From Rhodoblastus acidophilus (lineage in GTDB: Bacteria; Pseudomonadota; Alphaproteobacteria; Rhizobiales; Beijerinckiaceae): 36,139 nucleotides of DNA. The stretch lies in NCBI RefSeq assembly GCF_025961575.1, contig NZ_JAOQNX010000043.1, positions 1-36,139 of the forward strand. Direction: 5' to 3'. A model generated the notes under the pieces. The model was not told the DNA's origin and did not search any database. It saw nothing but the letters and a program-made list of their open reading frames with translations. This document shows, piece after piece, positions 1-36,139 of the stretch (its first letter is position 1; each line of letters begins with the position of its first letter). Made by a program: the position numbers and the translations under genes.

Positions 1-96
1 GTTCCTCATGAAAGACCTTCAAGTTTCCTCGAAGGTCAACGCAAGGACTTCCGCCGTCCACGTTTCTCTTTCTTCCGATGCGATTGTCAAACAGCA
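1..96 (-). promoter_or_regulatory. 16S rRNA operon leader with boxA
   Basis: Read on the minus strand, 96-85 is TGCTGTTTGACA, one mismatch from the alphaproteobacterial rRNA antitermination boxA (TGCTCTTTGACA). It is followed by GGAAGAAAGAGAAACG and TGGACGGCGGAAGTCCTTG, which I recognise as the conserved leader just upstream of 16S rRNA in Rhizobiales. A 7-bp hairpin (GACCTTC at 14-20, GAAGGTC at 31-37) follows. The mature 16S gene is not in the window and should start a short way beyond position 1, reading leftwards. Recognition is from memory of such leaders, not from an alignment. Confidence 0.8.
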
Positions 97-253
97 GGGC
101 CAAAGAATTTAAGCCTCACACCCGAAGGCGTCAACCCGATCCTTCAGCGACGCGTCATCCCCGGCGACCCAGCCGGCCAAACCCACGAAGGTTCAGTTGA
201 AGACGCGTCAGCGTCCGCCGCCAGTGACCGGCAGCGACGCCGTCGATGACCGG

Positions 254-318
254 CTTCTAGAGGCTAAGCTCTGTCGCGGTCAACTGCATTCTGCAAAAAA
301 ATCTGATTTTTTATTCGT
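254..318 (-). promoter_or_regulatory. candidate rRNA promoter with AT-rich UP element
   Basis: On the minus strand there is TTGACC (283-278), an 18-nt spacer, and TAGAAG (259-254), which matches 4 of 6 bases of a -10 box. Directly upstream of the -35 box is an AT-rich block (about 318-294) in otherwise GC-rich DNA, placed as an UP element would be. The site lies between the end of the neighbouring gene and boxA and points at the 16S leader, which supports the call. The -10 match is imperfect. Confidence 0.5.
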
Positions 319-367
319 GGCCTGTGGATGGTCCCAAAATCGAACACCTGCTCCCGCGGGGCTCGCG

Positions 368-1234
368 TCAGGGCGGGCAGGGCGGATTATCCAGCGTAAA
401 ACCCGCGTTTTCCGGAGAAACCAGCTCCGCCACAGCGACGAATCCGTCGGTGACGTATCGGTTGACGCGTCCGATTTCGAAACGTTCGCTCGGGCGATGC
501 AAGCGGAAATTGGCGATCGCGCCGCATTTTTCGAGCGCCTCGACAATGAAGTCGCGCTCCTCGTTCGTGTCGGCGTCGGTGGCGTGCGTGATTTGAAAAC
601 TCAAACGCGTCAGGGAAAATCCGGTGTCCCGGGTTGCCGCTCCGATCCAGAGCGCGCGCTCGTCATCGGAGGGGCGCAGCGTGTCGAGCCAGAAGGACGG
701 CGTGTCCAGGGTCTGCTCGGCGCGATTGAAAGATATCGCCCAAAAGCGGACATGATGCCGTTTCCGCGGACTGTCGCCGATGGGCTGCTGGAAGCCGATA
801 TCCTGCCTTCGACCGAAGAGGTAGAGCGTGCTGAAGGGCGCCGCCCTGTAGGGCTGGTTGAGCACGAAGGCGCGGACCATTCGCCAGGAACTGGCCAAGT
901 TGAGCGCATCCGCTTCCGACCAGCCGGCGGCGGCGAAGGCCGTTCGCAATTGGCGCATCGTGCCGATCAGGGCGAGATTGACGGGGTCGCCCGGAAAACC
1001 ATCACTCGTGAGCGTGTAGCTGGGCACGCGCCCCCGCTGAAGGAGTCTCAATCCAATCCGAATGGCGCGCGGCAAGACCACATAGGCGGCAAGGGCGTAA
1101 GTGCAGGCGACCGCAAGCGCAACGGGCAAGCGTTGGTCGGCGAAGTCGAAGATCACGAAGGCGATCAGCCAGACCGTCACAGCTCCGAGCGCGACAACCA
1201 GCAGGCGCCGAAGGAGAAGTATGAGCCGCCGCAT
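368..1234 (-). CDS. membrane protein with LssY C-terminal domain
   Basis: A 288-residue protein. Two hydrophobic segments lie near the N-terminus (about residues 11-29 and 37-54). The rest reads as an LssY_C domain, with the run GDPVNLALIG, an AGWSEADAL stretch, RPYRAAP-like NQPYRAAPFS, and RRQDIGFQQP followed by RHHVRFW. LssY_C proteins are inner-membrane proteins of unclear biochemistry, often linked to PAP2 phosphatases or secretion loci; no PAP2 domain is present here. The start at 1234 was chosen over an upstream one at 1303 because a GGGAGG ribosome-binding site sits 6-7 nt before it. The gene is downstream of mlaD on the same strand with a 138-nt gap, so it may be read through from the Mla operon. 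A cell-envelope role is inference. Confidence 0.8.
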   Translation of the reverse strand: MRRLILLLRRLLVVALGAVTVWLIAFVIFDFADQRLPVALAVACTYALAAYVVLPRAIRIGLRLLQRGRVPSYTLTSDGFPGDPVNLALIGTMRQLRTAFAAAGWSEADALNLASSWRMVRAFVLNQPYRAAPFSTLYLFGRRQDIGFQQPIGDSPRKRHHVRFWAISFNRAEQTLDTPSFWLDTLRPSDDERALWIGAATRDTGFSLTRLSFQITHATDADTNEERDFIVEALEKCGAIANFRLHRPSERFEIGRVNRYVTDGFVAVAELVSPENAGFTLDNPPCPP

Positions 1235-1372
1235 TCTGATCCTCCCTGGACGCCTGCGCGCGTTGCGCGGTTCAGGTCGAGCGCCGCATCCAGGTTGGCC
1301 CATGGCGGGGGAGGGGGCAAGATGAAGCTGATCGGCGGGTCTGAACGGCCCCCGGGAAAACCGGACTGAGCC

Positions 1373-2476
1373 TCACACTTTCTTGCGCATCCAGCCCGCC
1401 AGATCGGTGGCGGCCTTGGCGAAGGCCGCGTTCAGCGCGGCCGCGGCGTCGGGCGCGTCGGCGCTTTTCGCCGGGGCCGAACCTGCAAAATCCTGGGTCG
1501 CCACGATCTTGCCGCCCTTTTCGAGCTTGGCGTTCAACTGCACCTTGGCCTCGGGCTGCGGATCGAGGCTGACCTCGAAGGCGCGAATGTCGAGAATGAG
1601 CTGATATTGCGCGTCAAAACCATCCATGCCCTTGGCGACATGGGCGAAACCGGCGGCCTCGAGGCTCTGCATGATTTTCGCCTGCACCAGTTTGGGCAGG
1701 GTGTCGCCCCATTGCCCGCCCTCGATCTGCTTCCTCTCGCCGGAATGAGGCGAAACCAGCAGGCGCTGCGTCTCGAAGCTGAGCAGGGTCGACAGGTCCG
1801 GGATCGCCACCTGGGCCTCGATGGGCGCGCCGGGCGTGAGCGCCGGAGCGGCGAGGTCGAAGGTGCGCTGCGGCTTGGTCTCGCCGCCGCCCGAAAGTTT
1901 TGCCAAGCCCGCGAGTATATCGTCGACCCGGTTGGAATTGCGCGCCAACGCGGCCGAAAACGTGTTGATGTTGTCGATGGCGCTATGCAGCGACTCGGAA
2001 TTGTCGCCGACGAGATCGTCGATTTTTTTTAGGGTCGCCTTGGCGGCCTGGGTGAGGGTCTGGCCGGCGTCTTTCGAGGCGCTCAGCACCGGCGTCACAT
2101 TGGCCTCGCGTCGGATTTCGGCGGCCGGTGAACCGCCGATCATCGACACCACCGCCGAACCCATCAGCCCCTGGGTGTCCACGGTGATGGTCGTGTCCGC
2201 GCGAACAGGGGTGGCGGGATCGACGGCGACGAGCGTGCGGACTTCTTTCGGATCGGCGGCCGAAAGGTTGACCTGGCGGACCTCGCCGACGCGCAAGCCA
2301 TTAAAAAGCACGGATACGCCGGGTCGCACGCCGATCACCGGCTGCTCGAAGCGAATCCAGTAGAGCGCCTGTCCGGACCCGCCGGAATTCTTCAGCCAAT
2401 AGACGAACACGAAGCCGGCGAGCGCGCAGGCCAAGGTGAAGAAGCCGACGATGACATAGCGGGCCGTCGTTTCCAT
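1373..2476 (-). CDS. mlaD: MlaD-type MCE protein fused to a PqiC-like auxiliary domain
   Basis: A 367-residue substrate-binding component of an Mla-type phospholipid ABC transporter. One N-terminal membrane anchor (about 7-27) is followed by a single MCE domain (about 38-120; it includes GVRPGVSVLFNGLRVGEV and the TQGLMGSAVV turn), then a helical stretch (about 130-195). The last ~165 residues match the ABC-transporter auxiliary lipoprotein (PqiC-like) family in pattern: SHSGERKQIEGGQW-like opening, WGDTLPKLVQ, YQLILDIRAFEV, then a final helix. In most organisms that part is a separate lipoprotein; here it has no signal peptide or lipobox of its own. MlaD carries lipid between the inner-membrane permease and periplasmic partners. 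It starts 3 nt after mlaF. Confidence 0.87.
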   Translation of the reverse strand: METTARYVIVGFFTLACALAGFVFVYWLKNSGGSGQALYWIRFEQPVIGVRPGVSVLFNGLRVGEVRQVNLSAADPKEVRTLVAVDPATPVRADTTITVDTQGLMGSAVVSMIGGSPAAEIRREANVTPVLSASKDAGQTLTQAAKATLKKIDDLVGDNSESLHSAIDNINTFSAALARNSNRVDDILAGLAKLSGGGETKPQRTFDLAAPALTPGAPIEAQVAIPDLSTLLSFETQRLLVSPHSGERKQIEGGQWGDTLPKLVQAKIMQSLEAAGFAHVAKGMDGFDAQYQLILDIRAFEVSLDPQPEAKVQLNAKLEKGGKIVATQDFAGSAPAKSADAPDAAAALNAAFAKAATDLAGWMRKKV

Positions 2477-2479
2477 CCC

Positions 2480-3265
2480 TCACACTCCCTCTTGCGCGCC
2501 TTGCCCGGAATGGCTCCGCGCCGCGCGAAAATAGGTTTGCACCCAGGGATGCGCGGAGGCGCGCATCGCGTCCATGGAGCCGATTTCGACAATGCGGCCG
2601 TCGGCGAGCGCGGCGATCCGGTCGCACACCAGCCTGAGACAATCGAGATCATGCGTGATCATGAACACGGTCAGGCCGAGCGTGTCCTGAAGGGTGCGGA
2701 TCAGCGTGTCGAACTCGCCCGCCGCGATCGGGTCGAGCCCCGAGGTCGGCTCGTCGAGGAAGACGATTTCGGGATCGAGCGCCAGCGCCCGCGCCAGCGC
2801 GACGCGCTTGGTCATGCCGCCGGAAAGCTCGGAAGGCAGTTTTTCGCCATCGCGCGGGTCAAGGCCAACCATGTCGAGCTTCGCCGCCGCCACTTCGCGG
2901 ATCATGCGCGGCGACAGGTCCAGATATTCGCGCATTGGAAATTCGATGTTTTGGAAGACGGTCAGCGAGGAGAACAGCGCCCCCTGCTGGTAGAGCACGC
3001 CCCAGCGCCGCTCCAGCGCGTGCGTTTCGCGCGCGCTCGCGGAATCGCGATCGGTCCCAAGGATGGCGATGCGTCCGGAGATTTTGGGGATCAGGCCGAG
3101 CATGGTGCGCAGCAATACGGATTTGCCGCCGCCCGAGGCGCCGACAAGCCCCAGAATTTCGCCGCGCCGTACGTCGAGCGACAAATGGTCGATCACGACA
3201 TGAGCGCCAAAGGCGACCACAAGGTCGTCGATCTTGATCGCGATCGCTTCCGTCGTCATGGTCAC
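2480..3265 (-). CDS. mlaF: Mla-type phospholipid transporter ATP-binding protein
   Basis: A 261-residue ABC ATPase that powers the MlaE permease. Walker A is GASGGGKS (about 43-49), the signature is LSGGMTKR and Walker B is IVFLDEPTSGLDP, with the switch histidine in MITHD. The Mla/Ttg2A subfamily is indicated by SGGMTKRVALARA and by the company of MCE and MlaE genes. The GTG at 3265 overlaps the mlaE stop (GTGA), typical of translational coupling; an in-frame ATG two codons later (3259) is also possible. Family members exchange phospholipids between inner and outer membranes; the direction cannot be read from sequence. Confidence 0.93.
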   Translation of the reverse strand: MTMTTEAIAIKIDDLVVAFGAHVVIDHLSLDVRRGEILGLVGASGGGKSVLLRTMLGLIPKISGRIAILGTDRDSASARETHALERRWGVLYQQGALFSSLTVFQNIEFPMREYLDLSPRMIREVAAAKLDMVGLDPRDGEKLPSELSGGMTKRVALARALALDPEIVFLDEPTSGLDPIAAGEFDTLIRTLQDTLGLTVFMITHDLDCLRLVCDRIAALADGRIVEIGSMDAMRASAHPWVQTYFRAARSHSGQGAQEGV

Positions 3266-4374
3266 ATGCCGATCGACGAGAAGAAAATGGCGAAGAAACC
3301 GTCGAGCACGATCACCATGAAAATGGATTTTACGACCGAGGCCGTGGTTTGCAGTCCCAGCGATTCCGAACTGCCCTGAACCTTCAGCCCCTCGGTGCAG
3401 GCGACCAGCCCGATCACCAGCGCCATGAACGGCGCCTTGATCATGCCGACCTCAAAATCGGTCATCGAGACGGCTTCGCGCAGGCGCGCGACATAAATGC
3501 TCGGGTCCATGCCGCCATAGATCCAAGCGACCAGACCGCCGCCGAACAAAGCCGCTATCGATCCCAAAAACGCAAGGGCGGGCAGCCCCACCACCAGCGC
3601 CAGGACGCGCGGCAGGATCAACACCTCCATGGGCTCGCGGCCCATGGTGCGGAGCGCGTCGATCTCCTCGCGCATTTTCATCGAGCCGAGCTCCGCGGTG
3701 TAGGAGCTGCCGGAACGCCCGGCGACCATAATGGCGACGAGCAGCACGCCGATCTCGCGCAGGATCAGGATGCCGACGAGGTCGACGACATAATCCTCGG
3801 CGCCGAACCTGCGGAAATGAAAAATGCCCTGTTGCGCGATGATGCCGCCGATCAGCAGCGTGATCAGGGTGATGATCGGAATGGATTTCCAGCCGACACG
3901 GTCGATCTGGTTCGCCAGCGAGGGCAGCCGCAAGCGTCGCGGTCGCGTGACGACGCAGGCCAGCGCCATGGCGAAGGCCCCGATCATGTGAAGGTAGCGC
4001 AGTCCGTCGGCGCCGAAATTTTGCAAGGCGGCGCCGATTTCGGCGAGCGCGGAGGTTTGCTTGTCACGCGGCGGGTGCTCTTTTCCGGCCTCGCGCACTT
4101 TTTCGTAAAGCCCCGCATAGCGCCCGGAGAGCCCGGTGACGACCACGTCATGACGCCCGTCGCCGCGCGCCAGTCTGTCGAGCGCCACGGCCCCAAACGT
4201 GTCGAATTGGCTGATATCGGCCGCATTTACTTCAATGCGGCGCGTGTCGAGGGAGAAAATCCGGTCAATCAAGACTTCCAGCCGCCGGGCGTTGAACGCC
4301 ACCCAGGCGCCGGAGCCGGTCAAGGCGATCCGGTCGGAGCCGTGCTCGATCTCTATGAGGCAATCTCCGGCCAT
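3262..4374 (-). CDS. mlaE: Mla-type permease with N-terminal STAS-like domain
   Basis: A 370-residue inner-membrane permease. Residues ~1-105 look like a STAS/MlaB domain (IEVNAADISQFDTFGAVAL in the middle), and ~150-370 are the MlaE/Ttg2B permease, with GGIIAQQGIFHFRRFGAEDY, the EIGVLLVAIMVAGRSGSSYTAE-type core (split here) and LRTMGREPMEVLILPR. In E. coli MlaB is a separate cytosolic protein; the fusion is common in alphaproteobacteria. A GGGAG site lies ~8 nt before the ATG. First gene of the mlaE-mlaF-mlaD operon. No mlaC or mlaA is in the window. Confidence 0.92.
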   Translation of the reverse strand: MAGDCLIEIEHGSDRIALTGSGAWVAFNARRLEVLIDRIFSLDTRRIEVNAADISQFDTFGAVALDRLARGDGRHDVVVTGLSGRYAGLYEKVREAGKEHPPRDKQTSALAEIGAALQNFGADGLRYLHMIGAFAMALACVVTRPRRLRLPSLANQIDRVGWKSIPIITLITLLIGGIIAQQGIFHFRRFGAEDYVVDLVGILILREIGVLLVAIMVAGRSGSSYTAELGSMKMREEIDALRTMGREPMEVLILPRVLALVVGLPALAFLGSIAALFGGGLVAWIYGGMDPSIYVARLREAVSMTDFEVGMIKAPFMALVIGLVACTEGLKVQGSSESLGLQTTASVVKSIFMVIVLDGFFAIFFSSIGM

Positions 4375-4519
4375 CGCTCACACTCCCGCGTCCGCGCGCC
4401 GAATCGACAGGCGCGCGTGCCGACTTGAACTCGGCCGCCATCCTTTCTCATCGTCGCGCCGGTTGAAAGCAAAAAGATGACCCGCTCACGCCGCGGGCGC
4501 CTCGGGATTGGCGCGCGGA

Positions 4520-4885
4520 TCAGCGCGCGTTCTGGCGCTTCGCCGCCTCGTGAACGCCGTCGATCTTGGCCGCCATGATGAAGTCATTTTCATTCAGGCC
4601 CATGATCTTCTTGGTCTGCAGCGAAATGGTCGCGTAGCCCCAGCCAAAGGCGATGTCGGGATGGTGGCCTTCGCTTTCCGCAAGCGCGCCGACCTGGTCG
4701 ACGAAGTCCAGCGCCTGACGGAAGTCGGCGAAGGCGAAGCCGCGCTCCACGCGCCGGGCTTCGTCCTCCAGCCGCCAGTCCGGCGTGTTTTTCGAACGCA
4801 GCGCTTCGGCCTCGTCAGGAGCAAGCGGCGGAACGCCGCCACGACAGGGCGTGCAGGTCTTTGCGCTCAATATTTTGTTGGACAT
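4520..4885 (-). CDS. phhB: pterin-4a-carbinolamine dehydratase
   Basis: A 121-residue protein of the PCD/DCoH family, which dehydrates 4a-hydroxytetrahydropterin during tetrahydrobiopterin recycling. The core is GHHPDI at about 73-78, and the C-terminus has the GLNENDFIMAAKID pattern. Length fits the family (about 100-120). The start at 4885 is preferred over one at 4957 because GGGAG lies ~7 nt upstream and the longer N-terminus is unlike the family. No phenylalanine hydroxylase is in the window, so the substrate source is unknown; some PCD-like proteins act in other pathways. It lies 145 nt upstream of mlaE on the same strand. Confidence 0.88.
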   Translation of the reverse strand: MSNKILSAKTCTPCRGGVPPLAPDEAEALRSKNTPDWRLEDEARRVERGFAFADFRQALDFVDQVGALAESEGHHPDIAFGWGYATISLQTKKIMGLNENDFIMAAKIDGVHEAAKRQNAR

Positions 4886-5177
4886 GCCCCGCTCCCTCGG
4901 CAGAGCAACGCACAGCCCTCGCTCGCGTTCCCAAGTGGTTTGGCCGATGCGCTGCAACGCGCGACGTCTGGGCAGGCCAAGCCGCTCCGTATCGCCCGCA
5001 ATGAAGTGCGTGGACGTCTTGAGGATGTCTTTGACGTCTGAATAGGCGTATAGAACGGTCTGGTGAGGCCGCTGGCAAATGTCGCAAAGCTTAAGCGTAG
5101 TCGGGCGGCGCGATGCGCGCCAGCTTTTCTAGCTCAAACTCGGCAATGGCTGAGAGAAACCGGGGCTTTCGACGAAG
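4886..5177. other. divergent intergenic region, phhB / hybrid kinase
   Basis: About 290 nt between two divergently read genes. It must hold promoters for both, but I see no convincing -35/-10 pair. A small GC-rich hairpin, GGCGCG-ATG-CGCGCC (5107-5121), is followed by AGCTTTTCT and resembles a weak terminator or leader hairpin 56 nt before the kinase start. No RNA gene is recognisable. Confidence 0.4.
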
Positions 5178-7103
5178 ATGAACGGCCAGGACACGTCGTT
5201 TTTCAGACTGTTGGCGGACAACAGTCCATTGTTCATCGGTATGTGCGACATGGATTTCAGGCCGTTCTATACGAACGAGGCGGGGCTACGCCTGGTCGGT
5301 CTCGACGATGTCCAGCCCACGAGCCAAGCGCCGGTGCAGGACTTCTTCTTTCCCGAGGACCAGGATTTCATTCTGAACGATTTTTTTCCCAGGGTCATGA
5401 GGGAAGGTCGCGCCGAAACCGAGATCCGCTTCCGGCATTTCAGGACAGGCAAAGCCATATGGATGATCTACGACGTTTTCGTTCTCAAGGATGAGAGCGG
5501 AAACGCGGTCGGCTTGGCCACGGTGAGCCGCGATATCACCGAGCGCAAGAACGCCGAGCAACGGGAAAAGCTGCGCGTTGCGGAACTGCAGGCCATCCTG
5601 GACACGGCGCCGCTCGGCATAGCGATCTCGCATGATCTGAGCGGCGATCGCATCGAGGGCAATCGTGCGCTGGAAGACATGTTCGGGATCGCGTTCAAGG
5701 GCGAATTCTCGACGTCGGGCGCGAATCCGGCCGCATTTCAGCTTTTCCAGCATGGGCGAGAGCTGTCCCCGCACGAACTGCCGATGCAGCATGCGCTGCG
5801 CGGTGAATTGGTCGAAGGGCAAGTGCTGGACGTTGTTCGCGCGGACGGCGTCGCCCTCAACGCCTTCGCCAAGGCGACGCCGCTGCTCGATGACAAAGGC
5901 CAGATTTGCGGCGCGGTCGGCGCCTTTCTCGACGTCACCCGGTTGAAGCAGGCCGAGGACGCTTTGCGCGAGGCGGATAGGCGCAAGGACGAATTCATCG
6001 CCATGCTCGCCCACGAACTCCGCAATCCGCTCGCCCCCTTGCGAACGGGACTGGCGGTGTTGCGGGCGGGCGTGGACAGCGCGCAGGCGGCGCGCCTGCA
6101 AGAGACGATGGCCCGCCAGGTCGATCATCTCGTGCGGCTGGTGGACGATCTCCTCGAAGTCGCCCGCTTCAGCCGTGGATTGATCGAATTACGGCGCGAA
6201 AACATCGAACTGGCGCAAGCCGTGGATGACGCCGTCTCGGCCAGCCAGCCGCTGATGGCGAAGCGACACATGCGGCTCACGGTCGCGCTGACGCCCGAGC
6301 CTCTGCCGCTCGACGCCGACCCGACTCGTCTCGCCCAGGTGCTCAGCAACCTGCTCAACAACGCCGCCAAATTCACCCCGCCCGGCGGACAGGTCGAGAT
6401 TTCGACGCGCCGCGAGGCGGGCGAAGCCGTGGTGAGCGTCCGCGACACCGGCGCAGGCATTCCGCCCGAAAAACGCTCCTGCATCTTCGACCTTTTCATG
6501 CAGTTGGGCAATGATGACGCCTCGCATGGCGGTGGCCTCGGCATCGGGTTGGCGCTGGTGCGCAAGTTGGTCGAAATGCACGGCGGACGGGTCGAAGTGT
6601 TCAGCGAGGGGCTCGGCCGCGGCAGTGAATTCATCGTGCGCCTGCCCTTGGCGCAGGCGAGCGGCGTGAGCGCTGAGCCGGACGCCATCCCTTCCGCTCG
6701 CGGCGCCAGACGCCGCGTCCTCGTGGTCGACGACACCCGCGACATCGCCGATGTCCTGGTCATGCTCCTGGAAACCTTGGACGCGGATGTTCGCGTCGCC
6801 TATGACGGCCAAACAGCATTGGACATCGTCGCCGCCTTCGCGCCTGAGATTGTGTTGTTGGATATTGGCATGCCGGGCATGGATGGGTGCGAAGCAGCCC
6901 GCCGTATCCGCCAACTCCCGCAGGGCAAGGACATTTATCTCGTCGCCCTGACGGGCTGGGGCCAGGAGAAGGATCGGCGGCGCACCCGCGAGGCGGGGTT
7001 CGATGAACATCTGGTCAAGCCCGTCGATTTTGAGCAGGTGGAGGCGCTCTTGTCTCACCGCGCCTCCGAACCCGCCGGCGCTTCACCCATGGTCCAGGGC
7101 TGA
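5178..7103 (+). CDS. hybrid sensor histidine kinase (PAS-PAS-HisKA-HATPase-REC)
   Basis: A 641-residue soluble hybrid kinase with no membrane segment. Order: PAS (about 5-128, ending in DITERKNAEQ), second PAS (about 135-258), HisKA with phospho-acceptor His279 in MLAHELRNP, HATPase_c (about 370-495; N-box LLNNAAKFTPPGG, G1 DTGAGIP, G2 GGGLGIGLALV), and a C-terminal receiver (about 512-630) with Asp562 in LLDIGMPGMDG and Lys in HLVKPVD. There is no DNA-binding or enzymatic output, so phosphate must pass to an unseen partner or the receiver works by feedback. No response regulator or phosphotransfer protein is adjacent. The ATG is preceded only by a weak GACGAAG. The signal is unknown; PAS domains in a cytosolic protein suggest redox, light or a small ligand. 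Confidence 0.92.
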   Translation: MNGQDTSFFRLLADNSPLFIGMCDMDFRPFYTNEAGLRLVGLDDVQPTSQAPVQDFFFPEDQDFILNDFFPRVMREGRAETEIRFRHFRTGKAIWMIYDVFVLKDESGNAVGLATVSRDITERKNAEQREKLRVAELQAILDTAPLGIAISHDLSGDRIEGNRALEDMFGIAFKGEFSTSGANPAAFQLFQHGRELSPHELPMQHALRGELVEGQVLDVVRADGVALNAFAKATPLLDDKGQICGAVGAFLDVTRLKQAEDALREADRRKDEFIAMLAHELRNPLAPLRTGLAVLRAGVDSAQAARLQETMARQVDHLVRLVDDLLEVARFSRGLIELRRENIELAQAVDDAVSASQPLMAKRHMRLTVALTPEPLPLDADPTRLAQVLSNLLNNAAKFTPPGGQVEISTRREAGEAVVSVRDTGAGIPPEKRSCIFDLFMQLGNDDASHGGGLGIGLALVRKLVEMHGGRVEVFSEGLGRGSEFIVRLPLAQASGVSAEPDAIPSARGARRRVLVVDDTRDIADVLVMLLETLDADVRVAYDGQTALDIVAAFAPEIVLLDIGMPGMDGCEAARRIRQLPQGKDIYLVALTGWGQEKDRRRTREAGFDEHLVKPVDFEQVEALLSHRASEPAGASPMVQG

Positions 7104-7106
7104 TCT

Positions 7107-8279
7107 TCAATTGGCGAAGGCGGCAAGCCCGGTGATCGCCCGTCCGACAATCAGCGCATGAATGTCGTGCGTTCCCTCATAGGTGTTCACGACCTCCAGA
7201 TTGACCAGGTGCCGGGCGACGCAAAATTCATCTGAAATTCCGTTGCCGCCGAGCATGTCGCGGGCGGCGCGGGCGATGTCCAGCGCCTTGCCGCAGGAAT
7301 TGCGTTTGAGAATGGAGGTCAGTTCGACGGGCGCGCCGCCGTGCTCCTTGAGCCGCCCGAGGCGCAGGCAGCCCTGCAGGCCCAGTGAAATCTCGGTCAG
7401 CATGTCCGTCAGTTTCTTCTGGATGAGCTGGTTCGCTGCGAGCGGCCGGCCGAACTGCTTTCGCTCGCTGGTATAGGCCAGCGCGGTCGAAAAGCACGCC
7501 TCGGCGGCGCCCAATGCGCCCCAGGCAATGCCAAACCGCGCGGCGTCGAGGCAGGTGAAGGGCCCCTTCAGCCCCTTTACACCCGGCAGCATTGCAGTTT
7601 CGGGAACAAACACCTCGTCCATGACGATCTCGCCGGTGATCGAGGCGCGCAAGCCGATTTTGCCATGGATCACCGGCGCCGACAGGCCCTTCAGGCCTTT
7701 TTCAAGAACAAAGCCCCTGATGTCGCCTGCGTCGTCCTTGGCCCAGACAATGAAAATGTCGGCGATCGGGGCGTTGGTGATCCACATTTTCGAGCCCGAC
7801 AGCGAAAACCCGCCGGCGACTCTTTTCGCGCGCGTCGCCATTGAGGCTGGGTCAGACCCGGAATTCGGCTCGGTCAGTCCGAAACAGCCGATCCATTCGC
7901 CGCGCGCCAGTTTCGGCAGATAGTGCAGGCGCTGTTCCTCCGAGCCGAAGGCGAAAATGGGCAGCATCACCAGCGAGGATTGCACCGACATCATCGAGCG
8001 ATAGCCGGAGTCGATTCGCTCGATCTCGCGCGCGATCAAGCCATAGGAGACATAGCCGAGGCCCGCCCCGCCGTAAGTCTGAGGAATGGTCGCGCCCAAA
8101 AGTCCAAGGTCGCCCATTTCGCGGAAAACGGCGGGGTCGGTCTGCTCGTTGCGAAACGCCAGCTGGATGCGCGGCGCCAGTTTTTCGCGCGCATAGCGCT
8201 GCGCGGCGTCGCGGACGAGGCGTTCTTCGGCGGAAAGTTGCGCATCGAGCGCGAAGGGGTCTTGCACATTGAAAGTCAT
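7107..8279 (-). CDS. gcdH: glutaryl-CoA dehydrogenase
   Basis: A 390-residue FAD acyl-CoA dehydrogenase that oxidises and decarboxylates glutaryl-CoA to crotonyl-CoA in lysine, hydroxylysine and tryptophan breakdown. Family signatures are [24 protein letters not shown] and the C-terminal [11 protein letters not shown] with the catalytic Glu368. [14 protein letters not shown] contains Arg94, the residue that in this family holds the substrate's distal carboxylate; this marks GCDH rather than a plain short-chain dehydrogenase. It ends 3 nt from the convergent kinase gene. The ribosome-binding site is weak. It is divergent from nothing and follows the araC-type gene on the same strand (51-nt gap), so the two may be co-transcribed. 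Confidence 0.93.
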
Positions 8280-8330
8280 GCGGGGCGCTCGTGGTCGTGA
8301 CAGGCGTGAGACTATCCGGATTCTTTTCGG

Positions 8331-9350
8331 TCAGGAATGCCGCATGCGCTTCCGGTAAGCGCTGGGCGTCTCGCCCATCGCCTGCCTGAAGGCGCGCGAA
8401 AAAGCTTTTTCGCTTTGAAAGCCGGCGGAATGGGCCACGCGCTTGATCGGCTGGTTGGTGCGTGCGAGCCCCTCTTTGGCGCGATCCATCCGCGCCTTTT
8501 TCTGGAGATCGCGCAGGCTCGCGCCTTCCTTGCTCAACTGGCGGTGCAGGGTGCGGGTCGAAATATTGAAATCTTCGGCCAGATCCTGCGCAGCGGGAAG
8601 CTCGGCCTTCGGCAGGCTCATCACCATTTTGACGCGCGCGCTCAGGCGCTGGTCGCGGCGATAGGGCAGGACCGTCAGCGGCAGCGCGCGCTTCAGCATT
8701 TTTTGCAAGCCGGCCTCGTCGCGCTGCAGGGCCCGCTCGAGATAGACGGCGTCGAAGCACACGCGCGCGCAGGGCGCGTCAAAGCGCAGATTTTCTGCAA
8801 ACAGTTTTGCATAGACATCGACGTGCGGCGGCGCCGGAAACGGAAATTCGGCGCGCAGGAGCGGGATGCGGAAATCCACCGTCCAGCACGCATAGCCCAG
8901 CACATAGCGCAGCAGCGAGACCAGGCAGAACTCGCGAAAGGCGCCGAGATCGCGCGTCTCGTCGATCGACAAGCGGGCGACGCCGTCCTCGACATCCAGG
9001 CGCAGCAGGATGTCGTCGACGAGAATGCGGTGGTGCCGCGTCCAGCGCCGCAACGCCAGCCCGAGCGTTGCCGAAGTGATCGAAGCGCGACACAGCAGCC
9101 CATAGGCGCCCCAGGGCAGTCGGCGCGAGAACCAGCCGAGCGCCTCGTCGTCGAGCTCCTGCATGGCGACGAAAGAGAAGGCTTCGAATTGCGCCGGCGT
9201 CACCCGCGCCTCGGCCCGGCTCAAGCAATCTGGCGGAATTTGCGCCTTCTGGAGCGCCGGCCCGGGGTCTACGCCATATTTGGCGTAGCCGAGGCAAATC
9301 GCTTTGACAAAGGCGACTGGCGTTCCGATCGTAGGCGAAGGCGCAGTCAT
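8331..9350 (-). CDS. AraC-family transcriptional regulator
   Basis: A 339-residue regulator. The N-terminal ~200 residues match the Arabinose_bd-type sensor domain (YAKYGVDPGPALQKAQIPP, then RVTPAQFEAFSF). The C-terminal ~100 are a two-helix-turn-helix AraC domain (AQDLAEDFNISTRTLHRQL, then VAHSAGFQSEKAFSRAFR and GETPSAYRKR). The longer reading from 9863 was rejected: its extra N-terminus is not family-like and runs through the liuA coding region. The ATG at 9350 has a poor ribosome-binding site. It is divergent from the liu operon with a 228-nt intergenic region holding two dyads, so it is a candidate liu regulator; LiuR of many proteobacteria is a MerR protein, so this would be a different solution. 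The ligand is unknown. Confidence 0.88.
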   Translation of the reverse strand: MTAPSPTIGTPVAFVKAICLGYAKYGVDPGPALQKAQIPPDCLSRAEARVTPAQFEAFSFVAMQELDDEALGWFSRRLPWGAYGLLCRASITSATLGLALRRWTRHHRILVDDILLRLDVEDGVARLSIDETRDLGAFREFCLVSLLRYVLGYACWTVDFRIPLLRAEFPFPAPPHVDVYAKLFAENLRFDAPCARVCFDAVYLERALQRDEAGLQKMLKRALPLTVLPYRRDQRLSARVKMVMSLPKAELPAAQDLAEDFNISTRTLHRQLSKEGASLRDLQKKARMDRAKEGLARTNQPIKRVAHSAGFQSEKAFSRAFRQAMGETPSAYRKRMRHS

Positions 9351-9409
9351 GACGCGTTTGAGGATTTCATTGTCTGGCTGAAAATGCAACCTGATCGGCC
9401 GACACAATT

Positions 9410-9427
9410 CCTTAGGGCGCCCTAAGG
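9410..9427. promoter_or_regulatory. perfect 18-bp palindrome in araC-liuA intergenic region
   Basis: CCTTAGGGCGCCCTAAGG is fully self-complementary over 18 bp. It lies 60 nt upstream of the araC-type start and ~150 nt upstream of liuA, a position suited to an operator. Which protein binds it is unknown; a symmetrical site is less typical of AraC monomers than of dimeric repressors. Confidence 0.5.
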
Positions 9428-9518
9428 TCCTGGGACTGGCGCCGCTCAAGAGCGCCGACAAAAGCGCTTCCAGCGAAGGGGAGAGAATTCGCGAAGCGCA
9501 TCCCACACAAGAACAAGA

Positions 9519-9560
9519 GCCTATCGGGTGAGCGCAATAGCGGGAGGTCACCCGATAGGC
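9519..9560 (+). promoter_or_regulatory. 13-bp inverted repeat just upstream of liuA ribosome-binding site
   Basis: GCCTATCGGGTGA (9519-9531) and TCACCCGATAGGC (9548-9560) are perfect inverted repeats separated by 16 nt. The downstream arm ends 4 nt before the AAGGGAG ribosome-binding site of liuA. It could be a paired operator (two half-sites about 29 bp centre to centre) or, if transcribed, a leader hairpin beside the Shine-Dalgarno sequence. There is no T-run, so it is not a simple terminator. Confidence 0.6.
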
Positions 9561-9578
9561 CCCCAAGGGAGCAAGGCC

Positions 9579-10751
9579 GTGTCCATTCCGAGCCTCGATT
9601 TCGGCTTTCCCGAGGAGATCGAAATGCTGCGCGACACGGTGCGCAGCTTCGCCCAGGCCGAAATCGCGCCCCGCGCCGCGCAGATCGACCGCGACAATCT
9701 CTTTCCCGCCGACCTCTGGCAGAAATTCGGCGCCCTCGGCCTGCTGGGCATGACCGTGAGCGAGGAGGACGGCGGCTCCGCCATGGGCTATCTCGCCCAT
9801 ATCGTGGCGCTGGAGGAGATTTCGCGCGCCTCGGCCTCGGTTGGCCTGTCCTATGGCGCGCATTCAAACCTCTGCGTCAATCAAATCCGCCGCAATGGAA
9901 CGGCCGCGCAAAAAGCGAAATACCTGCCCAAACTTTTGTCTGGCGCGCATGTCGGCGCGCTCGCCATGTCCGAACCCAACGCCGGCTCGGATGTGGTGTC
10001 GATGAAGCTGCGGGCGGAAAAGAAGGGCGACCGCTTCGTTCTGAACGGCGCCAAAATGTGGATCACCAACGGCGGCGACGCCGATGTGCTGGTCGTCTAT
10101 GCGAAAACCGATCCGGCCGCCGGGGCGAAGGGGATCACGGCCTTCATCGTCGAAAATGCTTTTGCGGGCTTTTCCGCCGGCGCCCATCTCGACAAGCTGG
10201 GCATGCGCGGCTCCAACACGTTTCCGTTGTTTTTCGATAATTGCGAGGTCCCGGCTGAAAATGTTCTCGGCGCTGTGGGCGAGGGGACCAAAGTGCTGAT
10301 GTCCGGCCTCGATTACGAGCGCGCCGTGCTGTGCGGCGGGCCGCTCGGCATTATGGCGGCCTGCATGGATGTCGCCGTGCCCTATCTCCATGAGCGCCAG
10401 CAATTCGGCCAGCCAATCGGCGATTTCCAGCTGATGCAAGGCAAGCTCGCCGACATGTATGCGGTGTGGTCGGCGAGCCGCGCCTATGTCTATGCCGTGG
10501 GCCAGGCCTGCGACCGCCAAAGCCATTCGCGCGTCCTGCGCAAGGACGCCGCCGGCGCCATTCTCTATTCCGCGGAAAAGGCGACGTGGATGGCGGGCGA
10601 AACCATCCAGGCTTTGGGCGGGGTCGGCTACACCAACGACTTCGCCGCCGGGCGCCTGTGGCGCGACGCCAAGCTCTACGAAATCGGCGCAGGCACGTCG
10701 GAAATCCGCCGCATGCTGATCGGTCGCGAGCTGATGGCGGAAACGCGCTGA
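9579..10751 (+). CDS. liuA: isovaleryl-CoA dehydrogenase
   Basis: A 390-residue FAD acyl-CoA dehydrogenase converting isovaleryl-CoA to 3-methylcrotonyl-CoA in leucine degradation. Signatures: [22 protein letters not shown], and [12 protein letters not shown] with [15 protein letters not shown] at the end. The catalytic Glu is placed as in isovaleryl-CoA dehydrogenases, in [14 protein letters not shown] (Glu247), rather than at the C-terminal position used by other acyl-CoA dehydrogenases, where this protein has Gly-Thr. The start is GTG 9579, with AAGGGAG 7 nt upstream; an ATG at 9528 lies inside the inverted repeat and gives an unlikely N-terminus. First gene of a tight liuA-liuB-liuC-liuD-liuE array. 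Confidence 0.95.
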
Positions 10752-12349
10752 TGTCGGTCCTGAAAAGCAGCATCAACACCCGTTCCGAAGATTTCGAAGC
10801 CAACCGCGCCGCCATGAAGGCGCTGGTCGAGGACCTCCGCGAAAAAGCAGCAGCGGTGCGCCACGGCGGCGGCGCGGCGGCGGCCGAGCGTCACAAATCA
10901 CGTGGAAAACTTTTGGCGCGGGAGCGCATCGACCTGCTCCTGGACCCCGGCGCGCCCTTTCTCGAAGTCGGACAGCTCGCCGCCCACGGCCTTTACAACG
11001 GCGCCGCGCCGAGCGCCGGCGTCGTGGCCGGTGTCGGAAAAATTTCCGGCGTGGACTGCATGATCGTCGCCAATGACGCGACGGTGAAGGGCGGAACCTA
11101 TTATCCCCTGACCGTCAAAAAGCATCTGCGGGCACAAGAAATCGCCGAGCAAAATCATCTGCCCTGCGTCTATCTCGTCGATTCCGGCGGCGCCTTTTTG
11201 CCGATGCAGGATGAGGTGTTTCCGGACCGCGATCATTTCGGCCGCATCTTTTTCAACCAGGCCAATATGTCGGCCAAGGGCATTCCGCAGATCGCGGCGG
11301 TGATGGGCTCCTGCACGGCCGGCGGCGCCTATGTGCCCGCCATGTCGGACGAAACCGTCATCGTGCGCAACCAGGGAACGATTTTTCTCGGCGGCCCGCC
11401 GCTGGTGCGCGCCGCAACCGGCGAAATCGTCACGGCGGAAGATCTGGGCGGCGCCGACGTGCATACCAGGCTCTCCGGCGTCGCTGACCATCTCGCCGAA
11501 AACGACGCTCACGCGCTGGCGATTCTGAGGCGCATCGTGGACAACCTCAACCGGACGAGCGCCGCGCTCGGCGGCGGCGAGGAGCCGCTTTACGATCCCG
11601 AAGAAATCTACGGCGTCATCCCGGCGGACACTCGCTACCCCTACGACGTGCGCGAGGTGATTGCGCGCCTCGTCGACGGCTCGCGCTTCGACGAATTCAA
11701 GGCGCGCTACGGGACGACGCTGGTCACTGGCTTCGCCCAGCTTTACGGAACGTCGGTCGGGATCATCGCCAACAACGGCATCCTGTTCGGCGAATCCGCG
11801 CAAAAAGGCGCGCATTTCATTGAATTGTGCTCGCAGCGCCAGATTCCGCTCGTGTTTCTGCAAAACATCACCGGCTTCATGGTCGGCCGCAAATATGAGA
11901 ACGGCGGCATCGCCCGCGACGGCGCCAAAATGGTGACGGCGGTTTCCACCACCCAGGTTGCCAAAATCACCATGCTGATCGGCGGCTCCTTCGGCGCCGG
12001 CAATTATGGCATGTGCGGCCGCGCCTATGCCCCGCGTTTTTTGTGGAGCTGGCCGAACAGCCGCATTTCCGTGATGGGCGGCGAACAGGCGGCGAGCGTT
12101 CTGGCGCGCGTGCGCCGCGACGCCTTGGAGGGCAGGGGGGAAAGTTTCAGCGCCGAAGATGAAGAGCGGTTCAAAGCGCCGATCCGCGACCAATACGAAA
12201 CCCAGGGCCATCCCTATTATGCGACCGCGCGGCTCTGGGACGACGGCGTCATCGACCCCGCGCAAAGCCGCCGCGTGCTCGGTCTGTCTCTCTCCGCCGC
12301 GCTCAACGCGCCGCCGCGCGAGACGCGGTTCGGCGTGTTCAGGATGTGA
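10751..12349 (+). CDS. liuB: methylcrotonyl-CoA carboxylase, carboxyltransferase subunit
   Basis: A 532-residue beta subunit of the biotin-dependent carboxylase turning 3-methylcrotonyl-CoA into 3-methylglutaconyl-CoA. It has the two crotonase-like halves of acyl-CoA carboxyltransferases: an N-terminal half with [18 protein letters not shown]-like opening, [20 protein letters not shown] and [19 protein letters not shown], and a C-terminal half with [31 protein letters not shown] and [16 protein letters not shown]. These runs are typical of methylcrotonyl-CoA rather than propionyl-CoA carboxylases. The ATG overlaps the liuA stop by one base, so translation is probably coupled. An upstream in-frame extension lies inside liuA and was rejected. 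Confidence 0.95.
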
Positions 12350-12352
12350 GCC

Positions 12353-13135
12353 ATGTTCGAGCTTTTGGAAATCGTCCGGGAGGGAAAAGTTGCGACCGTC
12401 TGGATGAACCGGCCGGAGCGCCACAACGCCTTTAATGCGCAACTCATCGCGGAACTCACGCAGGCATTCGAAAAAATCGGCGCCGACAAAAGCGTGTGCA
12501 CAATGGTTCTCGCCGGGCGCGGCAAAAGTTTTTCCGCAGGCGCCGACCTCGCCTGGATGAAGGCTTTGGGAGACGCCGGATTCGACGACAATCTCGCCGA
12601 CGCGCGCAAGCTCGCCGCCATGCTGCGGACGCTGGCCGACATGCCCAAGCCGACGCTTGCCCGCGTCCACGGCGCGGCGCTTGGCGGCGGCATGGGCCTG
12701 GCGGCGGCCTGCGACATCTGCGTCGCCGCGAGTGGCGCCACTTTCGCCACATCCGAAGTGCGGTTCGGCCTCATTCCCTCGGCCATCGGCCCTTATGTCC
12801 TGCGCGCCATCGGTCCACGCCACGCCTCGCGCTATTTTCTCACCGCCGAGAGCATTCCGGCCTGGAAGGCGGCGGAAATCGGCCTCGTCCACGAAGTCGC
12901 GGAGGCGGAGGCGCTCGACATTTGCGTAAAAGCGCAACTCGACCTGCTGCTTCAGGGCGGCCCCCGCGCGCAAGCGGAAGCCAAGCGGCTGATCCGCGAT
13001 ATCGCCGGCAAAGCCGCCGACGACTCCATTATCGAGGAGACGGCCCAACGCATCGCGCGGCTGCGCGGCGGCGATGAGGCGCGCGAGGGCCTGTCCGCCT
13101 TTCTCGACAAGCGCCCGCCGAAGTGGAGCGCCTGA
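12353..13135 (+). CDS. liuC: methylglutaconyl-CoA hydratase (enoyl-CoA hydratase family)
   Basis: A 260-residue crotonase-fold protein, of usual family length. FSAGADLAWM (about residues 59-68) and GAALGGGMGLAAACDI supply the oxyanion-hole backbone; the second acidic position falls in the FATSEVRFGLIP segment. In leucine breakdown it hydrates 3-methylglutaconyl-CoA to HMG-CoA; assignment to that substrate rests on position between the two carboxylase subunit genes, because the family fold alone does not tell substrates apart. It begins 3 nt after liuB with AGGATG as a ribosome-binding site overlapping the liuB end. Confidence 0.9.
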   Translation: MFELLEIVREGKVATVWMNRPERHNAFNAQLIAELTQAFEKIGADKSVCTMVLAGRGKSFSAGADLAWMKALGDAGFDDNLADARKLAAMLRTLADMPKPTLARVHGAALGGGMGLAAACDICVAASGATFATSEVRFGLIPSAIGPYVLRAIGPRHASRYFLTAESIPAWKAAEIGLVHEVAEAEALDICVKAQLDLLLQGGPRAQAEAKRLIRDIAGKAADDSIIEETAQRIARLRGGDEAREGLSAFLDKRPPKWSA

Positions 13136-13136
13136 C

Positions 13137-15101
13137 ATGTTCGAAAAAATCCTGATAGCCAATCGCGGCGAAATCGCCTGCCGCATCATCCGCACCGCGC
13201 GACGCTTGGGGATCAAAACCGTCGCGGTTTTTTCCGACGCCGACGCAAACGCCCGGCATGTGCGTCTCGCCGAGGAAGCCGTCCGCATCGGCCCGGCGGC
13301 GGCGCGCGAGTCCTATCTCTGCGGCGATAAAATCATCGCGGCGGCACAGCGAACCGGCGCGCAGGCCATCCATCCCGGCTACGGTTTTTTGTCCGAGAAC
13401 GAAGCGTTTTGTCGCGCCTGCGCGGAGGCCGGCCTTGTCTTCATCGGCCCGCCCGTCGAAGCCATTCGCGCCATGGGCTCCAAGTCGGAAGCCAAAAAAC
13501 TGATGGAGAAGGCCGGCGTTCCGCTCACGCCCGGCTACCATGGCGACGACCAGTCGCCCGAGCGCCTGCTCGGGGAAGCCGACGCGATCGGCTATCCCGT
13601 CCTGATCAAAGCGGCGGCGGGTGGCGGCGGCAAAGGCATGCGCCGCGTGGAGAGACACGACGATTTTCTGGCGGAACTCGCGTCCTGCCAGCGTGAAGCT
13701 GTTTCGTCCTTCGGCGACGCCCATGTGCTGATCGAGCGCTACGTCGTTCGACCGCGCCACGTCGAAATCCAGGTGTTTGGCGACAAGCACGGCAACATGG
13801 TCCACCTGTTCGAGCGCGATTGTTCGGTGCAGCGCCGCCACCAGAAAGTTCTGGAGGAAGCGCCGGCGCCCGGTCTTACGGACGAGCATCGTGCTGAAAT
13901 GGGTCGTGCGGCGCTCGAAGCCGCCCGCGCGATAAAATATGTCGGCGCGGGCACGGTGGAGTTCATCCTGGCGCCGGATGGCGTTTTCTATTTCATGGAG
14001 ATGAACGCCCGTCTCCAGGTCGAGCACCCCGTGACCGAAATGATCACTGGCCTCGATCTGGTCGAATGGCAATTGCGGATCGCGGCCGGCGAACCGCTGC
14101 CGCTCGAGCAGGAGCAGCTCACCTTCCGCGGCCATGCGCTGGAAGCGCGCATTTACGCGGAAGACCCCGCAAAAGGGTTTTTGCCCTCGATCGGGAAACT
14201 GCGGCATCTGAGCACGCCGGCCGAAGGCGCGCATGTGCGGGTCGACGCGGGCGTGGAGCAGAGCGACGTCATCAGCCCCCACTACGATCCGATGATTGCC
14301 AAACTGATCGTCTGGGACGAGACGCGCGAAAAAGCGCTCTCCCGTATGCGCAGGGCTTTGGGAGATTTTCAAATCTCCGGCGTCGCCAGCAATATCGGTT
14401 TTCTGTCGCGCCTGGTCGCCTGCGACGCTTTTGCGCAAGCCAATCTCGACACCGCGCTGATCGAACGCGAGAGCGCCGCCTTGTTCCCACCGGACGCCCC
14501 GCCAGCGGACGAGGTGTTTTTCCTGGCCGCGCTGGCGCAGATTTTGGGCGAGCAAGGCGCCAGCGGCTGCGGTCGACAGGACGGCTGGCGCCTGAACGGC
14601 GCTTTTTCCCGCGCGATGGCTTTTCGCTGCGGGGAATTCGAAAGAACGGTCGATGCCACCTATTTCGGCGATACGTTTCGGCTCGCATCGGGCAAACATG
14701 CAGTGAACGCTTGCGGTCGCCTGAGGGGCGACGCAATCGCGGCCGAGTTTGACGGTCGCCGCGTCCGCGCCGTGGTCGTGCCCGGCCACAATGCGCTCGA
14801 CCTGTTTCTCGACGGGGCGGCGCACAAACTGCAAAAACTCGACCCGCTCGATGTCGCAACCGAGGGCGGCGCCGGCCATGGCGGCCTGCTTGCGCCCATG
14901 CCCGGCCGCATCATTGCTTTGCTGGTCGAACCGGGCGAAAGAGTCGAGAAGGGCGCGCCGCTGCTGGTTCTTGAAGCGATGAAGATGGAGCACAAGCTCA
15001 CGGCGCCCGCGACCGGCGCCGTCAAGGCGTTCTTGTGCGCGGCCGATGACCAGGTGAGCGAAGGCGCCGAACTCGTCGAGTTCGAGCTTGAGACCGTTTA
15101 A
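13137..15101 (+). CDS. liuD: methylcrotonyl-CoA carboxylase, biotin-carrying subunit
   Basis: A 654-residue alpha subunit. The biotin carboxylase part (about 1-445) has IANRGEIACRIIRTARRLGI, the ATP-grasp glycine loop KAAAGGGGKGMR, DCSVQRRHQKVLEEAPAP, NARLQVEHPVTE and RIYAEDPAKGFLPS. A linker region (~450-570) leads to a C-terminal biotinyl domain with AMKMEH, where Lys616 is the biotin site. The ATG at 13137 follows the liuC stop by one base and starts the standard MFEKILIANRG; an upstream in-frame start at 13074 lies inside liuC and was rejected. Together with LiuB it makes the carboxylase. Confidence 0.95.
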   Translation: MFEKILIANRGEIACRIIRTARRLGIKTVAVFSDADANARHVRLAEEAVRIGPAAARESYLCGDKIIAAAQRTGAQAIHPGYGFLSENEAFCRACAEAGLVFIGPPVEAIRAMGSKSEAKKLMEKAGVPLTPGYHGDDQSPERLLGEADAIGYPVLIKAAAGGGGKGMRRVERHDDFLAELASCQREAVSSFGDAHVLIERYVVRPRHVEIQVFGDKHGNMVHLFERDCSVQRRHQKVLEEAPAPGLTDEHRAEMGRAALEAARAIKYVGAGTVEFILAPDGVFYFMEMNARLQVEHPVTEMITGLDLVEWQLRIAAGEPLPLEQEQLTFRGHALEARIYAEDPAKGFLPSIGKLRHLSTPAEGAHVRVDAGVEQSDVISPHYDPMIAKLIVWDETREKALSRMRRALGDFQISGVASNIGFLSRLVACDAFAQANLDTALIERESAALFPPDAPPADEVFFLAALAQILGEQGASGCGRQDGWRLNGAFSRAMAFRCGEFERTVDATYFGDTFRLASGKHAVNACGRLRGDAIAAEFDGRRVRAVVVPGHNALDLFLDGAAHKLQKLDPLDVATEGGAGHGGLLAPMPGRIIALLVEPGERVEKGAPLLVLEAMKMEHKLTAPATGAVKAFLCAADDQVSEGAELVEFELETV

Positions 15102-15155
15102 ACGCAACAAGAGCGCGTCTGATCAGATGAAAGAGAAAACCGGCGTGAGGGCGCC

Positions 15156-16040
15156 ATGGAACGAGTAAGAATCGTCGAAGTCGGGCCGCGCGATGGCCTG
15201 CAGAACGAGGCGCAGGCGATCCCGACGGCGACAAAGCTGGAGCTCATCGCACGCCTCGTTGCGGCGGGCTGCCAAACGATCGAGGCCACGGCCTTTGTCT
15301 CGCCCAAATGGGTCCCGCAAATGGCCGACCACGACGCCGTGCTGCGGGCTCTGCAGCACGAGGACGTCGCCTATCCCGTCCTCACCCCCAATCTCAAGGG
15401 TTTCGAGGCGGCGGTGTCCGCGGGCGTGCGCGAAATCGCCGTGTTCGCCGCGGCGTCGGAAACCTTCAGCCAAAGGAACATCAACTGCTCCATTGCGGAA
15501 TCGCTCGCGCGTTTCGCGCCGGTGATGGAAGCTGCCGGGCAAGCGGGCGTGAAGGTGCGCGGCTACGTTTCCTGTGCGCTCGGCTGCCCCTACGAGGGCG
15601 AGATCGCGCCACAAGCGGTGGCGCGCGTCGCGCAAGACCTGACCCATATGGGCTGTTACGAAATCAGCCTTGGCGACACGATTGGCGTTGGCGTGCCGAA
15701 AAGGGTGAAGGCGCTCATCGCCTGCGTCACGGAACTGGTTGCAGTCGAAAAACTCGCCGGCCATTTCCACGACACCTATGGCATGGGCGCGGCCAACGCC
15801 TGGGCGGCCTATCAAGAGGGCGTGCGGGTGTTCGATGCGTCTGTCGCCGGCTTGGGTGGCTGTCCCTATGCAAAGGGCGCGTCCGGAAATGTCGCGACGG
15901 AGGATTTGGTCTGGATGTTCGAGCGCTCAGGCGTCGAAACCGGAATCGATCTGCGAAAACTGGTCGATTGCGCCGTCTGGATGAGCAGCCAACTCGGGCG
16001 TCCCCCAGCTTCGCGCGTCGCGCGCGCGCTTCAGGGATAG
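15156..16040 (+). CDS. liuE: hydroxymethylglutaryl-CoA lyase
   Basis: A 294-residue TIM-barrel aldolase-type enzyme that cleaves HMG-CoA to acetyl-CoA and acetoacetate, the last step of the liu route. Visible signatures: [12 protein letters not shown] near the N-terminus, [25 protein letters not shown] with metal-binding histidines, and [16 protein letters not shown] with the active-site Cys236. A 54-nt gap separates it from liuD, and GTGAGGG lies just before the ATG. Its 3' end overlaps the convergent dehydrogenase gene by 10 nt. No CoA transferase or acetoacetyl-CoA synthetase is next to it to reactivate the acetoacetate. Confidence 0.95.
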
Positions 16041-17332
16041 AGCCCACGCTCGACATGCGCGATCAGCACGCGCTCGCAAGCGACGACGAAGGCCGCGGTG
16101 CGCAACGGCAGTTTCAGCTCTTCGGCCTTGCGCCAGACATGGTCGAGCGCGTCGAGGATGATTTTGGCAAGGCGCGCATTGATCTGCTCCTCAGTCCAGA
16201 AAAAGCTGGCGAAATCCTGCACCCATTCGAAATAGCTGACCGTCACCCCGCCGGCGTTGCACAGCACATCGGGAACGACGACAATGCCGCGCGCGGCGAA
16301 AACATCATCGGCTTCCGGGAGCGTCGGGCCGTTGGCGCCTTCCAGGATCAGGCGTGCGGCGATTTTCTTGGCCCGCGCGGCGTCGATGGCGCCCTCCATC
16401 GCCGCCGGGATCAGAACATCGCAGCCGACCTCCCAAAAGGCTTCGCGGGTGATCGCCTCGCCGCCGGAAAAGCCGGCGATCTCACCCTGGGCGCGCGCAT
16501 CTGCGGCAAGCGCGACGACATCAAGTCCCGACGCGTTGAACACAGTGGCGTCCACATCCTGCACCGCAACCACTTTCGCGCCAGCGGCGGCAAAAAGCTC
16601 GGCCGCCACGGAGCCGACATTGCCAAAACCTTGCACGGCGACCCGCGCGCCCTCAAGAGGCATGCCTAGGCGGCGCATGGTTTCGCAACCCATGACGAAA
16701 ACGCCGCGCCCCGTCGCCTTTTTGCGGCCGAGCGATCCGCCGAGATGGATCGGCTTTCCGGTGACGACGCCTGTGCTGGCGAGTCCGGTGTTCATGTCAT
16801 AGGTGTCCATCATCCACGCCATCACCTGCGCGTCGGTGTTGACATCGGGCGCGGCGATGTCCTGTTGCGGCCCGATGATGACCCCGATTTCGCTGGTGTA
16901 GCGGCGCGTGACCCGCTCCAGCTCCTTCTTTGAGTAGAGGCGCGGCTCGATGCGAACCCCGCCCTTGGCGCCGCCGAACGGGAGATTGATCGCGGCGTTC
17001 TTGATCGTCATCCAGCCCGCCAGCGCCATCACCTCTTCGAGCGAAACATTGGGATGGAAACGCACGCCGCCCTTGCCCGGCCCGCGCGAAAGGCTGTGCT
17101 GCACGCGATAGCCCTCGAAATGGGCGAAGGAGCCATCGTCGCGCTCGATGGGCACATCGACGATCAGCGCCCGCTTGGGCCGGCGCAGCGTCTCCGCCAG
17201 CGGCGCGAGTTTTCCCAGATAGGGCGTGACGCGGTCGATCTGCGAAAGATAGGTGGCCCAGGCGCTGGAGGTCGAGCGCTGTACGAAGGACAGGGCGCTG
17301 GCGACCGGAGGCGGATCGATGGTGATGTTCAA
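16031..17332 (-). CDS. Glu/Leu/Phe/Val dehydrogenase family protein
   Basis: A 433-residue amino-acid dehydrogenase. The substrate domain has [11 protein letters not shown] and [12 protein letters not shown] with catalytic Lys123 and further lysines at ~87 and ~111; the Rossmann part has VQGFGNVGS. Length and pattern fit the hexameric NAD(P)-dependent glutamate dehydrogenase group, though the family also includes leucine/valine enzymes. The start was taken as TTG 17332, with GAAGGA 9 nt upstream, 13 nt after the thiolase stop; the open frame reaches 17437, but that part is not family-like and overlaps the thiolase. In this context it may supply or remove amino groups during leucine use. Confidence 0.87.
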
Positions 17333-17345
17333 GGGAGAGCGTCCT

Positions 17346-18506
17346 TCAAAAGGCTTCGAGCGCCAGCGCCACCCCCATGCCGCCGCCGATGCACAGCGAG
17401 ACGACGCCGCGCCGAACCCCGTCGCGGCGCATGGCATGCATCAGACGGGTCGCGAGAATGGCGCCGGTGGCTCCAATGGGATGACCGTGGGCGATGGCGC
17501 CGCCTTCGACATTGACGACGTCGTCGGGAAGCCCGAGTTTCTGCATGACCGCGAGCGGCACGGCGGCGAAGGCTTCGTTGATCTCGAAGCGCTCCACCTG
17601 CGCCAGCCGCCACCCGGCGCGCGTGACCGCCGTCTCGATGGCCGGCGCGGGCGCCAAGCCGAACAGGCCGGGCTCAACGGCCGCCACGCCATAGCCGGCA
17701 AGGCGCGCCATGGGGCGCAGGCCGTTGCGCTCGGAAAAGCCGGCCTCGGCCACGATCATGGCGGCGGCGCCGCTGTTCAGCCCCGGCGCATTTCCAGCCG
17801 TAATGGTTCCATCGGCCCGGAACGCCGGCCGAAGTTTTGACAGGGCCGCAAGGGTCGTGTCGGCCCTCGGGGCTTCATCGCGCGCGAAACCGTCGACCGC
17901 GACGATCTCCTCTTCGAACTTGCCGGCGTCGCGCGCGGCGCAAAACAGGCGTTGAGACCGCTCGGCAAAACGATCCTGCGCTTCTCGGGTCAGTTGGCAG
18001 AGTGTGACCAGGTCTTCCGCATGCCAGCCGGCATGCTCTCCGGAAAAGGCGTCCTCGAGTCCATCGCGCAGCATGGAATCGTGAACCGCCGTCGCGCCCA
18101 TGCGGGCGCCCCAGCGACCGGCCTGCAGCAGATGGGGCGTCCGCTCCATGGATTCGAAGCCGCCGGCGACGGCGCAATCAATCTCGCCGACGCCGATCTG
18201 TTGCGCAGCGCTGATGATCGCCTGGGCGCCGGAACCGCAGACGCGGTTGACGGTCATCGCGGGGACGCTGATCGGCAGGCCGCCGCCGAGGCCCGCCTGC
18301 CGTGCGGGATTCTGCCCGCCGCCTGCTTGAACGACATTGCCCATGACCAGTCCGCCGACCTTGGCCGGATCGAGCCCGGAGCGCTGCACCACGGCGCGCA
18401 CCGCGATGCCGCCCAATTCTGCCGCCGAAAACGCGTTCAGCGCGCCGCCGAACGCTCCGATCGGTGTGCGCGCGGGATGACAGAGCAGGATTTCCCTCGT
18501 GGACAT
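17346..18506 (-). CDS. acetyl-CoA C-acetyltransferase (thiolase)
   Basis: A 386-residue thiolase, of usual size. The nucleophile Cys90 sits in [35 protein letters not shown] and the C-terminal [13 protein letters not shown] carry the other catalytic residues. It would cleave acetoacetyl-CoA to two acetyl-CoA, the logical fate of the LiuE product after activation; a role in polyhydroxybutyrate or another acyl-CoA pathway is equally possible by sequence. The ATG at 18506 gives the standard N-terminus ([14 protein letters not shown]); an upstream start at 18551 is less likely. It is followed closely by the amino-acid dehydrogenase gene and is divergent from the oxidoreductase gene. Confidence 0.92.
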
Positions 18507-18643
18507 GAACCTGGACCTGCGTGATCGCGGCGACAGCGTGACCGGCGCCAATCTCTTGATTCAAAGACGCCGCAGCGGCGAATTGGTTCAATCGCGGAAC
18601 GGCCAAGGCTGAGAAACCAAAGTCCGGCTGGCGTGTTTAGAGC

Positions 18644-18664
18644 AAAGGCGGATCAGCCGCCTTT
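18644..18664 (+). promoter_or_regulatory. leader hairpin before the oxidoreductase gene
   Basis: AAAGGCGG (18644-18651) and CCGCCTTT (18657-18664) form a perfect 8-bp stem with a 5-nt loop. It is followed directly by GAGGAG, the ribosome-binding site of the gene at 18676. Its position suggests a translational or mRNA-stability element; no T-run follows. Confidence 0.55.
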
Positions 18665-18675
18665 GAGGAGGCGCG

Positions 18676-21600
18676 GTGAACATCGCAACGCCATTGCCGG
18701 CCAGGACGCGAGACCGCGTCGACTCCCGCTTTCTCTACGGCACGGAAGCGCTCGCCCTGCTGCCGATCCTGCAGCGCCAGCGCGACCGCGCCACCGGCCT
18801 GAACACCGCAGGCTTCATTTCCGGCTATCGCGGTTCGCCGCTCGGCGCGCTCGATCAGACGCTTTGGCGGCGCAAGGCGGAGCTTGAAGCCGAAAACGTG
18901 CATTTCGAGCCGGGCCTCAACGAAGACCTCGCCGCCACCGCCGTCTGGGGCTCGCAGCAGGTCAACCTGTTCGAGGGCGCGCTCTATGACGGCGTTTTCG
19001 GCCTGTGGTATGGCAAGGGCCCCGGCGTCGACCGCTCCATGGACGTGTTCAAACACGCCAACGCGGCGGGGACCTCGCGGTTCGGCGGCGTGCTGGCCGT
19101 TGCGGGCGACGACCACGCCGCGCGCTCCTCCACTTTGCCGCACCAGAGCGAGCACATGTTCGCCGCCGCGATGATGCCGGTGCTCAACCCGTCGAGCGTG
19201 CAGGAAATTTTGGACTTCGGCCTGCATGGCTGGGCGATGTCGCGCTATTCCGGCTGCTGGGTCGGGCTCAAGGCCACCGCCGATACGGTCGAAAGCTATG
19301 CCAGCGTCAGCGTCGATCCGTTTCGCGTCCAAAACCTCATCCCCGAGGATTTCGCCCTTCCGCCCGACGGGCTGAACATCCGCTGGCCCGATCCGCCGCT
19401 CGCGCAGGAGCTTCGCCTCCAGCACGCCAAAGTTTACGCCGCCATGGCCTACGCGCGGGCGAACAGGCTGGACCGCCTGATTTTTGGCGGACCGCGCGCC
19501 CGGTTCGGGATCGTCGCCACGGGCAAAAGCTATCTCGACGTGCGGCAGGCGCTCGAAGACCTCGGGATCGATGCGGCGCGTGCGGAACAGATCGGCCTGC
19601 GGCTTTACAAGGTCGGCATGAACTGGCCGCTCGACGCTGAGGGCATGCGCGCCTTCGCCGAAGGCCTCGACGAAATTCTGGTGGTCGAGGAAAAGCGCCA
19701 GCTGATCGAATACCAGCTCAAGGAGCATCTCTACAATTGGCGCGACGACGTGCGCCCGCGCGTGATCGGCAAATATGCCGACGCCGACGAATGGGAGGCG
19801 CCGTTGCGCGATTGGCAATTGCCGCCGGCGGGCGAACTGACGCCGACGCTGATCGCCAAAGTCATTGTCGAGCGTCTGGCGCGTTTTCACAGCGACGCGG
19901 GCCTGGAAAACCGTCTGGCGCTGCTGCTCGCCAATGAGGCGCGCGCGCTCAAAACCCTGCCGGTGCGCCAGCCGCATTATTGCTCGGGCTGTCCGCATAG
20001 CCGTTCCACCACGCAATTGCCGGAGGGAAGCCAGGCCATGGCCGGCATCGGTTGTCATTACATGGCGACCTGGATCGACGCGGAGCACACAAAAACCTTT
20101 TCGCAAATGGGCGGCGAGGGGGCGGCTTGGATCGGGCAGGCGCCGTTCACGGCGACAAAACATGTGTTCGCCAATCTCGGCGACGGCACCTACCAGCACT
20201 CGGGTCTGCTGGCGATCCGCGCGGCCGTGGCGGCGGGCAGGGCGATCACCTACAAAATCCTCTACAATGACGCGGTGGCGATGACCGGCGGCCAAAGCGT
20301 CGAAGGCGCGCTCACGGCGCCGATGATCGCCAGGCAACTGCTGGCCGAGCGGGTCGCGCGCGTCGTCGTGGTCGCGGACGAGCCGCGAAAATACGCGGAC
20401 GTCGATCTGCCGGCCGGCGTGGATGTGCGCGAGCGCCGCGCATTGCTGGAGGTCGAGCGCGAGTTGCGCGACATCCCGGCGGTCACCGCGCTGATCTTCG
20501 ATCAGACCTGCGCGGCCGAAAAGCGTCGCCGCCGCAAGCGGGGACTTTTGCCCGACCCGGCGCTGCGCGCCTTCATCAACACCCGCGTCTGCGAAAATTG
20601 CGGCGACTGCTCGACGCAGTCCAACTGCATGTCGGTGGTTCCCGTCGAAACCGAATTCGGCCGCAAGCGCCGCATCGACCAGTCCGCCTGCAACAAGGAT
20701 TTGTCTTGCGTCGAAGGTTTTTGTCCGAGTTTTGTCACGGTTCACGGCGGCGCGCTTCGTCAGGCGCCATCAGGCGATCTCGATTGGATCGACGCCTTGC
20801 CCGAACCGGCGCCGGCGCCGCTCGAGGGTCCTTGCAGCATCCTGATCGCCGGCGTCGGCGGCACGGGCGTGGTGACGCTCGGTGCGCTGATCGGCGCGGC
20901 GGCGGCGCTGGAAGGCAAGAATGTCACCGCCCTGGACATGGCCGGTCTCGCGCAAAAGGGCGGGCCGGTGACCACGCACATCCGCATCGCGCCGGCCGGG
21001 GTCGATCTGCACGCCACCCGCATCGCCTCGGGCGAGGCGGCGGTCCTGATCGGCTGCGACCTCGTCACCTCCGTCTCGCCTGACATCATTTTCAAGCTGC
21101 GTCCCGATTTTACGCGCGCCGTCGTCAATAATGATTTTTCCATCACCAGCGAGTTCGTGCGCGCCTTCGCCGCCCAGGCGCGCACCGGCGACCTCGACGC
21201 TTTTCCTGATCCTGTCCATCCGCAGGCGGAGATGGAGGCGGTGCTGGAGCAGGCCTGCGGTCCCGGTCGGACCGATTTTCTGCCGGCCTCCCGGCTCGCG
21301 ACCAAGTTTTTGGGCGACGCGATGGCGACGAACCCGTTTTTGCTCGGCTTCGCCGTGCAAAAAGCTCTGCTGCCGCTGTCAGCGGCGTCGATTCTGCGCG
21401 CCATCGAAGACCGCGGCGTCGCGGTCGCGCAAAACCGTCTGGCTTTCCAATGGGGGCGGCGCGCCGCGCATGATTTTGAAGCCGCGCATCGCGCCGCCGA
21501 TCTGGCGCAGCGCCCTGTTCCGCTCGCCGAGCGACCGCTCCAGCCCATGATCGCGGCGCTTGCGGAGGAACTGCGCGCCTATCAGAACGCCGCTTACGCA

Positions 21601-22191
21601 GACCGTTTTGTCGCGCAAGTGGCGGAGGTTTCCGCGGCGGAGCAGCGCGTCGATCCGACGAGCGAACGCTTGACCCGCGCCTATGCGCTCGGGCTCTACA
21701 AGCTGATGGCGGTCAAAGACGAATATGAAGTGGCGCGGCTCTTCACCGAGCCGGCGTTCATGCAACAGCTGCGCGAAGCCTTCAGCGGCGATTTCGCCAT
21801 CAAGCTCCATTTCGCCCCGCCCATCGCCGGCGCCAAGCGCAAAATCCGCCTGGGCCCGTGGGCGCTGCCGGTGTTGCGGGGGCTGGCGGCCTTGCGCGGC
21901 CTCCGGGGGACCTGGTTCGACCCGTTCCGCCACGGGACCGACCGCAAGCTGGAACGCGCATGGCTGCGCGATTACGAGACTTTTATGCGCACGGTTGCGA
22001 GGCGTCTGACCTCCGCCAATCTCGAGAGTGCGGTCGAACTGGCGGCTCTGCCGGAGCGTATCCGCGGCTTCGGACCGGTGAAGGCGCGCTACGCCGCGCA
22101 GGCGAGCCGGCGCTTGGCGGTTCTCATGAAGCGATTCGATGAGATTTCGGGTGTGGCGGAGGAAAAGCAGCAAGCCGCTTGCGCGGGTTGA
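18676..22191 (+). CDS. fused indolepyruvate-type ferredoxin oxidoreductase
   Basis: A 1171-residue single-chain enzyme of the indolepyruvate:ferredoxin oxidoreductase family (IorA and IorB parts joined), which decarboxylates aryl or branched 2-oxoacids to acyl-CoA with reduction of ferredoxin. The N-terminal pyrimidine-binding part has FISGYRGSPLGALD; the TPP site is GDGTYQHSG from Gly502 with a downstream YND; an Fe-S motif uses Cys639, 642, 645 and 650 (CENCGDC...C) plus further cysteines in SACNKDLSCVEGFCPSF; the gamma domain starts near GVGGTGVVT (726) and has LDMAGLAQKGGPV. The GTG start has GAGGAGG upstream. The substrate is not set by sequence: phenylpyruvate or indolepyruvate is the family default, while the neighbourhood makes 2-oxoisocaproate worth testing. 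Confidence 0.92.
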   Translation: MNIATPLPARTRDRVDSRFLYGTEALALLPILQRQRDRATGLNTAGFISGYRGSPLGALDQTLWRRKAELEAENVHFEPGLNEDLAATAVWGSQQVNLFEGALYDGVFGLWYGKGPGVDRSMDVFKHANAAGTSRFGGVLAVAGDDHAARSSTLPHQSEHMFAAAMMPVLNPSSVQEILDFGLHGWAMSRYSGCWVGLKATADTVESYASVSVDPFRVQNLIPEDFALPPDGLNIRWPDPPLAQELRLQHAKVYAAMAYARANRLDRLIFGGPRARFGIVATGKSYLDVRQALEDLGIDAARAEQIGLRLYKVGMNWPLDAEGMRAFAEGLDEILVVEEKRQLIEYQLKEHLYNWRDDVRPRVIGKYADADEWEAPLRDWQLPPAGELTPTLIAKVIVERLARFHSDAGLENRLALLLANEARALKTLPVRQPHYCSGCPHSRSTTQLPEGSQAMAGIGCHYMATWIDAEHTKTFSQMGGEGAAWIGQAPFTATKHVFANLGDGTYQHSGLLAIRAAVAAGRAITYKILYNDAVAMTGGQSVEGALTAPMIARQLLAERVARVVVVADEPRKYADVDLPAGVDVRERRALLEVERELRDIPAVTALIFDQTCAAEKRRRRKRGLLPDPALRAFINTRVCENCGDCSTQSNCMSVVPVETEFGRKRRIDQSACNKDLSCVEGFCPSFVTVHGGALRQAPSGDLDWIDALPEPAPAPLEGPCSILIAGVGGTGVVTLGALIGAAAALEGKNVTALDMAGLAQKGGPVTTHIRIAPAGVDLHATRIASGEAAVLIGCDLVTSVSPDIIFKLRPDFTRAVVNNDFSITSEFVRAFAAQARTGDLDAFPDPVHPQAEMEAVLEQACGPGRTDFLPASRLATKFLGDAMATNPFLLGFAVQKALLPLSAASILRAIEDRGVAVAQNRLAFQWGRRAAHDFEAAHRAADLAQRPVPLAERPLQPMIAALAEELRAYQNAAYADRFVAQVAEVSAAEQRVDPTSERLTRAYALGLYKLMAVKDEYEVARLFTEPAFMQQLREAFSGDFAIKLHFAPPIAGAKRKIRLGPWALPVLRGLAALRGLRGTWFDPFRHGTDRKLERAWLRDYETFMRTVARRLTSANLESAVELAALPERIRGFGPVKARYAAQASRRLAVLMKRFDEISGVAEEKQQAACAG

Positions 22192-22258
22192 GGGGCGCGC
22201 ATGGCGACCAGACATCAGGGCCCCGGTTCGACCTCGACCTTTGCCCTCACGCTGCCGC

Positions 22259-23011
22259 TTACGATCGCATCCGCGGGGAGCAGCCCGCCGGATGCGCCCG
22301 GGCTTGACCGCCGACCAGCCGGGCCTCGCCGTCCGCGGAACGCGCCGCGAAAGCCAGCAGTTTTGCAATGTCCCGGATCAGCACGTTGTCGCGGCACACG
22401 GTCACCCCGACCTCCCTGAGCCTCACCAGGGCGCGCGAAAAACTCTCCGGCTGCATGCCGAGCCGGTTGGCGATCAGGGCTTTTTCATAGGGCAGGGCGA
22501 TTGTGGCTGCGCCCGAGGTTTCCCTGGTCTGGTCGAGCAGGAAATCGGCGATCCGTTCCGGCGCGGAGCGGGCCTTGAGCTGTTCGACCTGTTCCACCAG
22601 GCCTTTCAGATGGACCGAGAAGGCCGCCAGCATATCGAAGGCGATTTGCGGATTTTGCAGGATGGCGCGGCGCAGCGCTGCGCCTTCGATCCGCAGGATG
22701 CGTGAGGGCGCGACGGTTTCTGCGGAAGCGGGATAGCGCCCGCCGATGAACATGGCGGCCTCGCCAAACGTGTCGCCCGCGGAAAAGATCGAGACGACGA
22801 TCTGCTCGCCGCTGTCCCGCTCGCGAAAAACCTTCACCCAGCCTTCGACCACGAAGAAGAAGGCGTCTGCAGGGTCGCCTTGCTGAAAAATCCCTTCGCC
22901 CCGCTCGTGGAAACGCGGGGCGCGCCTCTGGACGAGCGCGCGCACCGTCTCCCGCCCCATCGCCTGAAACAGCGGCGAGCGCTCCAGCATGGCCTCGTGA
23001 TCAACCGTCAT
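22259..23011 (-). CDS. Crp/Fnr-family transcriptional regulator
   Basis: A 250-residue regulator: cyclic-nucleotide-type beta-roll (about 10-125; GIFQQGDPADAFFFVVEGWV, then FSAGDTFGEAAMF), a dimerisation helix (about 125-150) and an HTH_Crp domain (about 165-225; ALIANRLGMQPESFSRALVR). It lacks the N-terminal cysteine cluster of oxygen-sensing Fnr, so any sensing of redox or NO would need another cofactor, as in Dnr-type proteins. The recognition helix ends in ESFSRAL, as in Fnr-like proteins. It is divergent from the copper module, with which it shares a ~200-nt intergenic region. The target is unknown. Confidence 0.9.
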   Translation of the reverse strand: MTVDHEAMLERSPLFQAMGRETVRALVQRRAPRFHERGEGIFQQGDPADAFFFVVEGWVKVFRERDSGEQIVVSIFSAGDTFGEAAMFIGGRYPASAETVAPSRILRIEGAALRRAILQNPQIAFDMLAAFSVHLKGLVEQVEQLKARSAPERIADFLLDQTRETSGAATIALPYEKALIANRLGMQPESFSRALVRLREVGVTVCRDNVLIRDIAKLLAFAARSADGEARLVGGQARAHPAGCSPRMRS

Positions 23012-23166
23012 CAGTTCGTCCCGGACTGTCCGACGGGCAAGAGCTATAGCGACCTCAAAGGGATGTTGTTGTCCGAGAGCACGTTCGGCGTTGAAAGCCG
23101 GCGAACCGCTGTTTCCCGATCTTGCGCCTGAGCAGGGGAGGGTCGAAGGTGGCGTAGATTGTTTCG

Positions 23167-23182
23167 CAATGTCCAGGCATTG
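23167..23182. promoter_or_regulatory. 16-bp dyad in regulator / copper-module intergenic region
   Basis: CAATG-TCCAGG-CATTG is a 5+6+5 dyad with the span typical of Crp/Fnr-family sites, lying between the Crp/Fnr gene and the first copper-module gene. The arms differ from the Fnr consensus (TTGAT/ATCAA). It is a weak candidate operator; dyads this short arise by chance. Confidence 0.3.
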
Positions 23183-23213
23183 TCGTTGCGGACATGCGGA
23201 TTTGGGGGAAGGC

Positions 23214-23570
23214 GTGCGTCGGCGAATCCTAGCGATTCTTCCGGTCTTTCTGGTGGCTCTGCTGGTGCAAGCCTATGCGCCGGTCGGGTCGGCGCGCGCC
23301 ATCGCCCATGCGCAGCACCATGCCGTCGCCGCTCCCTGTCCCATGCATGCGCGCCAGCCCGCGGCCCCGCAGCCGCATGCTCCTGGCCCGCCCTGCGATC
23401 TCTGCGCTTTCGTGTTTTCCGGCGCGGCGCCGCTCGCGTTCGACGCGCCGCAGATCGAAGTCCGCCCGGTTGCGCCCCACCGCGTCGATTGGGTCTTGCC
23501 GGAAGAGCGGAAATTCGTCGGTCCCCGCAGGGTCACGGCGCAGGCGAGGGCGCCGCCTTCGGAGGGGTGA
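23214..23570 (+). CDS. small exported DUF2946-like protein
   Basis: A 118-residue protein from the GTG at 23214. A signal-like hydrophobic segment (VRRRILAILPVFLVALLVQA) is followed by a His/Cys-rich part (HAQHHAVAAPCPMHAR, then PPCDLCAFVF). The CxxC and His pattern resembles the DUF2946 family, whose genes commonly sit beside copper or TonB loci; its function is unknown. The GTG has GGGGGAAG just upstream. An ATG at 23169 in the same frame would add 15 residues containing HCRCGH but has no close ribosome-binding site and overlaps a possible operator. It lies 94 nt before the barrel-like gene. The role in metal handling is inferred from residues and neighbours. Confidence 0.62.
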   Translation: MRRRILAILPVFLVALLVQAYAPVGSARAIAHAQHHAVAAPCPMHARQPAAPQPHAPGPPCDLCAFVFSGAAPLAFDAPQIEVRPVAPHRVDWVLPEERKFVGPRRVTAQARAPPSEG

Positions 23571-23664
23571 TCCGCGCGCAAGTTTTTTGTTGAGCCCCCT
23601 TTCGCACAGCGGAAGAGGCTCCGCTTGCTTGCGCAGAAATTCCCTTTTCCGAAAAGAGCTCCAA

Positions 23665-24618
23665 ATGTTCAATCCCCATCACGCGGCCGCATCGCGGCGC
23701 GTCCTGCTCGCCTGCGGCGCGCTGGTCGCCGCTCTCGCGCCGGCGAAAGCCCACACCATTGTCGGCGACCGCGTCTTTCCAGTTACGCTCGCCATCGACG
23801 ACCCCGGCGTCAACGACGAATTGGCGCTGCCGACCTTCGCCTACATGACCGGATCGAACTTCGACCGCACGCCCGGCCCGATCAATTATGCGCTGGGCTG
23901 GGAATACGCCAAGACCATCACGGCCGACCTCGCGCTGTCCGTTGGCTCCGAAGGCTTCAACTGGCAAAGGCGTCCCAATGCGCAGGGCTGGTCGAACCTC
24001 GAGACGCAGCTCAAATATGTGTTCTGGCAGGACGCCAAGTCCGAGGCGATCATCGCCGGCGCGGTCGCCGTCGAATGGGGCGGGACGGGCAGCCCGCAAA
24101 GCGCCTCGCTGGCGCCGGACCCGTTCTCGACGGTCACCACGAGGCTTTACGCCGGCAAGGGCTTTGGCGACGCCACGCTCGACTGGGCGCGGCCTTTCGC
24201 GGTGACGGGCGAGGTCGATTACGCCATGCCGCCACAAGGGCCGACCTTGGTGACCTATGGCGCGACGCTGCAATACAGCCTGCTCTATCGCAATTCCTAC
24301 GTAGAGGAGGTCCCGGAACTGTTCCGGCGGCTCATTCCCACCTTCGAGGCGAGTTTCACCACCCCCATCGCCCATGTCGCTCCTTCGTCGCCCGACGATT
24401 TTTCACCCCATACGACCACTGGCGTGTTCGGGCCGGCGCTTTATTACATGGGCAATGGTTTCGAGGTCGGCGCCATGGCGCAGGTTCCGATCAACCGCGC
24501 CAGCGGCGCCCACATTGGCGCCATGGCGACCGTCTGTTTCTTCTTCGACCACCTCGCGCCCGACACCCTGGGCAAACCGTTGTTCGGTCCGCCCCGCGCC
24601 CGCACTGCCCAGTATTGA
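23665..24618 (+). CDS. exported barrel-like protein of the copper module
   Basis: A 317-residue protein. The signal peptide (RRVLLACGALVAALAPAKA, cleavage predicted after Ala29) would leave a mature chain starting His-Thr. The remainder is rich in alternating aromatic/small segments (FAYMTGSNFD, NYALGWEYAK, LETQLKYVFWQ, TYGATLQYSLLYRNS, GFEVGAMAQVPI) and ends near CFFFDHLAP, which suggests an outer-membrane beta-barrel. I do not recognise a named family with certainty. It starts the tight run barrel-copC-copD (9-nt gap, then 4-nt overlap), so a part in copper passage across the outer membrane is a fair inference. The longer reading from 23275 overlaps the DUF2946-like gene and was rejected. 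Confidence 0.72.
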   Translation: MFNPHHAAASRRVLLACGALVAALAPAKAHTIVGDRVFPVTLAIDDPGVNDELALPTFAYMTGSNFDRTPGPINYALGWEYAKTITADLALSVGSEGFNWQRRPNAQGWSNLETQLKYVFWQDAKSEAIIAGAVAVEWGGTGSPQSASLAPDPFSTVTTRLYAGKGFGDATLDWARPFAVTGEVDYAMPPQGPTLVTYGATLQYSLLYRNSYVEEVPELFRRLIPTFEASFTTPIAHVAPSSPDDFSPHTTTGVFGPALYYMGNGFEVGAMAQVPINRASGAHIGAMATVCFFFDHLAPDTLGKPLFGPPRARTAQY

Positions 24619-24627
24619 GGAGAAAAC

Positions 24628-24993
24628 ATGAAAAACCTTCGCCTCGCGCTGACCGCGCTCATCTCGCTCGCCGGCGCTCCCGGCGCATTCGCCCACGCCA
24701 CGCTCGACCACGCCGTTCCCGGCGTTGGCGCGACCGTTCAAGCCTCGCCGAGCGAGCTCCAGATCAGCTTTTCGGAAAATGTCGTCGCCGCCTTTTCGGG
24801 CGCGACGCTGGCGACCGCCGCCGGCGCCGTCATTCCCACCGGTAAGGCCACAGTGCAGGCGTCGAGCCCGGACACGCTTCATGTGCCGGTCGGACGCAAG
24901 CTGGCGCCGGGAACCTATGTGGTGAACTGGCATGTCGTCTCCGACGACACGCATCGCACCTCCGGCTCTTACAAGTTCACCATCGCGCCGTGA
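24628..24993 (+). CDS. copC: periplasmic copper-binding protein CopC
   Basis: A 121-residue CopC. The signal peptide ends AFA (residue 22) and the mature chain starts His23-Ala, so the N-terminal amino group and His23 can form the copper site together with Asp107 and His109 in SDDTHRTSG, as in Cu(II)-type CopC proteins. Methionine-rich Cu(I) segments are absent. Typical features include HAVPGVGATV near the N-terminus and YVVNWHVVSDDTHR near the C-terminus. Size fits the short form. CopC hands copper to the CopD membrane partner, whose gene overlaps it by 4 nt. Confidence 0.93.
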   Translation: MKNLRLALTALISLAGAPGAFAHATLDHAVPGVGATVQASPSELQISFSENVVAAFSGATLATAAGAVIPTGKATVQASSPDTLHVPVGRKLAPGTYVVNWHVVSDDTHRTSGSYKFTIAP

Positions 24994-25856
24994 CCGAAAT
25001 GGCCTTCGATCCGGCGGCGCTGGCGCTGCCGGTGCGATGGATTCACTTCGCGTCTTTGTTCGTGCTGCTCGGGGCGGCCCTGTTCCGCCTGAGCATGCCG
25101 CAAGCGTCTCCGCGCGCCGCCCGCGCCACGGATGCGCTGCTGAAAGCGGCGGGGCCGGCGACCATGGTCTCCGGCCTCTGCTGGCTTTGGTTGTTGCTGG
25201 CCAATATGGCCGGCGGCTTCGGGGCCGCGCTCGACCCGGAAATCCTCCTCGCGTTCTTTCAAAGCCCCTTCGGTCCGGTCGCGGCCTTGCGTCTGCTTTT
25301 GCTGGTGGCCGCGGGCGCCGCCATTGTCGCTCCGCCGGGCGCTCGCGCGCGCGTCCTCCTTGTCGTCGCGGTCGCGCTGCTCGTCGATCAGGCCTGGCTC
25401 GGTCATGCCGCGACCGGACGCGCGGGCTTGATCGCAGCCTATTGCCTTCACGTGCTTGCCGCCGCGGCCTGGATTGGCGGCTTGCCGCCGCTGCTGTTCG
25501 CCCTGCGCCAGGGGAACGGCCCGCCAGACGCCTCAGTGACCCTCTCCCGCTTTTCGGCAATGGCCATGGCCGCAGTCGCGCTCATCCTCGTCACCGGCCT
25601 CATGGGCGTCGGCGCCCGCGTCGGCTTTTCTGCCGAAGCTCTCGCGCGAAGCGATTACGGCTTGATCCTTGCGCTCAAGGCGACGCTTTTCGCCGCCATG
25701 CTGGCGCTCGCCGGTTTCAATCGTTTTGTCGCCATGCCCTCCGTGCGCGAGGGGCGCATGTTGGCGCGGCTGCGCGCAAGCGTCGCGCTAGAGCTTGTTC
25801 TTGGCGTTGCGACGATCGGCGCGGCGGCGGCGCTTGGCGCGACCCCGCCGCCTTGA
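24990..25856 (+). CDS. copD: CopD-family copper transport membrane protein
   Basis: A 288-residue polytopic inner-membrane protein with about eight hydrophobic segments; PVRWIHFASLFVLLGAALF is the first, and IAAYCLHVLAAAAWIGGLPP contains the conserved His and Trp. It fits the CopD domain but is shorter at the C-terminus than CopC-CopD fusions. The GTG at 24990 overlaps the copC stop (GTGA), consistent with coupled translation; an ATG at 24999 is an alternative. CopC/CopD pairs are thought to import copper to the cytoplasm or to cuproenzymes. Confidence 0.88.
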   Translation: MTEMAFDPAALALPVRWIHFASLFVLLGAALFRLSMPQASPRAARATDALLKAAGPATMVSGLCWLWLLLANMAGGFGAALDPEILLAFFQSPFGPVAALRLLLLVAAGAAIVAPPGARARVLLVVAVALLVDQAWLGHAATGRAGLIAAYCLHVLAAAAWIGGLPPLLFALRQGNGPPDASVTLSRFSAMAMAAVALILVTGLMGVGARVGFSAEALARSDYGLILALKATLFAAMLALAGFNRFVAMPSVREGRMLARLRASVALELVLGVATIGAAAALGATPPP

Positions 25857-26077
25857 GCCGAACATTCCGCGCTCGACCCTCAAAAGTGTTCCTAAAGGTT
25901 TTTGTGGAAACTCTATTGGCGACGCAGAGGCGCGCTCGGCGCCAGCCTGCCGTCATCACTTCGCTTCGGTGGTTTCCCGCGGTTTGATCCCGCTTCCGCG
26001 CGAATTATCCTGGCGGCGATCGTTTTAATTCTGCGTGTGAACCGGATTTGTTGTCGGCAATCGAATGGGTCAACGAG

Positions 26078-26974
26078 ATGTTGGGGGTGAATGAGCGAGC
26101 GGGCGCGCTGCGCTTAGGGCTGGCGATCGTCATCACCGCCTCCGCCTCTGTCGCGGGGGCCGCGGAAGACCGCGACATGCGCCGCGCCGATCTCCTGACC
26201 AAGGCCTGCGGGGAGATTGCTTCCGCGGCCAGGACGTTTGGACTTCCCCAGAAATTCTTGACGCGGCTGCTCTGGCAAGAGAGCCGGTTCAACCCGCAGG
26301 CGGTGAGTTCGGCCGGGGCTCAAGGCATCGCGCAATTCATGCCGGGGACGGCGCAATGGCGCGGATTGGACGACCCTTTCGACAGCGCGCAATCCATCCG
26401 TCATTCCGGCCGATGGCTCGGCGAATTGCGCCAGCAGTTCGGCAATCTCGGATTGGCCGCGGCCGCCTACAACGCCGGCCCGGCCCGCGTCCAGGGCTGG
26501 CTGGCTGGCGAACGCGCGTTGCCCGAGGAAACCCGGGATTATGTGCGCATCGTCACCGGACGCGCGGCTGACGACTGGGTGGGAATGCGGGATGTTGAGG
26601 ACGGTCCGGACAAGGCGGAATGTCCGCCGCGCGGCGCGGTGGCGCTGTTTGGCGCAACGCCTGGCCTCGCGCCTCCGCGCGCCCTGGACAAGCCGAAGCT
26701 CGAGGGCTCCACAAGGCCCGGCCGCTCCTGGGCGCTGCAGCTCGCCGGTGACCGCTCGAAGTCGGCCGTCTTGCTGCAATATGCCGACATGAGGCGGCAA
26801 TTCCCGTCGATCCTTGGCCCGCGCGCGCCGGAAGTGGCGCAGAGGCGGCTCGGCGGCCGCGGGCCGAATGTCTGGTATCAGGTCCGGGTCTCCGAAGCTT
26901 CGCGCCAGAGCGCGAGCTCCCTTTGCGAACGACTGAAATCGGCGGGCGGCCAGTGCCTGGTGATCCGAAACTGA
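26078..26974 (+). CDS. exported lytic transglycosylase with SPOR-like tail
   Basis: A 298-residue protein. A signal-like segment (about 10-28, ending ASVAGAA) precedes an SLT/goose-type lysozyme domain (about 40-165): LPQKFLTRLLWQESRFNPQA with catalytic Glu68, then GAQGIAQFMPGTA and AAAAYNAGPARV. The C-terminal ~80 residues (WALQLAGDRSKSAVLLQYA to GGQCLVIRN) look like a SPOR peptidoglycan-binding domain. Lytic transglycosylases cut glycan strands to 1,6-anhydro-muropeptides; SPOR domains often target such enzymes to denuded glycans at the septum. The frame opens at a TTG (26048); ATG 26078 or GTG 26087 is likelier, and none has a strong ribosome-binding site. The 221 nt between copD and this gene hold nothing else I recognise. 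Confidence 0.88.
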   Translation: MLGVNERAGALRLGLAIVITASASVAGAAEDRDMRRADLLTKACGEIASAARTFGLPQKFLTRLLWQESRFNPQAVSSAGAQGIAQFMPGTAQWRGLDDPFDSAQSIRHSGRWLGELRQQFGNLGLAAAAYNAGPARVQGWLAGERALPEETRDYVRIVTGRAADDWVGMRDVEDGPDKAECPPRGAVALFGATPGLAPPRALDKPKLEGSTRPGRSWALQLAGDRSKSAVLLQYADMRRQFPSILGPRAPEVAQRRLGGRGPNVWYQVRVSEASRQSASSLCERLKSAGGQCLVIRN

Positions 26975-27004
26975 CGCTTCAACCCCGCCGGGATCACGCC
27001 CGCG

Positions 27005-27029
27005 GGCGCGGCCAGGGTTTGGCCGCGCC
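27005..27029. terminator. GC-rich hairpin between convergent genes
   Basis: GGCGCGGCC (27005-27013) and GGCCGCGCC (27021-27029) form a perfect 9-bp stem with a 7-nt loop. It lies between the 3' ends of the transglycosylase (plus) and His-rich peptide (minus) genes, where a shared terminator is expected. There is no T-run on either side, so it would be a hairpin-only or 3'-end-protecting element. Confidence 0.55.
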
Positions 27030-27055
27030 TCGCATCGTCGGTCGCTCGCATCCGC

Positions 27056-27298
27056 TCAGTCGCGATCGTGGTGGTGATAATGATCGTGATCGTGGTGATG
27101 GCTCCCCCAGCCATGGCCGCCGGGGCGCCGGGGTCCGCCGCCCGAATGGGCGATCGCCTGCGACGACAGCGTCGTCGACAGCAGCAGGGTGATCGCCGGC
27201 GGCGTGACCGCCGAGAACCGGCCAAGAGCGGACAGGAACGCCCGTCGATCCGCGGCTTCGGCCGTTGTGGCCGGCTTGTCGTCTGCCTCATCAGTCAT
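27056..27298 (-). CDS. small His-rich exported or precursor peptide
   Basis: An 80-residue protein. Residues 1-17 are polar and acidic; then DRRAFLSALGRF and a moderately hydrophobic part (PPAITLLLSTTLSSQAIA) end in an AxA-type cleavage site after Ala50. RRAFL resembles a twin-arginine export motif, weakened by a Thr-Pro-Pro break. The last 30 residues are Gly- and His-rich (HSGGGPRRPGG..., ten His plus several Asp). The start at 27298 has GGAGAG ~5 nt upstream. I recall short proteins with this VTPPAxTLLLSTT-type leader beside HPr-kinase-like cassettes but know no function. It is divergent from the PqqD/kinase fusion across an AT-rich region. It may be a metal-binding secreted peptide or a modified precursor; both are inference. 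Confidence 0.72.
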   Translation of the reverse strand: MTDEADDKPATTAEAADRRAFLSALGRFSAVTPPAITLLLSTTLSSQAIAHSGGGPRRPGGHGWGSHHHDHDHYHHHDRD

Positions 27299-27384
27299 GG
27301 TTCTCTCCACAAGACATTGCGTCCAACGTGTCCGCCGGGGCTTCAGCGCGGCGGTTCCCAATCGCCCAGGCGGTCGATCGGGTG

Positions 27385-27448
27385 AGGTTAAAATGCGTTC
27401 GATAATAAATATGTTTCAAATTAAATTTATTAAACAAAAAATATCAAA
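27385..27448. promoter_or_regulatory. AT-rich island A, divergent promoter region
   Basis: A stretch of about 60 nt, almost free of G and C in a GC-rich neighbourhood, between the divergent peptide and kinase genes. It contains AATAAATATGTTTCAA (27404-27419) and TTAAATTTATTAAA, the latter largely self-complementary. The word AATAAATAT recurs in island B. Such islands fit promoters under AT-binding regulators (the MucR/Ros or H-NS-like type); no regulator is identified here. Confidence 0.5.
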
Positions 27449-28627
27449 ATGGGCACTTTCCCGGATTTAAAAGCCTTTACCGATCCTTCAACATCGGTTC
27501 TCGCCGAACGGATGGACCGGATGACCGTGACGATGCCGCGCTGCGTTGAACCCGACCCGGAGGCCGCCGACCTGCGCCCCGCCGCCGCCTTTGCCCTGTT
27601 CGACGGCCAGCCCACGGTGTTCTGCGAGGCCGCGCAGGCGCTGTACCGGCTCAATCCGGTCGCCGCGCTCATCTGGCGCGGCCTCGACGAGGGCGGCGTC
27701 GCCGGGGCGCGCGCGGCGCTGACCGAGGCCGGCCTGGATGCGAGCCTGGCGGCGCGCCACGTCAACGAGGCGGTCGAAGGCTGGCTGCGTCTGGGCCTGC
27801 TGCGCCTGAATTCTTGCGCGCAGACCGGAGCCAACACATTTTTGGTGGACGGCGCCGCTTACAGCTTTTCGACGCCCCGCAAAAAAATCCGGGATGCGAT
27901 CGCGCAGGCGTTTCCCGCAGAGACCAAACAGCTTGAGAGCCCCGCCGCGCAGTTCCAACTCATCGAATTCGGCGATTCCCTGCACATGTTCAGAAAGGGC
28001 CGTTCCGTCGGCCGCTGCGACCCGGACGAGGTCGCGCCGGCCGCCAAGGCGTTGGTCATCGCCGACATTCTGGCCCGCGACCGGACCGACATCCTGCTCC
28101 ACGCCGCCTGCCTGTCGCGGAAAGGCCGCGCGCTACTGCTGAACGGCGAGCCCGGCGCGGGCAAAACAACCCTTTCGCTGCGCCTGACCGCGAAAAACTT
28201 CGGCTATTGCGGCGACGACATCGCGCTGATCGCGCCAAACGGTCATGTCTGCGGCCTGCCATTTCCCCCCACGGTCAAGTCGGGCGCCTGGAGCCTGTTC
28301 CCCGGTCTGAAAGGCGAGGTTCATCGCCGGCCCGACGGCCAGGAGGTGATCTATGCCGCGCTCGATGGCGGCGATCACGCCAGCCGTCCGGTCGGATGGA
28401 TCGTCTTCTTGCGCAGGCAAGCGGGCGCCCCGAAATTTCTTTCCGTCGACCGCGTCGAGGCGCTGCGCCGCATCATCGCGGGCGCCCATGCGCCGGGCCG
28501 GCGGCTGACCCTCACCGGTTTCGCCACGCTGCGGCGCATTCTTGCGGAGGCCGCGACCGTCGAACTCGTCTACGGCTGCGCCGCCGAGGCCGCCGACGCG
28601 CTTTGCGATTTCTGCGATGGACCATAG
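27449..28627 (+). CDS. PqqD-like / HPr-kinase-like fusion protein
   Basis: A 392-residue protein. Residues ~30-130 look PqqD-like (ALFDGQPTVFCEAAQALYRL, LNPVAALIWRGLDEGG, then a winged helical part ending WLRLGLLRL). From ~135 there is an HPr-kinase-related domain: a beta-rich lead, LLHAACLSRKGRALLLNG, P-loop GEPGAGKTT with Lys239, then YCGDDIALI as an acidic Walker-B-like motif. PqqD proteins present peptides to modifying enzymes; HPr-kinase relatives phosphorylate serine, including lasso-peptide residues in paeninodin-type clusters. The ATG at 27449 has no Shine-Dalgarno sequence; ATG 27512 or 27521 (with GGATGG upstream) may be the true start and would leave both domains intact. It overlaps the next gene by 11 nt. 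Confidence 0.78.
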   Translation: MGTFPDLKAFTDPSTSVLAERMDRMTVTMPRCVEPDPEAADLRPAAAFALFDGQPTVFCEAAQALYRLNPVAALIWRGLDEGGVAGARAALTEAGLDASLAARHVNEAVEGWLRLGLLRLNSCAQTGANTFLVDGAAYSFSTPRKKIRDAIAQAFPAETKQLESPAAQFQLIEFGDSLHMFRKGRSVGRCDPDEVAPAAKALVIADILARDRTDILLHAACLSRKGRALLLNGEPGAGKTTLSLRLTAKNFGYCGDDIALIAPNGHVCGLPFPPTVKSGAWSLFPGLKGEVHRRPDGQEVIYAALDGGDHASRPVGWIVFLRRQAGAPKFLSVDRVEALRRIIAGAHAPGRRLTLTGFATLRRILAEAATVELVYGCAAEAADALCDFCDGP

Positions 28628-29669
28628 CCGCGCCTTCGCCGACCTCTGTCTTTGCCTTCGCGGCGCGCTTCCGCCTGAGCCCGACTGGATGGCGATCGTC
28701 GCGCTCGCCAACCGCACCCTGACGACGCCGTTCCTGGTCGATGTCGTGCGCGGGCGCGGCGCAGAAATGCCCGAGGACGTCAGGAGTCTCGTAGAGACCC
28801 TGTTCGCGCGCAACCTGGCCCGCAACGAAAGGCTCACCGCGCAACTCGGCGAGACCTTGGCGGCGCTGAACGCGCATGGCGTTACCCCCGTCCTGCTGAA
28901 GGGCGCAGCCACGCTCGCCGCAAGCGATTGCGACAGCGCGGGCCGCCGGCTGTCCTGCGATCTCGACCTGCTGATCGCGCCGCAGGAGCGCGCGGCGACT
29001 TTCGACGCCCTGGCGCGCATCGGCTATCGCGTCTTCCGCCGCGCGAACGCCGGAAAATGGTTCGTCGATCTCGGACGGCCGGGCGATGTCGGCATGGTTG
29101 ATCTGCACGTCGCGCCGCCCGGCCCCGCCCACCATTACCAGCTTCTGGGCGAGGTGGCGGCGCGCTGCCGTCCCGTGACCGTCGGGCTGGGCCTCGCGCT
29201 TCTGCCGTCGCCCGTCGCCCAGGCGCTGATCATGGTCGTTCACGACCAGTTCCAGGACCACGGTTACTGGCTGGGCGACATCGATATGCGCCATCTGCTC
29301 GATCTTCGCGACCTCGCGGCGCACGAGGATTTTGACTGGAGCGAACTGTCGGCGCTCGCGGTGGGGGAGCTCGGCCGCAACGCGCTGGAGACGCAAGTGC
29401 TCGCGCTCCACGCCTTGCTGGGCGTCGACACGCCTGCGGACCTGCGCCGCCGGTTCGTTCCCCGCCTTCAGCATCGCCGCCGCATGCTGCAGCTGCGGTT
29501 TCCAGAGCTGCGTCCGATCTTCATGGCCGCCGGCGTTCTCGATTTGCTGCATTATCGCAGCGAGGTGAGGCCACAGACGGGGCCGCGCCAGACGCGCTTG
29601 CTTCCCAAGGTGGAAACTCTGGGCTTTTTTCTGGCCCGCGCGCGGCAACGCCGGAACGCCAAACTTTAA
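28617..29669 (+). CDS. nucleotidyltransferase family protein
   Basis: A 350-residue protein of the uncharacterised nucleotidyltransferase group often found with HPr-kinase-like genes. The core has VTPVLLKGAATLA (Lys95) and RLSCDLDLLI with Asp115 and Asp117, the paired acids of a polymerase-beta-type metal site. A central VDLHVAPP supplies a probable third acid. The rest is helical with charged segments. Members occur in lasso-peptide and capsule-like clusters; the transferred group and acceptor are unknown. It overlaps the kinase fusion gene by 11 nt, so the two are co-translated and probably work together. Confidence 0.8.
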   Translation: MDHSRAFADLCLCLRGALPPEPDWMAIVALANRTLTTPFLVDVVRGRGAEMPEDVRSLVETLFARNLARNERLTAQLGETLAALNAHGVTPVLLKGAATLAASDCDSAGRRLSCDLDLLIAPQERAATFDALARIGYRVFRRANAGKWFVDLGRPGDVGMVDLHVAPPGPAHHYQLLGEVAARCRPVTVGLGLALLPSPVAQALIMVVHDQFQDHGYWLGDIDMRHLLDLRDLAAHEDFDWSELSALAVGELGRNALETQVLALHALLGVDTPADLRRRFVPRLQHRRRMLQLRFPELRPIFMAAGVLDLLHYRSEVRPQTGPRQTRLLPKVETLGFFLARARQRRNAKL

Positions 29670-29674
29670 TGTCG

Positions 29675-29715
29675 AAAAATAAATATATTCAACTGGAAAT
29701 AAATTATTTAATATC
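29675..29715. promoter_or_regulatory. AT-rich island B before the acyltransferase gene
   Basis: AAAAATAAATATATTCAA followed by AAATAAATTATTTAATAT, in the 135-nt gap between the nucleotidyltransferase and acyltransferase genes. It shares AATAAATAT and a following TTCAA with island A. It may be a promoter giving the acyltransferase its own transcript, co-regulated with the peptide/kinase promoter. Confidence 0.45.
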
Positions 29716-29804
29716 GCCTCGGCTGCAGGGCTCTCGCGCGAGGCGGACCGGTGCGGCCGCGCGGCCGTTCCCATGCAACACGATGTTCTAGCGGGGATAC
29801 GAGA

Positions 29805-30440
29805 ATGGACCTGTCGCCGGGCGGAAAACTGTCTTCCGAAAATCCGGAGGAATGTCTGAAGCGCATCCGCGCTTTCATCCGCGTTCTCGCCATGCGCAAA
29901 AAGCACAGCTTCAATCGCAGGGTCTCGATCGGCGACCTGCTGACCGAACGCGCCGACAATGCCGCCGCCTGTGGTTTTGGAGAGGGCACGACCATGTACG
30001 ACAATGTTCTGGTCCTTGGCGACGTCCGGGTCGGGCGTCATTGCTGGATCGGACCCGGCTGCATCCTCGATGGCTCCGGACACGGACTGGAGATCGGCGA
30101 CTGGTGCTCGATTTCCGCGGGCGTCCAGATCTACACCCATAATGCGGTGAACAGGTCGACCTCGCTTGGCCGCCTGCCCGTCGATTATGCGCCGACAAAA
30201 ATCGGTGACGGCGTCTATATCGGCCCAAACGCCATCGTGCAGATGGGCGTGACCATCGGCGACAAGGCGATCATCGGCGCCCATGCCCTGGTCAATCGCA
30301 ACGTTCCCGCCGGCGCCAAGGCTTACGGCGCGCCGGCGAGACTTGTCGCAATGGACCTCAGCGCTCCTTCATCGCCCGCTCCGCCTGATCCCACAGCGGC
30401 TTCGTCAGATAGGACAGGGCGGTCCGCTCCGGGGTCTTGA
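29805..30440 (+). CDS. hexapeptide-repeat acyltransferase
   Basis: A 211-residue left-handed beta-helix protein. Residues ~65-165 are hexapeptide repeats (VLGDVRVGRHCWIGPGC, KIGDGVYIGPNAIV, VTIGDKAIIGAHALV), with the likely catalytic His112 in YTHNAV and the usual end YGAPARLV. Relatives O- or N-acylate sugars and other small molecules with acetyl-CoA. The last ~28 residues are low-complexity Pro/Ser/Ala and overlap the convergent hlyD gene by 83 nt. The start at 29805 follows GCGGGGATACGAGA; an upstream start at 29751 gives an unlikely N-terminus. Context points to surface glycan or peptide modification, not proven. Confidence 0.83.
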   Translation: MDLSPGGKLSSENPEECLKRIRAFIRVLAMRKKHSFNRRVSIGDLLTERADNAAACGFGEGTTMYDNVLVLGDVRVGRHCWIGPGCILDGSGHGLEIGDWCSISAGVQIYTHNAVNRSTSLGRLPVDYAPTKIGDGVYIGPNAIVQMGVTIGDKAIIGAHALVNRNVPAGAKAYGAPARLVAMDLSAPSSPAPPDPTAASSDRTGRSAPGS

Positions 30441-31656
30441 CGAAGACCTCGACCGGCATGCCCGGCGTCAGCTTCGCCGAACCCAGCCGTTTGACCTCGT
30501 CCGCCTTCAGTTCGACCCGCGCCTTATAAAAACCCGCGCCGGTCTTCTGGTCCTGCGTGGCGTCCGCCGCGACCATGGCGACGGGGCCCTCGATTTCCGG
30601 CGTGGTCTTCTGGTTGAAGGCGGAGAAGCGCAGCGCCGCCGTCTGCCCGACATGAACCTGGTCAATGTCGTTCGGCGCGAACTTGACCTCGACAGCCAAA
30701 GCATCGGCTTCCGGCACGATCAGCATGATCTGCTCTCCCGGCGAGATCACCCCGCCTACCGTATGAACGGACAGTTCATGCACGCGGCCGGATTGCGGCG
30801 CGCGAATGTCGACGCGGTTGAGCTGGTCGACCGCCGCGACCTTCCTCTCCGCGAGTTCCGACAGTTTGGAGCGCGTGTCGATCAAATCCTTGCCGACCTC
30901 GCTGCGCAAATCCTGATCGATCTGGATGATCTGCAATTCGATCTCGGACGCCTTGCCCCGGGTCTGCGCGATCATGCCGGCGAGCTGGCTGCTTTCGCCT
31001 TCGAGCCGCGCGGCCTCGCGCTCCATCGCATTGATCTTGTTGAGCGGAATCAGCTTCTTGTCCCAGAGCGTGCGCAGGCCCTCCAGCTCCTTGTGAACCA
31101 GCTCGACTTCCTTGCGCTTGGCCTCCGCCTGCCCCTGATACCCCTGGATCTCGTCCTGCAATTGCGCGCTGCGCTCCTTGAGCTGCGCCTTCTGGCCATT
31201 GCGCGCCTGGCGGCGCAGGTCGAAAAGCCGTTTTTCCGCGCTGATCGCCTTGCCCGCATCGGAATTTTCGCGCACGCGATCCAGCAGGGTTTTGGGGAAT
31301 GCGATCGCGTCCGCATTGTCGCGTTCGCTCTCCAGCCGCGCCTCGCGCGCCAGGAGCTCGTCCACGCCCTTGGTCACGACGGCGGCGTTGGCGGCGGTCT
31401 GGGTCTGGTCGAGCCGGACCAGGATGTCGCCGGCCTTGACCTCGTCGCCGTCGCGCACGCGCAATTCGCTGACGATGCCGCCGGTGGCGTGCTGCACCTT
31501 CTTCACGCTGGAATCGACGACGACGACGCCCTGGCCGATCACCGCGCCGGAGAGACGGCTGGTGGCCGCCCAGCCGCCGATGCCGAAGGTCACGCACAGG
31601 CTGAGCGCCCCGCCCACGACCATGTAGCGCTGGATTGAATTGATCGCCGTGGTCAT
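30358..31656 (-). CDS. HlyD-family type I secretion adaptor
   Basis: A 432-residue membrane-fusion protein. One N-terminal membrane segment (about 14-34) is followed by a biotinyl-lipoyl half-motif (VQHATGGIVSELRVRDGDEV), long coiled-coil hairpins (about 90-280), the returning lipoyl half (VDIRAPQSGRVHELSVHTVGGVI, split) and a beta-barrel part (VEVKFAPNDIDQVHVGQ) near the C-terminus. This is the PrtE/HlyD class that links the ABC exporter to a TolC-type outer-membrane channel. The ATG at 31656 overlaps the exporter stop (ATGA) with GGAG 7 nt upstream. No tolC gene is in the window. Confidence 0.94.
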   Translation of the reverse strand: MTTAINSIQRYMVVGGALSLCVTFGIGGWAATSRLSGAVIGQGVVVVDSSVKKVQHATGGIVSELRVRDGDEVKAGDILVRLDQTQTAANAAVVTKGVDELLAREARLESERDNADAIAFPKTLLDRVRENSDAGKAISAEKRLFDLRRQARNGQKAQLKERSAQLQDEIQGYQGQAEAKRKEVELVHKELEGLRTLWDKKLIPLNKINAMEREAARLEGESSQLAGMIAQTRGKASEIELQIIQIDQDLRSEVGKDLIDTRSKLSELAERKVAAVDQLNRVDIRAPQSGRVHELSVHTVGGVISPGEQIMLIVPEADALAVEVKFAPNDIDQVHVGQTAALRFSAFNQKTTPEIEGPVAMVAADATQDQKTGAGFYKARVELKADEVKRLGSAKLTPGMPVEVFVKTPERTALSYLTKPLWDQAERAMKER

Positions 31657-33566
31657 CGCGCGCTCCACTTTCCTGAATTGTCCGCGACCACGTTCAGATT
31701 GACGGGCTTGCGCAGCACCCTGTTGAGCACCTCCTCCTTGGGGCCGAACGCCTGGATGCGCCCGGAACCGACCACCAGCACATGATCGACGCTTTCCAGC
31801 GCCTTGGGCCGATGGGCGACGATGACGACGATGCCGCCGCGCTCGCGCACGCCAGAGATGGCGGCGTTCAAAGCCTCCTCGCCCTCGCCGTCGAGATTGG
31901 ACGAGGGCTCGTCGAGCACGACGAGGAAGGGATCGCCGTAAAGCGCGCGGGCCAGTCCGATCCTTTGGCGCTGCCCAGCCGAAAGCGCGACGCCGCCTTC
32001 GCCGATCCGGGTCGCATAGCCGTCCGGGAAGGACAGGATCAGGTCATGCACGCCGGCGGCCTTGGCCGCCTTGAGTACGTCGGTCGCTTTCACGCCGGCA
32101 TGGAAGCGCGAGATGTTGCGGGCGATGCTGCCCTCGAACAATTCGACGTCTTGGGGCAGGTAGCCGATGTGTTTGCCAAGCGCATCCGAGGCCCATTGAT
32201 CCAGCGCCGCATTGTCGAGCTTGATCCGACCGCCGAGGCGCGGCCAGACGCCGACCAGGGCGCGCGCCAGCGTCGATTTGCCGGAGCCGCTGGGGCCGAT
32301 GATCCCGCAGGCGCTTCCGGCGCGCAGGGTGAAGGACGCGCCCGACAGAAGCGGCCGCTCGGAACCGGGCGCCGCGACATGCAGCCCTTCGACGACGAGG
32401 GAGTCGCGCGGCGCCGGCAGCGCGAGCGGCTCTTCCTCCTGCGGCAGCAGTTTCAGCAGCAGGTCGAGCCGGCGTCCCGCCTGGCGCGCGCCCACAAACC
32501 CCTTCCAGTTGGCGATGGCCACGTCGACGGGCGCGAGCGCGCGCGCCGTCAGGATCGAACCGGCGATGATGATTCCCGCCGTCGACTGCTGGTTGATGAC
32601 CAGCGTGGCGCCCACGGCGAGCACCACGGATTGCAGCACGGAGCGGAACACCCGCGAGGCGCCGCCGAGACCGCTGGCGATGTCGCTCGCCTGTTCATGC
32701 GCGGCGAGATAGGCGTGATTGGCCTCGCGCCAGCGCAAGGCGGCCTGGCCGCGCATGCCCATGGCGTGCAGCACCTCAGCGTTGCGCCGGCTCTCCGCGG
32801 CGAGCGCGCTGCGGGTCGCGCCATGGCGCGCGAAAGCGGCGGCCGGCCCCTTGGTGGTGAATTCGGTGGCGACGGTCAGCGCGATCAGAGCGAGCGCGCC
32901 GAACAGCGCGGTGACGCCGATCCAGAAATGGAACAGGAAGCAGATGCCGAGATAGACCGGCATCCAGGGAAGATCGAGAAGCGCCGTCGGACCACCGCCC
33001 GCCAGAAAGCCGCGCAACAGGTCGAGATCGCGCAGCGGCTGCAGGCCGTCGCCGTCGCCGCGGGTCTTCAGGGGCAGGCGCACCAGCGCGTCGAACACGC
33101 GCAAGCCCACGCGTTCGTCGAAATGGCGGCCGATGCGCGTGCTGATCCGCGCGCGCACGAGATCGATGCCGCCTTGGAACAGATAAAGGGTCAAAGCCAA
33201 AATCAGCAGAGCCACCAGCGTCGGCACGCTGCGGCCGGGCAGGACGCGGTCGTAAACCTGCAACATGAAGAACGAGCCGGTGAGCATCAGCAAATTGCTC
33301 AAGCCGCTGAACAGCGCGAGGCCCCAGAAAACGCTCTTGCAGGAGGCGAGAAAGGCGCGGATCTCCGAACGTGGGTCTCCGTCGAACGATGGCTGCGCCC
33401 GATGCGAAAACAGGATTTTCCGCGCGGTATCGAGCAGATCCTTCGCTTGCGCACGCAGCTTCTCTGTCCGAGCGACCAGCGCGGCCAGGCTTTTGAGAGG
33501 CCCGGTCTGGTCATTGTCGAAATGGTCCGGGGGCGAGAAATTCCCGCGTCGTTCGATATGAGTCAT
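31653..33566 (-). CDS. type I secretion ABC exporter (PrtD-like)
   Basis: A 637-residue permease-ATPase. After a polar ~75-residue N-terminal extension comes a six-helix ABC export domain (about 78-365; SGLSNLLMLTGSFFMLQVYDR-type start, split here) and an ATPase domain with Walker A GPSGSGKST (Lys430), signature LSAGQRQR, Walker B LVVLDEPSSNLD and switch His in VAHRP. It lacks a C39 peptidase, which fits a substrate with an uncleaved C-terminal signal. The ATG has AGGGAG just upstream. The gene follows the beta-helix substrate gene across a strong hairpin. Confidence 0.94.
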   Translation of the reverse strand: MTHIERRGNFSPPDHFDNDQTGPLKSLAALVARTEKLRAQAKDLLDTARKILFSHRAQPSFDGDPRSEIRAFLASCKSVFWGLALFSGLSNLLMLTGSFFMLQVYDRVLPGRSVPTLVALLILALTLYLFQGGIDLVRARISTRIGRHFDERVGLRVFDALVRLPLKTRGDGDGLQPLRDLDLLRGFLAGGGPTALLDLPWMPVYLGICFLFHFWIGVTALFGALALIALTVATEFTTKGPAAAFARHGATRSALAAESRRNAEVLHAMGMRGQAALRWREANHAYLAAHEQASDIASGLGGASRVFRSVLQSVVLAVGATLVINQQSTAGIIIAGSILTARALAPVDVAIANWKGFVGARQAGRRLDLLLKLLPQEEEPLALPAPRDSLVVEGLHVAAPGSERPLLSGASFTLRAGSACGIIGPSGSGKSTLARALVGVWPRLGGRIKLDNAALDQWASDALGKHIGYLPQDVELFEGSIARNISRFHAGVKATDVLKAAKAAGVHDLILSFPDGYATRIGEGGVALSAGQRQRIGLARALYGDPFLVVLDEPSSNLDGEGEEALNAAISGVRERGGIVVIVAHRPKALESVDHVLVVGSGRIQAFGPKEEVLNRVLRKPVNLNVVADNSGKWSAR

Positions 33567-33590
33567 GGGGCTCCCTCTGTCGGCGCCGGG

Positions 33591-33616
33591 ACGCCAGCGG
33601 CCGGAGCCGCTGGCGT
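33591..33616 (-). terminator. strong intercistronic hairpin between substrate and exporter
   Basis: ACGCCAGCGGC (33591-33601) and GCCGCTGGCGT (33606-33616) form a perfect 11-bp GC-rich stem with a 4-nt loop, 17 nt after the stop of the substrate gene and 25 nt before the exporter start. On the minus strand no T-run follows, so it is more likely an attenuator or 3'-end-protecting element that lets the substrate mRNA exceed the exporter mRNA than a full stop. Confidence 0.7.
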
Positions 33617-33632
33617 GACTTTGTTAAGAGCG

Positions 33633-35327
33633 TCAGGCGAAGTGGAAGTCCTGCGCGTTGAGCGCGCCAACATGGGTGTGCTTGAGCGTCAGCGAGTCGG
33701 CGCCCGAGGAGATGACGACGTCATGCCCAACCTGCTGCGCATGGGAGAGCACGGTGTTGAAATCGGCGAATGCGCTCGTGCTGAGCTGGATCGTGTCATG
33801 ATTGGCGCCGCTCGCGTGGAAATCCTTGATCACGTCATGTCCAAAATTCTGAGCGAACACGAAAGTGTCGGGATGGCCATTGCCGACGAACACATCATTG
33901 CCGGCGGTTCCGGTCAGCGTATTGGCGCCGCTCGATCCGACGATCGCCGCGCCGGAGCTGGCGGAGGCGACGTGACCGGCGCTGTCCACTTCCTTCGCGG
34001 TGAACGTGTGCACCGCGTCGGACAGCGAGCTGGACTTGAAGGTCCAATGCCCTGAAGCGTCGGCGGTCGCGGTTCCGACCTGGGCGGCGCCGTCGTAGAG
34101 GCTGACATGGGCGCCGGCGTCCGCCACTCCCTTGATCAGAGCTTGATGTCCATGCGCATGCGCGCCGGTGACCTCGACATGGTGGCCGGAGGCGTCGGAC
34201 GTGGTCGTGTCGGTGGTCGAGGCGGCGGTGGTCGCGGCGGCGGGTTTCGTCGTGGTCGCGTCCGTCTTCGTCGGCGTTGCGGCCGTCGCGCCGGTTGTGT
34301 CCGCGGCGCTGGTCACGGTCGTCGACGCATGGGTGGTCGGGCTGGTGGTCGCGGTCGTCGCGGTGGTCCCGTGATGGTGCGAGCCGCCATGGGTGTGGCT
34401 GGTGGTCGTGGTCGTCGAACCGTCCGTCGTCGTCCCGCCGCCGGCGGTTGTGGTCGCGCCGCCGGTCGACCCCGTCGTGGTCCCGCCCGAACCCGTTGTC
34501 GTCGTCGAGCCCGTCGAACCCGTCGTGGTCGTCGAACCCGTTGTGGTCGTGCTGGTCGAGCCGACATTGGCCGAGGTGTTGAGCGTCTTGATCAGGCTCG
34601 CGCCGTCATTGACGTTGCCGGTATAGGTGGGGCTGTTGGCGTTGAAGTCGGTGACGCCCCATTGGCCCGAACCCATGTGATTGTTCGTGAACGACACGCC
34701 GCTGATCGAGCCGCCGCTGAACTGGGCGTCACTGTAGACGGTGTAGCCGCCGCCGGACAGCAGGTTGTTGTCGACCTTGATGTTGGAGATCGGCCCGAAA
34801 TAATTGTCGATCATGACGGCGGAGGTCTGGCCAAAGTCGTTGATGACGGTGTTATGGCTGATCGACACGTTGGATTCGCCGCCGTCGATCTGGATGCCGT
34901 CGTAATGCGGCGAGCCCGAGGCCTTGAGGTTGTGGATGTAATTGTCCTGGATGGTCGAGGCGCCGGTAATGTTCATCCCGTTTTCGACGCCGGAGATGTT
35001 GTTGCCGATGAACGTCCCCTGGCCGTTGATGCCGTGGGAGCCGTCATTGTTGGCGCCGGTTCCGCTGATCGTGCAGTTCTTGACGGTCGCGCCGGTCACG
35101 CCGCTGGCGATGTTGACGACGCCGGTGTCGGTGCTCCCGGTGATCTTGCAATTCTCGATCGTGACGTTCGGAGCGTTGATATAGACGGTCCCCTTGATGT
35201 CGAGGCCGGAAATCACGGTCCCGGCCTTGGTGACGGTCAGGCTGCCTGATGGGCTCAGCGTCACTCCGGCGGGAACGCCGGTGTTGGTGGCGTCGGGAAA
35301 ACCGGTGGAGGTGGTCGTTGTAGCCAA
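33633..35327 (-). CDS. secreted beta-helix protein with Ig-like and RTX-type C-terminus
   Basis: A 564-residue putative substrate of the adjacent type I system. Residues ~20-235 are parallel beta-helix repeats (GLDIKGTVYINAPNVTIENC, then recurring N-x-I/V turns), resembling right-handed beta-helix carbohydrate-active or adhesive proteins. Then a Thr/Ser/Gly-rich linker (~257-382, with a short His-rich patch), an Ig-like domain (~383-460; VSLYDGAAQVGTATADASGH) and a C-terminal part with one RTX-like motif (NTLTGTAGNDVFVGN) and DFHFA at the end. No N-terminal signal peptide. The start is TTG 35327, with AGGAGA 7 nt upstream; a second TTG at 35351 lies upstream of that site. No catalytic residues are assigned. 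Confidence 0.85.
   Translation of the reverse strand: MATTTTSTGFPDATNTGVPAGVTLSPSGSLTVTKAGTVISGLDIKGTVYINAPNVTIENCKITGSTDTGVVNIASGVTGATVKNCTISGTGANNDGSHGINGQGTFIGNNISGVENGMNITGASTIQDNYIHNLKASGSPHYDGIQIDGGESNVSISHNTVINDFGQTSAVMIDNYFGPISNIKVDNNLLSGGGYTVYSDAQFSGGSISGVSFTNNHMGSGQWGVTDFNANSPTYTGNVNDGASLIKTLNTSANVGSTSTTTTGSTTTTGSTGSTTTTGSGGTTTGSTGGATTTAGGGTTTDGSTTTTTSHTHGGSHHHGTTATTATTSPTTHASTTVTSAADTTGATAATPTKTDATTTKPAAATTAASTTDTTTSDASGHHVEVTGAHAHGHQALIKGVADAGAHVSLYDGAAQVGTATADASGHWTFKSSSLSDAVHTFTAKEVDSAGHVASASSGAAIVGSSGANTLTGTAGNDVFVGNGHPDTFVFAQNFGHDVIKDFHASGANHDTIQLSTSAFADFNTVLSHAQQVGHDVVISSGADSLTLKHTHVGALNAQDFHFA
34200..34560. repeat. degenerate low-complexity repeat encoding Thr-rich linker
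   Basis: Within the beta-helix gene the DNA is built from variants of CCCGTCGTGGTCGTCGAA and related GTGGTCGTC units, encoding TTTTGST-like runs on the minus strand. The pattern is imperfect, so length may vary between strains by slippage. It explains the long open frames on the opposite strand here. Confidence 0.7.
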
Positions 35328-35885
35328 GCGTGCTCTCCTGAGTTTTGGCAAGGTATAGTGCTAATTGACAGGCTATTTGGCGGAGAATGCCAAGCAACCA
35401 AAAGGCCAAGTTAACGGTCGCCAAAAAAGTCTGTAGAAGAGGCGACATTGTGACGTGACCGCGGCCGCGCCAAGGTTATTTGCGTTCGGCGTCCGCCCAA
35501 ATTTAAATCACAGGCGGGCGCTTCGGTGAGGGCCTGCGGAAGAAAGCCCATGATAAAAAGGCGATTTCTTCCGAAAATGCAGGGAGTCTCGGCGGTTTTT
35601 TCCTCATCCGCCATGCCTGTGTTTAATTCTCCAGCCCAAGCGATGCAATCCGGCCAGCCGATATTTTTTTCAGGAGCAGGACGGGGAGCGGCGAAATTAA
35701 ATAATGCCGTCTTGCTTTCTGCCTTAGCCAACTGAACGCATCACGCGGGATGTGAACAGGAGAAATGCGATAAATATCTTTTTATAACAGAAATTTGATA
35801 TGAAGTCGGTTGGTCGGCGCACGCGGCGGGGCGCGCTACGACAGCGCGCCGTCGGCTGCGTCAATTTTATCCACAAGGAGTTTAA
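35328..35885. other. gene-poor region with AT-rich island C
   Basis: About 560 nt with no convincing gene; short open frames at 35411-35731 (minus) and 35526-35735 (plus) lack good starts and family resemblance. It should hold the promoter of the secreted-protein gene (TATACC lies ~30 nt before its start on the minus strand, without a clear -35). An AT-rich island at about 35767-35802 contains ATAAATAT (35770-35777), like islands A and B. GGCGCGCT-ACGAC-AGCGCGCC (35830-35850) is a perfect 8-bp hairpin. Confidence 0.45.
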
Positions 35886-36065
35886 ATGAGCGACGGTGCA
35901 GCCCTGTCGAAGATTAAACGAGAGGCTGCGCCAGTCTGCGGTCCCAGCCGAATCACTTCAGACCCGCCAAAAATCTCTGGCGAGGGGCTGAGGATCCAGA
36001 TGAGTGTGAAATTATACTGGCCGACGTCGCGCCTAAGCTCGAGCGCTAGAGCGGATTCGACTTAA
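35886..36065 (+). CDS. possible short gene, apparently cut by an IS element
   Basis: A 59-codon open frame starting ATG AGC GAC GGT, with AAGGAG 7 nt upstream, in a region otherwise without genes. The protein (MSDGAALSKIKREAAP...) matches nothing I know. The last five or so codons lie inside the predicted IS end, so the original reading frame may have continued elsewhere. The ribosome-binding site is good, but there is no other support. Confidence 0.35.
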   Translation: MSDGAALSKIKREAAPVCGPSRITSDPPKISGEGLRIQMSVKLYWPTSRLSSSARADST

Positions 36066-36139
36066 TCCGGATCATATCCTGCTGCGGCGAAGAAATTGGC
36101 GCACTCTTGCGGCGTGAAAGCTGACAGGAGCGCGCCTAT
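36049..36139. mobile_element. end of an IS630-type insertion sequence (partial)
   Basis: The transposase 3' end at 36062-36139 runs off the right edge. GAGCGGATTCGACTTAATCC (36049-36068) would be the terminal repeat, preceded by TA at 36047-36048, the dinucleotide target of IS630/Tc1-mariner elements. I recall this kind of sequence as an end of IS elements and small repeats in Hyphomicrobiales. The exact boundary is inferred, because the other end is not visible. Confidence 0.5.
36062..36139 (-). CDS. IS630-family transposase, C-terminal fragment
   Basis: Read on the minus strand from the window edge, the frame ends IGALLSAFTPQECANFFAAA followed by GYDPD and TAA. This ending (F-x-P-x-E-C-x-N-Y/F-F-x-x-A-G-Y) is characteristic of DDE transposases of the IS630 family in alphaproteobacteria. 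Only 25 residues are visible; whether the gene is intact depends on sequence beyond the window. Its stop lies 14 nt inside the predicted IS end. Confidence 0.75.
   Translation of the reverse strand: MGALLSAFTPQECANFFAAAGYDPD

Follow-up and report, generated by a model that had tools for sequence, protein, structure and literature searches.

A set of three genes, encoding a short peptide with a conserved leader, an HprK-like kinase fused to a PqqD-like RRE domain and a PF14907 nucleotidyltransferase, recurs in root-nodule and other bacteria and is encoded in the window, i.e. the whole analysed stretch of 36,139 nucleotides from Rhodoblastus acidophilus (contig NZ_JAOQNX010000043.1). From sequence comparison and from analogy with lasso-peptide kinases we consider it somewhat probable that these genes form an RRE-guided, lasso-independent peptide-modification cassette, in which the kinase would phosphorylate a serine of the peptide, the nucleotidyltransferase would extend this modification and the product would be exported by the Tat system. 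All four open reading frames listed in a previous sequence-only reading (peptide, fusion, nucleotidyltransferase and hexapeptide protein) were recovered where it had placed them, with the peptide gene divergent from that of the fusion (Table 1).

Table 1. Features of the putative cassette and its surroundings (positions in the window)
Feature	Position	Strand	Remarks
Precursor-like peptide, 80 aa	27056-27298	-	Start ATG; GGAGAG immediately 5'
Landmarks of the peptide			RR18-19, GRF26-28, TPPAITLLLST32-42, AIA48-50, Ser52-Gly-Gly, then Gly/His-rich tail
Ser52 codon, proposed acceptor	27143-27145	-	Two residues past A-x-A; role inferred
PqqD/RRE-HprK-like kinase fusion, 392 aa	27449-28627	+	Start possibly nearer 27512
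RRE (PqqD-like) domain, residues ~42-122	27572-27814	+	PF05402, model, profile match
Kinase motifs H218, Walker A G233-T241 with K239, D256-D257	28100-28219	+	
PF14907 nucleotidyltransferase, 350 aa	28617-29669	+	11 bp overlap with fusion gene
Hexapeptide acyltransferase, neighbour, outside core	29805-30440	+	PF00132

The RRE and the kinase fold of the fusion protein are supported by Pfam, by profile matches to solved structures and by an AlphaFold2 model. PF05402 matched the protein with 26.5 bits (cut-off 23.4) and was found at E ≤ 0.01 in 20 of 32 aligned relatives, and the profile built from these 32 rows matched both the solved RREs of lasso systems (TbiB1, 5v1u, E 3e-6; TfuB1, 6jx3; and 9x90) and HPr kinases (3tqf, E 3.3e-7). 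In the model, residues 42-114 are predicted to form strands followed by helices, with the kinase domain next, for which the best Foldseek matches were PEPCK (ranks 1-35) and HprK/P. The PqqD-like domain proposed from the sequence is thus borne out, as a predicted leader-binding part of the kind expected in RiPP systems. Residues 1-35 are unconserved and have pLDDT values under 50, which is why the start may lie further downstream (Table 1). Among relatives that possess a peptide, Pfam did not detect a PF05402-type N-terminal domain in four loci (L188, L190, L184, L053), and that of L189 scored under the cut-off.

Fold, motifs and profile matches likewise agree with the kinase assignment of the sequence-only reading: H218, G236, G238, K239 and D256 are invariant in the 32 rows, and D257 is conserved in at least 90%. 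The same H-K-D-D set is needed in lasso-peptide kinases that phosphorylate serine, as far as the excerpted text of PMC9266682 describes them. An HPr-type regulatory kinase acting on a cellular protein, with an RRE that merely senses the peptide, would be consistent with the HprK/P-like fold; however, the fusion reaches just 16.4 bits against the PF07475 (HPr kinase) cut-off of 33.3, and its constant partner is the nucleotidyltransferase, encoded at 36 of 42 kinase loci (at least 100 bits), and we regard this reading as very improbable.

The nucleotidyltransferase matches PF14907 with E 4e-28, is the only such match in the source genome, and has K95, D115 and D117 as invariant residues. When neighbouring genes of 57 loci were clustered, kinases occurred in 31 groups, nucleotidyltransferases in 22, peptides in 13 and any other family in at most 7, and no radical-SAM gene, conserved cyclase or protease was among the recurring neighbours. 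The hexapeptide acyltransferase, whose gene overlaps at its 3' end a convergent hlyD by 83 bp, had been counted as a member of the cassette. This did not hold, as it was found (at least 200 bits) at only 3 of 42 kinase loci, all of them from Rhodoblastus, and type I secretion genes, also considered as cassette parts and rejected, were found at 4 of 42, again all Rhodoblastus. Type I secretion genes do lie near some kinase-less Bradyrhizobium peptides (L042, L121, L144, L145, L148), as do hexapeptide genes (L142, L148, L150, L160), and a looser link of the peptide to both is possible.

A lasso pathway with unlinked protease and cyclase genes would fit the similarity of the RRE profile, which is nearest to lasso B1 proteins, and the kinases and nucleotidyltransferases known from lasso clusters (PMC9266682, excerpt). 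The source genome even holds three matches to PF00733 (Asn_synthase), all on other contigs (C30, C12, C18), so that no cyclase of this type was linked to the cassette in the genome-wide PF00733 search. The lasso protease family PF13471, however, had no match in the whole genome, in agreement with the sequence-only reading, which had seen no B2-like protease, neither enzyme is a conserved neighbour in the loci compared, and the Gly-rich tails carry no obvious ring acceptor. We therefore find a lasso pathway highly unlikely.

The 80-aa peptide had no family match in Pfam. Related leaders follow the consensus RRxFLxxCGRFxxVTPPAxTLLLSTxxxSxAIAxSG. For the peptide alignment, two HMM matches without the motif were dropped, leaving 119 distinct peptides, of which one more was dropped and 118 were aligned. 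The search patterns inflate conservation in the columns GRF..TPP and A.T.LLST, but the twin arginines (115/118 and 116/118), the alanines of A-x-A (110/118 and 107/118) and the serine two residues past A-x-A (112/118, and 26 of 30 non-redundant leaders) fall outside these patterns. A further alignment (A6) comprises 21 hand-chosen leaders, excluding the most deviant ones. In six loci (L099, L108, L121, L123, L124, L150) the conserved serine is the sole Ser, Thr or Tyr left past A-x-A, and three of these (L099, L108, L124) adjoin a kinase. Some peptides of cassette-bearing genomes lack x-Ser-Gly (e.g. L050 of genome G137), and some divergent ones have the serine at the C-terminus instead. The pN/pS ratio of cassette-adjacent Bradyrhizobium peptides was 0.16 (8 sequences, 28 pairs).

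Tat signals consist of RRxFL, a hydrophobic stretch and A-x-A. The leader resembles such a signal, showing these features in the same succession, and TatC is encoded in the source genome; Tat signals alone could account for part of the leader conservation.

The association of fusion and peptide was assessed at several taxonomic ranges, in which peptide counts are lower bounds because the short query was scored on at most 13-27 candidates per genome. Among 297 genomes of the order, the fusion was found in 26, the peptide leader in 13 and both in 12 (p 1.5e-13); when four genomes that belong to the profiles or lie close to them were removed, 8 were shared between 22 with the fusion and 9 with the leader (n=293, p 2e-9). 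The profiles used here derive mostly from peptide-linked cassettes, yet this test is cleaner than that of the class, which is partly circular, as the A2 profile stems in part from cassettes beside peptides of the same 385 sampled genomes, and whose cut at 100 bits was set after the fact. Without the five genomes of A2 rows, the class sample gave 4 shared genomes from 6 with fusions and 6 with peptides (p 2.6e-7), and one strong match of this test (G066) is a true unfused HprK_rel_A. In the phylum, the fusion profile matched 73 of 279 genomes, nearly all of those beyond the class by the kinase part only, and the leader 7 of 279, including a marginal one from beyond the class. The genomes of 60 relatives yielded 12 fusion matches; with a narrow motif, a same-leader peptide was detected within the 1.5-kb flanks of the five best and of none of the seven weaker ones.

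Full-length fusions were also inspected singly. These 21 of the 26 order matches comprise 19 with a profile start at or before position 37, plus G492, plus G668 accepted by eye; in three of them (G442, G492, G668) the PqqD domain escaped detection by Pfam. An RR-leader peptide lay alongside 17 of the 21, was encoded elsewhere in the genome for 3 and was not found for one. A short precursor gene linked to modifying enzymes, as in RiPP loci, is thus the common arrangement, and the pairing suggested from the sequence stands, the peptide being present rather than absent beside most homologous pairs. The excluded matches were G480, G563, G573, G620 and G625, with the PqqD domain C-terminal instead in G620 and with RR-peptide candidates near G573, G620 and G625.

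The pairing as first read needs to be broadened: no kinase was found within the examined flanking DNA at 50 of 78 peptide loci, and peptides also occur beside unfused kinases. A narrow motif had placed RR peptides beside 16 of 30 RRE-fused and 3 of 24 other kinases, suggesting a fused-only pairing, which we dropped because looser rules found them beside unfused kinases too. The loosest rule showed no difference between fused and unfused kinases (17/25 vs 23/31, p 0.77); another gave matches at 23 of the 31 loci with a fused kinase and at 12 of the 25 with an unfused one, over a background of 32 in 276,873 bases, and the candidates kept by eye, in a reading that was not blind, were 22 of 31 and 8-11 of 25, respectively. 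RR peptides adjoin even two true NCBIfam HprK_rel_A members (L167, L170). The RRE-fusion would accordingly represent the fused branch of a wider candidate family.

The many kinase-less peptide loci, a second peptide copy near biotin genes in the source genome (L041) and a genome with the peptide and no strong fusion match (G172) would all fit a scenario where kinase and nucleotidyltransferase act on something other than the peptide, which would be an ordinary small protein exported by Tat and linked by chance. This seems rather unlikely to us, since the association holds at the genome and gene level over many genera and the RRE is a peptide-binding domain. In addition, GRF and TPP of the leader exceed a Tat motif, with the reservation that the search patterns had in part chosen these columns.

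In the mechanism that we favour, the PqqD-like domain would bind the conserved leader of the adjoining peptide and of copies encoded elsewhere, and would present the residues past A-x-A to the fused kinase, which would phosphorylate the conserved serine (Ser52 here). The PF14907 enzyme may then put a sugar or nucleotidyl group on the phosphoserine, by analogy with pseudomycoidin, in which PsmN follows PsmK and knock-outs assigned serine phosphorylation to PsmK and addition of a hexose onto phosphoserine to PsmN, annotated as a nucleotidyltransferase (PMC9266682, excerpt). The leader would also serve as twin-arginine export signal, modification would precede export, and cleavage past A-x-A would free a Gly-rich peptide with the modified serine as its second residue. 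Alternatively, the uncleaved RR segment might anchor the peptide in the membrane, and a phosphate-linked sugar on the serine might prime a surface glycan. Hexose transfer by PsmN would be compatible with such a primer, and so would the sugar-type genes (formyltransferase, hexapeptide transferase) noticed by reading near some peptides. Moreover, some peptides by full-length kinases end at A-x-A or no more than a few residues from it (L186: ...AAAAS and ...NALAY; L190: ...AAADS), so that almost nothing would be left after cleavage. But the long hydrophilic Gly-rich tail of most peptides is odd for a pure anchor and no glycan gene recurred beside the cassette in the 57 clustered loci, which makes a membrane-held primer unlikely in our view.

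If RRE-guided modification followed by export is correct, a Tat signal would double as RRE leader, and kinase and nucleotidyltransferase would decorate peptides generally instead of being an accessory of lasso pathways. It is tempting to speculate, though we hold it for less probable than the mechanism itself, that exported phospho- or phosphoglycopeptides make up a class of their own in Alphaproteobacteria, whose leader first docks to the RRE and later acts as Tat signal, with one cassette modifying several scattered precursors in trans. The product, with a phosphate-linked sugar or nucleotide on mature residue 2, could possibly act at the surface or prime a glycan, in nodule bacteria among others. 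The 'uncharacterised nucleotidyltransferase' family PF14907 and HprK-related kinases outside lasso clusters gain a candidate substrate and residue, in a gene set that occurs in Sinorhizobium and Bradyrhizobium, both amenable to genetics. In one annotated record of Sinorhizobium meliloti the three products are labelled 'serine kinase', 'nucleotidyltransferase family protein' and 'hypothetical protein'.

Among known systems, PsmK/PsmN, PadeK, ThcoK and SyanK share an HprK-like H-K-D-D kinase acting on the serine of a ribosomal peptide, and lasso tailoring systems also share an annotated nucleotidyltransferase as second enzyme and an RRE for the leader (PMC9266682, excerpt). Unlike these, the cassette of the window lacks a lasso protease and the lasso set of neighbours, has a Tat-like leader and an RRE fused to the kinase, and its peptides mostly carry the serine just past A-x-A and a Gly-rich tail, whereas lasso tailoring concerns a C-terminal serine. 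The NCBIfam HPr-rel-A system (TIGR04352 HprK_rel_A, TIGR04353 PqqD_rel_X) has a PqqD-family partner, a nucleotidyltransferase nearby and a homologous kinase (TIGR04352 at E ≤ 0.001 in 32/32 rows), but the window kinase is a relative at 50.6 bits against a cut-off of 200 and its PqqD domain is fused; TIGR04353 had no match at E ≤ 1 in the window fusion and reached E ≤ 0.001 in just 1 of 32 rows. SynChlorMet (ScmC kinase-like, ScmD PqqD-related) shows weak homology to both domains (6/32 and 4/32 rows), with 21.1 bits for the window fusion against the ScmC cut-off of 125 and a conserved neighbourhood lacking a radical-SAM gene. HPr kinase/phosphorylase has the fold and the P-loop/DD motifs in common with the window kinase, which differs by scoring under the family cut-offs and by its extra RRE and peptide neighbour. 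The DUF2063 RRE with its DUF2282 precursors likewise uses an export signal in place of a classical leader, there of Sec type, and the excerpt of PMC12710340 mentions no kinase or nucleotidyltransferase, the two enzymes that the window cassette would combine with its Tat-like leader.

All four genes that the sequence-only reading had placed side by side in the window are present (see table). The product of the fusion gene has a PqqD domain scoring above the Pfam cut-off and an HprK-like P-loop domain (Pfam and family profiles), and a profile built from 32 relatives hits HPr kinases as well as two lasso RREs, TbiB1 and TfuB1, the RRE matches covering positions 9-91. The postulated PqqD-like N-terminal domain is also seen in the AlphaFold2 model of the fusion (mean pLDDT 86), as a small strand-helix domain at 42-114, while Foldseek matched the second domain to PEPCK and HprK/P. 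For the nucleotidyltransferase model (pLDDT 92) no Foldseek match was obtained at E<=0.001, the nearest structures, all weaker than this, being ANT(2'')-Ia, FKRP and LnuA. In alignments, H218, G236, G238, K239, D256, K277 and R294 are invariant across 32 kinases, with D257 conserved in at least 90% of them, and K95, D115 and D117 across 27 nucleotidyltransferases. The window peptide matched no Pfam family.

Features of the window and of compared loci (L###; G000, own genome; C4, one of its contigs)
Feature	Position	Strand	Remark
Peptide gene	27056-27298	-	80 aa
Fusion gene	27449-28627	+	392 aa
Nucleotidyltransferase gene	28617-29669	+	PF14907
Hexapeptide acyltransferase gene	29805-30440	+	
Overlap of hexapeptide and hlyD genes	30358-30440		83 bp, convergent
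Type I secretion pair (HlyD type, PrtD type) and repeat-rich protein with RTX-like end	30358-35351		adjoins cassette
Second peptide of own genome	G000:C4:182646-182795 (L041 7617-7823)		between apparent biotin-synthesis genes (by reading)
Three tandem peptides	L050 7427-8338		related leader, Cys-rich tail (CEPCSTCTPCD...)
Three tandem peptides	L186 3233-3867		end almost at A-x-A; kinase-nucleotidyltransferase pair downstream
Kinase with C-terminal, not N-terminal, PqqD domain	L197 3985-5187		52.6 bits, residues 330-395

Co-occurrence of peptide and fusion, as had been proposed, held in our survey of the order, where a peptide lies alongside 17 of 21 full-length fusions, recognized by profile in nine genomes (G000, G584, G607, G642, G496, G457, G674, G640, G678), by motif in six (G673, G668, G613, G543, G452, G492) and by reading ORF lists in two (G657, G442). 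Three further genomes (G418, G681, G694) encode the peptide away from the fusion, and none was found in G044, where the fusion is on a 4.2-kb contig. Across the 297 genomes the fusion (E<=1e-20) occurs in 26, the leader in 13 and both in 12 (p 1.5e-13; 2e-9 when four genomes that belong to the profiles or lie close to them are set aside). A class survey of 385 genomes, a partly circular test, gave 11 with fusion, 11 with peptide and nine with both (6, 6 and 4 without the profile's own genomes). When neighbours at 57 loci were clustered, the most recurrent families were the kinase (31 groups), the nucleotidyltransferase (22) and the peptide (13), every other family reaching seven at most; a nucleotidyltransferase (>=100 bits) is found at 36 of 42 kinase loci (kinase >=100 bits).

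Peptides with the same leader occur in Rhodoblastus, Sinorhizobium/Ensifer, Bradyrhizobium, Afipia, Tardiphaga, Microvirga, Inquilinus, Pararhizobium and MAGs. Among the best 80 of 97 relatives, representing 78 loci (one labelled Mycobacterium), a kinase lies within about 8 kb at only 28 loci, some loci being truncated by contig ends. Of the four peptide loci in Sinorhizobium meliloti 4H41, one (L112) carries the cassette, and the second peptide of the own genome ends in a short tail, ASSGECNKGGRPDGDRDFDR. Conservation across 118 aligned peptides is 115, 116, 115 and 114 for the leader residues R, R, F and L, 112 and 113 for the first and last residues of GRF, 114, 116 and 115 for T, P and P of TPP, and 110 and 107 for the two alanines of A-x-A. 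A Ser two residues past A-x-A is present in 112 (26 of 30 leaders in a set below 80% identity), and in six peptides it is the sole hydroxyl residue beyond A-x-A. Tails past this Ser vary (Gly/His-rich, GNNGxGNGGGDGSPNG, Lys-rich, Pro-Gly repeats); in eight Bradyrhizobium copies pN/pS was 0.11 for the leader and 0.28 for the core. Twin-arginine signals combine RR-x-F-L with a hydrophobic stretch and A-x-A, and the peptide leader, having all three, is compatible with such a signal; TatC is encoded in the own genome. Related type I secretion genes also lie near Bradyrhizobium peptide genes (L144, L145, L148).

A first count made the peptide seem specific to fused kinases, which was overturned under looser peptide rules. 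RR peptides adjoin two true HprK_rel_A kinases (L167, 377 bits; L170, 331 bits) and another unfused subfamily (L072, L073, L080, L082, L083; leader TRRxALxRLGxxxxxAYxAPVLLxL). Judged from sequence, the fused kinase with a TPP-leader peptide, as in the window, is thus one branch of a wider family. The full-length fusion is almost confined to Alphaproteobacteria (279 genomes of the phylum), G836 being a possible exception. A kinase-adjacent divergent peptide subfamily (L184, L185, L188) shares the C-terminus ...GHSGC.

Searches by family names and their combinations, mostly outside the subscription literature, found no paper describing this cassette, and none on 'HPr-rel-A' or 'PqqD family peptide chaperone' by name; the main texts of two RRE papers (PMC7470986, PMC12710340) do not contain the word kinase.

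The cassette is best explained if the kinase phosphorylates the Ser just after the signal of the RR peptide and this phosphate is then decorated further, ahead of export, because the leader-binding domain sits on a putative Ser kinase, the Ser of the RR peptide is near-invariant after the signal, and the nucleotidyltransferase resembles those following lasso kinases in a genome with no match to the lasso protease family (PF13471), the sequence-only reading having noted no B2 protease at this locus. One locus (L018, genome G045) reads as a lasso-like cluster of an Asn-synthetase-like protein, a kinase and a PqqD-like ORF.
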